This document shows, piece by piece, positions 1 through 64,000 of a stretch of 64,000 bases of DNA. Made by a program: the position numbers and the translations under genes. This DNA comes from Bifidobacterium gallicum DSM 20093 = LMG 11596 (lineage in GTDB: Bacteria; Actinomycetota; Actinomycetes; Actinomycetales; Bifidobacteriaceae): the NCBI RefSeq assembly GCF_000741205.1, contig NZ_JGYW01000011.1, positions 1-64,000 of the forward strand, given 5' to 3'. The first letter of the stretch is position 1. The number at the start of each line of letters is the position of its first letter. The notes under the pieces are model-generated. The model did no database searches and had not been told where the DNA came from. It saw nothing but the letters and a program-made list of their open reading frames with translations.

Positions 1-349
1 AGGTGGCCGAACCGCCATGCGCCTTGCGTTTGAACGCGGGGAAGTCCCCCGTGTGGTTGAAAAAGCTCGAGTACGCGGTTTGCAAATGACGTAGCGCCTG
101 CTGCAATGGTACGCAGGACACGTCGTTGAGGAACGCCAGCCCTTCGCTTTTCTTCCACCCGGTCAGCGCCTTGCCGGTATCCCGGTAGGACACGTTGCGT
201 TGTTCGCGGGTCCACGTTTCGCTACGCAACGCTAACGCCTTGTTGTAGACAAGCCGGACGCACCCCAATGTGCGCCGTAGCAGGTTCTCCTGTCCCGGCG
301 TGGGATAGAAACGGAACCTGTAGGCCCGTTGTGCCCGACACGTTCCCAT
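1..349 (-). CDS. tnpB: TnpB-like RNA-guided nuclease / OrfB transposase, N-terminal part
   Basis: Reading from an ATG at 349 gives a protein beginning MGTCRAQRAYRFRFYPTPGQ, followed by LLRRTLGCVRLVYNKAL, SYRDTGKALTGWKK and NHTGDFPAFKRKAHGGSAT. This is the N-terminal domain pattern of IS605 OrfB/TnpB proteins (RFRFYPTP, R-x-VYN, FPxFKxK). TnpB proteins act as RNA-guided nucleases that help keep their element in place. About 116 residues are present and the catalytic RuvC part lies beyond the window edge, so activity cannot be judged. I see no clear ribosome-binding site before the ATG. A longer open frame at 222-434 is in another phase and is a shadow. Confidence 0.75.
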   Translation of the reverse strand, partial: MGTCRAQRAYRFRFYPTPGQENLLRRTLGCVRLVYNKALALRSETWTREQRNVSYRDTGKALTGWKKSEGLAFLNDVSCVPLQQALRHLQTAYSSFFNHTGDFPAFKRKAHGGSAT

Positions 350-350
350 G

Positions 351-380
351 TTTGTTATTACACCACCATAGAATAACAAA
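351..380. repeat. 9-bp inverted repeat at the IS end
   Basis: TTTGTTATT (351-359) and AATAACAAA (372-380) can form a hairpin with a 12-nt loop. It lies between the tnpB start and the truncated surface gene. Such hairpins mark the ends of IS200/IS605 elements, but a transcription terminator is an alternative. Confidence 0.5.
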
Positions 381-391
381 CATAAACTCGG

Positions 392-1216
392 CTAACTGCC
401 GCCTACAGAGACGGGAGTCTGCGCCGAGAAACAAAGATCAACACCACCAAGACGTTGTTCGATTTCTCGCATCGTGTAACAATGCTCGCCAACATCGCTT
501 GTGGTGAAGAACAATGCGCCGAAGCGTACGAGGCCATCATCACTGTTCGATGCCGTACGCACTATTGTGCCTGAACCATCTTGCAACACGAATGCGAACT
601 CGGCTTGGCGAAGCGGCCTGTCGTTCAGGATCTTGCGCGCCTGTACGTGCACACTCAACGCATCCGTACGCCGGGCTGCCGCCGTCATCAAGGCTCCACG
701 GGTCCCCTGTTGTGTGGCCAGACGTCCCTGATCCTCATATTGGGCCACAAGATGTAAAGCGCCATCCGACGCATCCACACTATTGATCAACGAAAAGGAC
801 TCGGGAACCCCATCGCCATCCGTATCCGTTTCATAGGTCAGGCCGTGCAACACCGCCCTGTCGGGCAGCACTATCGAATTATCCCCTTTGGGCTGCCATC
901 CTATGAACGTCGCTCCATCCTTGCGCATGTGGGATTTGGGCAACGTGGTGGTTGGCACTGTCGGCAAACCCGTTCTTTGGCCGGTTTGTGCATCCAATTG
1001 GTATTCGGCTGTGACGATGGCATCATCCGCCATCATTCCGGCACCGTCGCCGGCTTCAAATACCACGCGCGCTTGGTCTGTGCTCGTGGTGTGGCGTTGC
1101 AACGCATCCGCACCGATTTGCGCTTGCCACGCCAACGCTGGATGCGCGAACAATCCCAGAATCATAGCCATCACAGCTACAACAACCGCCAGTACACCAT
1201 ACTTACGCCCACGCAT
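392..1216 (-). pseudogene. secreted surface protein, 3' end lost at the IS
   Basis: The start at 1216 gives a clear signal peptide (MRGRKYG, a hydrophobic stretch, cleavage near ALAW). An earlier in-frame ATG at 1300 would put 28 extra residues before that signal. The body has an InlB-like stretch ending ATFIGW, then a Spy0128/pilin-type isopeptide domain (LSVHVQARKIL, AEFAFVLQD, GLVRFGALFF, VGEHCYTMREIE). The frame then reads DLCFSAQTPVSVGGS and stops at 392, before the end of the domain and without any LPXTG motif or membrane anchor. About 274 residues remain. I infer a sortase-anchored or pilus-related protein truncated by the adjacent element; it cannot be wall-anchored as encoded. Confidence 0.65.
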
Positions 1217-1390
1217 GGCAAACCCCCATGAGTTTCCCTTACACCTCTCCCCGTATCGATTGACACTGATCGATAGACCCGACCCCTTTGCCGGATACAT
1301 TCATCATATGGGACGACGGGGGGATATGCAAAGAATTCCTTGGTGTGGACTGCATTGTTCCGATACGGATACCACCAATATGCAAGATGA

Positions 1391-1415
1391 CCCCAATTCC
1401 TTGCAAGAATTGGGG
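1391..1415 (-). terminator. hairpin downstream of greA
   Basis: A 9-bp stem, CCCCAATTC / GAATTGGGG, has a 7-nt loop and lies about 40 nt after the greA stop on the minus strand. There is no strong T-run, so it is a likely but not certain terminator. Confidence 0.5.
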
Positions 1416-1451
1416 CCATCTGGTACGGGTTTGTACATGCGTGCCTTGGGA

Positions 1452-1937
1452 TTACAACGGCTTGGATTCCTTGATGACGACTTTCATCTCGCGGCCATTC
1501 GGCAGTGTATAGGAGACGGTATCGCCGACTTTGGCGCCCATGATGGCTGCACCGACCGGCGAGTCGGGGCTGATCACGTCAATATCGGTGGCTACGGCAA
1601 TATCTCGCGAACCAATGACATACGTCATTTCATTGCCGCCCAAATCAATCGTCACGACCGACCCGTTACCGACCACGCCAGCTTCGGGGGCTTCAATGAT
1701 TTTGGCATTGCGCAACTTGACAATCAGCTCGTTGATACGCCCTTCATTCTTGCCCTGCTCTTCACGGGCCGCCTGGTAGCCGCCGTTCTCCGACAGGTCA
1801 CCTTCAGCACGTGCCGCCGCGATACGTTCGGTGATTTCGTCACGATACTCACCTTGACGCCACGTCAACTCTTCCTGCAGCTTGTCCACTGCATCTTGCG
1901 TCAGCAGCACAACTTTTTCTTCCACTTCATCTGCCAT
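1452..1937 (-). CDS. greA: transcription elongation factor GreA
   Basis: This 161-residue protein has the usual GreA length and layout. The N-terminal coiled-coil runs from LTQDAVDKLQEEL through EITERIAAARAEGDLSENGGYQAAREEQ, carrying the conserved acidic tip (DLSENGGY). The C-terminal FKBP-like domain includes YVIGS, SPDSPVGAAIMGAKVGDTV and the terminal VVIKE. GreA enters the RNA polymerase secondary channel and stimulates cleavage of backtracked transcripts. The start at 1937 is preceded by GAGGA. An FKBP isomerase gene lies 100 nt upstream on the same strand with a hairpin between, so the two are probably separate transcripts. Confidence 0.96.
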   Translation of the reverse strand: MADEVEEKVVLLTQDAVDKLQEELTWRQGEYRDEITERIAAARAEGDLSENGGYQAAREEQGKNEGRINELIVKLRNAKIIEAPEAGVVGNGSVVTIDLGGNEMTYVIGSRDIAVATDIDVISPDSPVGAAIMGAKVGDTVSYTLPNGREMKVVIKESKPL

Positions 1938-1967
1938 GGTTCCTCCTCACAACAATGTGCATTTCAA

Positions 1968-2000
1968 GACGCCGCCGTGCATGAAAGCATCGGCGGCGTC
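1968..2000 (-). terminator. hairpin between the FKBP gene and greA
   Basis: GACGCCGCCG (1968-1977) pairs with CGGCGGCGTC (1991-2000). The loop can pair further (TGC/GCA). It sits directly after the FKBP gene on the minus strand. Confidence 0.55.
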
Positions 2001-2039
2001 AACAATCATGATGATTTCTGATCAACCCCGCATCGCGGT

Positions 2040-2447
2040 TCAGCGCGTGGCGATGATATCGACCACGAACACGAGCGTATCGCCGCCGCCAATTCCAGCC
2101 TGCGGAACGCCACGCGAACCATACCCATATTCAGGCGGAATGGAAATCAGCAGTCGCGATCCAACATTATGTCCTGGAATGGAACGGTCCCAACCCTGGA
2201 TGACCTGCCCAATGCCAATGCCAAAACTGGTGGGATCATGACGAGCGAAACTCGAGTCAAACGGCTCAGGATTGCCCCACACCTGACCCTGATAGTTCAC
2301 GGTGATCGTGTCGCCGCGACGTACCACGGGACCATGGCCTTCCACAACCTCAATGACCTTGAGTCCTGCCGGAGCTGCGGCCGGCGGGAACGTGATTTGC
2401 GGATCCCCACCGAATTCCGCCGCCACCTGTGGCATTTCAGCTGTCAT
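2040..2447 (-). CDS. FKBP-type peptidyl-prolyl cis-trans isomerase
   Basis: The start at 2447 (MTAEMPQVAAEFGG) has a strong site, GGAGG with 5 nt before ATG. The longer open frame from 2492 lacks one. The 135-residue protein is a single FKBP domain: GDTITVNYQGQVWG, FDSSFARHDP, FGIGIGQVIQGWDRSIPG, SRLLISIPPEYGYGSRG and GGGDTLVFVVDIIA. These cover the usual aromatic active-site residues. It has no signal peptide or membrane segment, so it is probably a cytoplasmic folding catalyst. Confidence 0.93.
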   Translation of the reverse strand: MTAEMPQVAAEFGGDPQITFPPAAAPAGLKVIEVVEGHGPVVRRGDTITVNYQGQVWGNPEPFDSSFARHDPTSFGIGIGQVIQGWDRSIPGHNVGSRLLISIPPEYGYGSRGVPQAGIGGGDTLVFVVDIIATR

Positions 2448-2556
2448 TTGTCCTCCTTGTATCCTTGCCATATTCTGGCAAAACCATAGCACCTAGTGAA
2501 GTCCAGGCTGCTGAAGGTTAGCTGGAAACCACGGCAACAGCATCTTAGATTGGCGC

Positions 2557-3165
2557 TCAGGCCACAGCTGCCATCATGCTGGCCAGGACCATACCTCCAA
2601 GGACCGCCAGCAGCACTGTGACAACGCCGATGATGATGGCGGCGATGCGATACTTGGCCAAACGTGGTGTGATTGTGACTGCCACAAAGAATGCGCACAG
2701 GCCAAGCACAGCCCCGTTGATTGCCGCCGTGGTCGTGGCTTGTGAGGTCAATGCGGGTTCGCCCACGCGCACGAGGATGCTGTTCATGATGCCGAGCACC
2801 ACCCATACGGTCCATACGGCAAACGCGATAGCGCCAATAATCGCATAAATCAATGGTTGAATCTTGGCATTCAGTCGATATGCAAATGATTCAGCGCACC
2901 ACAGCAGCGCAAACCCCACAACATAGGCGAATGCCACAGATAGCAGCATGGCCACAGCAGCCCACGGTAGCAACGGGAACACACCCGGCTGCAAGGTGGT
3001 ATAAATCGGCGCACTGATTAATTCGCCAATGCACAAGGCGGCCGCCACGAGGATGGCTTGCACCAGCATGATCGGTAAACCGGAGCGTTCGTCGCGTGTC
3101 ACTGCCATGCGCGATGAGCGCTCAGAAGTCGTGGAGCCTTTGGTCAATTGTGTTGAAGCGTTCAT
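2557..3165 (-). CDS. conserved membrane protein, five predicted TM segments
   Basis: I do not recognise a family. The start at 3165 (MNASTQLTKG) has GGTGG 8 nt upstream. The longer open frame to 3402 would run through the tRNA-Leu gene and is rejected. The 202-residue protein has about 35 hydrophilic residues, then five hydrophobic stretches (LPIMLVQAILVAAAL; the segment around FAYVVGFALLW; IIGAIAFAVWTVWVVLG; INGAVLGLCAFFVAV; IIIGVVTVLLAVLGGMVLA). The location fits a small integral membrane protein of unknown role. It lies between the tRNA and the FKBP gene on the same strand. Confidence 0.7.
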   Translation of the reverse strand: MNASTQLTKGSTTSERSSRMAVTRDERSGLPIMLVQAILVAAALCIGELISAPIYTTLQPGVFPLLPWAAVAMLLSVAFAYVVGFALLWCAESFAYRLNAKIQPLIYAIIGAIAFAVWTVWVVLGIMNSILVRVGEPALTSQATTTAAINGAVLGLCAFFVAVTITPRLAKYRIAAIIIGVVTVLLAVLGGMVLASMMAAVA

Positions 3166-3292
3166 GTCATTCCACCCAAATCGCGTCAGAAATCCGGTAT
3201 TGGTTCGGATTGTATATCCGTCGGGCAGTGTAAGGGGCAAATGATTCATCAGCGTTACAGAAACGCTACAACCATGTGCAGCAATAGCAAGG

Positions 3293-3371
3293 TGCCCCTG
3301 GCGGGACTCGAACCCGCAAGCCGAAGCGGTCGATTTTAAGTCGACTGCGTATACCATTTCGCCACAGGGGC
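3293..3371 (-). tRNA. tRNA-Leu (anticodon UAA)
   Basis: On the minus strand the acceptor GCCCCTG (from 3371) pairs with CAGGGGC before discriminator A at 3293. The anticodon stem GTCGA/TCGAC encloses CTTAAAA, giving anticodon TAA. A variable arm (CGCTTCGGC) typical of leucine tRNAs and a GGTTCGAGTCC T-loop follow. The terminal CCA is not fully encoded (ACC then T). Confidence 0.95.
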
Positions 3372-3475
3372 TTGGCCACATCCATGCGCGGCCGTGAGCC
3401 ATTATGCCACGAAATCCGCTTCAGGTCGAACGTGTCGGCCCGGCGCACATGTGGCAGGTCAAAAACAGCGAACTA

Positions 3476-4549
3476 TTACAGGCCATTCGCAAGCAGGCGA
3501 TGACCCAAATCAAGCACAATACCGTCGAGCAGACCATGTTCGCTGGCGATAAACGAGTCAAGCTGTTGGCCATGGTCATCATAGGCGGCTTGGCCAATGC
3601 GGTCCAACACTCGCGTAAGCACCACGGCGCCACCGCCGACCACATCGATACGCCCCGGATGGATCGTCTTGAATGTGGCACGTTGTGCGCGAGTCATATG
3701 CAGGAACGTGTCATCCGTAGCGAATGCCGATTCAAAATCAACGCGCACACCATCAACTTTCGTATGGTCATAAGTCTGCAGACCCATGGCCAAGGCCGTC
3801 ATCGTCGTCACGGTACCCGACACACCAATAATCGTATGCGCCTTGCCGATGGGTACCACCGCGCAGGCTTCGTCAATATGACGATCCACATCATCCATGG
3901 CATCATCAATCTGCGAAGCGGTGGGCGGGTCAGAAACAAGATGGCGTTCCGTCATGCGCACCGATCCGACATTCATCGAATACGCCGCCACCACCTCAGT
4001 CGCCGGCGCACTGACACCATCGCCACCGAGTACCAATTCAGTCGATCCGCCGCCCAAATCAATGACAATATACGGCGGTTGCGCGTCAGGATTGGTCAGT
4101 GTGCCCGTAGCCGCAAGGAAACTCAATCGCGCTTCTTCCGTGCCTGGAATCACTTCAGGACGAACCCCAAGGATCGATTCGACCGTGCGTTCAAACTCCT
4201 CACGGTTTTGGGCATCCCTGGTGGCCGATGTGGCCACAAACCGCAATGCGTCAACATGGTGTTCACTTAAGATTTGCGCAAATTCACGGCATGCCGCGTA
4301 CGTGCGTTCGAGCGCTTCGTCAGCAAACCGGTGCGTCTGATCCACGCCTTGGCCCAAGCGCACGACACGCAACACACGAGGCACCACATCGGTCATGCCC
4401 TGCTCATCAATACGCGCAATCTTGAGTCGAATGGAATTGGTACCACAATCAATACCCGCCACAGTTACGGCATGACCGGACGTGGTGGCACACTCGGCGG
4501 CATCCTGTTGCACATTGCCATCCATAGGCTGATCGCAGCCCATGCTCAT
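3476..4549 (-). CDS. ppx: Ppx/GppA phosphatase family protein (exopolyphosphatase-like)
   Basis: The 357-residue protein has the ASKHA-type nucleotide-binding signatures of Ppx/GppA: AGIDCGTNSIRLKIARI near residue 32 and VIDLGGGSTELVLG in the middle, plus ATSATRDAQN and GVSGTVTTMTAL. Family members hydrolyse terminal phosphates from polyphosphate or pppGpp. It is the short form without the C-terminal HD-like domain of E. coli Ppx. GGAGGA lies before the ATG at 4549. It follows the DUF501 and DivIC-like genes on the same strand, a common actinobacterial arrangement. Confidence 0.9.
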   Translation of the reverse strand: MSMGCDQPMDGNVQQDAAECATTSGHAVTVAGIDCGTNSIRLKIARIDEQGMTDVVPRVLRVVRLGQGVDQTHRFADEALERTYAACREFAQILSEHHVDALRFVATSATRDAQNREEFERTVESILGVRPEVIPGTEEARLSFLAATGTLTNPDAQPPYIVIDLGGGSTELVLGGDGVSAPATEVVAAYSMNVGSVRMTERHLVSDPPTASQIDDAMDDVDRHIDEACAVVPIGKAHTIIGVSGTVTTMTALAMGLQTYDHTKVDGVRVDFESAFATDDTFLHMTRAQRATFKTIHPGRIDVVGGGAVVLTRVLDRIGQAAYDDHGQQLDSFIASEHGLLDGIVLDLGHRLLANGL

Positions 4550-4703
4550 AACGACTCCTCCTCGAATTTGCTATTGGTCACATCGCAAACATGCCGGACG
4601 CATACCTACCCATCATAAAAACGGGTATGCCGCGTTCACCTGCTGCGATGCCCATCAAGAACCGGCCCACCGCGATGGAGTATCCATATCTGCAGTGTGC
4701 TGA

Positions 4704-5300
4704 TTATTGTTCACAACGGCAGACCTGCGGGTCAAATTCATCACGCGCACGCTCTAGCGCCATATCGCCAATCGGATTGATGCCCGGTCCCATGACCAAT
4801 GTTTGCGCAAGCAACGCATGCAAACATTTGATGCGCGTTGGCAGGCCTCCGGCGCTGATGCCTTCGATATGTTCCTCACTATCTCCAGTGCGCTGCGCCA
4901 AGGCATGGCGGAATGCCAAATAATACTGGTGGGCGCGCTCATACTGCTGTTGCAGCTCTGTATCTTGGGCCAGCATGGTGGTGAACTCAGCCATGACCCC
5001 ATTGGCTTCAAGATGGCTCATGGCCTTGACTGCCACGGGATTGGTCAAATAACACGTCGTGGGAAATGGCACGCCACCGGGCAGCAATGGCCTGGTGACA
5101 ACTGCCAACGGCTTGCCACATACGCAGGTCGCTCCCACGGCTTCCATGCCTCGCGGATAGCGCCCCAACTGCTCGTTTACGGTGGCGATTTGTTCTTCGG
5201 TTGCCGGATGTTCCATGATGCGGTCCAACATGGCTGTGGCCTGCTGTGCAATTTGCTCGGTCGTTTCGTTCACTTGCTCTTCCCTGTACTTGACGGTCAT
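4704..5300 (-). CDS. DUF501 domain protein
   Basis: This 198-residue protein matches the DUF501 pattern of actinobacteria next to ppx: GRYPRGMEAVGATCVCGKPLAVVTRPLLPGGVPFPTTCYLT in the N-terminal half and GGLPTRIKCLHALLAQTLVMGPGINPIGD in the C-terminal half. Cysteines occur in CVCG, near TTCYL, in KCLH and in the final CRC. Function is unknown. ATG at 5300 has no good ribosome-binding site, and a GTG at 5273 preceded by AGGGAAG is an alternative start. The gene lies 154 nt upstream of ppx on the same strand. Confidence 0.82.
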   Translation of the reverse strand: MTVKYREEQVNETTEQIAQQATAMLDRIMEHPATEEQIATVNEQLGRYPRGMEAVGATCVCGKPLAVVTRPLLPGGVPFPTTCYLTNPVAVKAMSHLEANGVMAEFTTMLAQDTELQQQYERAHQYYLAFRHALAQRTGDSEEHIEGISAGGLPTRIKCLHALLAQTLVMGPGINPIGDMALERARDEFDPQVCRCEQ

Positions 5301-5382
5301 ACTTCACTGATGACTATTCTTCAGCATATGGTAGCGGCATTATGCGCCATGACGCACGTCACCGCACGCCATTCCTGTTATC

Positions 5383-5919
5383 TCATGGCTGGGGCGTATC
5401 CGACGCATCCTGCTGGGGTGCAGACGCTGGCGTATCGGAGGTGGATGAGGTGTCTTTAGCCTGCTTGCGATCCGCATCCGATTCTTTCAACGCATAGGCC
5501 AATTCGCTATACCAAGGCAACGGCTTGTTGGTGGTGGCACCTGCATCATCATTGTTGGTATCGGTTGGTGCTGGCTGCCCTGTCACGGCTTCGGGATGCT
5601 CAACACGAATCGGTTGTTCGCCTGCAAACACGTATCCCAACCGTTCACGAGCTTGTGCGGTGACATAGGCTTTGTCGTCCCAGCGTTCAATATCGTTTTC
5701 CAACTGTTGTTTTTTGGCAATCAGTGCGGCTTCCTGTTTTTTCAACCCGTTGAGTTCGGAAAGGTCCAACGCATACGTATGGAATGTGGAGACCAATTGG
5801 ATGGCGCCCAACGCGATGATGAACAGTGCAATAAACAAGGCGATAGGACCGCTTCCTTTCGGCTTGGCCGAAGGCTTCTGCATGTTGTGCGAAGACTGGT
5901 TCTTGGTGCGTCTTGTCAT
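5383..5919 (-). CDS. DivIC/FtsB-like septum formation initiator
   Basis: The start at 5919 (MTRRTKNQSSHNMQK) puts a basic cytoplasmic tail before one membrane helix (GPIALFIALFIIALGAIQLV). A short coiled coil follows (LSELNGLKKQEAALIAKKQQLENDIERW), then AYVTAQARERLGYVFAGEQPIRV, the usual DivIC/FtsB signature. The last 60 residues are Ala/Thr/Gln/Asp-rich and look disordered. Family members are bitopic division proteins acting with FtsL and FtsQ. The position between eno and DUF501 is typical of actinobacteria. An in-frame ATG at 5982 would add 21 residues. Confidence 0.85.
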   Translation of the reverse strand: MTRRTKNQSSHNMQKPSAKPKGSGPIALFIALFIIALGAIQLVSTFHTYALDLSELNGLKKQEAALIAKKQQLENDIERWDDKAYVTAQARERLGYVFAGEQPIRVEHPEAVTGQPAPTDTNNDDAGATTNKPLPWYSELAYALKESDADRKQAKDTSSTSDTPASAPQQDASDTPQP

Positions 5920-6024
5920 ATCATTCAACCTACGCGTCACTTGAGACGAGCGCCACTTGGCTGGCGTCCAATGATTACACACCGTCTCAATCCATATTGG
6001 CCGCCGTGCCGCCTAAACATCAAG

Positions 6025-6060
6025 AAGGGACCTGCACCGCTTAAGCGGTGCAGGTCCCTT
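6025..6060 (-). terminator. 36-bp perfect palindrome after eno
   Basis: The two 18-base halves AAGGGACCTGCACCGCTT and AAGCGGTGCAGGTCCCTT form an uninterrupted palindrome about 40 nt past the eno stop. It is a strong hairpin, probably the eno terminator, with a T-rich stretch some bases further on. Confidence 0.75.
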
Positions 6061-6101
6061 GGAATCAGACATCAAGCCGTGCCATCACGGCTTGGGTCGG
6101 A

Positions 6102-7612
<1,511 letters not shown>

Positions 7613-7738
7613 ACACGGGGTGCCCGCACCGAACCCTTAATGTTGGCTGGAATGCTTGAGTATGCACGAAAGCCGGGCGACAGGGGCTGAGATTATACCC
7701 GCGAACCTGATGTAGTTAACCCTACCGGAGGAATTGTC
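7613..7738 (+). promoter_or_regulatory. TPP riboswitch
   Basis: The conserved THI-box elements are visible: ACGGGGTGCCCGCACC at the 5' side (about 7615-7630), GGGGCTGAGATTATACCC (7683-7700) and GAACCTGATGTAGTTAACCC (7703-7722). The aptamer's 3' edge runs directly into GGAGG (7727-7731), the ribosome-binding site of the ATG at 7740. That suggests translational control by sequestration of this site, as in other actinobacterial TPP switches. It predicts repression of the importer when thiamine pyrophosphate is abundant. Confidence 0.93.
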
Positions 7739-7739
7739 C

Positions 7740-8513
7740 ATGACCGGCTTCATGCCCGGCGTGCTCACCGTGCCATATCCAAGTGCACGGCTACACGCCC
7801 TGCCATCCATTGTGAGCAGCCATCACGCTCCCCTGTCCACCATGACATTGAGCGCGGCTGACACTGACGCTTTCCCGTTACAAATGGCGCATGCGTTCAC
7901 ACGACTCGTATCATCTGGCATATTGCTACCCGCCATGGGCGCCAGCGTGCTGCGCGTGCTTATGGGATTGTTGCTCGGCATTGCGGTGGCTGTGCCCTTT
8001 GCCGTGGCTACTGGCATGAGCCGATGGGGTCGTCGTGTGCTCGACCCACCCATCCATATGTTGCGCGCCATACCGTTTCCGGCATTGGCTCCCATATTGA
8101 TCATGCTGATCGGCATTGATGAGGGCATGAAAGTCGTGTTGATCGCCATTGGCGCATTCGCGTTGATTTATGTCAATGTGCGTGACGCCATTGCTGGCAT
8201 CGACCCCAAACTCATTGAAGTGGCACACACTTACGGACTGCCACGTCGCACAGTAATCGGACGCATTATCATTCCGGGCACGCTACCAGGGTTCATGACA
8301 GGCTTGCGTTTCGCCACCACCGTCGCATGGATTGCGTTGGTGACGTGCGAAACCATCAACTGCCAGCAAGGACTCGGCTATGTGCTCTCACGCGCACAGC
8401 AGTTTTCACGCATGGACGAGATGGCCGTATGCATTCTCATCTACGCATTGCTCGGATTGGCCTGCGAAGCCATCGTGACGTTTGCCGAACGTGTCGTATT
8501 GGTCTGGCGCTGA
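7740..8513 (+). CDS. ABC importer permease under TPP control (ThiX-like)
   Basis: The 257-residue protein has the BPD_transp_1 fold: several hydrophobic helices and the EAA-loop region around YVNVRDAIAGIDPKLIEVAHTYGLPRRTVIGRIIIPGTLPGFMTGLRF. It resembles NitT/TauT-type permeases such as ThiX. With the lipoprotein and ATPase behind it and a TPP riboswitch in front, I infer import of thiamine or a pyrimidine precursor. The first 45 residues are a poorly conserved extension. ATG at 7740 is 8 nt after GGAGG; a TTG two codons earlier is too close to it. Confidence 0.85.
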   Translation: MTGFMPGVLTVPYPSARLHALPSIVSSHHAPLSTMTLSAADTDAFPLQMAHAFTRLVSSGILLPAMGASVLRVLMGLLLGIAVAVPFAVATGMSRWGRRVLDPPIHMLRAIPFPALAPILIMLIGIDEGMKVVLIAIGAFALIYVNVRDAIAGIDPKLIEVAHTYGLPRRTVIGRIIIPGTLPGFMTGLRFATTVAWIALVTCETINCQQGLGYVLSRAQQFSRMDEMAVCILIYALLGLACEAIVTFAERVVLVWR

Positions 8514-8549
8514 CCGTTTGCCAGAGAAGAGAACACCTACGAAGGAATC

Positions 8550-9563
8550 ATGATGATCAACCACCCCTTTTTCACCTCGCCCACTACCAAGCGCAAGGGG
8601 CGTACGCTGCGCATGACTTTGGCCGCCCTGTGTGCCACTGCATTGTGTTCTTCATTGCCGGCGTGTGGCACAAACAACCAGGCCAGTGACGAAACCGACA
8701 CGATTCGCGTGGCATACTTGTCCACCGCGAATTATTTGACCACGTTGAAAGACGCCTCGTGGATTGATGAAGCCATGGCACCATACCATGTGCAGTTCCA
8801 AGGCCCGTTCAACCCTCCCACCGACGCCTTCCAGTCGGTGATGGCTGGCGCGTCGGACACGTCCAGCACAGGAACAGGCCATTTCATCAATCTGATCGCT
8901 CAGAATGCGGATTGGACGGCATACGCCATTGAATACTATGACGGTGATTCGCAAGGCATTGTGGCCGCACCGGACTCCGGCATCACCTCAGTAGCCGACC
9001 TGGCAGGCAAACGAATCGGTATCGATACCAAAGGCGCCACGGGAGACTATGTGGTACATGCCGCGTTGGACCATGCGGGATTGCACTATGACGACGTAGA
9101 GACCGTGGAATTAAGCCAGCCCGATTTCCAAGCGGCATTCACGAGCGGACGTATCGACGCGCTCGCCACTTATGACCAAAATCTGGCCGCAGCGATTGCA
9201 ACCCCTGGCGCCAAGCTGATTTGCGACGGCAGCGAATACGATTCGAAGAACGTGAGCATCCATATGGTCGCATCCTCGTTCGCCAATCAGCATCCCGACA
9301 TTGTCAAGAAGCTCTATGAAGCGCTGCGACGCCGTTCCGATGAAGCGGCCAAGGATCCCCAATTCATCTATGACGCCTATACGACATTTGGCGCCAGCGA
9401 CGACATTGTCAACCAAGTCAAGCAGTTTGACGTGCCACACATCATCCCATTGGATGACGAGGGTCGCGCATTGTTGGAAGCCCAAGCGCAACAGTATGTG
9501 GACTTCGGGTTCATCGATGCCAAACCTGACATCGCCGCCCACAGCCTTGATTGCTCGGAGTGA
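8550..9563 (+). CDS. ABC importer substrate-binding lipoprotein (ThiY-like)
   Basis: This 337-residue secreted protein begins with basic residues, a hydrophobic stretch (MTLAALCATALCSSLPACG) and a lipobox-like LPAC, so it should be membrane-anchored through that Cys. The mature part follows the NMT1/ThiY-like periplasmic-binding pattern: IRVAYLSTANYLTTLKDASW, FNPPTDAFQSVMAG, VADLAGKRIGIDTKGATGDYVVHAAL and FTSGRIDALATYDQNLA. It probably binds a thiamine-related pyrimidine; the ligand is inferred from the riboswitch. AAGGA precedes two adjacent ATGs at 8550 and 8553; the second has better spacing. Confidence 0.87.
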   Translation: MMINHPFFTSPTTKRKGRTLRMTLAALCATALCSSLPACGTNNQASDETDTIRVAYLSTANYLTTLKDASWIDEAMAPYHVQFQGPFNPPTDAFQSVMAGASDTSSTGTGHFINLIAQNADWTAYAIEYYDGDSQGIVAAPDSGITSVADLAGKRIGIDTKGATGDYVVHAALDHAGLHYDDVETVELSQPDFQAAFTSGRIDALATYDQNLAAAIATPGAKLICDGSEYDSKNVSIHMVASSFANQHPDIVKKLYEALRRRSDEAAKDPQFIYDAYTTFGASDDIVNQVKQFDVPHIIPLDDEGRALLEAQAQQYVDFGFIDAKPDIAAHSLDCSE

Positions 9564-9565
9564 CG

Positions 9566-10273
9566 ATGGGGCATCCACAGTTGCGTTTGAGCCAAGGAAC
9601 CGTGCACTTCGCCGGAGCCTCATCCGCCGTGCTGAACAGTGTGGACCTCGACGTGCCATACGGCACAGTCACCGCATTATTGGGCCGATCAGGATGTGGC
9701 AAATCCACGTTGTTGCGCGTGCTATGCGGCTTACAGGCATTGCATGACGGCCAGATTGAAACCCGCGGGCACATTCTCCCGGCCTTCCAAGAGCCACGGC
9801 TTGTGCCATGGCAACGATTGTGGCGCAATCTCACGCTGGGGTTACCCGGCACGCGCCACCAGCTGCGCCAACAAGCCGCCGACGCCTTGGAAGAAGTAGG
9901 ATTATCCGGACGCCACGAGGCCTGGCCCAAGGAACTCTCAGGCGGTCAGGCGCAACGCGCCTCATTGGCCCGCGCCCTGCTTAGGCGCCCTGACTTCCTG
10001 CTGCTTGACGAACCGTTCGGCGCACTTGATGCGCTCACGCGACTCGACATGCAAGACCTGCTGATGGCCACACAACGCCACCATGGCTTCGGCGTATTGC
10101 TCGTCACCCACGATATCGCCGAAGCCGTGCGGTTGTCTGACACCGTCCTCGTGCTTGACCATGGTGCAATCTGCCATCAGAAGCATTTGGACCGCACCGA
10201 ACTGGACGATGCCGGACGTCCCCGCAATCACGCAGCTGTGGAGGATGATTTGCGTTCGCTGCTGCGCGGCTGA
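9566..10273 (+). CDS. ABC importer ATPase (ThiZ-like)
   Basis: The 235-residue ATPase has Walker A GRSGCGKST, Q-loop AFQEPRLVPW, signature LSGGQAQRASLARAL, Walker B FLLLDEPFGALD and switch LLVTHDIAEAVRLSD. It powers the permease and lipoprotein just upstream, completing the three-gene cassette. ATG at 9566 follows GGAG by 6 nt and begins 2 nt after the lipoprotein stop, which suggests translational coupling. Its last 46 bases overlap the 3' end of mfd on the opposite strand. Confidence 0.92.
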   Translation: MGHPQLRLSQGTVHFAGASSAVLNSVDLDVPYGTVTALLGRSGCGKSTLLRVLCGLQALHDGQIETRGHILPAFQEPRLVPWQRLWRNLTLGLPGTRHQLRQQAADALEEVGLSGRHEAWPKELSGGQAQRASLARALLRRPDFLLLDEPFGALDALTRLDMQDLLMATQRHHGFGVLLVTHDIAEAVRLSDTVLVLDHGAICHQKHLDRTELDDAGRPRNHAAVEDDLRSLLRG

Positions 10274-13200
10274 GGATGCCAACCGATATCATCCAGCAGC
10301 TGCTCCGTCCAACGCACCACGTCATCACCCGCCATTGGCGCCGATCCCAAGGAACCGGCAAATGGTGTGGGGATGACCAGCGTTTTGGTCACGGGACGGT
10401 ATTGCAACCCCTTGTAAATACGTGACAAACGCATTTGCGTGGATTCAGGCGGTGCCACGGGAGACACGCGAATCGTTTTGCCTTGCGCGATGATGTCGCG
10501 AATGCCCAACGCACGCGCCTTTTCCCTCAGCCGCGCGATATCGAACAACGAATCGAACACCTGCGGCGGTGTGCCATAGCGATCGGTCAACTCTTCACGC
10601 AATTCTTCCAGATCATGGTCATCGCGTGCCGCAGCCAACTTCTGGTACGCCTCAAGTCGCAGCTTGTCGGAGTCGATGTAATCCGTCGGAATGGAGGCTT
10701 CGACAGGTAGGTCGATCGTGACCGCGATTGGCTCGACGCGTTCAGGTTCCTTGTATTCATCGATGGCCTGCGTGACCATACGCACATACAAATCAAACCC
10801 GACACCTTCAATATGGCCAGATTGTTCGTCCCCGAGCAGATTGCCCGTACCACGCAACTCCAAATCCTTCATGGCCACATCAAACCCTGATCCCAATGCC
10901 GTATTCTGCGCAATCGTGACAAGACGCTCATGCGAGGTTTCCGTCATCGGTTTAGTGGGGTCATACAGGAAATACGCGTAAGCACGTTCATGGCCACGAC
11001 CCACGCGGCCACGTAACTGATGCAACTGCGAGAGGCCAAAACGGTCGGCATGATCGACAATCAACGTATTGGCGTTCGAGATATCAAGACCCGTTTCAAT
11101 GATGGTGGTCGTAACGAGCACATCAATGTCACGATGCCAGAAATCCTGGATGACCTGGTCAAGTTGTTTGCGGCCCATCTTGCCATGTGCGATGCCGATG
11201 CGCGCTTCAGGCACGAGCTCGGCAACATGCTGGGCTGTTTTATCGATGTCTTCCACACGATTGTGCAGGAAGAACACCTGGCCGCCACGCATCAGTTCGC
11301 GACGGATGGCCGCAGTGACTTGGGCGTCCTCATACGCGCCGACATAGGTCAACACAGGCAGTCGGTCTTCAGGAGGAGTCGCCAATGTCGACATTTCACG
11401 AATGCCAGTGACAGCCATTTCCAGCGTACGTGGAATTGGTGTTGCCGACAGGCTCAACACATCGACGTTCGTGCGCAACGCTTTGAGCGTTTCCTTATGC
11501 TCCACACCAAAACGCTGCTCCTCATCAATGATGACGAGGCCCAGATCCTTGAACTTGATACTCGGGTTCAGCAGCTTGTGAGTGCCGATGACCACATCCA
11601 CCGTGCCATCAGCCAAGCCTTTCTTCGTTTCATTGATTTGCTTTGTGGATTCGAAACGACTCATGGCGCGCACGGTTACCGGGAACCCTTCAAACCGTTC
11701 GCTGAATGTTTCCAAATGTTGCTGCACGAGCAACGTCGTGGGTACGAGCACGGCAACCTGTTTGGAATCTTGTACGGCCTTGAATGCGGCGCGTACGGCG
11801 ATTTCGGTTTTGCCGAAGCCCACATCACCACAAATTAGACGATCCATTGGTATTTCTTTTTCCATGTCCGATTTGACATCGTCGATTGTGGTCAGCTGAT
11901 CCGCCGTTTCCTGATACGGGAACGCGTCTTCAAGTTCTTTTTGCCATGGCGTGTCTTTGCTGAACGCATACCCTTTGGAGCTTTGGCGCGCCGCATAAAG
12001 CTTAATCAGGTTCTCAGCGATCTCGTGCACATGCTTCTTGGCACGCGCCTTCGTGGCGGCCCAATCGGAACCGCCAAGCTTGTTGAGCTTGGGTACTTCG
12101 GCGCCAATGTATTTGCTGACCTGGTCGAGCTGGTCCGTGGGAATGAACAGTTTGTCGGGCGGCGCATTGCGCTTGCTCGGCGCATATTCAATGACGAGGT
12201 ATTCACGCTTGGCTTCATTGCGGCCAGAACCGCCAGAACGCTGTTTAAGCTCGACAAACCGGCCAATACCATGCTGATCATGCACCACAAAATCGCCTGG
12301 CTTGAGTTCCATCAAATCAATTTGCTTACGGCGGCGTTTCGGCGTCTTGCCCGCGACACCAGCCGTACTCGCATGACCGGTCAAATCACGCTCGGTCAGC
12401 ACCGCAATATGCGCGGCTTCATCAAGGAATCCATCAACGGCTTGGGCGCGGACCATCGTGACATGCGTGAAGCCAATTTCATGCAGCATGCGCTTGAGAC
12501 GCGACAGCGTGCCTTGCGCCACAGCCGTGACGGTAATCGCATATCCGTCATCATGCAACGCTTCGAGGCCCGCGCCCGCGCGTGATTCATCGCCGCGGAA
12601 ATTCTGCGGTGCCATGGCCTCCAATTGCACATGGCCGGCACGCGATCCATCCACAGGAAACGCCGTTACCTTCCACAATTCCCGCGTGGAATACAACAGC
12701 GCATCCGTGATGTGCGGCAAATCATAGAAATTCGCATGGTCGAATGAAATCGGCGCCTGGGCACCATGTCCTGATGCTGCCACATGCCAGCTTGTGGCCA
12801 AAAACTCGTTGGCAGTCTTGATCAGGTCATCGACGGAACGGTGCAACTTCTCCGGATCGCACATCATCACGACCGCGTCCTTGGGCAGCATGCCCACAAT
12901 GGGTTCCATGTCATCCACGAGCGCCGGCATCAGCGATTCCATGCCTTCCACAGGAATGCCGTCGGCAATGGATTGCAGCATGTCGTCGGCATTCGCGATG
13001 CGCCCAATCAACGACTTGGCACGTTCCCGCACGGCATCGGTCAGTTGCAGTTCGCGGCATGGCGTGGCCCAAATACGGTCGATGACCTCACCATACGTAC
13101 GCTGGTCGGCGCTATGGAACGCACGGATTGAATCGATTTCATCGCCGAAGAAATCAATGCGTACCGGATGCTTGGCTGTGGGTGGGAACACGTCAAGAAT

Positions 13201-13845
13201 GCCGCCACGCACCGCGAATTCGCCACGGTCCATCACGAGTTCCACGCGCGTATATGCGTTGCGTACGAGTGCGGCCACCGCATCATCCAATGCGATCTGC
13301 TCACCAATGCGGAATACCAACGGCTTGATATCCCCCACCCCGGTGACGACGGGCTGGATCAACGAACGTACCGGCATGACGAGGATGCGAATCGTACCGA
13401 ACATGGCGTCACCGGGTTGTGGATGGCACAGTCTGGCAAACACTTGCATACGGTTGGCAACCGTATCAGCACGCGGGCTCAACCGTTCATGCGGCAACGT
13501 TTCCCATGCATCAAGCACAGCCACAGCATTGCTATCGCCATCATAATAGGAACGGATGGCTTCAGCCATCTCATTAGCCTCACGCGCGCTTGGCACGACC
13601 ATGACGACAGGTTTGCGCTCAGCCGTCGCAGCCACCAATGCCGGACGGATACCATTTGGAGCGCCCACCAGGATACTTGGATCACTGTCATCGTCGTCAA
13701 CAGACACAGTTCCTATGGCCAGTGCGGCAAAGCCCGGATCTTGATGCAGTTGCTCGGTGATATCGGCCAGTGCCGCATGCATCAATTCCGGCGTATGGTC
13801 GTCTGCGGCATGTTCGATACGCCCGGTGTGCTGCGCGTTCGCCAT
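10228..13845 (-). CDS. mfd: transcription-repair coupling factor Mfd
   Basis: This full-length 1205-residue protein removes stalled RNA polymerase and recruits nucleotide excision repair. The N-terminal UvrB-like region includes [19 protein letters not shown] and [29 protein letters not shown]. The RNA polymerase-interaction module lies near residue 510 ([17 protein letters not shown]). Helicase motifs include [16 protein letters not shown] near residue 670, [12 protein letters not shown] near 770 and [15 protein letters not shown]. The TRCF C-terminal domain contains [12 protein letters not shown] and [10 protein letters not shown]. It lies 68 nt downstream of pth on the same strand, and its 3' end overlaps the thiamine ATPase gene tail-to-tail. 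Confidence 0.97.
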
Positions 13846-13913
13846 GATGAAGTCCTTTTTGCGTATAACAACGGAAGAATGAACGAGGGATGCTGGAAGC
13901 GCCAGGGATCCAG

Positions 13914-14513
13914 TTAGCGCGCGTTGTATTTGTCTTGCGCTTTTTGCAAGCCGTTGAACATGATGGTTTCCGCGGCATCCGCGCCATCAGCCAGGAAGTC
14001 GGGAAGCTCCTTGCGCTGTGCGGCGTTGAATTTGCCGAGCACAAAATCAATCGAGTTGCTGTGCGCATCGCCTGCACGGCTCGAATGGCCCGTACCCATG
14101 CGCACACGCGCATAATCGGGTGTATGTAGGCAGGCGTCGATGGATTTGATACCGTTATGGCCGCCAGCCGAACCGCCGGACTTGAGTTTGATGCGTCCGA
14201 ATTCCAAATCCATATCGTCGTGGATCACAATGATGTGATCGGGCTTGACGTGGTAATACTTGGCTATGGATTCCACAGCCTGTCCGGAATTGTTCATGTA
14301 GGTCAACGGTTTGGCCAACAAAAACTTGTGGGTTTGGCCTTGCAAATTCATGGTGCCTTGGCCCAGCTCAGCCAACCCTTTGAAATTTGAGAACTTGACT
14401 TGCCAGCGCGCGGCCAATTCATTGGCCACCATGAAGCCCATGTTGTGCCGTGTGCCCTCATAGCGCACGCCCTTGTTTCCCAGCCCCACAATGAGCCAAA
14501 ACTCCGCTGCCAT
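13914..14513 (-). CDS. pth: peptidyl-tRNA hydrolase
   Basis: The 199-residue enzyme releases tRNA from prematurely dropped peptidyl-tRNA. Family motifs are VGLGNKGVRYEGTRHNMGFMVANELA (including the catalytic His in RHNMG), KPLTYMNNSGQAV, IIVIHDDMDLEFGRIKLKSGGSAGGHNGIKSI and VRMGTGH. The start at 14513 is preceded by AAAGGA. An ATG six codons upstream (14531) is less well placed. It is followed by mfd, a common actinobacterial pairing. Confidence 0.95.
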   Translation of the reverse strand: MAAEFWLIVGLGNKGVRYEGTRHNMGFMVANELAARWQVKFSNFKGLAELGQGTMNLQGQTHKFLLAKPLTYMNNSGQAVESIAKYYHVKPDHIIVIHDDMDLEFGRIKLKSGGSAGGHNGIKSIDACLHTPDYARVRMGTGHSSRAGDAHSNSIDFVLGKFNAAQRKELPDFLADGADAAETIMFNGLQKAQDKYNAR

Positions 14514-14764
14514 GCCTGTCCTTTCCGCCATGCCTCAATGCGCGTGTGGCAGATGGTTCAGCCAACACGACTACCCCGATTCCTTGACCGACGCATTGCA
14601 CGCACAATGCAAGGAACCAGGCCGCAGCACCCCATGTTCAGGTTGCCGTACACACTCTAGCATTGCTGGACTCTTATTGGACCCAGGCTCCTCTATAAGC
14701 GCGTGATATGAAGCGCTTAGAAGACCTATCGCAACAATCCTCAGACGACGTTAGACGCCCATCA

Positions 14765-15283
14765 TCATAGGTCAAGGTCGTAGTACGCCATGTCTCGCAT
14801 GACACCCAACGCATCAGTGGCGGCTTGGGCCATCAATCCAAAGCGTGTAAAGCCGAATGACGTGCACAACGCGATTGAGGCAGTGTTGTCGGCAAAAATG
14901 ATGCACACGGCTTTACGCATACCGCGGTTGCGCGCTTCATCGAGCAACGTGCGCAAGGCGAACTGTCCCACTCCACGGCGACGCCACTCGGGCGCCACAT
15001 AATATGCCAAATCGGTCACACCGTCATATCCGGGTCGCGGATAATAGTTCGACAATGCGCAAAATGCCACTGGAATACTTGGCACGCCTTGCTCGTCAAC
15101 GGCTTCAATGATGAAAACGGCGTAAGGGTCGGTGTGCGCTTCAATCCACTCGCGTCGTGAAGCGACACTGACGGCCGCAGTATCTGCGGAAGCGCCGCCT
15201 TCCACTACAGCGGCGTTATATATCGCCGCCACTATTTGTGCATCGTGCGCCGTGGCCACACGCGCCTGATAGCGATAGTGCAT
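14765..15283 (-). CDS. GNAT family N-acetyltransferase
   Basis: The 172-residue protein has the GNAT layout: VATAHDAQIVAAIYNAAV at the start, VAFCALSNYYPRPGYDGVTDLAYYVAPEWRRRGVGQFALRTLL with the acetyl-CoA loop RRRGVG, then CIIFADNTASIALCTSFGFTRFG. It resembles phosphinothricin/MddA-type acetyltransferases, which often act on methionine derivatives or toxic amino acid analogues. The substrate here is unknown. The start at 15283 fits the domain; the longer frame to 15352 begins inside the upstream hairpin. Confidence 0.82.
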   Translation of the reverse strand: MHYRYQARVATAHDAQIVAAIYNAAVVEGGASADTAAVSVASRREWIEAHTDPYAVFIIEAVDEQGVPSIPVAFCALSNYYPRPGYDGVTDLAYYVAPEWRRRGVGQFALRTLLDEARNRGMRKAVCIIFADNTASIALCTSFGFTRFGLMAQAATDALGVMRDMAYYDLDL

Positions 15284-15337
15284 GGCGAATATCGTAACGC
15301 ATGGTGCATCACATGCAGCTTGGGCGCCCCACAATAC

Positions 15338-15375
15338 AGTGCAGGGGTGCACCCGTGTGGATGCACCCCTGCACT
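15338..15375 (-). terminator. terminator hairpin of the UPF0182 gene
   Basis: A 14-bp stem, AGTGCAGGGGTGCA / TGCACCCCTGCACT, has a 10-nt loop and lies 45 nt past the UPF0182 stop. Confidence 0.7.
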
Positions 15376-15419
15376 GCGGCTATCGGCTACTCGAACCCGA
15401 TACCTGGGTCATGGCCCAT

Positions 15420-18400
15420 TCATTCGCCGAGCTTGACCGCCTTGTCCAAGGCTTCTTGCAAGCGTTTCTGAGCCTCGCCATATGCGCCCCAATCGCCCTT
15501 CTTCATGGCCGCATCGGAATCCTTCATAGCTTGGGATGCATCTTGCAACGCAGCTTTGAGGTCAGGTGAGGTGCCAGAGGAATCAATAGTGGACGACGAA
15601 GACGAGCCTGACGAACCTGATGAACCGGTAGATTCGGACGGCGTCGCAGGCGTGGACGAGCCGGCGTTCGACGCGTCACCGGCGGACGCACCCGAATCAC
15701 CACCGAACACCTGGTTGAGTGCCTCGTCGAGCGTATTGGCGAACCCGACCTGGTCACCGAACGCGACGAGCACCTTCTTGAGCAGCGGATAACTCGTCGA
15801 ACCCGACGACTTGACATAGACGGGCTCCACATAGACCAGACCGCCACCCAACGGCAACGTCAGCAAATTGCCGCGCTCCACTTGCGTGGAACCCGACTGC
15901 AACAGATTGAGTTCCTTGGACACGTCCGCATTCGCGTTGAAATTGTTCTGCGCTTGGCCGGGGCCGGGAACGTTCGAATCCTTCGGCAACTCCTGCAGCC
16001 TGATCGTGCCGTAGTCCGGACCGATCACACCTTTCGTACGTCCCGCATCGGAATCCACCGACAGGAATCCCGTCAGAATCTCTCTCGTGGACGAACCTGC
16101 CGGAATATACGATGACGTCAACGAGAACACGGGCTCCTCGGAACCGCCAGTCTGCAACGTCAAGTAATACGGCGGTTGCAACACGCGGCGGCTCTGCTGG
16201 TCGGACGGCTCGGTCGGGTCGACAGGCGTTTGCCAGAAATCCTCACCTGAGAAGAACTGGTTCGCGCTCGTGACGTGATACTTGGCCAGCAACTGGCGTT
16301 GCACCTTGAAAATGCCTTCGGGATAACGCAAGTGGGCCATCAAGTCGCCTGAAATCTCGGAGATGTCATGATACTGGCCCGGGAAAATCTGACGCCAAGC
16401 CTTGAGCACGGGATCGTTGACATCCCACGCATACAAATCAACGGAACCGTCGTACGCGTCAACCGTGGCTTTGACCGAGTTGCGCATGTAGTTGACCTGC
16501 TGCTTGTTCAAGCTGTGTACCGTGTCGGACGAAACAGTCGTCGAATCCTCAGTGGCCGATGCCAAATCTGTTTTCTGCGAGTACGGCACTTGGTCGGACG
16601 TGGTGTAGCCGTCAATGATCCACTTGACACGACCGTTGACGACAGCCGGATACACGCGGCCATCCAACGTCAGGTACGGAGCCACCTTGGCCACACGCTC
16701 CTTAGGTGAACGGTCGTAGAGAATCTGCGAATCAGCGTTCACACGATCGGAAAACAGGATCTGATCCGAACCGAAACGCACGGCGTAGAGCAAACGCGAG
16801 AAAATGTTGCCCAACGAGGGGCCGCCATTGCCCGTAAACGTCGTCGTGGCACCTTCGGACCCCGTCGGATAATCAAACTCCCATGGCGTTGTACCTTGCG
16901 GAGCGCCCACAATCGAGTATTCGGGAGCTTCCGGCGAGAAATAGATGCGCGGCTCATAATGCTGCGTTTGGGTCAAATACCCTTGCGTAGGAATGCCATA
17001 CTCGAAGAATTCGGGTTGGCCATCGGCCGTGACCTTGTTGCCATAAGCGGCCACAATGCCATACCCATGCGTGTAGACCGTATGGTCGTTGACCCAGTTG
17101 CGGTTGTCGTTGCCGTTGAGGTTGATTTCACGCGCGGCGATGACGGTGTCCTGGTTCGTGCCGTCAATGTCGTATTTGTCAACCGCAAGCGTGTCGGCGA
17201 ACGTGTAATACTGCTTGAGCTGCTGCAGCTGTTTGAACGTGGGGCTCACAATCTGCGGATCGAGCAAACGGATCTGGGCCGTCGTTTCGGTCTCTTTGCT
17301 CAACGCTCCAGCCTCACCCTTGGTGGTGGCCTGGTATTCGCTGGTCTGAACTGAGTCAAGGCCGTAGGCGGCGCGCGTGGCGTCAATGTTGCGTTGGATG
17401 TACGTCGACTCCACTTCCTGCGCGTTGGGGTTGACGCGGAAGCGCTGCATGACCATCGGCCAGATGGTGGCCATGAGCAACGCGAGCACAAGCGCCGACG
17501 CCACAGTAATCACGGGCACGCGCCAAGCGCGCCAAGCTGTGGCGGCGTTCGTGTAGATCGTGCCCGAGGATTCACTGAGCGACTTGGTGCGCAGCAACCA
17601 TACGAACAGCACGATGGCCGTGACCACGGTAAGGCCTGCGATGATGAACGTGACGGGAATCGTGGCGTGCACCGTGGTGTAGGTGGCGCCTGTGATGCGA
17701 TCTCCTGTTTGTGTGAGCGTGCTGAACACGCCCATGACCTGGTTGGCGGCCCACATGAGCATGGCCAGCAGCATCCATACGGCGATTTGGCGGCGTGCGT
17801 GACGGGTCAGAGCGACAATGCCGTGACCGTTAACAGGCATCGTGAACCGGATGCCGCCGACCATCACATGCGCGATGACGCTGAACACAAGGCCGACGAC
17901 GAACAGCAGACCGATCTCTCCCATGATCAGGCGCAAGCCGGGCAGCACAAACACATAGAAGCCTGTATCCAGCCCGAATACAGGATCGGTCGTACCGAAC
18001 GATTGGGTGTTGAACATGAGCAACAGTTCCGACCAATGGATGTTGAATCGTGAACCGGCAATGAGGCCCACAATGATCGCGGCGACCACGGCCACGCGGC
18101 GAGCGCTCTTGGATGAGACCGATTTGCCGATTTCAATGACGTCGCCGTTGATGCGGATTGTCGATCCGTCGGCGAAATCGGGTCGTGTACGGATGGCGAG
18201 TGTGGCGCTTACATAGCCGACTGCGGCCATGAGCAACACATAGACGATCCACAGGCCCACACGTGTGCCCAGCTGCGTCCAGATGATGCTTGAGAAGCCG
18301 AGCTGGCCGTACCACATGACGTCGGTGATGAAGCGTGACAAGGCGAAGAATAGTCCGACGATGACGACCAGTGCGAGGACTATGCCGAGGAATATCTTGG

Positions 18401-18647
18401 TGCCGCGGCCGGAGTGGTGCGGGTTGGGGCTGCGGCGGCTGGTCAGTCGCGGTCCTTGGGGGCCACGTGGTCCGCCCGCGCCGGTGTGGCCTGACGGGTT
18501 TGTGGTTGCGTTGGAGGAATCTTCTTCTCCTGCGGTTTGCACGTTGATGATGATGGGCTCGTCGTCGGCAGGCTGTGATTGGCCACGCTTTCCGGCGGGT
18601 TTGCGGTTGCCGGGCGAGAACATGTCGAAGGGGTTGAAAAAGGACAT
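15420..18647 (-). CDS. UPF0182 family large membrane protein
   Basis: The 1075-residue protein has the UPF0182 form of actinobacteria. After a Pro/Gly-rich cytoplasmic tail come about seven TM segments in the first 400 residues (for example IFLGIVLALVVIVGLFFALS). A very large extracytoplasmic domain follows (NIDATRAAYGLDSV, VYPAVVNGRVKWIIDGYT, YDISEISGD-like region, GPDYGTIRLQELP). It ends in a Ser/Gly-rich linker and a short helical tail. The function is unknown. The gene may have a leaderless transcript (see the separate entry at 18645-18683). Confidence 0.92.
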   Translation of the reverse strand: MSFFNPFDMFSPGNRKPAGKRGQSQPADDEPIIINVQTAGEEDSSNATTNPSGHTGAGGPRGPQGPRLTSRRSPNPHHSGRGTKIFLGIVLALVVIVGLFFALSRFITDVMWYGQLGFSSIIWTQLGTRVGLWIVYVLLMAAVGYVSATLAIRTRPDFADGSTIRINGDVIEIGKSVSSKSARRVAVVAAIIVGLIAGSRFNIHWSELLLMFNTQSFGTTDPVFGLDTGFYVFVLPGLRLIMGEIGLLFVVGLVFSVIAHVMVGGIRFTMPVNGHGIVALTRHARRQIAVWMLLAMLMWAANQVMGVFSTLTQTGDRITGATYTTVHATIPVTFIIAGLTVVTAIVLFVWLLRTKSLSESSGTIYTNAATAWRAWRVPVITVASALVLALLMATIWPMVMQRFRVNPNAQEVESTYIQRNIDATRAAYGLDSVQTSEYQATTKGEAGALSKETETTAQIRLLDPQIVSPTFKQLQQLKQYYTFADTLAVDKYDIDGTNQDTVIAAREINLNGNDNRNWVNDHTVYTHGYGIVAAYGNKVTADGQPEFFEYGIPTQGYLTQTQHYEPRIYFSPEAPEYSIVGAPQGTTPWEFDYPTGSEGATTTFTGNGGPSLGNIFSRLLYAVRFGSDQILFSDRVNADSQILYDRSPKERVAKVAPYLTLDGRVYPAVVNGRVKWIIDGYTTSDQVPYSQKTDLASATEDSTTVSSDTVHSLNKQQVNYMRNSVKATVDAYDGSVDLYAWDVNDPVLKAWRQIFPGQYHDISEISGDLMAHLRYPEGIFKVQRQLLAKYHVTSANQFFSGEDFWQTPVDPTEPSDQQSRRVLQPPYYLTLQTGGSEEPVFSLTSSYIPAGSSTREILTGFLSVDSDAGRTKGVIGPDYGTIRLQELPKDSNVPGPGQAQNNFNANADVSKELNLLQSGSTQVERGNLLTLPLGGGLVYVEPVYVKSSGSTSYPLLKKVLVAFGDQVGFANTLDEALNQVFGGDSGASAGDASNAGSSTPATPSESTGSSGSSGSSSSSTIDSSGTSPDLKAALQDASQAMKDSDAAMKKGDWGAYGEAQKRLQEALDKAVKLGE

Positions 18648-18683
18648 TCCCCCAGATTAGCGGGTGGATGGCCATCTGGGCAA
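18645..18683 (-). promoter_or_regulatory. possible promoter giving a leaderless UPF0182 mRNA
   Basis: On the minus strand TTGCCC (18683-18678) and TAATCT (18659-18654) are 18 bases apart, and the ATG at 18647 begins 7 bases after the -10 box. The start codon would therefore be at or near +1. No well-spaced ribosome-binding site precedes it, although a G-run touches the ATG. Confidence 0.4.
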
Positions 18684-18850
18684 TCATTCTGTGTGATGAT
18701 GCTGTGCAGGGATGCAGACTTGCGAACTAACGGGCCTGAGCCTTGGCAGGACAACCGTTGCTAGCAAAGCGGCACAGATTGGCGTACGTTCCTGGCGTAT
18801 GGGGCTTGGCTGGCTAGCGAAGCTGGCATGGGGCGTGAGACAATGGCGCT

Positions 18851-20359
18851 ATGACATCAGACAATGAGCACGAGCATGACACCACGCAGGATACGCCAGC
18901 ACAGCCGGACGGGTCCCATGGCGTCAACCATGATGACTCACGTGGCAGTGGCAACGGCCGCGGCAACGGCAGCGCCGGCCGCAATAGCAGCAGCAACGGC
19001 GATAGCAACAGCAACGAGCATCATGACCACCACCACTGGTTGCATGATTTGACGAACAAACACAATCCGATTCGCATTGTGGTTATTGTGCTGATTTGGA
19101 TCATTGTCATTGCGTCGCTCGGCTTGTTCGGCTGGATTACGTTTGAGCCCAATTTGCCCGCATCGGGTCTGAAGCAGCAGAACATGGTGTCGGCGAACGG
19201 CAATGGCTATACGGATGCGCAGGCCAGTCCTCAACCTTCCTCGTCTTCCTCGCCTCAGGACAAGAAGCATGAGTCACTCAAAGAGGAGTTGGAAGCCACC
19301 CCTACCACCACTACCCCGCAGCAGCAAGCTCAGCAAGCTGTGGAGCATATGAGTTTGGAAGAACAGGCTGGCCAGTTGGTCATGGCCCCATTGACGGCCG
19401 GCACTGAGCCAAGCACATTGGAACCGATGATCAAGGACCGCCATCTTGGCTCCATATTGCTGCTGGGCAATTGGGATTCCGGTATTGCAGGCGTACGCCA
19501 AGCCACCACGACGTTGCAGCAGTATGTCAACGACAATATTCCGATGTTCATTGCCACCGATCAGGAAGGTGGCGCCGTGCAACATCTGACGGGTTCAGGA
19601 TTCACGACGATTCCGTCAGCCCGTCAGCAAGGTCAGATGAGTGATGACAAGCTCATGACGAGTGCAGAACAATGGGGTCAACAGTTGCGTCAGGCTGGCG
19701 TCAACATTGATCTGGCACCCTCTCTTGACACTGTGGTGATTGACCGTTCCTCCAACGCGCCGATTGGCGCGTTGGACCGAGATTTTGGCTTGAGCGCCAA
19801 AGGCAACGCACAGCATGGCATCGCGTTTGTGGAAGGCATGCGTAAGGCCGATGTGGGTGCCACAATCAAGCACTACCCCGGTTTGGGTGCCGTGACGGGC
19901 AACACTGATTTCACGGCTGATGGCACCGTGGATACGGTCACCGATGTCAACAGCATCCAGTTGCAAGCGTTCAACAATGCCATTGCGCAGGTCAATCCGG
20001 CGATGGTCATGATTTCCTTGGGCATCTACGAAAATCTTGATCCGAATGTGCCAGCCGCATTCTCCAGCTACATCATCAACACCGTGTTGCGTGATTCCAC
20101 GGGTTATGACGGCGTCGTGATTTCCGACTCGTTGTCGGCTCAAGCCGTCAAAGGTTACGTGCCGGCTGATTTGGGCACGAAGTTCATTCAGGCGGGGGGC
20201 GACATCGTATGCCTGAGTGACCTGTCAATGGTCGGCCCCGTGCTCGACGGCATCGTCTACCAGGCGCAGAACTCCCCCGACTTCGCCAATCTCGTCAAAG
20301 CCAGCGCCAAACGTGTGCTCACGCTCAAATACGAGATGCATCTGATTGAGAAAAACTGA
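18851..20359 (+). CDS. membrane-anchored GH3 beta-N-acetylhexosaminidase-like protein
   Basis: The 502-residue protein has about 75 hydrophilic residues rich in His, Asn, Ser and Asp, one TM helix (IRIVVIVLIWIIVIASLGLFGWI), a Ser/Gln/Thr-rich linker and an extracellular GH3 domain. GH3 features are AGQLVMAPL, FIATDQEGGAVQHL, LAPSLDTV and GYDGVVISDSL, with a candidate nucleophile Asp at about residue 426. The NagZ loop KHFPGHG with its downstream D-x-H is altered: KHYPGLG around residues 340-346, followed by GNTDF and no D-x-H. A wall muropeptide role is possible, but catalysis may differ from NagZ. No good ribosome-binding site is seen. Confidence 0.8.
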   Translation: MTSDNEHEHDTTQDTPAQPDGSHGVNHDDSRGSGNGRGNGSAGRNSSSNGDSNSNEHHDHHHWLHDLTNKHNPIRIVVIVLIWIIVIASLGLFGWITFEPNLPASGLKQQNMVSANGNGYTDAQASPQPSSSSSPQDKKHESLKEELEATPTTTTPQQQAQQAVEHMSLEEQAGQLVMAPLTAGTEPSTLEPMIKDRHLGSILLLGNWDSGIAGVRQATTTLQQYVNDNIPMFIATDQEGGAVQHLTGSGFTTIPSARQQGQMSDDKLMTSAEQWGQQLRQAGVNIDLAPSLDTVVIDRSSNAPIGALDRDFGLSAKGNAQHGIAFVEGMRKADVGATIKHYPGLGAVTGNTDFTADGTVDTVTDVNSIQLQAFNNAIAQVNPAMVMISLGIYENLDPNVPAAFSSYIINTVLRDSTGYDGVVISDSLSAQAVKGYVPADLGTKFIQAGGDIVCLSDLSMVGPVLDGIVYQAQNSPDFANLVKASAKRVLTLKYEMHLIEKN

Positions 20360-20383
20360 CACGTATACGAATGGATTGACAGT

Positions 20384-20426
20384 CTGAAGCGACAGGACGC
20401 CCTATTTCCAGTCGCTTCAGGCTTTC
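20384..20426 (+). terminator. terminator of the GH3 gene
   Basis: CTGAAGCGAC (20384-20393) and GTCGCTTCAG (20411-20420) form a 10-bp stem followed by GCTTTCT. Confidence 0.7.
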
Positions 20427-20460
20427 TGCGGATTACCGGCGCATACATGCAGCAACGATG

Positions 20461-21015
20461 TCAGCCATAAGATACAGCGCTTATGTTGCCATCAAAATAG
20501 ACAAAATCACCATCCGGATAGTTCCATACCGCTTGAAATGTGCTCGGCCGGACAATGCCGTCCTTACCGGCCCCGACTTCCATTGGATTTCTTTGTTCTT
20601 GTCGTCCCAACATAGAAGCTGCCAGCTTTAACATCATTCTATCCAAGAGACCTAATTTTTCATAACAAATTCCGGCTTGCATATAAAAATGCGGGACATG
20701 AACAAGCTCATCAGGAGTCAGGGAATTACGCCACATGCCGTTTACCGTTCGGGTTTGAGAACATGGGGTAGCACCCGTAGCAAATATGACAAAACGCTTT
20801 GCTTTACTAGCAGCAAATAGCTCACGCGCCTTGGGTAAACCATCCACTCGTCCGGCATGAATCCGTGCACCATATACGAACACATCACAACCCTCCAATG
20901 TGGACATATTGACTTTGCGTACGGGAACAATCTCACAGCCCATGTCCCAGGCAACCCATTGCGCATATCGTTGGGTAAAACCTGATTTGCTTTTATATAC
21001 CAATATCATTCCCAT
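20461..21015 (-). CDS. flavodoxin-domain protein
   Basis: The 184-residue protein starts MGMILVYKSKSGFTQRYAQWVAW, matching the flavodoxin phosphate-binding loop (SKSGFTQRYA). It continues with CDVFVYGARIHAGRVDGL and RFVIFATGATPC, giving a flavodoxin-like fold of the HemG/menaquinone-dependent protoporphyrinogen oxidase type. The reaction is unknown. GGAG precedes the ATG at 21015. The gene and the MarR fragment upstream are more AT-rich than the flanking genes, which suggests acquired DNA. The two probably formed a MarR-flavodoxin operon (66-nt gap). Confidence 0.78.
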   Translation of the reverse strand: MGMILVYKSKSGFTQRYAQWVAWDMGCEIVPVRKVNMSTLEGCDVFVYGARIHAGRVDGLPKARELFAASKAKRFVIFATGATPCSQTRTVNGMWRNSLTPDELVHVPHFYMQAGICYEKLGLLDRMMLKLAASMLGRQEQRNPMEVGAGKDGIVRPSTFQAVWNYPDGDFVYFDGNISAVSYG

Positions 21016-21081
21016 GGATACTCCTATAAGTAATAAGTTACGTATCTATCTACAATTGACCTCCGCACTCACAAACAAGGC

Positions 21082-21358
21082 TCATTCGGCTATATCCCCA
21101 CGTTGGAACGCTTTTTCCAAATGTTCGATACCATGCATCATCTTTACCGATAACGCAAAGTATTGCCGTATCTCATCATCGGAAAACTCCCGGAAAACCG
21201 CTTCGTGGACCAATTCACCCTTGCGGCTGTTTTCCCTACTGAATCGCAATCCTTTTTCAGTGAAAGACATGCACACGCTACGCGCGTCATCCGCAGATCG
21301 AAACAGCGTAATGTAACCTTTTTGTTCCAGCGCTCGCGCAATAGCTGATGCCGTCAAG
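21082..21358 (-). pseudogene. MarR-family regulator, C-terminal fragment
   Basis: Reading from about 21358 to the stop at 21082 gives TLTASAIARALEQKGYI, TLFRSADDARSVCMSFTEKG (the MarR wing) and a helical C-terminus ending KAFQRGDIAE. The N-terminal dimerisation helices and first half of the winged helix are missing. The open frame continues upstream only by reading the ABC exporter gene out of phase, so the ATG at 21471 is not a real MarR start. I infer loss of the 5' half by rearrangement. The base composition matches the flavodoxin gene. Confidence 0.75.
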
Positions 21359-22072
21359 GTTGGCGAACAGACGGTTGGCGCGGATGGCAGTGTTCGCATA
21401 ATCGCGGAACGTGCCGTCCATGCGCTGTTGCTCGTAGCGTTCTTTGCCGAATGCGCGGATAACGCGCACACCCGTCATGTTTTCGAGCAGCACGGTGTCG
21501 ATGCGGTCGAGCATGCGTTGCAGCTTGCGATAAAGAGGTGTGGCTGAACGCAGAATGCATGCGCCAACGATCACAATGACGATGATGAATCCGACCGGCC
21601 ACCAGGCCAGCGACACGTTGAGCTGGAATGCGAGGAACAACGCGATGCCGAAAATGAACGGCACCGGCATCATCATGATGATGAAGTTCGTGACCATGAC
21701 CTGAATGATGTTGACGTCATTGAGCGTGCGCGTGGTCATGGACGCTATGCCGAAAGAGCGGAAATCGAACATCGACAGGTCCAATGATTTGCTATACAGC
21801 GCGTCACGCATGGTTTTGGCGATGCGGCTCGAGAATACCGCCGCCAACCAACCGCCCGTGATTGCACAGGATGACGCGATGACGGCGACAACGACCATCT
21901 TCACGCACGTATTGGCCATGGCTTGGAACGTGGCTGTGGTGGCACCTTCATCAATCAGGTCGGCCAAGAATGTGGGGATCAGCAAGGTGGCGACTGATTC
22001 GACAAATGACAGCGCCACAATGATTGCCGCAAGCCACCAGTACGGTCGTGCAAACCGCAGGACCAATCGCAT
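21350..22072 (-). pseudogene. ABC multidrug-type exporter, N-terminal membrane half only
   Basis: The start at 22072 (MRLVLRFARPYWWLAAIIVAL) follows AGAGGAAAGG. About 239 residues match the ABC exporter membrane domain: VESVATLLIPTFLADLIDEG, ALYSKSLDLSMFDFRSFGIASMTTRTLNDVNIIQ, RMLDRIDTVLLENMTGVRVIRAFGKE and FRDYANTAIRANRLFANL. The frame then runs into unrelated DNA (GISYCASAG) and stops at 21287. The whole ATP-binding domain is absent and is not found nearby. The junction with the MarR fragment is around 21350-21360. Such exporters usually work as adjacent heterodimer pairs, and no partner gene is present. Confidence 0.8.
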
Positions 22073-22305
22073 GAACCTTTCCTCTCTGCATAGTCCCCAG
22101 GAAAAACTCACGGCATGTGCTCGGCAATCAGGGCGTGCGGGCATAGGTCAACCGCAATCTAGGTCTTGTCACTTGGGTTCCTTGGAGGATTACTCTTCAC
22201 TCATGGGCCAGTGTAGTTTCCATAAACGTGGCCGCCTTCGCGATGTGTGCCTATGGGCGGTCAAGTCCCGCATATTGGTTGCATTGTCCCTCGCTACACA
22301 TGGCA

Positions 22306-22335
22306 AAGGGGATGCGCATGTATGCGCATCCCCTT
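22306..22335 (-). terminator. distal hairpin after the NDT-like gene
   Basis: AAGGGGATGCGCAT and ATGCGCATCCCCTT form a 14-bp stem with a 2-nt centre. It is the second of two hairpins downstream of the minus-strand gene ending at 22425. Confidence 0.5.
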
Positions 22336-22346
22336 GAACGGATCGT

Positions 22347-22377
22347 TGCCATTGGCAATACTTGATTGCCAATGGCA
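22347..22377 (-). terminator. proximal hairpin after the NDT-like gene
   Basis: TGCCATTGGCAAT (22347-22359) pairs with ATTGCCAATGGCA (22365-22377). It lies about 50 nt past the stop of the minus-strand gene. Confidence 0.6.
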
Positions 22378-22424
22378 TGCATGTGGGAACCGGTCAGCGG
22401 TTGCCTACAACCAGTACCAGTAAA

Positions 22425-22889
22425 TCAGTATTCGTCAATCTGCACGGCGGCGGTTTCACCCGAATCGAGCAACGCCTCGAGGTCAGCCGGGCCGGTCAGC
22501 ACGGCTTTGGCACCGCGCGAAATCATCAGGTTCATCTTGTCGCCCGGCATGATGCCTTCGGCATAGACATAAATCGGCTTGCCCAGCGCATAGGCATAGC
22601 CCATGTCGAACAGGGTGCCCGGGTCCTGGTCCACCACGTTGACGATGACAATACGTGACTGGCGGATACCTTCAAGATTTTTGTCGAAGCATCCTTGCAC
22701 ACCGTCTTGTGCAATATTGGAACGGAAGCGTGGCATGAATGTGCTCTTATGGCGGTCATGCAGCACACGCTCCAACCGTTCCATGCTCTTCATCTGGTCG
22801 TCGGTAAAGAAAGGACCTGCCACATAATAGTCATAAATTGGTTCGGAAGACCGGAAATCAATCGTTTCCTCAATATGTAATTCACTCAT
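22425..22889 (-). CDS. nucleoside 2-deoxyribosyltransferase-like protein
   Basis: The 154-residue protein has the NDT-family pattern: DYYVAGPFFTDDQ near the start, SRIVIVNVVDQDPGTLFDMGYAYALGKPIYVY (with the conserved D-x-G-T-x-F-E/D-x-G region), and a tail similar to other members. Family enzymes exchange or hydrolyse bases of deoxynucleosides. I infer a purine or pyrimidine salvage role. The start at 22889 (MSELHIEETIDF) begins just before the domain but has a weak ribosome-binding site; an earlier in-frame ATG at 23009 would add 40 unrelated residues. Confidence 0.8.
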   Translation of the reverse strand: MSELHIEETIDFRSSEPIYDYYVAGPFFTDDQMKSMERLERVLHDRHKSTFMPRFRSNIAQDGVQGCFDKNLEGIRQSRIVIVNVVDQDPGTLFDMGYAYALGKPIYVYAEGIMPGDKMNLMISRGAKAVLTGPADLEALLDSGETAAVQIDEY

Positions 22890-23038
22890 GCTTGCATTGA
22901 ATCGCAGTTGACTGAGGGGAATCTGATTATGCCATCGGTAAAACAGCCGGGCGAGCCGCATCACCTCAGCGCCAAGATAAGCCACAGCACCTAGCATATG
23001 AATCCGCATATTCTCGCATCGTACGAAGGACCCGCATC

Positions 23039-24562
23039 ATGACGAGCAACGCATCGACCTGCCACACTTCTTCCCTCGGTTCGCCCACATCATCCTCATG
23101 CTCTGCCACTTCACCAACCGAGCGTCCTGCTGAATCACAACCACCTGCCCCGATACGCATCGAACATGATTGCATTGGCGAACTTGCGATTCCGGCGAAT
23201 GTCTATTGGGGTATTCATACGCAACGCGCGATTGAGAACTTCACGGTCAGCGGCATCCATGAATCGGATCATGAATGCCTCGTGCATTCCTACGCGGTAG
23301 TCAAACACGCCTGCGCATTGGCGAACCAGCGTCTGGGATTGCTTGACCCTGTGAAAGCCGATTACATTGTGCAAGCGTGCGAGCGCATTGAGCAGGGTGA
23401 ATTCCTTGACCAATTCCCCGTGGACGTGTTGCAAGGTGGCGCCGGCACAAGCATGAACATGAACATGAACGAGGTCATTGCGAATGTGGCGCTTGCCTTG
23501 GCGGGCCATCCGCTTGGCGACTACGCCTATATTCATCCCAATGATGACGTCAACATGTCGCAGTCGACGAACGACACGTTCCCCGCTGCCAGCAAACTCG
23601 CTATTGCCAACGGGTTGACGCCGTTGCGCCGCAGTTGTGAGGATTTGCGTCGAGCGTTGCATGCGTTGGCGGATAAGCATCGTGATGATGTCAAACTCGG
23701 CCGCACACAATTGCAAGACGCCGTGCCAATGACGTACGGCCAGGAACTGCATGCGTTTGCGACATTTCTTAAACTCGACATGCAGGCGATGGACACGTTG
23801 CTGCCACAGTTGTGCAGCCTCAATCTTGGTGCGACGGCCATCGGCACGGGCATTTGCGCCGACCCGCGATTCCGTGACCTTGCCCAGCAGGAAGTGGCAT
23901 CGCTGACGGGATTGCCGGTCAGGCCCGCGCATGATCCGATTGCCTCGATGACCGACATGAGCGCCTATATTGCGGCGTCTGCCACGTTGAAAAACCTGGC
24001 TGTGCATTTGAAAAAAGCGGCGGACGATTTGCGGTTGCTCAATTCTGGGCCTCGCGCCGGTTTTGAGGATTTGCGGCTTCCCGCGCGCCAAGCCGGTTCG
24101 TCGATCATGCCGGCCAAAGTCAACCCTGTGATTCCCGAATGCGTGGACCAATGCTGCTTCATGGTGTTCGGCATGGATGTGACCGTGAACTGGGCCTGTG
24201 CTGAAGGGCAATTGCAGCTCAATGCGTTCGACCCCGTGATTATCCATGAGATTTTGACCGGCATGACGTTGCTGATCAACGCGATGGACATGTTCCGTAC
24301 CAAGTGCATTGCCGGCATTGAGATCAATGCGGCTGTCGGCAAACTGTATGCTGAACAGTCCCCGTCATTGGCCGCGGTGCTCAATCAGCGCATCGGTTAT
24401 GAGCAGGCGTCGGCCATCGCCTTACAAGCCGAGCAGACCAATCAGACGATTCGACAGGTGGCCGGCGAGCGCACCGACATTCCAGCATCCGAACTTGACT
24501 CGATGCTCGACGTGGTCAAATTGTCTCGTACATTGCATCAAACCTGCCGTGAACAGCAATGA
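23039..24562 (+). CDS. aspA: aspartate ammonia-lyase
   Basis: The 507-residue protein belongs to the fumarase/aspartase superfamily: RIEHDCIGELAIPANVYWGIHTQRAIENF, GGAGTSMNMNMNEVIANVAL, HPNDDVNMSQSTNDTFPAA, GRTQLQDAVPMTYGQE and the signature loop GSSIMPAKVNPVIPE. TSMNMNMNEVIAN and the NVYWG start favour aspartase over fumarase. It converts aspartate to fumarate and ammonia. The first 40 residues are a Ser/Thr/Pro-rich tail not usual in the family. GAAGGA lies 9 nt before the ATG at 23039. Confidence 0.9.
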   Translation: MTSNASTCHTSSLGSPTSSSCSATSPTERPAESQPPAPIRIEHDCIGELAIPANVYWGIHTQRAIENFTVSGIHESDHECLVHSYAVVKHACALANQRLGLLDPVKADYIVQACERIEQGEFLDQFPVDVLQGGAGTSMNMNMNEVIANVALALAGHPLGDYAYIHPNDDVNMSQSTNDTFPAASKLAIANGLTPLRRSCEDLRRALHALADKHRDDVKLGRTQLQDAVPMTYGQELHAFATFLKLDMQAMDTLLPQLCSLNLGATAIGTGICADPRFRDLAQQEVASLTGLPVRPAHDPIASMTDMSAYIAASATLKNLAVHLKKAADDLRLLNSGPRAGFEDLRLPARQAGSSIMPAKVNPVIPECVDQCCFMVFGMDVTVNWACAEGQLQLNAFDPVIIHEILTGMTLLINAMDMFRTKCIAGIEINAAVGKLYAEQSPSLAAVLNQRIGYEQASAIALQAEQTNQTIRQVAGERTDIPASELDSMLDVVKLSRTLHQTCREQQ

Positions 24563-24693
24563 TTGCAACGATTGTCGAGCGCCCCAACCCTCAGGCAATA
24601 CTGCAGTGAATCCCGCCGTCAACACGCCCGTAGTTTTCAATATATGGTCATGGGGTATTGACTGGCGGCGTGATTCCTATCACAATCACGATT

Positions 24694-24996
24694 ATGAGCA
24701 CTGCACAATTCCGTCCCACACCAGGACGCACTGCGAGCGGCCGCACGCCGGACGGCCAGCCGTTGACGATTCGCAACTGTCCGTTGCATGTGGATGCCAC
24801 GATTACGGGTATCCGTTTGGATGCGAGGCATCGTTTCCGCATGCTCGAGTTGGGGTTGCGTGTCGGTACCACGGTGCGTGTGACGCAACGGTCCAATGCG
24901 GGCGGCCGCGTGGTGGCTCGCGGTGCTGAACGCATCGCGTTGGATGGCGCCACGGCCAATAGCATCATGCTTGATCTGGCGGTAGCCAACGCCTGA
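24694..24996 (+). CDS. feoA: FeoA-domain protein
   Basis: About 100 residues carry the SH3-like FeoA pattern: PLTIRNCPLHVDATITGIRLDARHRFRMLELGLRVGTTVRVTQRSNAGGRVVARGAERIALDGATANSIML is its body (quoted here only to name its parts: the RMLELGLRVGT core and the ERIALD strand). FeoA supports FeoB in Fe(II) uptake. ATG at 24694 is the most natural start, although no clear ribosome-binding site precedes it. In-frame TTG (24658) and GTG (24670) are alternatives. The FeoB gene begins 58 nt downstream. Confidence 0.83.
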   Translation: MSTAQFRPTPGRTASGRTPDGQPLTIRNCPLHVDATITGIRLDARHRFRMLELGLRVGTTVRVTQRSNAGGRVVARGAERIALDGATANSIMLDLAVANA

Positions 24997-25054
24997 CTCG
25001 GCGGCATTGTATTACCATTCCCTCCTCCCCCGTTTTATTTCAAGGTTCTTTTTC

Positions 25055-27235
25055 ATGGCACGCTCCCCCCAGTCCGATATCAACCGGTCTGATACCATCC
25101 GGTCCGACACCAATCAACCAGCCGCAGACTCCAACTCCACCAGCTGCGAACACACGGCCCACATGCAAGCCGATGCCCATGGTGGACACGGCCATCGCCG
25201 CGGTTTGGCCGCATTGCTGCCCGAACGCCAGCATCATGGTGCAGACCGGCCGCAAGACCACAATCACAACCACGATTACGACCATCATGGTGCGGCCGAT
25301 GGCGCTACAGCGGTACATCATCGTCGCGTCGTGTTCATTGGCAATCCCAATGTGGGCAAATCCAGCATGTTCAATAGCCTGCTGGGTGCCAAAGCCCGTG
25401 TGATGAACGCTCCAGGCACCACCGTGCTGCTCGAACGCGGCTCATACCGTTATGGTGACGAAACCTGGAACCTTGTCGATACTCCTGGCACGTATTCACT
25501 GTTGCCGCTGTCCCCGGATGAAGAGGTCGCCTCGCAGGCGGCCATGGGTACTGACGGCCAGCCGCAGCCCGACTTGATTGTCGCCGCTTTGGATGCGACC
25601 AATATTGCGCGTTCACTGTATTTTTTAGCAATGGTGCTCGAGTTGGGCCGTCCTACTGTGGTCGCGTTGACGATGAATGATTTGGCGCGACGCAACAATG
25701 TGGGGCTTGATCCTGCCGAATTGTCGGCCACATTGGGCGGTGTGCCCGTGGTGGAAGTGGATGGCCGCACTGGCAAGGGCGCCTCGACGCTGATGGAAAC
25801 GATCGCGGCCAGTTTCCACGGCACTCCGATGCCACGCGGTTTGCATGCCATCGACACGCACAGCGTGGACGTGGCCTCCTGGGTGGAAGATAACGCCGAT
25901 GCGCGCTTTGAATGGGCCGCGCACGTGCTCGAACACCTCAATTTGGAAAGCCGCGCACGCATCACGCGTTCCGACCGCATCGACCGTGTGCTGCTCAACC
26001 CCGTGTTCGGCATACTCGCATTTCTCGCGGTCATGTTCATTGTGTTCCAAGCCACGACTTGGCTTGCCGGTCCGATGCAAGACTGGATTGACGGCAGCGT
26101 GCGCGAATGGTGCGAAGCGGGCATCAATACGGTGTTCAGCTGGTTTGGCCCCAACGCCACCGACTCCTGGTTCCATGGCCTGATTGTCGATGGCATTCTC
26201 GATGGCTGCATCACGGTGCTCACGTTCCTGCCGCCGATGGGCATCATGTTCATCATGCTGAGCCTGCTCGAAGATTCCGGCTATTTGGCACGCGCCGCGT
26301 TCGTCATGGACAAGGCGATGCGCGCCATGCATTTGGACGGACGCGCGTTCCTGCCGATTGTGATCGGTTTCGGCTGCAACCTTCCCGCCTTGGCGGCCAC
26401 ACGTACGCTGCCTGATTCCCGTCAACGCGTGCTTGTCGGCATGCTCGTGCCGTTCTCGAGTTGCACGGCGCGCCTATCTGTTTATCTCGTGTTGGCCTAC
26501 GCGTTTTTCCGTGATCAGGCTGGTCTCGTCGTGTTCCTGATGTACGTATGCTCGGTGCTGCTGATTTTGGGTGTGGGCATTTTGCTACGTCAAGTCAAGT
26601 TCCGCGATTTGCAGAGCGAACCGTTCGCGATGAGCCTGCCGCCTTACCAGGTGCCACGGTTGGTGACGTTGGTTCGTCCCGTGCTCGTCAAACTCTGGGA
26701 TTTCATCAAGGGCGCGTCCTCGATCATCATCACAATGATCGCGTTCATGTGGCTGCTGCAAAGCATTCCGGCCACGGCCAACGCCGGTTCATTCGGCCAT
26801 GTGGATGATGTGCACCAGTCCGTCTATGGCGTCGTGGCCGATACGGTCGCTCCCGTGTTCGCTCCGGCCGGGTTCGATGATTGGCATGCTTCGGCCGCGT
26901 TGATGACAGGTTTTGTGGCCAAGGAAGTAGTTGTCGGTTCGCTCGGCCAATCCTATGCGATTAATTCGGGCAATGAGGACGAGCAGCAGCAAGGTGAAGG
27001 CACGTTGGGTGAAGCCATTCGCCATTCATTCGATGAATCCTCGGGTGGGCACGGCCGGGCCGCCGCCGTGGCTTTCCTGCTGTTCACGCTCGCATACACG
27101 CCTTGTTTGGCCACGGTCGCCGAACTCAAACGTCAGTTCGGTCGCAAAATTGCTTGGCAGACCGTGGGGCTCGGGTTGGTGACGGCCTATATCCTCGCCG
27201 TGCTCGCGTTCCAAACGTTACGGTGGGTGCTGTAA
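25055..27235 (+). CDS. feoB: ferrous iron transporter FeoB with a His-rich N-terminal tail
   Basis: The 726-residue protein has a GTPase domain from residue 96 (G1 GNPNVGKSS, G2 in PGTTV, G3 DTPGTYSL) and about ten TM segments in the FeoB C and Gate regions (FLPPMGIMFIMLSLLEDSGYLARAAFVMD, IGFGCNLPALAATRTL, FSSCTARLSVYLVLA). It moves Fe(II) across the membrane. The first 90 residues precede the GTPase and are unusual: they hold about 18 His (for example HGGHGHRR and HNHNHDYDHHG), suggesting metal binding. The start at 25055 excludes a hydrophobic upstream extension to 25007. The next gene starts directly at the stop. Confidence 0.94.
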   Translation: MARSPQSDINRSDTIRSDTNQPAADSNSTSCEHTAHMQADAHGGHGHRRGLAALLPERQHHGADRPQDHNHNHDYDHHGAADGATAVHHRRVVFIGNPNVGKSSMFNSLLGAKARVMNAPGTTVLLERGSYRYGDETWNLVDTPGTYSLLPLSPDEEVASQAAMGTDGQPQPDLIVAALDATNIARSLYFLAMVLELGRPTVVALTMNDLARRNNVGLDPAELSATLGGVPVVEVDGRTGKGASTLMETIAASFHGTPMPRGLHAIDTHSVDVASWVEDNADARFEWAAHVLEHLNLESRARITRSDRIDRVLLNPVFGILAFLAVMFIVFQATTWLAGPMQDWIDGSVREWCEAGINTVFSWFGPNATDSWFHGLIVDGILDGCITVLTFLPPMGIMFIMLSLLEDSGYLARAAFVMDKAMRAMHLDGRAFLPIVIGFGCNLPALAATRTLPDSRQRVLVGMLVPFSSCTARLSVYLVLAYAFFRDQAGLVVFLMYVCSVLLILGVGILLRQVKFRDLQSEPFAMSLPPYQVPRLVTLVRPVLVKLWDFIKGASSIIITMIAFMWLLQSIPATANAGSFGHVDDVHQSVYGVVADTVAPVFAPAGFDDWHASAALMTGFVAKEVVVGSLGQSYAINSGNEDEQQQGEGTLGEAIRHSFDESSGGHGRAAAVAFLLFTLAYTPCLATVAELKRQFGRKIAWQTVGLGLVTAYILAVLAFQTLRWVL

Positions 27236-27613
27236 ATGACCAATGATTTCCGACGCACCACGCGTGGGGCTACGGGCACGGTACAGTCGGCGCCACAGGA
27301 ATCAACATCCTCACCAAATATTGTGGCCGCCGTCACGCAAGCGTTGCAGCGTGGCGTGACGGTGGCCCAAGTGGCAGAACAATACCGTCTGCCCAAAGCG
27401 TTCATCGAACAAATCGTCGAGCATGAACGCGCGCTCGGCAAGCTGACGATTGTTGAACTGAATGCGGCATGCGGGTCGAGTTGCGTGCCTGATCCCGAGT
27501 CCGTGGTGTGCGCGTCGTGCCCGTTGGCGTCAACGGGCGGTATCAAACGACGCAACCTGGCGAAAACAGCGTTCCGGCGTCTTGCACAACGAGTCCAGCT
27601 GCGGCACAGCTAA
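27236..27613 (+). CDS. FeoC-like small HTH/cysteine protein
   Basis: ATG at 27236 directly follows the feoB TAA, so translation is probably coupled. The 125-residue protein has a helix-turn-helix-like stretch (GVTVAQVAEQYRLPKAFIEQIVEHERALGKL, residues 40-70) followed by four cysteines, C79-x3-C83-x8-C92-x2-C95, and a basic C-terminus. This layout (winged helix plus Cys cluster) resembles FeoC and FeoC-like proteins, which bind an iron-sulfur cluster and regulate FeoB. The assignment rests on position and Cys pattern, not on clear sequence identity. Confidence 0.6.
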   Translation: MTNDFRRTTRGATGTVQSAPQESTSSPNIVAAVTQALQRGVTVAQVAEQYRLPKAFIEQIVEHERALGKLTIVELNAACGSSCVPDPESVVCASCPLASTGGIKRRNLAKTAFRRLAQRVQLRHS

Positions 27614-27686
27614 CACCCGTGCCGCAGTCGTGAACAATCCAGCTCACAGAGGGACGGTCGCTCAGCGAACGGCGAATTATGGGCAT

Positions 27687-27702
27687 TACACTAGAACCCA
27701 TG
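27687..27702 (+). promoter_or_regulatory. possible leaderless start of zwf
   Basis: TACACT (27687-27692) is followed by 7 bases and then the ATG at 27700, which would place the start codon at about +1. The -35 region is poor. No ribosome-binding site precedes either 27679 or 27700. Confidence 0.35.
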
Positions 27703-29292
27703 ACAACAACTACGAACACCGCCGACGCGACACAGAACGCATCGGAGCCGAAGGACACGCCTGAACGTGAGTGGACGAACCCGTTGCGCGACCCGCGCGA
27801 CCTTCGTCTGCCACGCATCGCAGGGCCGTGCTCCATTGTTATTTTCGGCGTGACCGGAGATTTGTCACGCAAAAAACTGCTGCCAGCCATCTATGACCTG
27901 GCCAACCGCGGCCTGCTGCCACCGAGCTTCGGATTGACGGGCTTCGCCCGCCGTGACTGGAGTGAAGACGAGTTTCGTGAGTTCGTCAAGAAGAACGTGC
28001 AGGAACATTGCCGCACGCACTTCAGTGAGGACACGTGGACCCAACTGGCCGAGGGCATTCGTTTTGTACGCGGCACGTTTGAAGACGCCGACGCGTTCGA
28101 ACGACTGTCCGACACGGTGGCCGAACTCGACCGTGACCGCGGCACACGCGGCAACCATGCGTTCTACATGTCGGTGCCGCCACGCGACTTCCCTCTCGTA
28201 GCCAAGCAGCTGTCCAATTGCGGACTGGCGAAATCCGATAGTGACGCGTGGCGACGTGTCATCATTGAAAAACCATTCGGACACGACTTGGAAAGCGCCA
28301 AACGTCTCGACACCGTGATTTCTGAAGTGTTCGACGAGGATTCCGTGTTCCGCATCGACCATTACCTCGGCAAGGAAACCGTACAGAACCTGCTCGCGTT
28401 ACGATTCGCGAACACGATGTATGAGCCGATTTGGAACGCGAACTATGTCGACCATGTGCAAATCACAATGGCCGAAGACATCGGCGTGGCCGGACGCGCC
28501 GGATACTATGACGGCATTGGCGCGGCCCGTGACGTAATCCAGAACCATTTGCTGCAGCTCATGGCCCTGACGGCGATGGAAGAGCCGCTCTCGTTCAAAG
28601 CCTGTGATCTGACAGCGGAAAAAACCAAAGTGCTCTCGGCAGTCAAACTACCCAAGGATTTGGGAGCGCACACGGCGCGCGGCCAATACGCGGCCGGATG
28701 GCAAGGCTCGCACGAAGTGGTGGGCTATCTCGAAGAACAAGGCATCGACCCGGACTCGACGACGGAAACCTACGCGGCGATCCGCTTGGACGTGGACACG
28801 CGACGCTGGGCCGGCGTGCCGTTCTATTTGCGTACGGGTAAACGCTTGGGACGCCGCGTCACCGAAATCGCCGTCGTGTTCAAACGGGCTCCCCATCTGC
28901 CATTCGATTCAACAGCCACGCAGGAACTCGGCAAGAACGCACTCGTGATCCGCGTGCAGCCGTATGAAGGCATCACGCTGCGGTTCGGATCGAAAGTGCC
29001 AGGCGGCACTTCGATGGAGGTGCGTGACGTGTCGATGGATTTCAACTATGGCAGTTCCTTCACGGAAAGCTCGCCGGAAGCTTACGAACGTCTGATTCTC
29101 GACGTGCTGTTGGGCGACCCGCCGCTGTTCCCGACGACGCGGGAAGTGGACTTGTCGTGGAAAATCCTTGACCCGATTGAAGAGTTCTGGTCCACGCTGG
29201 GCCAGCCCGAACCGTATCGTGCCGGCACTTGGGGTCCGGCACAAGCCGCTGAAATGTTGGCCCGCGACGGACACCGCTGGAGGAAGCCGTGA
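27700..29292 (+). CDS. zwf: glucose-6-phosphate 1-dehydrogenase
   Basis: The 530-residue enzyme oxidises glucose-6-phosphate to 6-phosphogluconolactone with NADP+. Signatures are FGVTGDLSRKKLLPAIYDL (nucleotide-binding), VIIEKPFGHDLESAK, the active site RIDHYLGKE, and FYLRTGKRL. The first 35 residues are a Thr/Asp-rich tail. An ATG seven codons earlier (27679) is in frame. It overlaps opcA by four bases and heads the zwf-opcA-pgl run, with gnd convergent downstream. Bifidobacteria use the fructose-6-phosphate shunt for catabolism, so this branch probably supplies NADPH and pentoses. Confidence 0.97.
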   Translation: MTTTTNTADATQNASEPKDTPEREWTNPLRDPRDLRLPRIAGPCSIVIFGVTGDLSRKKLLPAIYDLANRGLLPPSFGLTGFARRDWSEDEFREFVKKNVQEHCRTHFSEDTWTQLAEGIRFVRGTFEDADAFERLSDTVAELDRDRGTRGNHAFYMSVPPRDFPLVAKQLSNCGLAKSDSDAWRRVIIEKPFGHDLESAKRLDTVISEVFDEDSVFRIDHYLGKETVQNLLALRFANTMYEPIWNANYVDHVQITMAEDIGVAGRAGYYDGIGAARDVIQNHLLQLMALTAMEEPLSFKACDLTAEKTKVLSAVKLPKDLGAHTARGQYAAGWQGSHEVVGYLEEQGIDPDSTTETYAAIRLDVDTRRWAGVPFYLRTGKRLGRRVTEIAVVFKRAPHLPFDSTATQELGKNALVIRVQPYEGITLRFGSKVPGGTSMEVRDVSMDFNYGSSFTESSPEAYERLILDVLLGDPPLFPTTREVDLSWKILDPIEEFWSTLGQPEPYRAGTWGPAQAAEMLARDGHRWRKP

Positions 29293-30230
29293 TTATCACG
29301 ATGAAAGACACGGAGACCAACGAGATCTCCAACAAAATTGATGAGCTGCATGAACAGCGTGGCGAAGCGGCGTTGGGCCGTGTGCTGACGTTGATCATTA
29401 TGACCGACGAAACCCATCTTGAGGATTCACTGGCCTTGGCCAATGAGGCAAGCCGTGAGCATCCGTGCCGTGTCATCGCGATTGTGCCAAGCACGCGCAA
29501 AGCCAACGGCGAGGAGCATTCGCGCACCTATCTGGATGCGGAAGTGCGCTTTGGTGCGGATGCCGGCGCCGGTGAAGTCATCGTGTTGCGTACGCGCGGA
29601 GGGCTGAGCCACCACTTGGACACGTTGACCATTCCGCTGCTCGTGCCGGATGCGCCGATTGTGGCGTGGTGGCCGACCGATGCTCCCAGCGACCCGTCGG
29701 CGCATCTGGTGGGAGCCATGGCCAACAGTCGTATCACCGACGCGTTGCGCAGCGCGAACCCACATCGCACGCTGGCTGATTTGCAGCGTAACTGGTCGCC
29801 CGAAAACATTGACATGTCGTGGACGCGTCTGACTGTATGGCGTGCCATGCTGGCCGCGTTGCTCGACCAGCCGCCGCATCTGCCGATCACGAGTGTCAAA
29901 GTCACGGGCCCCAAAGGGTTCCTGCCTATGGATTTGTTGGCACAATGGCTGAGATTGCGCTTGAACGTGCCTGTCACGATTGAAGACGAACCTGATGCCA
30001 CGGCTGTTACGGGCGTGTATTTGACACGCAAGGATGGCGTGCTGTCACTGGAACGACGCCCTGCCGACCAAGGTGAAGCAACGGTCAGCGTGCCGGGGCA
30101 GCAACCGCAGCGCACGCCGGTTCCCACGCGCACGATGCAGGAATGCTTGTCGGAAGAATTGGGGCGCTTGTATCCCGACGAGATTTACGGTGAAGTGCTC
30201 AAAGCGTTGCCGCTCGACAGTGTGAAGTAA
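29289..30230 (+). CDS. opcA: glucose-6-phosphate dehydrogenase assembly protein OpcA
   Basis: The 313-residue protein shows the actinobacterial OpcA pattern: LTLIIMTDETHLEDSLALANEASREHPCRVIAIV, GAGEVIVLRTRGG, LDTLTIPLLVPDAPIVAWWPTDAPSDPSAH, ITDALRSANP and DMSWTRLTVWRAMLAALLD. It is thought to help assemble or regulate Zwf. GTG at 29289 overlaps the zwf stop (GTGA) and has GGAGG 5 nt upstream; an ATG at 29301 is a less likely start. Confidence 0.95.
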   Translation: MIITMKDTETNEISNKIDELHEQRGEAALGRVLTLIIMTDETHLEDSLALANEASREHPCRVIAIVPSTRKANGEEHSRTYLDAEVRFGADAGAGEVIVLRTRGGLSHHLDTLTIPLLVPDAPIVAWWPTDAPSDPSAHLVGAMANSRITDALRSANPHRTLADLQRNWSPENIDMSWTRLTVWRAMLAALLDQPPHLPITSVKVTGPKGFLPMDLLAQWLRLRLNVPVTIEDEPDATAVTGVYLTRKDGVLSLERRPADQGEATVSVPGQQPQRTPVPTRTMQECLSEELGRLYPDEIYGEVLKALPLDSVK

Positions 30231-30318
30231 CGCGGCCGGGCGACAACGCAGCTTGGCATACATGGTATCCGGGCATCGAATAGATATCTGGATACGTAAA
30301 ACAAAAGGGGCATAAGAA

Positions 30319-31158
30319 ATGTCAACACGAACGATTGTCGCGGCGAGCAGCCGCGCGGAAACTGCGCAGAATGTGGCGGACCGGTTCATCATGACGGCAC
30401 GTCGCCTGCTTGACGAACCGGGGCGCACACGCATTGATGTGGCCGTCAGCGGAGGCACCGATGGCACGGCGGCTCTGGCTGCGATCAACGACTCCCCTGC
30501 TCGCGATGCCGTGGATTGGTCACGCGTGCATATCTGGTGGGGTGATGAACGGTTTGTGGCCGCTGACTCGCCGGAGCGCAATGCACGCGCCGCACGTAAA
30601 GCGCTGCTCAACACGCTGTTGCGCTCGGGGGCGCTGGACGGTTCGCAAATCCATGAAATGCCTGCAGACGGCCGCAGCGCAGTTGAGATTGATAGCGCAA
30701 GCGACGCTGAAGATGATGAGAAGTTGGCACGCGCCTCACGCGTCTACCAGTCGGTCATGGTCAACGAACTGGGACTCAAACCGTATGAACGGGCGTTGGA
30801 CCATCCCGAGCTCGCGAGCAATGCGCGCAGGCCCTCGCTCGACATCGCGATGTTCGGCATTGGCCCCGACGGTCATATCGCGTCACTGTTCCCCAACTTC
30901 CCGCAAACGTTGATCGACAATGATGACATTCTGTGCGTGGGCGTGGCCGGCTCACCGAAAATGCCGCCGTTGCGCTTGACACTGACTGTGCCGATGATCA
31001 ACCAGTCAGCCCAAGTATGGATGATCGGCTCAGGCGCGGCCAAAGCGCAGGCTGTGCAAGAAACGTTCACGCGGCACAACGATCCGGCATGGCCCGGTTC
31101 CTTTGTCAACGGCAAGCAGCAGACCATCTGGTTCACCGACCAGGCTGTGCAGGTGTGA
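30319..31158 (+). CDS. pgl: 6-phosphogluconolactonase
   Basis: The 279-residue protein has the DevB/Pgl signatures: DVAVSGGTDGTAALAAIN, VHIWWGDERFVAADSPERN, the catalytic-region DIAMFGIGPDGHIASLFP and VTVPMINQ-like LTLTVPMINQSAQVW. It hydrolyses 6-phosphogluconolactone and completes the zwf-opcA-pgl run. It begins 88 nt after opcA; GGGGC lies upstream of the ATG. An insertion of about 20 acidic residues (around SASDAEDDEK) lies in the first half. Confidence 0.93.
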   Translation: MSTRTIVAASSRAETAQNVADRFIMTARRLLDEPGRTRIDVAVSGGTDGTAALAAINDSPARDAVDWSRVHIWWGDERFVAADSPERNARAARKALLNTLLRSGALDGSQIHEMPADGRSAVEIDSASDAEDDEKLARASRVYQSVMVNELGLKPYERALDHPELASNARRPSLDIAMFGIGPDGHIASLFPNFPQTLIDNDDILCVGVAGSPKMPPLRLTLTVPMINQSAQVWMIGSGAAKAQAVQETFTRHNDPAWPGSFVNGKQQTIWFTDQAVQV

Positions 31159-31185
31159 ACCAAGCAACCTTAAGCGGCTCCTATG

Positions 31186-31234
31186 AATGCGAATAGGGCG
31201 ACCCACCACACCGGTGGAGCGCCCTATTCGCATT
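31186..31234. terminator. bidirectional terminator between pgl and gnd
   Basis: A 15-bp stem, AATGCGAATAGGGCG / CGCCCTATTCGCATT, lies between two convergent genes. The loop can fold further through a small internal stem (CCAC/GTGG). Confidence 0.75.
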
Positions 31235-31263
31235 CGTGTGTACTACGCACGAAGGTTGGAAAA

Positions 31264-32733
31264 TCAGTGGGAAACCTGAATTTCCTTCTGGCCCGGTTCG
31301 GCCCACAATGTATGGAATGCGCCTGGTTCATCCACACGCTGGTAGGTGTGGGCGCCAAACAGGTCGCGCTGGCCTTGGATCAATGCGGCCGGCAAACGCT
31401 TGGCACGCAAGCCGTCGAAGTAGGCCAGAGACGACGAGAACACGGGCGTCGGGATGCCATGTTCCACAGCAGTGGCGATGACCTTGCGCCATGCGGCTTC
31501 GCAGTTTTCGAGCGCTTGCTTGAAGTACGGAGCGAACAGCAGCGACACGTCAGCGGCACCGGATTCAAATGCATCGGAAATGCGATTGAGGAACTTGGCG
31601 CGAATGATGCACCCGGCACGCCAAATGCGGGCCAATTGGGCCATATCGATGTCCCAACCGTACACTTTGCCGGCCTCGGCGATTTCATTGAACCCTTGGG
31701 CATAGGCCACAATCTTCGACGCATACAATGCCTGGCGGATCAGTTCGATGAACGCCTGCTTGGCCTCGTCATCCAAAGCCAGCGAGGCGTCCGGCCCATT
31801 GAATGGATCCTTCTGCGCCTGCTCACGCAGCTGCGTCTGATCCGACAGTCCGCGGGCGAACACGGCTTCGGCGATACCCGTCACCGGCACGCCAAGCGAC
31901 AACGCCGTCTGCACAGTCCACGTGCCCGTGCCCTTCATGCCCGCATGGTCCACAATCACATCGACGAGCGGCTTACCGGTCTTCTCATCACGCTTGCGCA
32001 GTACTTCGGCCGTGATTTCCACGAGATACGAATCCAGTTCCGTCTCGTTCCACTGCGCGAACACGTCGCCGATCTGCTCAGGGGCCATGCCCAGGCCACG
32101 GCGCATCAAGTCATAGCTTTCGGCAATGAGCTGCATGTCGGCGTATTCAATGCCGTTGTGCACCATCTTGACAAAATGACCTGCACCGTTGGGGCCAATA
32201 TGCGCCACACACGGTTCACCGTCCGGAGCCTTGGCCGCAATCGATTCGAGAATCGGCTTGAGCGTATTCCATGACCAATCCGAACCACCCGGCATCATGC
32301 TCGGACCATTCAGCGCACCTTCCTCGCCACCGGACACGCCCATACCCACGAAATGGATACCGAGCTTGGCCATTTCCTTTTCGCGACGGATCGTATCTTC
32401 AAAATACGCGTTGCCACCATCAACAATGATGTCACCCTGCTCCATGTATTCGGCAAGCTCTTTGATGACCTGGTCGGTGGGCTCTCCCGCTTTGACCATG
32501 ATGATGGCCGTGCGCGGCACACTCAACGATTCAACAAATTCCTTGACCGTCTGGGAAGGAATGAACACGCCTTCCGAGCCATACTCCTGCATGAACGCTT
32601 CAGTGCGCTTATAGGTACGGTTATATACAGCCACACGATTGCCATGATGCGCCAGGTTGCGGGCAAGGCTGGCTCCCATGGCCGCCAAACCGACTACACC
32701 GACATTCGCTTCCTGTTCATTTTGGGATGTCAT
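31264..32733 (-). CDS. gnd: 6-phosphogluconate dehydrogenase, decarboxylating
   Basis: The 489-residue enzyme has NADP-binding GLAAMGASLARNLA, substrate site VDGGNAYFEDTIRRE, GMGVSGGEEGALNGPSMMPGG and the catalytic-region HIGPNGAGHFVKMVHNGIEY. It forms ribulose-5-phosphate, the third step after Zwf and Pgl, whose genes converge on it. ATG at 32733 follows GGAGG by 5 nt. The frame to 32751 adds only six residues and places GGAGG inside the gene. Confidence 0.97.
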   Translation of the reverse strand: MTSQNEQEANVGVVGLAAMGASLARNLAHHGNRVAVYNRTYKRTEAFMQEYGSEGVFIPSQTVKEFVESLSVPRTAIIMVKAGEPTDQVIKELAEYMEQGDIIVDGGNAYFEDTIRREKEMAKLGIHFVGMGVSGGEEGALNGPSMMPGGSDWSWNTLKPILESIAAKAPDGEPCVAHIGPNGAGHFVKMVHNGIEYADMQLIAESYDLMRRGLGMAPEQIGDVFAQWNETELDSYLVEITAEVLRKRDEKTGKPLVDVIVDHAGMKGTGTWTVQTALSLGVPVTGIAEAVFARGLSDQTQLREQAQKDPFNGPDASLALDDEAKQAFIELIRQALYASKIVAYAQGFNEIAEAGKVYGWDIDMAQLARIWRAGCIIRAKFLNRISDAFESGAADVSLLFAPYFKQALENCEAAWRKVIATAVEHGIPTPVFSSSLAYFDGLRAKRLPAALIQGQRDLFGAHTYQRVDEPGAFHTLWAEPGQKEIQVSH

Positions 32734-32943
32734 GTTTTCCTCCACCGACACCTAACGACTCCGGTCATCACAGTGCCTTCGACATGTTTGCAACATGTTC
32801 CAGTCTAGGACGAGGCCTTGAAGCCTGTTCGCGATTGACGCATCACATGAACGACACCCCCGTTATACAGGCGCATACCCCCGAAGCCTCCACCATGCGG
32901 CCATCGGCACTATTATGCCGATACATGGCATTACGGTGAAACG

Positions 32944-34443
32944 ATGCCCCTAAACTCCAATACCGTCCAAACTACCAATGATAGCGCCACTGCACAGCTT
33001 GGCACCAGTGTCCAATCGGGACCCGCTCCAGACCAATCGTCTTTGACGACCACAGCCTCCGCATCAACCGGCACATCTTCTGGCTCATCGTCTGGCACAT
33101 TATCAGGCAAACAACGCGTGCTGGTTGGCGTGACGCTGTTCTCGATGATGTTCGGCGCCGGCAACCTGATTTTCCCACCATTGGTTGGCGCGCTAGCCGG
33201 CACGGCATCAGTGGCCGCGCTCATCGGATTCATCATTTCCGCCGTGGGACTGCCGATCATGGGCGTGCTGGCCGTCTCGTTCGCTGGCGGTTTTGAACAG
33301 CTCGCGAACCGCGTATCCCCTCGCTTCGCCACCGTTTTGGCCGTGGCCATCATCTTGACGATCGGCCCGCTCTTCGCCATCCCACGTACGGCCTCCACGA
33401 GTTATGAAATGGCCATCGCGCCGTTCGAGTCAGCAGGTTCGCACTGGGCGCTGCAATTGGGCTATTCAATCGTATTTTTCACGCTGGCTTGGCTCGTGGC
33501 GCAGCATCCTGAGAAACTCTCGAAGATTTTGGGCCGCATCATGGGCCCGATATTGTTGGCGATGATTGTGGTGCTGTTTGTGATGTGCCTGTTCCTGCCG
33601 CATCCGCCCGTCGCCACGCCCCAAGGCGCATACGCACACACCCAGCTCATGCAAGGCTTCGTCGACGGCTACCAGACATTGGATTTGTTGGCGCTGCTGT
33701 ATTTTGGCATTGTCATTTCCGCAAACATCCGCGCGTTCGGCATCACCCAGGAGCAACGCGTGCGCCGCGAAGTGGGTATCGGCGGTTTGGTCACGGGCAT
33801 CATGCTCGTTGCGGTGTACAGCATGCTCGGATTCATCGGCACCATTTCCGACTCCATCACGCCAATCGACGCGCAGCACGCCACCGGAGCCGATGTGCTA
33901 TCCAACTTGACCGACCATGCATTCGGCCGCGCAGGCACCGTATTCGTCGGAATCATCTTCATTATCGCCTGCTTCAATGTGTGCGTGGGATTGATCAGCA
34001 CGGCCAGTTCGTTCTTCAGCGGCCGCTTCCCGACGGTATGCGGCCGGTCTGTCAGTTATCGCGCGTGGAGCGTGGTGTTTACATTTATGGCACTCGCTAT
34101 TGCCAATCTTGGGCTTGAGCAGATCATTCGGTTCTCGGTGCCCGTATTGGAAGCGTTGTATCCGATTGCCATTGTGCTCGTGATTCTTGCGTTGCTCGAC
34201 GAACCGTTTACCAGCCGTTTCCGTCCGGTATATGTGTGGAGTGTGGCTTGCACGTGCGTGGTCAGCATACTGCAGTGCATTGCCGGTTTTGCACAGGCTT
34301 TGGGTGGGCGCATCGGCTGGATTGAATCATTGTTGGCTTGGTTGCCGTTGCAGTCGTTGACGTTGGGCTGGGTACTGCCCGCGCTTGTGGGCGTGTGCAT
34401 TGGCGTTATTGTGCAGTTTGTGCATGGTTCAGGTCGCCCGTGA
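32944..34443 (+). CDS. brnQ: branched-chain amino acid carrier BrnQ (LIVCS family)
   Basis: The 499-residue transporter has the LIVCS pattern of about twelve TM helices: RVLVGVTLFSMMFGAGNLIFPPLVG at the first, FATVLAVAIILTIGPLFAIPRTASTSYE, and NIRAFGITQEQRVRREVGIGGLVTG. It is a Na+ or H+ symporter for leucine, isoleucine and valine. A 55-residue Ser/Thr-rich tail precedes the first helix and is unusual for the family. Divergent from gnd with a 210-nt gap. Confidence 0.92.
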   Translation: MPLNSNTVQTTNDSATAQLGTSVQSGPAPDQSSLTTTASASTGTSSGSSSGTLSGKQRVLVGVTLFSMMFGAGNLIFPPLVGALAGTASVAALIGFIISAVGLPIMGVLAVSFAGGFEQLANRVSPRFATVLAVAIILTIGPLFAIPRTASTSYEMAIAPFESAGSHWALQLGYSIVFFTLAWLVAQHPEKLSKILGRIMGPILLAMIVVLFVMCLFLPHPPVATPQGAYAHTQLMQGFVDGYQTLDLLALLYFGIVISANIRAFGITQEQRVRREVGIGGLVTGIMLVAVYSMLGFIGTISDSITPIDAQHATGADVLSNLTDHAFGRAGTVFVGIIFIIACFNVCVGLISTASSFFSGRFPTVCGRSVSYRAWSVVFTFMALAIANLGLEQIIRFSVPVLEALYPIAIVLVILALLDEPFTSRFRPVYVWSVACTCVVSILQCIAGFAQALGGRIGWIESLLAWLPLQSLTLGWVLPALVGVCIGVIVQFVHGSGRP

Positions 34444-34454
34444 GTTTCTTTTTT

Positions 34455-34497
34455 GATTCCTGTGGTTGGCCTCAGTGGCGTTGCCACCACAGGAATC
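34455..34497. terminator. inverted repeat between convergent brnQ and the LPDTG protein
   Basis: GATTCCTGTGGT (34455-34466) and ACCACAGGAATC (34486-34497) form a 12-bp stem. A T-run lies on the plus-strand side before it rather than after. Confidence 0.5.
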
Positions 34498-34504
34498 ATG
34501 CGCC

Positions 34505-36517
34505 TCACTCGTGTTGGCGTTTGCGCCAGCACATTAGCAACCCTGTGACGCCAAGAGCAACTAGAACACCTCCCCATGCGCCATCCCATCCTGGGCCTCC
34601 CGTATCGGGCAAACGTGGACCAGTAGCGTCGTCATGCGGTTGCGGTGTGGGCGTGTCTGCGGGATATCGCACATGCACTTGCACGCCGGGACCCGCGTCC
34701 GTGGCGAAATCCCATGTGTGAGCTGGCAGTTGCCCGCTCTGTGCAGTCAATGATTGCAGTTGTGGATGGTAGCCTTGCTCGTCGCGTGCCACGTTGACGC
34801 GTAACACGAGTCCTTGCTCAGGCATGTCACTCGTGTATGCGGCTGATTGCGGCATGCGTTGGGTGAGCCGGTAGTAATGCGTGCCTTCCTGTGCATACGC
34901 CTCATCGTTGAGCATCGTGCATATGGTGGTGTCCCAGGTGCGCTGGCTGATGTGATGAGTCTGGATCGGCGCATCTTTCTTGGGTTGCACGTGCGTATAT
35001 CGCGACGCTTCATCGACAACCGGTTCGCCTTGCCCGTCAGTGCCTACATCCACTTCTTGCAAGTCGAAAGCGTAGTCTTCATCGGCGTTCGCGTGGCCTT
35101 GGGGATCGTCAACAACGAGACGTAACGGTACGTGCCCGTAATGGCCGACGGGAGTATCGGGCGTGGTGGGTGGCGTATCAGGATTGCTGGGAGGTGTGGT
35201 GGGATCGGGTTGGGGCTGCACTGTGGTGGCGTCACGTAAGAACTCATGCAATGGTGTGGCCAATTGCAGGCTATGCGCAATGAACGCCCCATTGGCTGTT
35301 TGACCGTACGAGCCTTGCCCGACGATCACATGGGCATGTGGTGCGACAACGAATCCGTAAGTATCCCCCATCGCATGCACTTCGGTGGCGTTGGGGTATG
35401 CGAACAGGATTTGTGGACGGTGTGGCCTGTCTGGCGAGTTGTCGTCAATGTTGGCTGGTTGTATGCCTTGCGGCGCGTCAAGTGTGTCAAATAGCAGGAA
35501 TGGCATGACTACAGGGTGCTCAGCCGAACCTTCGTCATTCGTCACGATTGTTGTTTCGGGCACGCTGAGAAATCGGTCAGACCCTTGCTGCACTTCTTCG
35601 GTATGGATCTGATACCCGCGCAGATCAATGCGCAATCCTTGGGTCATGTTGGTGGCCGCGCGATTGGTGAGTGCAATCGTAAAGCCGGGTTCGCAGGCGA
35701 TCATGACCACGTTGGATACCGAGCAATGTGCGCTGTCGGCTCCGGTTATGGCAAATCGCCACCCTGTCCATGAGGATGCGTCGGGTTGCGTATCAATATG
35801 AATGCTGGCACGTGCGGCGAGCGCTGTGGTTTGCGTTGCCGCATCGGCTATGATCGCGTCAATGTCCGCATAGGTGTCGGTGAACCGCAATTGGGTGTAG
35901 CGGCGTACGCTGGTGCGATGTCCGAAGTCGGATTGGGACGTCATCCAATGCGCCGCATTTGTGGTACCGAGGTAGATGGGCAGCACGCCCGTGACCGGGG
36001 TATCAGGTTGTTGACTGTCGCTGAGATTGAGATTGCCGTTGCCAATCACATCCGCGTTGCCACGGATATAGGACGGTACAAGGTTGCGCCATCGGCCGTT
36101 GCCCCAGGTCAGTGCGCCTTGACGACTTCCATATTGGAGCACGTCGCCGCCGACGAGCATTTCCCCGATCATTTGCGGCGTGTGCATGTCCAGATCCGCT
36201 TGGGTGACGATGCCGATATGTGACAACGCGTATGCCATCGTGGGCTTCCCGCAATCTTGCGTAAACGTGCGTGTGGTCACATAGGTCGCATTGGGGTCGT
36301 TGCCGTCAGCACCTCCAGCAGGTTGGCACTCGGGTGTCGCGTTCCGGTTTGGCGCAGTGTCGTTTGATGTGGTGGCGTCCCTGGATGGACCGGTTGATGC
36401 GGGTACAGCTGCCGCTGGTTTGGGCAAACCCGTCATGATGGTCAACGTCAGTAAAAGCGCCATGGCCAGCTTGGCCATGCGCTGTAATGTCAGATGCCGT
36501 GTGGGTTGTTGTTCCAT
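34505..36517 (-). CDS. LPXTG-anchored choice-of-anchor-A-like surface protein
   Basis: The 670-residue protein begins with a signal peptide (MAKLAMALLLTLTIMTGLPKPAAAV after 13 residues). A domain of about 400 residues follows with GEMLVGGDVL, VIGNGNLNLSDSQ and PQILFAYPNATEVHAMGDTYGFVVAPHAHV, resembling choice-of-anchor-A proteins. A Pro/Thr/Asp-rich linker and a pilin-type beta domain (VPLRLVVDDPQG to GLVLRVNVA) come next. It ends in LPDTGG, a hydrophobic stretch and RKRQHE, a complete sortase signal. GGAGG precedes the ATG. No sortase gene is nearby. I infer a wall-anchored adhesin-like protein; the ligand is unknown. Confidence 0.82.
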   Translation of the reverse strand: MEQQPTRHLTLQRMAKLAMALLLTLTIMTGLPKPAAAVPASTGPSRDATTSNDTAPNRNATPECQPAGGADGNDPNATYVTTRTFTQDCGKPTMAYALSHIGIVTQADLDMHTPQMIGEMLVGGDVLQYGSRQGALTWGNGRWRNLVPSYIRGNADVIGNGNLNLSDSQQPDTPVTGVLPIYLGTTNAAHWMTSQSDFGHRTSVRRYTQLRFTDTYADIDAIIADAATQTTALAARASIHIDTQPDASSWTGWRFAITGADSAHCSVSNVVMIACEPGFTIALTNRAATNMTQGLRIDLRGYQIHTEEVQQGSDRFLSVPETTIVTNDEGSAEHPVVMPFLLFDTLDAPQGIQPANIDDNSPDRPHRPQILFAYPNATEVHAMGDTYGFVVAPHAHVIVGQGSYGQTANGAFIAHSLQLATPLHEFLRDATTVQPQPDPTTPPSNPDTPPTTPDTPVGHYGHVPLRLVVDDPQGHANADEDYAFDLQEVDVGTDGQGEPVVDEASRYTHVQPKKDAPIQTHHISQRTWDTTICTMLNDEAYAQEGTHYYRLTQRMPQSAAYTSDMPEQGLVLRVNVARDEQGYHPQLQSLTAQSGQLPAHTWDFATDAGPGVQVHVRYPADTPTPQPHDDATGPRLPDTGGPGWDGAWGGVLVALGVTGLLMCWRKRQHE

Positions 36518-36777
36518 GCCACCTCCGTCTTAGGCATGTTCCTCAGACCCGAAGAATTCAGTGCGCTTAGCGCGCAATGTCCCATACATGGCAGTCATCC
36601 GCGTCGCATATCAAGCGTTACGCTGGCTTGGAATGCAACATTTATGTACCGTATGTTGGTTCCTGTTCACGCCACTCCCAATATGACGCACCGGCGGAAT
36701 AATCCTGACCGTCTGAATTTTGGGTTGGTAGGAAGGTGGGACAGTCCGTCACCCCGATGACAACATATGGAGGTGCC
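36518..36777. other. divergent region upstream of copA
   Basis: No gene is seen in these 260 bases between the divergent surface protein and copper ATPase genes. I found no convincing CsoR- or CopY-type operator by eye. Confidence 0.5.
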
Positions 36778-39651
36778 ATGTCGGTTGTGGTGGTGCTTTG
36801 CGCCGTATTGCTGAGTTTGGCTGTTGGCTGGTATGCGTTTCGACCGAAACGTGCCGTATCGGCACAATCTGATGGAGCCATGCAAACGGCTGTGATTACG
36901 GTTCGGGGAGGCTATTCCCCCGCTGTGCTCGAGGTGCAAGCCGGACGGCCTGTGCAATTGGTTTTCGACCGTCAGGAAGGTGGTGAATGTTCAAGCCACG
37001 TCGTATTTGCCGAGTTTGGCATGGACGTGACATTGCCGGCGAACGAGCGTACCATCGTCACGTTGCCCGCGTTGTCTGCCGGTGAGCATGCGTATGCATG
37101 CGGCATGAACATGTTGCATGGTATGATCCACGCCGTTGGCGACGAGTCTGGGACCGCTACAGCGTCTCCTGCCGCCACCACGGTGGCAACGCCCGCCTCT
37201 TCACAGGCTCAATCCATGTCGTCGCTTCGTTTGGCTGATCAACTGGATGCCGAGGATGCGGCACGACAAGAAGAATTCCAGGAACTGCGCACACGGTTGA
37301 TTGTGGCGCTGCTCTGCACGATTCCCTTGTTGGCAGTGACGATGTTGCCGATGATTCCAGCCATACACGACTGGTTCAACCATGATGTGCCGGCATGGCT
37401 GTCCAGCGCATGGTTGCAGCTGGCGCTGACCATTCCTGTCATGTTCTACAGCGGTTGGCCCGTGCATCGCACAGGATGGTTGGCGATTGTGCATCGCGCA
37501 CCGGAGATGAACTCGCTCGTCACGTTGGGTACGATTGCGGCATTCGGGTATTCCTTGGTCGTCACGATGTGGCCTCAAGTGCTGCCCAGCACGTCACGCG
37601 AACCATATTATGAATCAGTCGGTGTGATTATCACGTTGATGATTGTGGGTCAAATGTTTGAGGCCAAAGCGCGCGCTGGTACGGGGCGCGCCATCCGCGC
37701 GTTGGCTGATCTCAATCCAAGCATGGCGCATGTGGTCCGTAACGGCGCTGTGCACACAATACCCACTGAGCAGGTGGTCGTTGGCGACATCCTCGAAGTG
37801 CGCCCCGGTGAACAATGCCCTGTCGATGGCATCGTGATTTCAGGCTCCTCATCGGTGGATGAATCGATGGTCACCGGAGAATCAATGCCCGTATCCAAAC
37901 ATGACGGCGACCATATTACGGGAGCGACGCTGAACACTACGGGCTCGTTGCGGTATCGCGCAACTGCCGTGGGGGCTGATACAGTGCTGGCGCATATCAT
38001 TGGCATGGTGCGCACGGCCCAAACCTCACAGGCGCCCATCCAACGTATCGCCGACAAAGTCGCGGGCGTGTTTGTGCCAGCGGTCATCATCATCGCAATC
38101 TGGACGTATGCCATCTGGTTCCTTGCAAGCGCGCCGAGCATGCATGTGCAAGGGCTCGTCTGCGCTATCAGCGTGCTCGTCATCGCCTGCCCATGCGCGC
38201 TGGGCTTGGCCACACCATTGTCCATCACGATCGCCACGGGCAAAGGTGCACAATTCGGTGTGCTGTTCCGGTCAGCCCAGGCGCTCGAACAAGCGCATCG
38301 TATCGACACGATTGTGCTCGACAAAACCGGCACTATCACTCAAGGCAAACCGACACTCGTCAATCGCATGAGCGTCAGTGATACTGACGATGACAACAGC
38401 TTGTTGGCCTTGGCGGCCAGTGTGGAGTCACGCTCCGAACATCCCCTAGCCCAAGCGATCGTGGCAGCGGCGCAACATACACAGCCAGCGGCAGAAGCCC
38501 ATGAGTTCATGAGCCATGCTGGTGGTGGCGTGACCGGGATTGTGGACGGTAAGCATATTGCCATCGGTAACGCACCATTTGTACAACAGCAGCTCAACCC
38601 ACACATGACCGCAACCAATGCATGGCATCAGATCACGGCATGGTGTTCGGACAATTCGCGTATGGGACGCACACCCGTCGTCATCGTTGTCGACGGCAAT
38701 CCTGCCGGCGCTTTTGCGATTGCCGACGCCGTCAAGCCCACGTCGCAACAAGCCATTGCCGCAATGCGAACTCAGGGGTTCCATGTAGTGCTCGTCACCG
38801 GTGACACGCAAGACACCGCTGAAGCCATTGCGCATGACGTCGACATTGAGCATGTCATCGCGCACGTGTTGCCGCAAGACAAAGCGCAGATTATATCCGC
38901 ATTGCAAGCCCAAGGCCATGTGGTGGCCATGGTTGGCGATGGCGTCAATGACGCCCCGGCCCTCGTGCAAGCCGATATCGGTTTCGCGATGGGGTCAGGC
39001 ACTGATGTGGCGATTGAATCCGCCGACGTGACACTGATGAATAGTGATTTGCATAGTGTGAGCACGGCCATCGCGTTGTCTCGCGCCACGATGCGCAATA
39101 TCCGTGAAAACCTCGCGTTCGCGTTGGGATACAACGGGTTGGGCATTCCAGTGGCAGCTGGTGTGCTCTATCCGCTCTGGCATGTGCTGCTCAACCCGAT
39201 GATCGCCGGTGCCGCCATGGCGTTCTCCTCATTGAGCGTGGTGCTCAATGCCAGCCGGCTCAACGCATTCCATCCTGACAATGCCAGCCTGCACGCCAAC
39301 CGGCGTTCCAAGAGCGCCATCGATATGGCAAGCCTGCAAGCGATCGCCGCAGCATCCCCTACCCGCGCTACGATGACGGCATCGTCATCATGCGCATCAC
39401 ATGACCCCGCCGTATCCGCGCCGTCCGGAACCTCCGAACGGCCAGCGGCCGCAACCATCAAGGAGCATTCCATGAACCAACCAGCACCCACCATCATCAC
39501 GACCGATCCCGTATGCGGCATGACTGTGGATCCGCAATATGCAGCCGCCACCCGCCAGGTGGATGGCAAGACGATCGCGTTCTGCAATCTCCACTGCGCC
39601 GAAATGTTCGACGCCGATCCCGAACGCTATTTGGCGCTGATTGAGCAATAA
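36778..39651 (+). CDS. copA: copper-type P1B ATPase with N-terminal cupredoxin and C-terminal YHS domains
   Basis: The 957-residue protein starts at 36778 (GGAGG, 4 nt spacing) and has three parts. An N-terminal TM helix leads to a cupredoxin-like domain ([45 protein letters not shown]) with plausible copper ligands. The P1B ATPase follows, with CPC (residues 471-473), DKTGT (D515), the HP motif SEHPLAQ and [10 protein letters not shown]. The last 59 residues are a YHS domain ([20 protein letters not shown]). There is no CXXC-type metal-binding domain. It should export Cu(I). The YHS part may also be made alone (see 39460-39651). Confidence 0.9.
39460..39471 (+). promoter_or_regulatory. internal ribosome-binding site inside copA
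   Basis: AAGGAG (39460-39465) sits 6 nt before an in-frame ATG at 39472, deep inside the copA frame. The spacing is ideal for initiation. Confidence 0.6.
39472..39651 (+). CDS. possible separate YHS-domain protein from an internal copA start
   Basis: Initiation at ATG 39472 would give a 59-residue protein, [20 protein letters not shown] through to ALIEQ. This is exactly one YHS/TRASH-like domain with CGM and C-x3-C cysteines, and the linker before it is low-complexity. YHS domains bind metal ions such as copper. It is in frame with copA, so two products could arise: the full pump and a free metal-binding protein, comparable in logic to E. coli copA making CopA(Z). Production of the short form is inferred. 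Confidence 0.5.
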
Positions 39652-39680
39652 GCCGTCACCACAACCTGTGAGCATGCACC

Positions 39681-39714
39681 AGGGGCCCATCGCCAACGAT
39701 GGACCCCTTTTTGC
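39681..39714 (+). terminator. copA terminator
   Basis: AGGGGCCCATCG and CGATGGACCCCT form a 12-position stem with one mismatch and loop CCAA, followed by TTTT. Confidence 0.85.
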
Positions 39715-39860
39715 ATAGGAGGCCATGTATCAGTCCCGCAATTTCTTGCGCCCTATGCCAAAACGGATATGATTCCCACATTGTTTCAAGCCATGCGGTC
39801 TAATGCTGGAACCAATGAGGCGCTCATGGTGCGCCTCCAGACACAAAGGGGCAGACAAGC

Positions 39861-40721
39861 ATGGCATATACCGTGGTGACCGGAGCGACAGGCGGATTGG
39901 GCAAACAACTGGCTTACCAAGCGGCACAAACAGGCCAGGACCTTGTGTTGACCGCCACGCATGCCGACGCGTTGACGCAACAACAGCAGATTATTGAGCA
40001 AACCTACCACGTACACGTGTACACGCTGGCCTGTGATTTGAGCGATGCCAACGCGGGCGTCACCATCCATGATTTCACGGCCTCGCATGGTCTTGATGTG
40101 ACTGAGCTGATCAATTGCGCGGGATTTGGATCATGGACGCGTTTCCTTGATGCCCCATGGTCAGCGATCAACGCCATGATGATGGTCAACATGCATGCGC
40201 TCACACAGTTGACCTATCTGTATGGCAACGACATGAAAGCGAAGCATCAGGGCCGCATCCTGAACATTTCCTCACTGGCCAGCCGCATGCCCGGCCCATA
40301 CATGGCGTTGTATTTTGCAACCAAAGCCTACGTGACCTCATTGGGCGTGGCATTGGCATACGAATTGCGCGGCAGCGGCGTGCACTGCACCACGATATGC
40401 CCAGGCCCGATCACGACCGGATTTGAAAAGAAAGCGGCCATGCATGGCAAGAACTTCTTCACGATGATGCATCCGGCCACGGCCGAGCAAGCCGCACGAT
40501 TCGCCTATCGTCGCATGCGCGCCGGCAAAACACTGGCGTTCCAAGGAGCTGGCGCCAAGCTTGGCGCATTCTGGGCACGAATCATGCCCACGCGCATCAT
40601 GACGGCCATCGCGGCAACGATGAATGGTGGCGACCCGACTCACGGCGCTGACGCATCAGCCACGTCGACCCCCAGCACAACTACAGCCTCATCCTCCACG
40701 CCACACAATACTGCCGCTTGA
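39861..40721 (+). CDS. short-chain dehydrogenase/reductase
   Basis: The 286-residue protein is a classical SDR: NAD(P)-binding TGATGGLGKQLA, a conserved NCAGFG, the active-site Ser in LNISSLAS and YFATKAY (the YxxxK pair). The closing CPGPITTGF is also typical. It resembles the DltE/YohF-like group of uncharacterised oxidoreductases; the substrate is unknown. A low-complexity Thr/Ser/Ala tail of about 30 residues ends the protein. GGGGC lies 10 nt before ATG 39861. It ends at a strong shared terminator. Confidence 0.85.
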   Translation: MAYTVVTGATGGLGKQLAYQAAQTGQDLVLTATHADALTQQQQIIEQTYHVHVYTLACDLSDANAGVTIHDFTASHGLDVTELINCAGFGSWTRFLDAPWSAINAMMMVNMHALTQLTYLYGNDMKAKHQGRILNISSLASRMPGPYMALYFATKAYVTSLGVALAYELRGSGVHCTTICPGPITTGFEKKAAMHGKNFFTMMHPATAEQAARFAYRRMRAGKTLAFQGAGAKLGAFWARIMPTRIMTAIAATMNGGDPTHGADASATSTPSTTTASSSTPHNTAA

Positions 40722-40766
40722 CATCATCCGTTTTGATTCTCGGCACGCCGGTTTATGACGGGAGCA

Positions 40767-40813
40767 ATAACCATTGGGCTGTCCATCGTGAAGATGGACA
40801 GCCCAATGGTTAT
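40767..40813. terminator. 20-bp perfect stem between convergent SDR and DEAD-box genes
   Basis: The arms ATAACCATTGGGCTGTCCAT (40767-40786) and ATGGACAGCCCAATGGTTAT (40794-40813) are exact complements with a 7-nt loop, CGTGAAG. It probably ends transcripts from both sides. Confidence 0.85.
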
Positions 40814-40849
40814 ACGACGCGGTGTCGTGTTTGCGTACAGCGCGCCTGT

Positions 40850-42838
40850 TCAGCGTTTCTTGCCGGAACGGCGCTTCTTGTTCACGCTCGAGAACAGCGT
40901 GGCATGCTGTTTGGCACGTATGCGCTTGGGGCTGCCTTGATGCCCACGCTGCTCGGACTTGCGTCGCATCTTGCTGTCATGGCGTGCGGCATTACGTTCT
41001 CGCCGATCATCTTGCGCACGTTGATGGGCTTGCTTGCGCCGGTCTTGACGTTTCGCCGATTCGGAGCGTTCGTCACGGTTGAACGCATCGCCGTCACGGC
41101 GCATGCTCACACGATCGTTACGACCGTTTCGATTCGAAGCATGGCCTTTCTGGGCGTTGCGGCGCTTACGTGAATGCGCATTGCCGCGTTCCACGTCACG
41201 CGAGGCTTCATCCGTCCAGTCCTGCACATGCTCGGCATGGAACTTGGCCAAGGTGGCATCCAACGGTTTGCCTTGGGCCAGCAATCGTTCAGCCGCCCGC
41301 ATGCGGCGACGGTCCTTCTTCGCCTTGCGTTCGGCAATCAGTCGCGCCTCACGTTCCTGTTCGGTTTCCTGACGCTGCGGTTTGGCGCGTCCGCGATCTT
41401 TGCGACCGCCACGATTGTTGCGTTCGGGGCGGCTTGAGCCACGTCCTTCATGACGATTTCTGCGGTTGCGAGGATTGCCTGCCGGTTGCGTCTTGTCCAA
41501 ATCCCATCCGAACACGGGTTCAGCGACTTCGCCGATCAACGCGATGACTTCATCATCGTTCACATTGACTTGATGCGGCTTGGCGTCAATGTTCGCGCGA
41601 TGCAACAACGATTTGACATAGCGACGCTGGTCGGGTGTCATGATTGTGATCACATCGCCTTCGCGGCCGGCGCGCGCCGTACGGCCCGAACGGTGCAAGA
41701 ACGCTTTGGGATCTTCGGGAGGATCGACCTGAACGACCAGATCAACACCGCTGACGTCAATGCCTCGTGCCGCCACATCGGTGGCGACAAGCACGTTGAC
41801 ATTGCCTTGTTCAAACGCGGCCAAGTTGCGGTCACGCTGGTTCTGGCTCAAATTGCCATGCAGTTCCGCAGCCGGAATGCCTTGCTGGGTCAGCGATTTG
41901 GCGAGTTTCTTCGCCTGGAACTTCGTGCGCGTGAACAGGATGCGCCGACCGGTGCCAGATGCCAGTGCACGCACGAGTTCGGGCTTGTCACTGCGTGAGA
42001 TCACAAACACATGGTGGGTCATTGAATCGACGTGCGCATTCGCCTCATCCACGCTGTGCACAATCGGATCATGCAGGAATTCATTGACGACAGCATCCAC
42101 ACCATGGTCCAACGTGGCGGAAAACAGCATGTGCTGTGCATTAGGGCGAATCTGTGAAAGCAACCGTTTGATGGGTGGCAGGAATCCCATGTCGGCCATT
42201 TCGTCGGCCTCATCGATGATCACGATTTGCACGGCGTCCAGTGTCAGTGCGCCCTGTTCAAGCAGATCCTCAAGACGTCCCGGGCATGCCACAACAATGT
42301 CAGCGCCGGCTTTGAGGTCGCCGATCTGGCGTGAATAGCGCACGCCGCCATACACGGTGGTCGTGCTGATGCCATAGATGTTGGCCAATGGTTCAAGCAC
42401 ATCATTGATCTGATTGGCCAGTTCGCGCGTCGGCGCCAACACGAGGCCACGCGGATGCGGTACGAATCCCGCTTCCATGCGTTCGGCACGATGGCGTTTT
42501 TGCACTTGTTTGACGGCTTTGCGGAACTCGGCCATCGAATCTTCAGCGCCGAACGAGCCGTCGACCTCGCCGAGGCGTGCGACGAGTGGAATCGAAAAAG
42601 CAAGCGTCTTGCCCGAGCCAGTGCGTCCTCGGCCGAGCACATCACGGCCCGACAGCGAATCAGGCAGCGTATCGCGTTGAATGGGGAACGCCGTGGTCTT
42701 GTCATCGGCGTTGAGCACGCGCACCAAGGGTCCGGGCACGCCAAGCTCGGCGAATGTCACGGATTCTTCGTGTGCGGCGGATTCATCAAAATCAGCGGAC
42801 GTTTCAATATCCGCAAGCGTTGTATGGTGTGGCACCAT
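40850..42838 (-). CDS. DEAD-box RNA helicase with a basic C-terminal tail
   Basis: The 662-residue protein has the full DEAD-box motif series: Q-motif region TAFPIQRDTLP, GRTGSGKT (motif I), APTRELANQI (Ia), IIDEADEMADMG (II), SATLDH (III), TDVAARGIDV and HRSGRTARAGREG (V/VI). It unwinds or remodels RNA, often in ribosome assembly or cold adaptation. The last 230 residues are rich in Arg, Lys, Asn, Glu and Asp (NRGGRKDRGRAKPQRQETEQ and similar), a disordered RNA-binding tail. GAAAGG precedes the start. Confidence 0.95.
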   Translation of the reverse strand: MVPHHTTLADIETSADFDESAAHEESVTFAELGVPGPLVRVLNADDKTTAFPIQRDTLPDSLSGRDVLGRGRTGSGKTLAFSIPLVARLGEVDGSFGAEDSMAEFRKAVKQVQKRHRAERMEAGFVPHPRGLVLAPTRELANQINDVLEPLANIYGISTTTVYGGVRYSRQIGDLKAGADIVVACPGRLEDLLEQGALTLDAVQIVIIDEADEMADMGFLPPIKRLLSQIRPNAQHMLFSATLDHGVDAVVNEFLHDPIVHSVDEANAHVDSMTHHVFVISRSDKPELVRALASGTGRRILFTRTKFQAKKLAKSLTQQGIPAAELHGNLSQNQRDRNLAAFEQGNVNVLVATDVAARGIDVSGVDLVVQVDPPEDPKAFLHRSGRTARAGREGDVITIMTPDQRRYVKSLLHRANIDAKPHQVNVNDDEVIALIGEVAEPVFGWDLDKTQPAGNPRNRRNRHEGRGSSRPERNNRGGRKDRGRAKPQRQETEQEREARLIAERKAKKDRRRMRAAERLLAQGKPLDATLAKFHAEHVQDWTDEASRDVERGNAHSRKRRNAQKGHASNRNGRNDRVSMRRDGDAFNRDERSESAKRQDRRKQAHQRAQDDRRERNAARHDSKMRRKSEQRGHQGSPKRIRAKQHATLFSSVNKKRRSGKKR

Positions 42839-42976
42839 GGCCTTTCGTCTTGAAGTTCATGCGCGGCAACGGCGCAAACTCGTCAATTGTAGCCAACGGT
42901 GCCTACTTTGCCGCGGGGAACACCCCCTCCCATATGCAACGCAGTGTCTTGCGTAAAAACAATGCCACGCACCAAC

Positions 42977-43012
42977 CAAAAGGAGGGAACCGCATCAGCG
43001 GTTCCCTCCCCT
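42977..43012 (-). terminator. uracil permease terminator
   Basis: On the minus strand GGAGGGAACCGC and GCGGTTCCCTCC form a 12-bp stem with a 4-nt loop, followed by TTTT. Confidence 0.85.
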
Positions 43013-43040
43013 AATGGTGCGCGAAGAACGTCAACTCACG

Positions 43041-44393
43041 TTAGTCTATATCGCGCGTCGCGTTGCGGAACTGCGCTTCTTCATGCGCTTCGCGACGTTC
43101 AATCACTTCGGCTTCATGCGCCGTGCGTGGCACGGTGCCCGTCAAGCGGCCGATGCCCTTGAGGCCGTGGTAGGCCACGAGCACCACGATGGAACCGATG
43201 GCGATGCCGTTGAACTGGATGTCGTTGAACGCGAACTGGAAGTTGGCGATGCCGATGATCATGGTGATGGCCGCGGTCATCAGGTTGAGCGGCTTGGCGA
43301 AATCAACTTTGTTGTCGACCCAGATTTGCACGCCGATCATGCCGATCATGCCATAGAGCAACGTGCATACGCCGCCGAGCACGCCAGCCGGAATCGTGTT
43401 GATGATCGCACCGAACTTGGGGCACAAGCTCAAAATCAACGCGAATGCCGCAGCACACCAGTAGGCGGCTGTCGAATAGACTTTCGTGGCAGCCATAACG
43501 CCAATGTTCTCGCCATAGGTTGTGGTACCGGAACCACCGCCAAAACCGGCGATCGAGGTGCCCAAACCGTCAGCGAACAACGCCGAACCAATCATGTCGT
43601 CATAGTTGCGCCCCGTCATGGCGGCCACGGATTTGACATGGCCCACGTTCTCGGCAATCAGCACGAGCACCACGGGCAGGAACATCGGCAGCACAGCGAA
43701 ATCAACCTGTGGCAGATGGAATTGCGGAATGCCGACCCAATCGGCTTGGCCCACCGGACCAAAATCCACTTGGCCGCGCATGCAGGCATAGGCGTAGCCA
43801 ATCAGCACACCCAGCAAAATGTTCAAGCGTCCCAGCAATCCTTTGAACAGGATCGCGCACAACAGCACAGCCAGCAACGTGATCAGTGCCGTGTCGGGTG
43901 CAGCCTGGAAGTTCGTCCACACGGTTGGAGCCAAGTTGAAGCCGATGATCGCCACAATGGCGCCGTTGACAACAGGAGGCATGATGCGATCGATCCAATG
44001 GGCACCCGCATAATGCACGAGCACGCCCACCAGCGCAAGCAAAATACCGGTGCACATGATACCGAAACTCGCTGCCGCAATGCCTTTGCCCGCAGCAGTG
44101 ACCGCCGTGATCGGCGCGATGAAACCGAACGAGGAACCCAAGTAGCTTGGCAGGATGTTCTTGTTGATCAACAGGAACAATGCCGTGGAGAATGCCGTGA
44201 AGAACAACGTGGTTGACGGATCAAATCCCGTCAAAATCGGCACGAGGAATGTCGCACCGAACATGGCCACCACATGCTGGGCGCCAATACCGACGACTCG
44301 TGACCACGCGAGACGCTCATCCGGTTCAACAATCTCCCCTGGTTTCAGCGTTTTGCCGTCTCCATGGAGTTGCCATGAGAACAACTTGGACAT
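43041..44393 (-). CDS. uraA: uracil permease (NCS2 family)
   Basis: The 450-residue transporter has about 14 TM segments and the NCS2 landmarks RVVGIGAQHVVAMFGATFLVPIL near residue 32, PSYLGSSFGFIAP, GPVGQADWVG, and VLIAENVGHV followed by GLGTSIAGFGGGSGTTTYGENIGVMA. The QH and NVGH features and overall closeness to UraA make uracil the likely substrate. ATG at 44393 follows AAGGATGG; a longer frame to 44480 begins in unlikely hydrophilic sequence. Confidence 0.92.
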   Translation of the reverse strand: MSKLFSWQLHGDGKTLKPGEIVEPDERLAWSRVVGIGAQHVVAMFGATFLVPILTGFDPSTTLFFTAFSTALFLLINKNILPSYLGSSFGFIAPITAVTAAGKGIAAASFGIMCTGILLALVGVLVHYAGAHWIDRIMPPVVNGAIVAIIGFNLAPTVWTNFQAAPDTALITLLAVLLCAILFKGLLGRLNILLGVLIGYAYACMRGQVDFGPVGQADWVGIPQFHLPQVDFAVLPMFLPVVLVLIAENVGHVKSVAAMTGRNYDDMIGSALFADGLGTSIAGFGGGSGTTTYGENIGVMAATKVYSTAAYWCAAAFALILSLCPKFGAIINTIPAGVLGGVCTLLYGMIGMIGVQIWVDNKVDFAKPLNLMTAAITMIIGIANFQFAFNDIQFNGIAIGSIVVLVAYHGLKGIGRLTGTVPRTAHEAEVIERREAHEEAQFRNATRDID

Positions 44394-44692
44394 AGGACTA
44401 CCATCCTTGAATTTCTTCTCTTCTGGGGATGGCGAATTTCCAACGCCACGAATTGGCGTCAGGCAGCCTGATTGGCCCATGCCCCGTAGGCATCAAAGGT
44501 CATGGTCTGCCGCACACGGATTTCCGCCTCGCACATTGTACTCGATGACGCGTTACATGCATATGACTTGACGAGAGCGGCCTCGTTGTTACGGATTGAT
44601 ATGACGGTGCGGTAAGCCATATGATGGGTTGCGGAAATCAATAAAAAAGGACGGCCCTTGATGGACCGTCCCGGAACAATACTGCAGTGCAT
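44394..44692. other. intergenic region between uraA and the YeiH-family gene
   Basis: No gene is seen in these 299 bases apart from the terminator at 44643-44672. The uraA promoter should lie in the left part. Confidence 0.6.
44643..44672 (-). terminator. terminator of the YeiH-family gene
   Basis: On the minus strand GGACGGTCC and GGGCCGTCC (one mismatch) form a hairpin directly followed by TTTTTT, 20 nt past the stop at 44693. Confidence 0.85.
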
Positions 44693-45811
44693 TTAGAAGA
44701 ACAGCATGGCGATCAGCACACACAAGCCGAGCAGGATGACCGACGCAATCGCGCTGGCCAGCAAGGCTTTGCCTCCACGTTTGGCGAGCACGGTGAAGTT
44801 CACGTTGATGCCGAGCGCGGCCATGGCCATGCCCAACAGAATGTAGGCGATATCCACGCAAACGTTCGAGAACTGCTGGCCGCCCTGGCCCCACCAGCTG
44901 ATGAACAGCGTGCCGAGCACGGAAGCGGCGATGAAGCCGAGCATGAACCACGGGAACGCGATCTTGCGCTTGCCGTCGGACTTGACGTCGGACTTGGTCT
45001 TGTCCCACCAAATGGCGATCAGAATGGCGGCCACAACGAGCATCAGCACACGCGAAAGCTTCATGATCATGGCCATTGTCTCACCTTCGGCGCCAAGCGC
45101 GGCACCCACGGCCACGGCGTGCGCGATCTCATGCAGCGAACCGCCGGCGACAATGCCCAACTGTTCTTTTGACAAGCCTGTCATCGGACCGAACACGAGT
45201 TCAATCAACGCGAAAATCACACCCATGATGGCCACGATGGCCACAGCGATGACCTCGTCGTTGGACTTCTCTTCAGCCTTGTGTTTGCTGACCTTGATGG
45301 AACCGGAAATCGCCATGACAGCCGCGGCGCCGCAGATACCCGTACCACCTGCCACAAGGATGGCCAACAGCGGATCGACGCCGAGCCAACGGGCGATCGT
45401 ATAGGTCATGACAACGGTGACGGCCACGATAACGGCGGCCAATGGCAAACATTTGATACCGGTCGTGAACAGCACGTCCAAATTGAGTTTGAAACCGAGC
45501 AGAATGATGCCCAGACGCAACAGTTTGTTGGCGATCAAACCGGCGGCGTCCTTGACACCTGCAGCGCGGATCTCGTTGTTACGCACATACCAGGCGCGAA
45601 TCGGGAACTGCACGATCATGCCGATCAGCAGTGCGATAATCAACGCGCCAAGCAAACTGAAACCCGGATACTGCTTGAGCCATGCGCCAATGAATGATGC
45701 AATCAAGGTGATGACGGCGATTACAGCCATCTGAGGGGTTGCGATACGCTTGCCCCACTTCTTACAGAACTCTTTCACCTTTTCTTTATAGCGCGCCCGC
45801 TCGCCCAACAT
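44693..45811 (-). CDS. YeiH-family putative sulfate exporter
   Basis: The 372-residue protein has about ten TM segments and the PSE/YeiH pattern: LLRLGIILLGFKLNLDVLF, LLAILVAGGTGICGAAAVMAISG, VAIVAIMGVIFALIELV and GGSLHEIAHAVAVGAA. Members of this family are annotated as sulfate exporters, but the substrate is not established. A basic N-terminal tail (GERARYKEKVKEFCKKWGKR) precedes the first helix. ATG at 45811 lacks an obvious ribosome-binding site; a GTG at 45778 is an alternative. Confidence 0.85.
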   Translation of the reverse strand: MLGERARYKEKVKEFCKKWGKRIATPQMAVIAVITLIASFIGAWLKQYPGFSLLGALIIALLIGMIVQFPIRAWYVRNNEIRAAGVKDAAGLIANKLLRLGIILLGFKLNLDVLFTTGIKCLPLAAVIVAVTVVMTYTIARWLGVDPLLAILVAGGTGICGAAAVMAISGSIKVSKHKAEEKSNDEVIAVAIVAIMGVIFALIELVFGPMTGLSKEQLGIVAGGSLHEIAHAVAVGAALGAEGETMAMIMKLSRVLMLVVAAILIAIWWDKTKSDVKSDGKRKIAFPWFMLGFIAASVLGTLFISWWGQGGQQFSNVCVDIAYILLGMAMAALGINVNFTVLAKRGGKALLASAIASVILLGLCVLIAMLFF

Positions 45812-46003
45812 TGTTGCGTTTGGTCAAGGACGAGCAACGATTTCTCCTATATTTCCGCCCACCCTTCATAGCGTTCCCAGCTTGACATGCTTACGATGCG
45901 CAAGTACGCGAACGCAAGCGGCTAGCGGCGCGCTGGAATCGCTGGCGCAACGTCGCGCCCTGAAACAGCCCTCAAGCGTCCTGAAACGGAAAGGATCGTT
46001 GTC

Positions 46004-47104
46004 ATGTCCACCAACCCATATCCCTTCATCCCCTATGCGCAACGTCCCGATGATCTTGATGACGCGACGATGGCGACAATCGCGCAGTATTGGACGGAAA
46101 CCACAGCGGACCTTGCCCCATTGCGGCAGGCGGGAGGTGCCGCGGCGCGCATCGCCGAACATATCGCAGCCGATCGACTCGGCATCGCACGATTTGACTA
46201 CCCGCGTACTGACCATTGGATTGATCCTGAGGGTGTTGACGTGTTTGCCGACATGCCTTACCTGCCGGACGGCGGATATGACAACGGGCAGGTGCGCGGC
46301 CACTTGCTCGACCTGTATCTGCCTCACGAACGCGTGCTGACGGGCGGCAATACGTGCCCCGTGTTCATCGATATCCACGGCGGCGGATTTAGCTACGGAT
46401 ACAAGGAACTGAACCGTAATTTTTGCACGCATCTGGCCGCGCTGGGCTTTGCCGTGTTCTCGTTGAACTACCGGCCGGCGCCGCAGACGAATCTTGCAGG
46501 ACAACTGGCCGACATCCAGGCTGCGCTGCGGTGGATCCGGGATGCGGCCAACGCTGGACGATGGCCGATCAGCCCATCCAACATGTTCCTGACGGGAGAT
46601 TCGGCGGGCGGCGCGTTGGCGTGGCTGACGATGGTCATGGAAAGTGACCGGCGTGCGGCCGCAGCGTTCGGCATTGTTCAAGGTGCGTCGGGACTGCCGT
46701 TGCAGGGAGCCGCGCTGGTCAGCGGCGTGTTTGATTTGGGTGCCCAACCGCAGGAGTTCGCAGTCTCAGTGCGCAAGCGACTGGCGGACGGATTGGGGGA
46801 CGCATTCTTTGACGGCATCGCAGGTGACGGTGTGGATTGGCTGAATCCCGCGGATGCACTCGCACATATGAACCGCGTTCCTGCAGTGTATCTGGTGACA
46901 AGTTCCGATGATTTTGTGCAGAGCGAATCATTGCATTTGGCCACACTGCTGGCTCAGCACGGCGCGGATTTTCAACTCAACGATGTCAAAGTGCCATGCA
47001 CGCAAACGCTGGGCCATGTGTTCCCCGTGTGTTTGACATGGCTGGCGCAGAGCGTGCAGGTACTTGAGCAGATACGCGATTTCGCGTTGACGCGTTGCCG
47101 ATGA
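46004..47104 (+). CDS. alpha/beta hydrolase, HSL-type esterase/lipase
   Basis: The 366-residue enzyme carries HGGGFSYG (oxyanion hole) and GDSAGGALAWL (nucleophile Ser), the pair that defines the hormone-sensitive-lipase group. A candidate acid is in SSDDFVQ and the catalytic His in GHVF. It has no signal peptide, so it is probably cytoplasmic. It acts on short-chain esters or acylated sugars by family analogy; the true substrate is unknown. GGAAAGG lies 11 nt upstream. It is divergent from the YeiH-family gene. Confidence 0.87.
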   Translation: MSTNPYPFIPYAQRPDDLDDATMATIAQYWTETTADLAPLRQAGGAAARIAEHIAADRLGIARFDYPRTDHWIDPEGVDVFADMPYLPDGGYDNGQVRGHLLDLYLPHERVLTGGNTCPVFIDIHGGGFSYGYKELNRNFCTHLAALGFAVFSLNYRPAPQTNLAGQLADIQAALRWIRDAANAGRWPISPSNMFLTGDSAGGALAWLTMVMESDRRAAAAFGIVQGASGLPLQGAALVSGVFDLGAQPQEFAVSVRKRLADGLGDAFFDGIAGDGVDWLNPADALAHMNRVPAVYLVTSSDDFVQSESLHLATLLAQHGADFQLNDVKVPCTQTLGHVFPVCLTWLAQSVQVLEQIRDFALTRCR

Positions 47105-47177
47105 ACGATACCGTGCAGTTGAGGAACGAGGCAGCTATAACGCGGCACTAGTCCTCAATACTTGGGCAATAACGATG

Positions 47178-47229
47178 AAGCTGTTCAGCATGCCTGATTG
47201 AGCATCGGGATGCTGAACAGCTTTTGTTT
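47178..47229 (+). terminator. esterase gene terminator
   Basis: AAGCTGTTCAGCAT and ATGCTGAACAGCTT form a 14-bp stem followed by TTGTTT. Confidence 0.75.
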
Positions 47230-47309
47230 CATGCGGCTGGGCATTGGATTGCCCAAGCCGGGGTCGGACGGAATGGGGAATCGGTACGCTCGGCTAGGGC
47301 GCCCTGCCC

Positions 47310-47688
47310 TCAGTGCGCCATCATGTCTTGCGCCACCTCATGACCGCTCATGTTGTCGGGATAATAGGTTGGCCAATGGTCCATTTCCTTGAGCGTCTCT
47401 TCATGCGATGTGTTGGATGCGAACAGGTGGAAGTGGGACGCTTTGTCTGGCGCAATACCATGGTCGGAGAATTGCACGATATGCAGCACACCATCGGGCA
47501 CCGGGCCTTGCGCCGTGAACAAATAGCGCACGCCATTGGTTGACGGAAGCGGCCACAGTGACCATCGTGCTGCATTGGTCTTGCATGACTGCGTTGGTGG
47601 CGCTTTGGGAAATGGCTGTGGTCGGTGCTTGTGCAGCAAGCTTATGCCACATCCATAGGCCCGTCGTCACTGATGCCACGAGCGCCAC
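47310..47688 (-). pseudogene. small membrane/secreted protein with a frameshift
   Basis: A GTG at 47688 with GGAG 5 nt upstream opens MALVASVTTGLWMWHKLAA, a signal or TM helix, then CSTMVTVAASVNQW. That frame then degenerates, while a second frame continues GVRYLFTAQGPVPDGVLH through DHGIAPDKASHFHLFASN and ends at 47310 with HEVAQDMMAH. The two halves join near 47525-47560 only if one base is gained or lost. I infer either a frameshifted pseudogene or a sequencing error. The C-terminal part is Asp/His/Met-rich and I do not recognise its family. Confidence 0.5.
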
Positions 47689-47884
47689 GGCAGCTCCATG
47701 TTTACGGTGAACTCAACTCCACAAAACTCAACTTTTCTGTCTATCCCCAGCTTCCCATCGGCCTTTCCTCACACAGAGCAAGCCCTACACCCAGTCAACT
47801 GGCCACCCAATACCCAGCCGCACAGCAGTCCCCTCCCTGAATGGCTGCGTAGAGTAGGTATTACCAACCAAAAGGAGGAACACA

Positions 47885-48403
47885 ATGTTCCAAGACAATA
47901 CAACCAACCAGATGACTCAAGATGAAGGCGCCAGCTCAGACGGCGACACCGATTATCAGAATCAAACCAACCAGCAAGACGAGCGCGACAGCGAAGCGAC
48001 GAACGGCAACGAAATAGGCAACAACGCGTCAGATAGCAACAGTTCGGACGGCCAGCACAATGACCACGCCAACAACGGCACCGCAGCAGACAATCCGGTA
48101 GACGCCGAGTACATGGCCAACGATTTCCAGCACGAAGGCGAGTACCGCGCCATGGCTCCTGACCAGGACGACACTGACAACGCCAACACCACAGACGAGA
48201 CCGACGGTTCACCCGCAGACGGCATCGAAGCTCCCAACGCAGACGGAACCGGCATCATGGACCCGGACGACCCGCGCATCGGAGAAGGGGACGAAAACGG
48301 CGGTGTCGGCGCTGAACGAGGCAACCAATCGCAAGGCGCTTCCTACAACGAAGCCAACGGCCAGCAACCCATGCAGGCCCTGAACGCATCCACGCGCAAC
48401 TAA
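47885..48403 (+). CDS. very acidic, Asn/Asp/Gly-rich protein of unknown function
   Basis: The start is supported by AAAGGAGG, 6-7 nt before ATG 47885, one of the best ribosome-binding sites in the window. The 172-residue product is almost entirely Asp, Asn, Gly, Glu, Gln, Thr and Ser, with few hydrophobic residues, no Cys and no signal peptide. It should be disordered and strongly negative. The only less repetitive parts are AEYMANDFQHEGEYRAM and GIMDPDDPRIGEGDENGG. I do not recognise a family. It lies in a patch of degenerate genes. Confidence 0.65.
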   Translation: MFQDNTTNQMTQDEGASSDGDTDYQNQTNQQDERDSEATNGNEIGNNASDSNSSDGQHNDHANNGTAADNPVDAEYMANDFQHEGEYRAMAPDQDDTDNANTTDETDGSPADGIEAPNADGTGIMDPDDPRIGEGDENGGVGAERGNQSQGASYNEANGQQPMQALNASTRN

Positions 48404-48540
48404 TCCAACCCAAGCATTGCCTTACCGGCATCTGCTTGAATCCCCTCCAGTGACCGTAGGCCCCTCCCCTGCCCGCGGCCACTTTCTGCGTTTAATCGGA
48501 ACCATACAGCCAATAATTATTCGATAGCTGCACAACAACT

Positions 48541-48919
48541 ATGTGCGGTGTCCCGAATACAGTAGAAATCACCTCCGCGAGACTGGATACGGTGTATCGG
48601 CGCGTGAAGGACTTTAAGAACATCTGCGCCCATGATGAGCGGCTATACTGCGCACATTCGCACGACAACAATGCCACGGTGTTCCAGCTTGTCCGAGATT
48701 TGCGTTTCCTGGCCACTAAGCCACAATATCTTGAATTCTTACAACAGCTGCGGTCATTGCTTACCAAGTTAGGAAAAGAAATTCCCGAACGCATGGCCTA
48801 TGTATACACGTGTATACACGGCTATGGGATTCTCCGAGATTACCGACCTCGATGCACACATGAATGAGATTAGAAAATGCTACTCTATCCATGCGAAGCG
48901 TGATGAGCCTAAGAAATGA
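48541..48919 (+). pseudogene. Abi_2/AbiF-like protein remnant, frameshifted by a 10-bp duplication
   Basis: The frame from 48541 contains RLDTVYRRVKDFKNICAHDERLY, close to the conserved RNICAHHERLY region near the C-terminus of Abi_2 abortive-infection proteins. VFQLVRDLRFLATKPQYLEFLQQLRSLL follows. The N-terminal two thirds are absent, and the frame is closed upstream by a stop. At 48801-48820 the sequence TGTATACACG occurs twice in tandem. Removing one copy restores a frame reading AMGFSEITDLDAHMNE, the expected family ending, to a stop at 48919. The segment is AT-richer than its neighbours. Confidence 0.72.
48801..48820. repeat. 10-bp tandem duplication
   Basis: TGTATACACG at 48801-48810 is repeated exactly at 48811-48820. 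Each unit is 10 bp, so one extra copy shifts the reading frame by one. Confidence 0.9.
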
Positions 48920-48998
48920 ACTGGTTTTCAAAATATCGAGGTAGCACCCTGTCATGGATGCGAATGCAGTGCTTCCAAGCATTTTTGACAAACGTGAA

Positions 48999-49052
48999 AA
49001 ACGGCGTGCTTCCAGGGTTCCGCATGGTGAAACCGTTGGAAGCACGCCGTTT
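48999..49052. terminator. terminator after ychF
   Basis: AAACGGCGTGCTTCCA (48999-49014) pairs with TGGAAGCACGCCGTTT (49037-49052), a 16-bp perfect stem, ending 15 nt from the ychF stop. Confidence 0.8.
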
Positions 49053-49066
49053 CTTATGGTTTTGGT

Positions 49067-50164
49067 TCAGCTTTTGCTGACGTTAAATTTGAATTCGACA
49101 ATGTCGCCATCTTGCATCACGTAGTCTTTGCCTTCGATGCGCAGCTTGCCTTCCTCCTTGATGGCGGGAATCGAGCCGTTGGCAGCTACAAAATCGTCAT
49201 AAGAGACCACGTCGGCCTTGATGAAGCCTTTCTCGAAGTCCGTGTGAATCACGCCAGCGGCTTGCGGAGCGGTCCATCCCTGGTGGATTTGCCAGGCGCG
49301 CACTTCCTTCTCGCCGGCCGTCAGGAATGTCTGCAGGCCTAGGATGTCAAAGCCCACACGGGCCAACTGGTCGAGACCGGATTCCTCGAGACCGGCGTCA
49401 GCGAGCATTTCACGGGCATCAGCTTCATCGAGTTCCGTCAGTTCCGATTCGAACTGTGCATTGAGGAAGATGGCGGGAGCTGGAGCCACTGATGCGGCCA
49501 GCTTGTTCTTGAATTCCTCATTCGTCAATTCGGCATCATCCACGTTGAACACGTAAATGAACGGCTTGGCCGTCAACAAGTGCAAGTCATAAATGTCAGC
49601 CTTATCGATCTCGCCGGCTTGGGCAGCTTGATCAATCGTGCGGCCCGATTCCAGAATCTGCTTGGCCTTCTTGACGGCCTCCATGTATGACGGCTCAATC
49701 TTCTTGCCGCGCAAATCCTTTTCCAATTTGGGCAGTGCATTGTCGATCGTCTGCATGTCGGCAAGAATCAGCTCGGTATTGATCGTGTCGATGTCGTCTG
49801 CCGGGTCCACATGTCCGTTGACATGCACAATGTCGTCATCTTCAAATGCGCGCACGACCTCGCAAATGGCATCGGCTTCACGGATGTTGGCAAGGAACTT
49901 GTTGCCCAAGCCTTCTCCCTCAGACGCACCCTTGACAATGCCTGCAATGTCGACAAACGTCACTGTGGCCGGCACCACTTTCTGCGTGTGCACGAGCTCG
50001 GCCAATACAGGCAGGCGCTTGTCCGGCAATGGAACCACACCTGTATTGGGCTCGATTGTGGCGAACGGATAGTTTTCCGCCAACACGTTATTACGGGTCA
50101 ACGCATTGAACATGGTGGACTTGCCAACATTGGGCAAGCCGACAATTCCGATAGTAAGAGACAT
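49067..50164 (-). CDS. ychF: ribosome-binding ATPase YchF
   Basis: The 365-residue OBG-family protein has GIVGLPNVGKSTMFNALT (Walker A), NYPFATIEPNTGVVPLPD, FVDIAGIVKGASEGEGLGNKFLANIREADAI and a NVDDAELTNE element in place of NKxD, as expected for YchF, which binds ATP. The TGS domain closes the protein (ADVVSYDDFVAANGSIPA, GKDYVMQDGDIVEFKFNV). It starts at 50164 (MSLTIGIVG); the preceding ten-residue extension is not conserved. Confidence 0.96.
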   Translation of the reverse strand: MSLTIGIVGLPNVGKSTMFNALTRNNVLAENYPFATIEPNTGVVPLPDKRLPVLAELVHTQKVVPATVTFVDIAGIVKGASEGEGLGNKFLANIREADAICEVVRAFEDDDIVHVNGHVDPADDIDTINTELILADMQTIDNALPKLEKDLRGKKIEPSYMEAVKKAKQILESGRTIDQAAQAGEIDKADIYDLHLLTAKPFIYVFNVDDAELTNEEFKNKLAASVAPAPAIFLNAQFESELTELDEADAREMLADAGLEESGLDQLARVGFDILGLQTFLTAGEKEVRAWQIHQGWTAPQAAGVIHTDFEKGFIKADVVSYDDFVAANGSIPAIKEEGKLRIEGKDYVMQDGDIVEFKFNVSKS

Positions 50165-50203
50165 GGCTACCAGCCTAGCGATGCCACAGCACAAGCGATT
50201 GCT

Positions 50204-51124
50204 TTAGACAGCCAAGAACGATTCGACTTCCTCTTCGCTGACAAATCCTTGCGCAGCACCATCCACCCGAATCTTCAACGCGGCAAAAGCCTGAGCGCGT
50301 TGAAGCGCATCGCGCACAGGCAACCCTTGCACGCGGTAATGCACAAATGCCGCAAACAATGCGTCCCCCGCTCCCACTGTATTGACCACATCATCAACAT
50401 GGCAGGCTGGCAACGAGTCAACCACCACATCAGCAGTATCCGCAGTATCCGTGCCCAGACCGCTGCGATCGATGAAGCACACGCCCTGCTCGCCACATCC
50501 CATGACCAGCACCCGCGCCGGCGACACGGCAGCCAGCTCCTGCAAAAACTCGGCTTCATGACCTTTCACGGCTTCATTCGACAGGAACAGCACATCGGCG
50601 TTCACTATGAAATCATGGTTGTATTCATCATTGACATTGCTCAACGTATGCACATCCGTGGCAATAGGAACACCTGCGGCACGAGCCGCTCCAAGCAAAT
50701 CCCGATTGAACGCGATATTGCATAGCACTGCGATGTCGCAGTCTTGGAACAATCCCCGATCAGCCGGGTAACGGCAATCCTGGATATCTTTCAGATCGCA
50801 ATAAATTTGGCGTCGTCCGCTCGGATCATGCAATACCACGCTCGTTGGCGTGGCCTTCAACGAGGTACGAATGTTGCGTGTGTCAATGCCTTCGTCCGCC
50901 AATTCGTTGAGGACCATACGGCCACATGCGTCATCGCCCACATACGAACACAAATCAACGCTGTCGCCCAGTGTGGTGAGCGCTTTGGCCACGTTGACGC
51001 CGACGCCTGAAACATCAACATTCACGCCAAAGAACGGATAGTCAATCGGATAATAGTCCACTGGGAACTGCCGGACGGGAGCGTTCGCTTCAACATTGGC
51101 CAAGCCGGAAACCAGGATATGCAT
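50204..51124 (-). CDS. PfkB-family carbohydrate or nucleoside kinase
   Basis: The 306-residue kinase has an N-terminal GVNVDVSGVGVNVAKALTTLGDSVDLCSYVGDDACG and the C-terminal ATP-site motif NTVGAGDALFAAFVHY, in which the catalytic Asp of GAGD is kept although the first residue is Asn rather than Asp. The lid segment and substrate site resemble ribokinase-like proteins, but I cannot name the sugar. The start at 51124 (MHILVSGL) has GGAGG 11 nt upstream. It is 39 nt upstream of ychF on the same strand, so they may be co-transcribed. Confidence 0.83.
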   Translation of the reverse strand: MHILVSGLANVEANAPVRQFPVDYYPIDYPFFGVNVDVSGVGVNVAKALTTLGDSVDLCSYVGDDACGRMVLNELADEGIDTRNIRTSLKATPTSVVLHDPSGRRQIYCDLKDIQDCRYPADRGLFQDCDIAVLCNIAFNRDLLGAARAAGVPIATDVHTLSNVNDEYNHDFIVNADVLFLSNEAVKGHEAEFLQELAAVSPARVLVMGCGEQGVCFIDRSGLGTDTADTADVVVDSLPACHVDDVVNTVGAGDALFAAFVHYRVQGLPVRDALQRAQAFAALKIRVDGAAQGFVSEEEVESFLAV

Positions 51125-51257
51125 GAGCGTGCCATCCTCCAATCAGCTGCAATCAGTCGCAGCCTCGACACAAAACTTGCGTATATTCTAACAATACAGC
51201 CGGTGGTCCAGAGCGGAGCATTATGAGCCCATCGCCAGGACGCAACTCATCATGCAA

Positions 51258-51968
51258 TCAGGTGCGCTTGCGCTGGCGCCTACCCCCATGCCGCTTGCGA
51301 GTCACGCCACCTTGCGCGAGCTGATGGTCCAGCTGCGCCTCGAGCCATGCGATACGCTCTTGCTGGCTCAACGTTTGCTGTGCAAGCCGGGCGATTTGAT
51401 TGTTTTGCTCCTCCAATCGCTGGGTTTGCTCATCGAGTTGGCACAGTTGTTCGTCAATCGTGTCCATCTGTTCGTGCAGCGCGCTGTCATAATCATCAAT
51501 GAGTTCCTGGGCTTGGAACGGATTCAAGGCCACATGGTCGCCCGTAGCTTGCGGATCAAATGGCGTGTGTTCATCGACTTTGGCGTACTGGTCGGGCCAT
51601 TGGTGCGCAGCAATCAAGAAAGCCCGGTGCAATGCTGCGACGGCACGTAACGCGTCAGGTTCACCAATGCCACGCCCATGAGCCGCCGCGTTGCCTGCAA
51701 AGCGCACAATGTCAAGATCATGAATCAGGTGCAGGTCCGCGAGTTCACGGAAATCTGGATCGGATAGTTGATCGCGCAAGGCAATAGGCTCATCACTGGG
51801 GCCGGCCAATTGGAACACAAAATAATACAGGTAATCAGTCAGCGCATATGCCGCACGCCGCGCATAAAAACAGGCCACAGCATAGTCGGCATGCAGGTAG
51901 GCTTCAGCGAGCGCGCAATCGTCGTACATGTCAGGGAACACGTCATACACGAAATCAAAATTGCCCAA
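51258..51968 (-). CDS. DUF4145-like protein with C-terminal coiled coil
   Basis: The first 125 residues read NFDFVYDVFPDMYDDCALAEAYL, ADYAVACFYARRAAYALTDYLYYF and LHLIHDLDIVRFAGNAAAHG, the pattern of DUF4145, often found at the start of HsdR and other nuclease or defence proteins. A long coiled coil follows (DEQLCQLDEQTQRLEEQNNQIARLAQQ) and a basic tail, RKRHGGRRQRKRT. No catalytic domain is present, so this is a stand-alone protein of unknown function. The start is uncertain: TTG at 51968 with GAGG upstream fits the domain, while the open frame extends to 52064. Confidence 0.6.
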   Translation of the reverse strand: MGNFDFVYDVFPDMYDDCALAEAYLHADYAVACFYARRAAYALTDYLYYFVFQLAGPSDEPIALRDQLSDPDFRELADLHLIHDLDIVRFAGNAAAHGRGIGEPDALRAVAALHRAFLIAAHQWPDQYAKVDEHTPFDPQATGDHVALNPFQAQELIDDYDSALHEQMDTIDEQLCQLDEQTQRLEEQNNQIARLAQQTLSQQERIAWLEAQLDHQLAQGGVTRKRHGGRRQRKRT

Positions 51969-52080
51969 CCCTTCACCTCGATTCCCGCCATCACAATGCC
52001 ATCCCCTGCAGCCTTGCGGCTGCCAGAGCACCTCGGCATCTTGGCACCTCAATGCCCTTGACATCTTCGCTTATTATACG

Positions 52081-52104
52081 AAAAACCGCCGCGGAATGCG
52101 GCGG
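52081..52104 (-). terminator. proC terminator
   Basis: On the minus strand CCGCCGC and GCGGCGG form a 7-bp stem with loop ATTCC, followed by TTTTT, about 90 nt beyond the proC stop. Confidence 0.75.
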
Positions 52105-52195
52105 CTATGACATTAAGGAAATTATCATGTCGTCTGTCATGATACTTGACGGCACTCGGCCATGCAATAAGCCAAGCCATCAGATCATGAGACCG

Positions 52196-52996
52196 TCACT
52201 GTTCGATCGCATCAATGGCCTTGATCACCTCACCTCGGAACGCGGACTCCTCCAAGCTGGCCACACCCTTGATTGTGGTGCCGCCAGGGCTGCACACGGC
52301 GTCTTTCATGGCACCTGGATGCTGATCGGATGCCAGATACAATGCGCCGACACCTTCAATCATCTTGGCGGCCAAACGGTAGGCTGTGGCACGTGGCAAA
52401 CCGTATTTGACGCCCGCATCTCCCAACGCTTCCAAATACATGTCGGTGAACGCGGGAGCGCAACCGGCGATACACATACCAATGCCCATGTGTTCGGTGT
52501 TGACGCGTTCCACCAGGCTGATTGAGCCCAGCAACTGTTCAAACAGCACACGCTGGTCATCCTTGAGCGTGTGTACGGCTTCCGTCACGAGCACGCCCTT
52601 GCCCACGGCCATCGGCGTGTTCGGAATCGTGCATTGCACATGGATGTGTTCGTGCTTGTCGCCAAACAGGTGTTCATAATCAGCCAACGTCCAGCCGGCG
52701 GCGATCGAGACAATGAACGAGTCGCGGTCGGCCAGCAGATCCGTCATCGGCTGCAATACTGATGCAATCTGGTAGGGCTTGATCGCGACAATGATCATCT
52801 TTGCCGCATCGGCAACTTCTTCGGCGGTTTGCACGGCTTTGACACCATATTTGGCTGCGTTGCGCTCCAACCGGTCGAAATGCGCGGCGCACGCGATAAT
52901 CTGCTCACCGGTGACCACGCCAGCCTCGATCAGGCCTTTGGTGATGGCCTGCGCCATGTTGCCAAATCCGATGAATCCTACGGTGAAATCGCTCAT
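52196..52996 (-). CDS. proC: pyrroline-5-carboxylate reductase
   Basis: The 266-residue enzyme makes the last step of proline synthesis. It has the Rossmann start GFIGFGNMAQAITKGL, IIVAIKPYQIASVL, SIAAGWTL, CTIPNTPMAVGKGVL and the C-terminal signature DAVCSPGGTTIKGVASLEE. The start at 52996 (MSDFTV) follows AAAGGGA; a longer frame to 53044 adds a basic non-conserved stretch. The proline iminopeptidase gene lies upstream on the same strand, which would feed and use the same amino acid. Confidence 0.96.
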   Translation of the reverse strand: MSDFTVGFIGFGNMAQAITKGLIEAGVVTGEQIIACAAHFDRLERNAAKYGVKAVQTAEEVADAAKMIIVAIKPYQIASVLQPMTDLLADRDSFIVSIAAGWTLADYEHLFGDKHEHIHVQCTIPNTPMAVGKGVLVTEAVHTLKDDQRVLFEQLLGSISLVERVNTEHMGIGMCIAGCAPAFTDMYLEALGDAGVKYGLPRATAYRLAAKMIEGVGALYLASDQHPGAMKDAVCSPGGTTIKGVASLEESAFRGEVIKAIDAIEQ

Positions 52997-53130
52997 GATC
53001 GTCCCTTTCCGTCCGCCAGTGCTTGATCGTCTGGCATGGCTCAAGTGTTGCTGGCATTCACCTTAGCCGCCGATGTCACCAAGAGAACCCCGTGTTTCGG
53101 CTCGATGGCGAACAGCGCACGTTAGCGCTG

Positions 53131-54531
53131 TCAATACAGCGGTTCCAAGTCGCCGCGATCCAATGCCAGTTCGTACAGATGTTTGAATACTACGGGCCCG
53201 TGCACGCCATCATGTTCAAACTCGTTCGTCACCCAAGCATGTGCATTGCCCAAGCGTGACAGTGTGTCGAGTGAAAGCGTGGCGTCCACATACATGTCGT
53301 CGAAATACACGGCGGCTTGCAATGGCACTTCGTTGCGTGCCAACTGGTCGGCGTCATAGATGCGCCCGAAATGCGTGTCTTGCATCAGCACATCCATTGC
53401 CGGCCTGAATGGCCGCAACTCACGCTCCTGCTCAAACATCCATGGGAAAATGGCTTCCCCGAAGAACAGCAACGGCCTGGCCTCCGGACTGAATTGCGGT
53501 TGGGATGCCACCACATGAGCGGCCGCCCAGTTGATTGGCTCCTCAAGCTCACCGTTCGCATAAATGAATTCCTGAAGTGGCCAATACAATGCGCGCGAAT
53601 ACGTGTGCTCCCCCACTTCATGCACGAATGCGTCGGTCAGTGCATCCCTAGGATCCATCTGCAAGGATGGAGCGTCGCCCGAGCCCGTGCGGAACGCTGT
53701 GTCGAACAGCCAGTGCAATGTTTCAAAGCTGGGTTTCATGCCGAGGCATTGCCCCACGGTTTGCAGGCGCGGCACGCTCAGCACATCACCATTGGGCAAT
53801 AGCACCGGTGTGTCGTTACGCTGGGCGGCCGTCAGGAAATCGGCGACGGCGGCCACGCGCTGCTTGTCGTGCTTGTAACGCGCGTAATACTGTTCGGTTT
53901 TGCGTTGCATGCGCGGCACTGTATGCTCGTAGACTTCAGTTGCCGAGGCTGGCACGTGCGGAATACCGCCTGTTGTGAAGCATGCAGCGAGCGCTTGTGG
54001 GAACAACGACAGGTAGGTCAGTGTCAGGAATCCGCCGTAGCTTTGGCCTAAGGTCACGAGTTGGCGACCTTCGAATCTGGTCAATCGCAGGTGTTCAAAA
54101 TCACGGATGATCGAGTCGGCGAGGAAATGTTTGAGATAGTCTGCGGCTTGTGTGCCGCTCATGCCGGCGATGGTGCGCGCGTCCACGTGTGAGGATCGTC
54201 CGGTGCCGCGCTGGTCAGGCAGGATGACATGGAAATGTTGGATGGCTTGCGCAATCCACCCATCCGATTCAGGGTTCATCGGCCGCGGGGCCGCTCCGCC
54301 CGGACCGCCTTGCAGGAACATCAGGAACGGCAGGTCCGCGTGCACATGTTCCGGCGCGTCCACCACACGGTAGAACACGTCGATTGTCTCTGCGCTCACG
54401 GTATGTCCCGGTTCATTGCCGGTCCAGTCGAGTGGCACTTGGATTGATGATTCCTCAATATGCAACCCTGGCACAGCATAGCGTCGCGTACCGCTACGTT
54501 GCTGCATGGGCTGGTTGCCGGAAATGTTCAT
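53131..54531 (-). CDS. pip: proline iminopeptidase (alpha/beta hydrolase, S33)
   Basis: The 466-residue protein has the S33 landmarks: FLMFLQGGPGGAAP (oxyanion loop), LPDQRGTGRSS and LGQSYGGFLTLTYL with the nucleophile Ser. Its length matches the larger iminopeptidase type. The acid and His are probably in the last third (around NEFEHDGVHGPVVF). It removes N-terminal proline from peptides. No signal peptide is visible, so it is cytoplasmic. ATG 54531 has GAGG 8 nt upstream. It is divergent from the histidine kinase with an 84-nt gap. Confidence 0.88.
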   Translation of the reverse strand: MNISGNQPMQQRSGTRRYAVPGLHIEESSIQVPLDWTGNEPGHTVSAETIDVFYRVVDAPEHVHADLPFLMFLQGGPGGAAPRPMNPESDGWIAQAIQHFHVILPDQRGTGRSSHVDARTIAGMSGTQAADYLKHFLADSIIRDFEHLRLTRFEGRQLVTLGQSYGGFLTLTYLSLFPQALAACFTTGGIPHVPASATEVYEHTVPRMQRKTEQYYARYKHDKQRVAAVADFLTAAQRNDTPVLLPNGDVLSVPRLQTVGQCLGMKPSFETLHWLFDTAFRTGSGDAPSLQMDPRDALTDAFVHEVGEHTYSRALYWPLQEFIYANGELEEPINWAAAHVVASQPQFSPEARPLLFFGEAIFPWMFEQERELRPFRPAMDVLMQDTHFGRIYDADQLARNEVPLQAAVYFDDMYVDATLSLDTLSRLGNAHAWVTNEFEHDGVHGPVVFKHLYELALDRGDLEPLY

Positions 54532-54615
54532 GGGTGGACCTCGCCGCCGTACCTGCTGTCAATCATCCGTGAGACGGATATCCGATGCCATTATAACTGC
54601 GCTAGGGTTAGCTTC

Positions 54616-57090
54616 ATGCGCAGCGTATGGAAATGGTGGCAGCAGCATGTCATCGTACAGGATGCCGCCTTGGCCGTAGTGTTGCTCATATTCTTCGCAG
54701 GGCCGTTATCGATGAACAACGATGTGGGGTTGTTGTGGGCTTTCCCCGAGTGGGTGTGCTTCTTATGGACAATTGCAGCGACAATACCGTTTGTGTTTCA
54801 TCGACGCTATCCGGTCGGTGCAGCCAATGCGTTCATTATCATTGTGACGTTGCAAATGCTGGTCGGCCCGCTCGCGGTCATCGGCGATGTCATGGGGATG
54901 CCGGTGCTCTATACGCTGATTGTGCGCGTACCCAAACAACGTTCCAGACGCTATATCGCGTTGGCATACCTGTACATCACGATTGACATGCTGTTGATTG
55001 CGGTGACGTGGACGTTTGGTTCGTTGTTCATGCGTAAGGAATTCGGCAACATAGCGTTGGATTTGACCGTCTTCAATTTCGCTGTGATGTGGGTGTTTTA
55101 TGCGATTATTGTCACGCCTACCGTTATCGCAGGGTTTTGGCAGCGGGCTCGCCAATCCACGATGCAGATGCTGCGTTTGCGCAATGCGGCATTGCAGGAA
55201 TCCGAACAGGAGCAGCAGCGTATTGCTGCTGAAGCCGAAAGGGCCCGTATTGCGCGTGACATGCATGACGTGGTGGCCCATACACTGTCCACGATCATTA
55301 TCCAATCGGATGGCGGCCGGTATGCGGCGGCCCATGATGCCCAATTGGCCCGGTCGGTCATGCAAACCATTGAACATGAATCACATGACGCGTTGCATGC
55401 CATGCATGACGTGTTGCAAACGCTCTCCCCCGAGCCGGCGACCAAGGCGAACCCGTTGGACGCACACCCTTGCGCCACACCCCAGGATGTTGCAGTGCCA
55501 CCCCAAGCACAAGAGCAGGCGCAAACCATTGACAAGCATTCCGTGGCCATGGCCGCGCAGCATGCCGCCGACGCAACGGCTTGCGTTAATGATGCGCGCT
55601 CCGGTGACACGCATGCCATTGATGTCATCCTCGCCGACGCCATGCGTATCGACCCGACAATGCAAGTGGACCATGTGGTACATGGATCGCGCCGCAGCGA
55701 TCTTGATGCGTCACACACTGATGCGATCGTGCATGTGCTGCAGGAATCATTGACAAACATTCGCCGCCATGCCGGCCGCCATGCGCGCGTATCGATCAAG
55801 GAAGACTGGCAACCGCAATCGTTGACCTTGACCATCACCAACGATGCGGGCACGCCAACATCAGACGCCCGGCCCCCGGCCGCGTTGACTGGACACGGCT
55901 TCGGGCTGATCGGTTTGCGCGAACGCATGCAAGCATTGGACGGCACTTTCGACGCCACGGCGCAACCTGACCATGGATTCCAAGTGCATGCACAGTTGCC
56001 ATTGCCGTCTGCGGTGCGTCGGCGGCATGTCAAACCGCGTTTGCTCAGCGCGTTGCGATCGCGGCCTATCGAACAAGCCAATGTGCCACATGACGTGCAC
56101 ATGAACCGTATTGAACGCTTCTCACGATGGACAGAACGGCATTATGTGCTGATGGACACGTGCATAGCCGTGCTGCTCGGACTGATTTTTGGTGAGGCGT
56201 CCGACACCGTAATCAATCCCTCGCCGTTCAATCCGCCGGTCACACCGACCATGCAACTGCCCATGTATTACCTGCTGCTGACCGGCATCGTCATCGCGTT
56301 GTCCATGCGCCGTAGATTCCCGCGATGCAGTGCGCTCGCGACGGCCATGTTGATGTTCCTGCAATTGGTCGTATTGACGCCCATTTACTTAGCTGACGTC
56401 GTGTTTACGTTGTTGTCGGTGTATTCCGTCATCACGTATGGCAAACGTGGCACAATCGCCTGGGTCATTCCGCTTTGCGCAGCCGGATCGATTGCCTTCG
56501 GACTCAAATGCGGGGCTCTCGGAGCCGGATACCATACGTTATGGCATGCGCTTATAGGCGTACGCGACGTGCCTTCAGCCGGATTGAACTTGGAAAGCAC
56601 GATTCTGGAATTCACGTTCTTGTCGTTTGCACTCTGCATGTCTGAAGTGTTCGCGGCGTTGTGGTCACGTTCAAAAGCGTCCAATACGCTGTTGTTGCAG
56701 CAGCGCGAACACACGTTGCAAGACATGCGGCGCAAGCAAGCCGTCCAGGCGGCCAATGAGGAGCGCAGCCGCATCAGTGCGCAAATCCAACAAGATGTCA
56801 ACCAGGTGCTCACGAGCGTGGCCGCACAAGCCACAGCCGGCATCCGTATGATTGATACGGCCAGCGCACAAGGCGCGACCCCGACCAGCAATCAGATCAC
56901 GCAAGCGTTTGCACGTATTGGTCAGGAAGGACGCATGGCTCTGGCACGTATGCGTGAATTGCTCGGCGTGCTGCGTAGCACGGCCAGCAGCGACACCGAC
57001 GACGCAACGCATACCCAGCCCATGGCATTGACTCCGGCCGCGCCATTGGAGCAACAACTGCAACACCATCAGAAAGGAGCAACAGCATGA
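54616..57090 (+). CDS. sensor histidine kinase with a second, degenerate sensor half
   Basis: The 824-residue membrane protein starts at 54616 (MRSVWKWWQQH, AGGG upstream). Several TM helices precede a HisKA_3 domain with RIARDMHDVVAHTLS (phospho-accepting H217) and an HATPase with LTNIRRHAGRHARVSI and GHGFGLIGLRERMQ. A second membrane block follows (about residues 510-680), then a second HisKA_3-like helix pair, EERSRISAQIQQDV, in which the His is Gln (Q725). No second ATPase domain follows. A low-complexity loop rich in Ala, Asp and His splits the first kinase core. It overlaps the response regulator by four bases, so it is its probable partner. Confidence 0.85.
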   Translation: MRSVWKWWQQHVIVQDAALAVVLLIFFAGPLSMNNDVGLLWAFPEWVCFLWTIAATIPFVFHRRYPVGAANAFIIIVTLQMLVGPLAVIGDVMGMPVLYTLIVRVPKQRSRRYIALAYLYITIDMLLIAVTWTFGSLFMRKEFGNIALDLTVFNFAVMWVFYAIIVTPTVIAGFWQRARQSTMQMLRLRNAALQESEQEQQRIAAEAERARIARDMHDVVAHTLSTIIIQSDGGRYAAAHDAQLARSVMQTIEHESHDALHAMHDVLQTLSPEPATKANPLDAHPCATPQDVAVPPQAQEQAQTIDKHSVAMAAQHAADATACVNDARSGDTHAIDVILADAMRIDPTMQVDHVVHGSRRSDLDASHTDAIVHVLQESLTNIRRHAGRHARVSIKEDWQPQSLTLTITNDAGTPTSDARPPAALTGHGFGLIGLRERMQALDGTFDATAQPDHGFQVHAQLPLPSAVRRRHVKPRLLSALRSRPIEQANVPHDVHMNRIERFSRWTERHYVLMDTCIAVLLGLIFGEASDTVINPSPFNPPVTPTMQLPMYYLLLTGIVIALSMRRRFPRCSALATAMLMFLQLVVLTPIYLADVVFTLLSVYSVITYGKRGTIAWVIPLCAAGSIAFGLKCGALGAGYHTLWHALIGVRDVPSAGLNLESTILEFTFLSFALCMSEVFAALWSRSKASNTLLLQQREHTLQDMRRKQAVQAANEERSRISAQIQQDVNQVLTSVAAQATAGIRMIDTASAQGATPTSNQITQAFARIGQEGRMALARMRELLGVLRSTASSDTDDATHTQPMALTPAAPLEQQLQHHQKGATA

Positions 57091-57914
57091 GCGCCACGTC
57101 CGCGAATCCGTCAATCATGCGACTTGGCATCGCCACCGCATTGCCTACTACACCGGGCGGCGCATCCTCACCAATCCGTGTCATCATCGCCGATGACCAG
57201 GAACTCGTGAGCGCGGGCTTCGCAATGGTCATCAATTCGCAACCCGACATGCATGTGGTGGGCAAAGCGGCCAACGGCGCCGAAGCGGTAGCGTTGGCCC
57301 AAACGTTGCATCCTGATGTGGTGCTCATGGATGTGCGCATGCCAGGCATGGACGGCATTGAGGCCACACGGCAAATTTGCCTCGACACCAACAGCACGCC
57401 ACCCACGCGCGTGATCATTTTGACGACGTTTGATCTTGATGAATACGTGATGGCCGCGATCAATGCCGGAGCATCCGGATTCCTGCTCAAAGACACCGAG
57501 CCGGAAACCTTGCTCAGTTCCATCCGTACAGTGCGTGACGGCAACGCGATCATCGCGCCCACGGCCACGAAGCGTCTGATTGAACAAATGATGCACCATG
57601 GATTCGTCGGTGCCGCCCCCTCCACAGGAGCCGCCAACAACACGCAGACCCAACCGTCATCCTCATCACGACCCCAAACCGGTACCGCTGCTACCGACAC
57701 CCCGTACACCGATCCTGAGCTGGCGTTGTTGACCGACCGCGAGCGCGAAGTGCTGATTGAAGTGGCCCACGGGTTGTCGAATCAGGTGATTGCCAGCAAA
57801 CTGTTCATTTCATTGCCGACCGTCAAAACACATGTGGCGCACATCCTGTCCAAAATCCATGCGCGCGACCGCGTCCAAGCCGTAGTATTCGCCTACGAAA
57901 ACCATTTGGTGTGA
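57087..57914 (+). CDS. NarL/LuxR-type response regulator
   Basis: ATG overlaps the kinase stop (ATGA), so the pair is translationally coupled. The 275-residue protein has about 30 non-conserved residues, then a receiver domain (VIIADDQELVSAGFAMVI; phospho-acceptor D82 in MDVRMPGMDG; ILTTFDLDEYV; GFLLKDTEPE). A Ser/Thr/Gln-rich linker and a LuxR-type HTH follow (LLTDREREVLIEVAHGLSNQVIASKLFISLPTVKTHVAHI). It probably acts on nearby genes; the convergent ABC exporter is the obvious candidate. Confidence 0.93.
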   Translation: MSATSANPSIMRLGIATALPTTPGGASSPIRVIIADDQELVSAGFAMVINSQPDMHVVGKAANGAEAVALAQTLHPDVVLMDVRMPGMDGIEATRQICLDTNSTPPTRVIILTTFDLDEYVMAAINAGASGFLLKDTEPETLLSSIRTVRDGNAIIAPTATKRLIEQMMHHGFVGAAPSTGAANNTQTQPSSSSRPQTGTAATDTPYTDPELALLTDREREVLIEVAHGLSNQVIASKLFISLPTVKTHVAHILSKIHARDRVQAVVFAYENHLV

Positions 57915-57970
57915 TGTTTGCCCAACCTTGACCGATCCAGCACGTTGACATCTCCCGCATCCAGGCATCG

Positions 57971-58011
57971 TGAAGGCCGGAACACCGCCACTGCACATGT
58001 TCCGGCCTTCA
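57971..58011. terminator. terminator between the response regulator and the ABC permease gene
   Basis: TGAAGGCCGGAACA (57971-57984) pairs with TGTTCCGGCCTTCA (57998-58011) around a 13-nt loop. The flanking genes converge here. Confidence 0.75.
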
Positions 58012-58074
58012 CCATATCTCGATTGAGTACTTCCTGTCACGGCGCCTCGTCGGCATCCGCGTTGCCGAGCATTC

Positions 58075-60780
58075 TCACGCTTCAGCCAACGCTTCCACGG
58101 GTGGCACGCTGTTGGCTCGACGAGCCGGGCCGATACTGGCCACCAATGCGGCCAGAATGGCAATCACAATGATTGCGATGTCCACACGCCAGTCAATGGC
58201 GAAACTGAAATCGCCAATCGCGGATTTCATGACCATATAGGTGCCTAGGGCGCCAAACGCCGTGCCGAGCACGAGACCCACGACGCTCGACACCACGGTG
58301 ATCAGGCACGCCTCAATGCCGAGCGACCTGCGTAGCTGACGCTTGGTCATGCCGATGGCGCGCAATGTCGCTGATTCACGTGTGCGTTCAATAACCGACA
58401 GGCTCAACGTGTTGGCCACACCAATCAACGCGATGATCACGGCCACAGCCAGCAGCACCACGAGCATCATCAACATCATGTCGACCATTTGGTCCCACTG
58501 TTGTTTCTCGGCCACCGGACCGGTCAGCTGTGCTTGCGGCACCGAAGCGATGTCTTTGCTCAACGCATCCATCAGATTCGCCAACGACGTGTCATTATGC
58601 GAGTCCACAGCCACAAGCAGCGTGGAGGAAGACGCTTGCAGCTCGCCATTGTCAAACAGTGAGTCCGGCACAAACCCGATGGCCAACGATCGGGGCATCA
58701 CGCCGCGGAAATCCAGCGTTTGTGTCTGCAATGTGACATCCGCAGCTGCAGAACTCTTATGGTCACCATCTGTAGTCACGGTCAACTGAGGACCGGCATT
58801 GAGCTCCTTGCCGGTGGATGGCAGGTATTTGGGCACAATCACCGTATGATCGTTCCATTGCAGATGGGAGCAATCCACGTTGAGCACTTTCGAGAGCGCT
58901 TCAACATTGGGCACGCCCAACAACGTCAAATCCGGTCCGGCTCCTTGTTGGCGCATGGCATCGGGCACATTGCCGGTGACTGTGGTGGTCACCAGCGGCG
59001 CGTTGAGCACATCGCGCACACCCGTATGCTTGGACACGCGCGCAGTCAATGCGGCCGCCTGGTCGCTCGGCACATCGGCGATCACAATGTCGACGCTATA
59101 TCGCGTGGCCAATGCGGTGTTCATCGTCTGCTTGGCGCATGCCGCGCCCGTGCCCATCGTGGCCACCAACGTCACGCCAATGAGCAATGCCGTACCAGTG
59201 GCCGCCACGCGACGCGGGTTCTTGGCGATGTTGGCGCTGGCCAACGTGGCCGATGGTCCGCAATGGCTGGCCAATGTGCCAAGACCCTTCATCAGCCAAG
59301 GCAGCCAGAACCGTGCCGTCACGGCAATACCGACAAATGTCATCGCGCAGCCCAGCATCGCGGCGAACAACGCTCTGTCATCATCAGCTTTCCACACACC
59401 CAGCATGCAGCAGCCGATGCCCACCAGGATCATCAACAACCCGAGGACGCCGCGCAACCGGCGCGTTTGCGCCTGTTCGCTGATTTCCACGGGTCGCATC
59501 GCTTCAAGCGGTGTGACGCGCATAGCCATGCGGGCGGCTCCGAGCGACGCCAGCATCGTGGCGATCGTGCCGAACACGATCGGCACCACAAACGTCCATA
59601 CCGTCAGCACCACATGCAACGGCACCATGCTTTCCAACACATGCGAGTTGGCTACCATCTGCATCACACCAATGCCAGCTCCCACACCCAATGCGGAACT
59701 GACCAGGCCAAGCAGCACTGATTCGAGCACAACCGAGCGGTATACCTGGCCTTGGCGTGCACCAATGATGCGCAGCAACGCGAGCGTCCTGCGTCGTTGT
59801 GCCACGAGCACCTGGAACGTGTTGGCAATCACGAGCGCCGCCACAATCAATGCCAGGCCACCAAAGCATAGCAGGAACGTCTTCGTGATACCCGAGTCTC
59901 CGGTCATGGCTTTGATTGCGGTTTGCGCGATCACTTCACGTGAATCCACTTGCACAGTCATTTCATGGTTCAACCGTTGTACAGCTGCACTTTGCACGGC
60001 CGCGGAGCCCGTCATCGTGAACAGCATGCGGTAGCAAGGCACATCATTGAATGAAGCTTTGCCAAGCAATGTCGCGATATCATGCTCGGACAGTACCATG
60101 GCGCCGCCGTAATAGGAGAACGTTCCGCTCGGGTCCGTTGTGAATCCCACAATCGTGGGCGTGCACCGATATTCGCGCATCTGGTTGTGTTCGTCGGGCA
60201 TTGGCGAGGTATGCACGAGCGTCACCGTGTCACCAAGGTTCAGCCCCAGCCGTTGGGCCAGTTTTTCAGGAATCGCCACTTCATTGGCGCCCGAAGGCTG
60301 GTGCCCTTTGCTGATGGTCAGCGGTAGCAACGCCGTGTCCGAGCCGGGCGCGATGGCCAGACCGTTCGTGTTGTCGTCGCCCACCACAAGTCGCGCGCTG
60401 ATTTGCACGTCTGCGCGCGTGCCCACGAGTTTCGCCGTACTGTCGGCTTTCGTGGTGCTGTCGATGATGCGGCGCGCTTGTTCAACCTGGAACGAACCGA
60501 CTGTCGGCTCCCATTCGTCCACGGGTTCCTGCGTGCCATCATCAGTCACGTCATCGTCTTGAGTATGGATTGTCGTCGCGCTATCGTCGGGCTGCCCGGG
60601 TGAAACCACCCAATTCGCGTTGCCGAATCCAGCCGTCACTTGGTCGCGGATCGATGCCGTCATCGCGTCGCCAAAAATCAGTGAGCAAGTGATAAACATT
60701 GTGCTGATGATCACGGCGATACCTGCAGGAATCAGCATACGCAGGTTTTTCTTCATCATGGTCAGCGTCAAGCGCCACAT
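58075..60780 (-). CDS. FtsX/MacB-like ABC transporter permease
   Basis: The 901-residue protein has two FtsX-type units. An N-terminal TM helix (LIPAGIAVIISTMFITCSLIFG) leads to a large extracytoplasmic part; TM blocks follow near residues 290-520 and at the C-terminus. The final RESATLRAIGMTKRQLRRSLGIEACLITVVSSVVGLVLG is a family hallmark, and the first unit has LLRIIGARQGQVYRSVVLES. It should export peptides, lipids or antibiotics together with the ATPase 48 nt upstream on the same strand; the substrate is unknown. The adjacent two-component system suggests an antimicrobial-stress role. Confidence 0.9.
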   Translation of the reverse strand: MWRLTLTMMKKNLRMLIPAGIAVIISTMFITCSLIFGDAMTASIRDQVTAGFGNANWVVSPGQPDDSATTIHTQDDDVTDDGTQEPVDEWEPTVGSFQVEQARRIIDSTTKADSTAKLVGTRADVQISARLVVGDDNTNGLAIAPGSDTALLPLTISKGHQPSGANEVAIPEKLAQRLGLNLGDTVTLVHTSPMPDEHNQMREYRCTPTIVGFTTDPSGTFSYYGGAMVLSEHDIATLLGKASFNDVPCYRMLFTMTGSAAVQSAAVQRLNHEMTVQVDSREVIAQTAIKAMTGDSGITKTFLLCFGGLALIVAALVIANTFQVLVAQRRRTLALLRIIGARQGQVYRSVVLESVLLGLVSSALGVGAGIGVMQMVANSHVLESMVPLHVVLTVWTFVVPIVFGTIATMLASLGAARMAMRVTPLEAMRPVEISEQAQTRRLRGVLGLLMILVGIGCCMLGVWKADDDRALFAAMLGCAMTFVGIAVTARFWLPWLMKGLGTLASHCGPSATLASANIAKNPRRVAATGTALLIGVTLVATMGTGAACAKQTMNTALATRYSVDIVIADVPSDQAAALTARVSKHTGVRDVLNAPLVTTTVTGNVPDAMRQQGAGPDLTLLGVPNVEALSKVLNVDCSHLQWNDHTVIVPKYLPSTGKELNAGPQLTVTTDGDHKSSAAADVTLQTQTLDFRGVMPRSLAIGFVPDSLFDNGELQASSSTLLVAVDSHNDTSLANLMDALSKDIASVPQAQLTGPVAEKQQWDQMVDMMLMMLVVLLAVAVIIALIGVANTLSLSVIERTRESATLRAIGMTKRQLRRSLGIEACLITVVSSVVGLVLGTAFGALGTYMVMKSAIGDFSFAIDWRVDIAIIVIAILAALVASIGPARRANSVPPVEALAEA

Positions 60781-60828
60781 GGTTCTCGTCCTTCTCTTGC
60801 GTTGGTCAATCTCGTCGGCTTGCGCGCT

Positions 60829-61656
<828 letters not shown>

Positions 61657-62024
61657 GGTTTCGCTCCCGTCTTGGGCAACCTCACGGTATGCGGGTTGCA
61701 GCATTGTCATTTCCGCACACGCCTCAATGGCTTGCTGTGCGTTGATACTGCCAACGGTATGAAAACGGCGTGGTGCTTGATATCGGTCGGGGGTATGAAA
61801 CCAATGGCGCGCATCATCCTTGCGAATGATGCGCGCCATGCACTTGCAACTGTGTGGTGACTTCCCCCGTCGTTACGATGGGCACGGGTGATGCAGTCTG
61901 ATTGTTCGACTGGTCGCCCGACCCCCGTATGGGTGCCCGTCAATCAATGCGGGTATCCATGAAGGCGTACCCAGTTGGGCCGTGGCGGCGCCACGACCAT
62001 GCATGATGCAACGGAAGGAAGCTC
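61657..62024. other. divergent gap between the ABC ATPase and pdxY
   Basis: These 368 bases have no independent gene. They carry the inverted repeat at 61804-61839. The minus-strand open frame that extends through the left part could be an N-terminal extension of the ATPase, although I judge this unlikely. Confidence 0.5.
61804..61839. repeat. 14-bp inverted repeat upstream of the ABC ATPase
   Basis: ATGGCGCGCATCAT (61804-61817) and ATGATGCGCGCCAT (61826-61839) form a perfect stem with an 8-nt loop. There is no T-run, so an operator or a leader hairpin is as likely as a terminator. Confidence 0.6.
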
Positions 62025-62894
62025 ATGAGCGTTACCTTGTACGACCGTAATCCTCGATATATTCCTCGTATCGCCGCTGTGCATGACATGTGCGGATATG
62101 GCAAGTGCTCGCTGACTGCGGCCATTCCGATTCTGTCGGCTGCCGGTTGCGACGTGTGCCCGGTACCCACGGCCTTGTTCTCGGCGCATACGAATTATCC
62201 CGTGTTCACGATGCATGACACGACGCCCATTCTTGACGGCTATTTGGATGCGTGGCAGCAGGAAGGCGTGGAGTTGGACGGCGTGTATTCGGGGTTCCTC
62301 GGTTCCGCTGAACAAGTGGCGCTGATTCAACGCTTGTACCGTGAATATCCGAACGCGTTGCGCTTGGTCGACCCCGTGATGGGCGATGGCGGCAAAATGT
62401 ATCCCACGTATACGCAGGAATTGTGCGATGCGATGGGTCAGCTGGCTGACGGCGCCGATGTGCTGATGCCGAACCTGACCGAAGCGTCAATCCTGACGGG
62501 ACGCGAGTACCCGGGTCAGGATATTGATGACGCGCAGATTGACAGCATGTTGCAGGCGTTGCTCGATTTGGGCGCAAAGAACGTGGTGCTCAAAGGCATC
62601 GACCATGGCGACAACCGTCTGCGCAACTATGTCGTCAATGCACAAGACGGCGTGGCCCACAAGGAAGAATGCGTGCATGAGAAGCTGCCGTTCATGATTC
62701 ATGGCACTGGTGACGCGTTCGCTTCAGCACTGATCGCCGGTGTGATGGCCGGCCGTGATTTGGCTGCATCGGCCCGCATTGCCGGTGAATTCGTGCGCCA
62801 TGCGATGATCAACACGCAGCATCAGCCTGATTTTGAGCGCCGTGGTGTGAGTTTTGAACTCAACCTTGGTGAACTTGCAGCGCTTGTCGACTGA
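62025..62894 (+). CDS. pdxY: pyridoxal/pyridoxamine kinase
   Basis: The 289-residue protein is a vitamin B6 kinase of the ribokinase superfamily: RIAAVHDMCGYGKCSLTAAIPILSAAG, PTALFSAHTNYPVF, LVDPVMGDGGKMYPTY and the ATP-site FMIHGTGDAFASALIAG. It phosphorylates pyridoxal or pyridoxamine to salvage the cofactor. GGAAGGAAG lies 4-6 nt before ATG 62025. Its length matches PdxY. Confidence 0.9.
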   Translation: MSVTLYDRNPRYIPRIAAVHDMCGYGKCSLTAAIPILSAAGCDVCPVPTALFSAHTNYPVFTMHDTTPILDGYLDAWQQEGVELDGVYSGFLGSAEQVALIQRLYREYPNALRLVDPVMGDGGKMYPTYTQELCDAMGQLADGADVLMPNLTEASILTGREYPGQDIDDAQIDSMLQALLDLGAKNVVLKGIDHGDNRLRNYVVNAQDGVAHKEECVHEKLPFMIHGTGDAFASALIAGVMAGRDLAASARIAGEFVRHAMINTQHQPDFERRGVSFELNLGELAALVD

Positions 62895-62925
62895 CCGCTA
62901 ACTGGTGGCACTAGCGACTCCATCT

Positions 62926-62948
62926 TGTCTCCATCATGGGTGGAGACA
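62926..62948 (+). terminator. hairpin after pdxY
   Basis: TGTCTCCA and TGGAGACA form an 8-bp stem around 7 nt. It lies 30 nt after the stop, with no T-run. Confidence 0.4.
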
Positions 62949-62967
62949 CTGGTTGGACCGCTCTGAT

Positions 62968-63023
62968 TGGCAACGCCCGATGTGGCCCATGTGATTGTGG
63001 TTGGGTCGTGTCGGGCGTTGCCA
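62968..63023. repeat. 13-bp inverted repeat with a wide spacer
   Basis: TGGCAACGCCCGA (62968-62980) and TCGGGCGTTGCCA (63011-63023) are separated by 30 bases. The role is unknown; it precedes yraN by about 150 bases. Confidence 0.55.
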
Positions 63024-63171
63024 GTTATCCACATAGAGCCGTGCCCGGCGACTTGGTTCTCCACATTCACCCCGGTGATTTGAATAATGGTGGTGAAGTT
63101 GTTGAACTGAAGGCATGACACAGCCACGAGTACCGATGACATCCCCGTCAACGACGACGGAAGGGCGACAT

Positions 63172-63606
63172 ATGGCGGACACGATTCCGTCTTCACCATT
63201 TGATGCGACGTTTGAGCAATGCCGCCGCCAGCTCGCCTCCTGCCGGTTGAGCGCACGCGATTTGGGCAGTTGGGGTGAGGCCGCCAGCGCTTGCTGGTTG
63301 CGCACGCATGGTTGGCGCATTGTGGGCCATAACTGGCATTGCCGCTATGGTGAATTGGATCTCATTGCGTTGAGTGCCACGGACGAGTTGGCATTCGTCG
63401 AAATCAAAACACGTCGAGGATGCCAATTCGGCACTCCGATTGAAGCCGTGGGCGTGACCAAACAGACGAATCTGCGCCGTGCCGCAATGTTGTGGATGCT
63501 CGAAGCCGATCATCATATCAACCATGTCGGCATCCGCTTCGATGTGATCGGCGTGCTTGTGCATGCAGGGCGCATCCGGTTTACGCATGTGCCACATGCG
63601 TTTTAG
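63172..63606 (+). CDS. yraN: YraN/UPF0102 family nuclease-like protein
   Basis: The 144-residue protein has the family core GSWGEAASACWLRTHGWRIVGHNWHCRYGELDLIAL and FVEIKTRRG, i.e. the E, D and E-x-K residues of the PD-(D/E)xK nuclease fold. The biological role is unresolved but it is commonly found next to comM and dprA. ATG 63172 has GGAAGGG 9 nt upstream. A longer frame starts at 63115. It ends 13 nt before the next gene. Confidence 0.88.
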   Translation: MADTIPSSPFDATFEQCRRQLASCRLSARDLGSWGEAASACWLRTHGWRIVGHNWHCRYGELDLIALSATDELAFVEIKTRRGCQFGTPIEAVGVTKQTNLRRAAMLWMLEADHHINHVGIRFDVIGVLVHAGRIRFTHVPHAF

Positions 63607-63619
63607 CCAAGGAGGCATC

Positions 63620-64000
63620 ATGGCTATCGGTTCAACATTGTCAGTGGGGTTGATTGGATTGCAAGCGTTCATCATCCAGATTCAAGCGTTTGTCTCCCCT
63701 GGACTGCCGTTCTTCTCGATTATCGGACTGCCCGATGCTTCGTTGACTGAAGCGCGCGAACGGGTGCGTTCGGCTTGCACGGCTGCGGGATTCCAGTGGC
63801 CCCAAACACGGGTGACCGTGAATATGTCGCCCGCTTCTCTGCCCAAACGCGGCTCATCGCATGATTTGGCAATTGCGGCCAGCGTGCTGTGCGCAGCCCA
63901 TGTGATCGAACCGGAACGAGTGGCGCACACAATCGTGATAGGCGAATTGAATCTGGACGGGTCCGTATTGCCCGTGTCGGGCATTCTGCCCATATTGTTG
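63620..64000 (+). CDS. comM: ComM/YifB-like Mg-chelatase-related ATPase, N-terminal part
   Basis: GGAGG precedes ATG 63620 by 5 nt. The 127 residues present match the N-terminal domain of ComM/YifB: GLPFFSIIGLPDASLTEARERVRSACTAAGFQWP, RVTVNMSPASLPKRGSSHDLAIAASVL and GELNLDGSVLPVSGILP. The AAA+ ATP-binding part is beyond the window. The Vibrio homologue is a helicase that promotes branch migration during transformation. The pairing with yraN is a conserved context. Confidence 0.93.
   Translation, partial: MAIGSTLSVGLIGLQAFIIQIQAFVSPGLPFFSIIGLPDASLTEARERVRSACTAAGFQWPQTRVTVNMSPASLPKRGSSHDLAIAASVLCAAHVIEPERVAHTIVIGELNLDGSVLPVSGILPILL

Follow-up and report, generated by a model that had tools for sequence, protein, structure and literature searches.

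Sequence evidence for a probable internal translation start ahead of the C-terminal YHS domain of copper ATPases in Bifidobacterium and related actinobacteria

Two elements of the arrangement considered here are already known: copA genes with two products, and internal in-frame starts. The E. coli gene copA yields both the pump CopA and a CopZ-type chaperone by frameshifting (Meydan 2017 and Drees 2017, as cited in the available portions of PMC7558416 and PMC5009743), and internal in-frame starts are described for 42 E. coli genes, among them infB, mrcB, and clpB, with no copper ATPase named in the available portion of that source (PMC11005335). In archaea, the TRASH metallochaperone CopM is encoded beside CopA (available portions of PMC3595675 and PMC7830388), while Streptococcus pneumoniae CupA is a separate, membrane-anchored chaperone, described in a source whose main text does not use the term YHS (available portion of PMC7558416).

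A locus in a 64,000-nucleotide stretch of Bifidobacterium gallicum DNA (hereafter, the window) can be compared with these systems as follows: (i) as in E. coli copA, the coding sequence of the copper-ATPase gene itself is predicted to give a pump and a small copper chaperone, although E. coli uses the 5' part of the gene and a frameshift, whereas here a C-terminal YHS domain, or in some relatives an HMA domain, would be made from an in-frame internal start; (ii) as with the E. coli internal starts, a downstream in-frame start is predicted to give an N-terminally truncated product, but here the site recurs across the genus and outside it, and a whole separate domain would be produced; (iii) as with archaeal CopM, a small YHS/TRASH protein would be paired with CopA, although CopM has its own gene next to copA, whereas here the domain belongs to the pump's frame; and (iv) as in S. 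pneumoniae CupA/CopA, a cupredoxin-type metal-binding domain serves the copper ATPase, although CupA is a separate protein anchored in the membrane. A dual-product copA that uses an internal start in its 3' part was not found in the literature searched, which included few subscription journals.

The first-pass annotation of this DNA had proposed a single frame encoding a cupredoxin, a copper ATPase, and a C-terminal YHS domain, and all of its coordinates proved right: 957 codons are open, and Pfam recognizes the domains within them (E1-E2_ATPase, residues 312–492; Hydrolase, 509–733; YHS, 909–952). The order in the product is N-terminal hydrophobic stretch, cupredoxin, CopA core, linker, and C-terminal YHS, and the features are as follows.

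36778..39651, + strand: fused copper ATPase gene, 957 aa (open frame; Pfam and NCBIfam)
36853..37128, + strand: cupredoxin-like domain, aa 26–117 (PF13473, Cupredoxin_1, 56.7 bits)
37711..38976, + strand: P1B ATPase actuator and phosphorylation/nucleotide-binding domains, aa 312–733 (PF00122, PF00702)
39262..39501, + strand: variable linker of 80 aa, from the end of the ATPase core to YHS (limits set by script)
39502..39633, + strand: YHS domain, with D-P-V-C-G-M and F-C-x3-C as putative metal ligands (Pfam and motif reading)
39687..39712, + strand: terminator-like stem-loop and T run 3' of the gene (consensus match only)

The protein belongs to the P1B-1 copper ATPases (CopA), scoring 580.8 bits with the copper-translocating ATPase model TIGR01511 (cut-off 397); it does not reach the stricter E. 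coli-type CopA model NF007952 (627 versus 1316). The solved structures nearest to it by sequence are copper ATPases (3rfu, 3j08, 7r0g), and its translation contains the CPC and DKTGT motifs. A profile of the YHS domain gave weak matches among solved structures, to a phenol hydroxylase component and ribosomal protein L24e.

An Rfam search of 36000–40000 returned nothing at the gathering threshold, and neither the terminator-like matches in 36400–39900 (two, versus a shuffle mean of 2.6) nor the promoter-like matches (three, versus 2.3) exceeded those in shuffled sequence; one promoter-like match lies on the + strand at 39028–39057, upstream of the linker. These matches thus lend no support to a separate, though conceivable, internal transcript. 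By Pfam, the four flanking genes examined encode a branched-chain amino-acid transporter, an adhesin-like surface protein, a short-chain dehydrogenase, and a DEAD helicase, with no copper gene among them. The surface protein (34505–36517, – strand), which adjoins the copper gene, has an ice-binding-like adhesive domain (PF20597) and an LPDTG-type end.

Directly before the YHS domain, the annotation had placed a ribosome-binding element and an in-frame start, and both are present exactly as claimed.

39460..39465, + strand: internal Shine-Dalgarno (SD) element AAGGAG (computed anti-SD duplex –7.5 kcal/mol)
39472..39474, + strand: internal in-frame ATG, 6 nt past the SD (sequence; conserved among homologues)
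39472..39651, + strand: predicted separate product, a 59-aa YHS protein beginning MNQPAPT, plus stop (translation, Pfam)

The translation agrees with the proposed 59-residue product; PF04945 (YHS, cut-off 30.3) is matched in the window gene at 31.6 and 38.1 bits, the latter being the score of this product by itself. A duplex of –7.5 kcal/mol is attained by the first ATG or GTG in six of the 34 long non-overlapping ORFs of the window, by the best start within the first 60 codons in eight of the 34, and at 24 of 1518 plus-strand ATGs. The YHS domain lies in the pump's own open frame, with no stop or frame change between, so that the C-terminal domain does not fit the frameshifting of the E. coli CopA/CopZ type, as the annotation had held.

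The best explanation, to which we assign a probability of about 0.8 on sequence evidence, is that internal initiation lets one gene, through one mRNA, supply both a pump and a YHS copper chaperone in free form. Ribosomes starting at 36778 would make the membrane copper pump with YHS as its tail, while other ribosomes would bind the weakly folded AAGGAG in the linker and start at 39472, making YHS alone; the small protein would most likely carry Cu(I) to the pump or buffer it, a task also ascribed to archaeal CopM (TRASH/YHS type) and bacterial CopZ.

In a YHS profile search of 112 Bifidobacterium genomes, including that of the window, the domain was found in 94, in 93 of which it is fused. Re-detection gave 96 matches, made up of the 93 in long frames, a split gene in G010, and extra stand-alone copies (G011, G144). 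The long frames have at least 674 codons (the shortest, in G051, runs off its contig) and all align as ATPases, with core identities down to 51% (median 59%), and the putative metal ligands DP.C(G/D)M and FC...C are kept in all 93. The linkers, by comparison, range from 45 to 241 aa and come in 53 different lengths.

We counted a site as strong if any 5-mer of AAAGGAGGT ended 4–11 nt before an ATG, a rule that was fixed after inspection of the loci, not beforehand. A fused YHS domain without a conserved SD and ATG, the case that the annotation had named as refuting an internal start, was looked for and is the exception: 88 of the 93 fused linkers have a strong SD with an in-frame ATG (96 of 344 in-frame linker ATGs) and, species counts being non-independent events, so do 29 of the 31 clusters formed at 80% identity. 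In the ATPase cores, the same rule picked out 20 of 1926 in-frame ATGs and 40 of 1353 out of frame; it picked out six of 203 out-of-frame ATGs in the fused linkers and none of 55 in-frame ATGs in the linker between cupredoxin and ATPase (75 of the 93 genes, the 18 without a cupredoxin motif having been dropped). SD and start are thus conserved beyond chance, with five exceptions among the 93. Two of these (G122, G136) have a 4-nt SD before the ATG, two (G135, G142) merely a weak AAAGAAG-like purine stretch, and the linker of G144 has no SD-like element before any ATG; the two clusters lacking a strong site are G122 and a group of four containing G135. Choosing the best ATG by duplex energy was also tried but in a few genomes (e.g., G037) settled on a later ATG, drawn there by a second stretch rich in purines; the counts rest on the 5-mer rule.

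The B. canis homologue (L068) is 55% identical over query residues 15–952, its fused ORF has 942 aa, AAAGGAATCCAAGATG precedes the YHS domain, and the YHS motif reads DPICGM. A tree separates the genus's fused copper ATPases into two deeply divided lineages (branch 1.42), both with the internal start. In some members of the genus (L016, L017, L018, and related loci), which keep the YHS domain and its start, the N-terminal cupredoxin may be missing: its motif was not found in 18 of the 93 fused genes (some loci are cut). Two loci (L080 in G144 and L081 in G142) have a long His/Met/Cys-rich stretch in the linker, HHMKHMDMDHMHHDAACCH in G142, which possibly provides extra copper binding.

The conserved element could conceivably be a by-product of a linker peptide, K-[E/G]-x-x-M(-D-M-x-M/H), kept for a protein reason such as copper binding by Met and His. 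Many linkers are indeed Met- and His-rich past the ATG (e.g., MDMHHMHM), and most have K-E or K-G before it. However, clades without the Met/His stretch (KGHTMNDVHEAIDPVCGM) keep the site, and the residues before the ATG change (KE in 49, KG in 23, and EG in 16 of 88) while the DNA element stays constant. At the site, 47 of 49 Lys-Glu pairs are written AAGGAG, all 23 Lys-Gly pairs AAAGGA, and all 16 Glu-Gly pairs GAAGGA, whereas in the rest of these genes the corresponding shares are 40.6% of 101, 1.9% of 108, and 4.0% of 297; the SD-forming codons are therefore used for KG and EG in 39 of 39 cases. All 13 clusters with glycine at the site use GGA, a codon used for 11.8% of the glycines in the cores and for 14.8% of those in other parts of the linkers. 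That residues change while an SD-forming DNA element stays argues that selection acts on the DNA of the SD itself, and we give the peptide explanation very little credence. The dipeptide comparison was used after a low-power one, random synonymous recoding with the yes/no SD rule, by which 57.8 of the 88 would be expected to keep a 5-nt SD; that test is weak alone because K-E by itself often gives AAGGA.

AGGA and ATG are 6 or 7 nt apart at 85 of the 88 sites. Across the 88, the minimum free energy of the region from –30 to +20 (GC 0.46) averages –5.2 kcal/mol, versus –14.4 in the core and –13.8 in windows from the cupredoxin–ATPase linker. Neither among the 60 core windows sampled nor among the other windows of the linker does the median gene have one that folds as weakly as the site; the mean shares of such windows are 2.2% and 5.8%, respectively. 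Pausing of ribosomes at SD-like sequences has been proposed, and the SD of the window gene lies about 66 codons past the end of the ATPase core (script limits), which would suit an element that merely slows elongation while the last membrane helices insert, without initiation. Yet slowing would leave unexplained the ATG at a fixed gap, the weakly folded, start-like window, and the corresponding start in split genes described below, and we find this account scarcely credible.

Outside the genus, we drew on two overlapping samples of 396 genomes each, one from the order and one from the phylum (E up to 1e-12 for the phylum); the loci examined were the matches listed, 30 per search, and 20 chosen stretches, with five duplicates dropped. 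Among these loci are 27 C-terminal YHS fusions, including those in the nine genomes of a second genus of the family that had a match; 23 of the 27 have a strong SD and ATG, and the remaining four have a 4-nt SD. In the core parts of these distant genomes, 16 of 245 in-frame and seven of 110 out-of-frame ATGs fit the rule, which is more often than in Bifidobacterium. The YHS domain is N-terminal in 12 of the 20 chosen stretches and a small separate gene in several other loci. Some genomes have several YHS matches, in long frames and short ORFs: three in G391 (L179, L187) and seven in G483 (L182, L188).

The annotation had suggested searching related genomes for fused or separate YHS genes with the same site, and both states were found, with corresponding starts. 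Among the genomes examined of one family (f38), YHS is fused in six and a separate gene in three (L218, L219, L222); the separate genes lie 25–150 nt past copA, have a similar beginning (MxGK), and are preceded by an SD. In a further split locus (L217, family f52), the YHS start overlaps the copA end. In all four of these split loci, the YHS gene begins at the corresponding ATG behind an SD, and the starts also correspond between the f38 sister genomes G823 (fused) and G562 (split). In the one split case within Bifidobacterium (G010, L131), YHS starts 71 nt past the stop of copA and in a different frame; AAAGGA still precedes its ATG, but its metal-binding cysteines are lost.

Such correspondence is also what would be seen if copA and a separate YHS gene had been fused by loss of a stop, leaving the SD and ATG as useless leftovers of an operon. 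In a tree of 59 ATPase rows, which gives no direction of change, split and fused states alternate, the five split rows requiring five changes, all forced by well-supported branches, and for fusions as young as that of the f38 sisters a relic is possible. Within Bifidobacterium, however, the fusion is old, being present in 93 of 94 genomes whose ATPase cores diverge to 51% identity and also in the nine matching genomes of the second genus, and the SD persists in codons seldom used elsewhere, whereas useless leftovers should decay in so variable a linker. We therefore hold a relic to be distinctly improbable as a general explanation.

If the free YHS protein alone were needed, stops or frame changes would be expected in the variable linker, but its frame is open in 93 of 94 genomes despite 53 different lengths; if the fusion alone were needed, the SD and ATG would be expected to decay, but they are kept. 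Since the frame persists through all these lengths and the ligands are kept throughout, the fusion looks selected too, and both products appear to be under selection.

A parallel case involves a different domain. In four of the 112 genomes of the genus (G003, G042, G126, G040; loci L147, L148, L149, and L150), none of which has a YHS match, CopA carries a C-terminal HMA domain, confirmed by Pfam for one of the four (L148), which we take to be of the CopZ type. In all four, AAGGAGG and an in-frame ATG directly precede it, e.g., CAAGGAGGTACCACAATG. The claim of a C-terminal HMA fusion extends to these four genomes of the genus, no absence being implied for the 297 genomes of the order that were also searched for HMA. 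As HMA and YHS are each preceded by an SD and ATG, two different metal-binding domains share the same arrangement.

On the sequence evidence, the internal site is conserved, selected at the DNA level, weakly folded, and matched by the gene start of split relatives. The proposal that YHS is also made alone thus gains support from the conserved SD and ATG, from codon choice, and from the starts of split genes; initiation by ribosomes at the internal ATG, a single mRNA for both products, and the ratio between them are what we infer from it. The chaperone role of the small protein is likewise inferred, by analogy, because of the domain type, the kept ligands, archaeal CopM, and the E. coli CopA/CopZ precedent. 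Alternatively, the small protein may be made and serve as something other than a chaperone, e.g., in regulating the pump or a transcription factor as a sensor or buffer of copper. We consider this unlikely, as the parallel fusions place a CopZ-type domain where YHS otherwise stands. Furthermore, a metallochaperone role is described for similar-sized TRASH proteins beside CopA (CopM, 56 and 71 aa; available portions of PMC3595675 and PMC7830388), although YHS has also been proposed as a sensor module, in a Mycobacterium phlei adenylyl cyclase, by a source according to which copper binding by YHS/TRASH in ATPases had not been experimentally demonstrated as of 2015 (PMC4626032, available portion).

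Beyond the window gene, a pump with a free chaperone made from an internal start is probably a general and repeatedly evolved architecture of copper ATPases in this phylum, which would have arisen with both YHS and HMA domains, been kept long after fusion because both tethered and free forms are needed, and have its product ratio set at translation. Such a start easily escapes notice, since the long ORF conceals it. Our results suggest that a bacterial gene fusion can keep the start of a former gene as a working second start, and the coexistence of fused and split relatives can serve as a natural experiment on the reasons for keeping such a domain both tethered and free. If true, the arrangement would join E. 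coli copA as a second way, different in mechanism, of obtaining a pump and its chaperone from one gene, one that is found across a gut-bacterial genus and in further families of the phylum.
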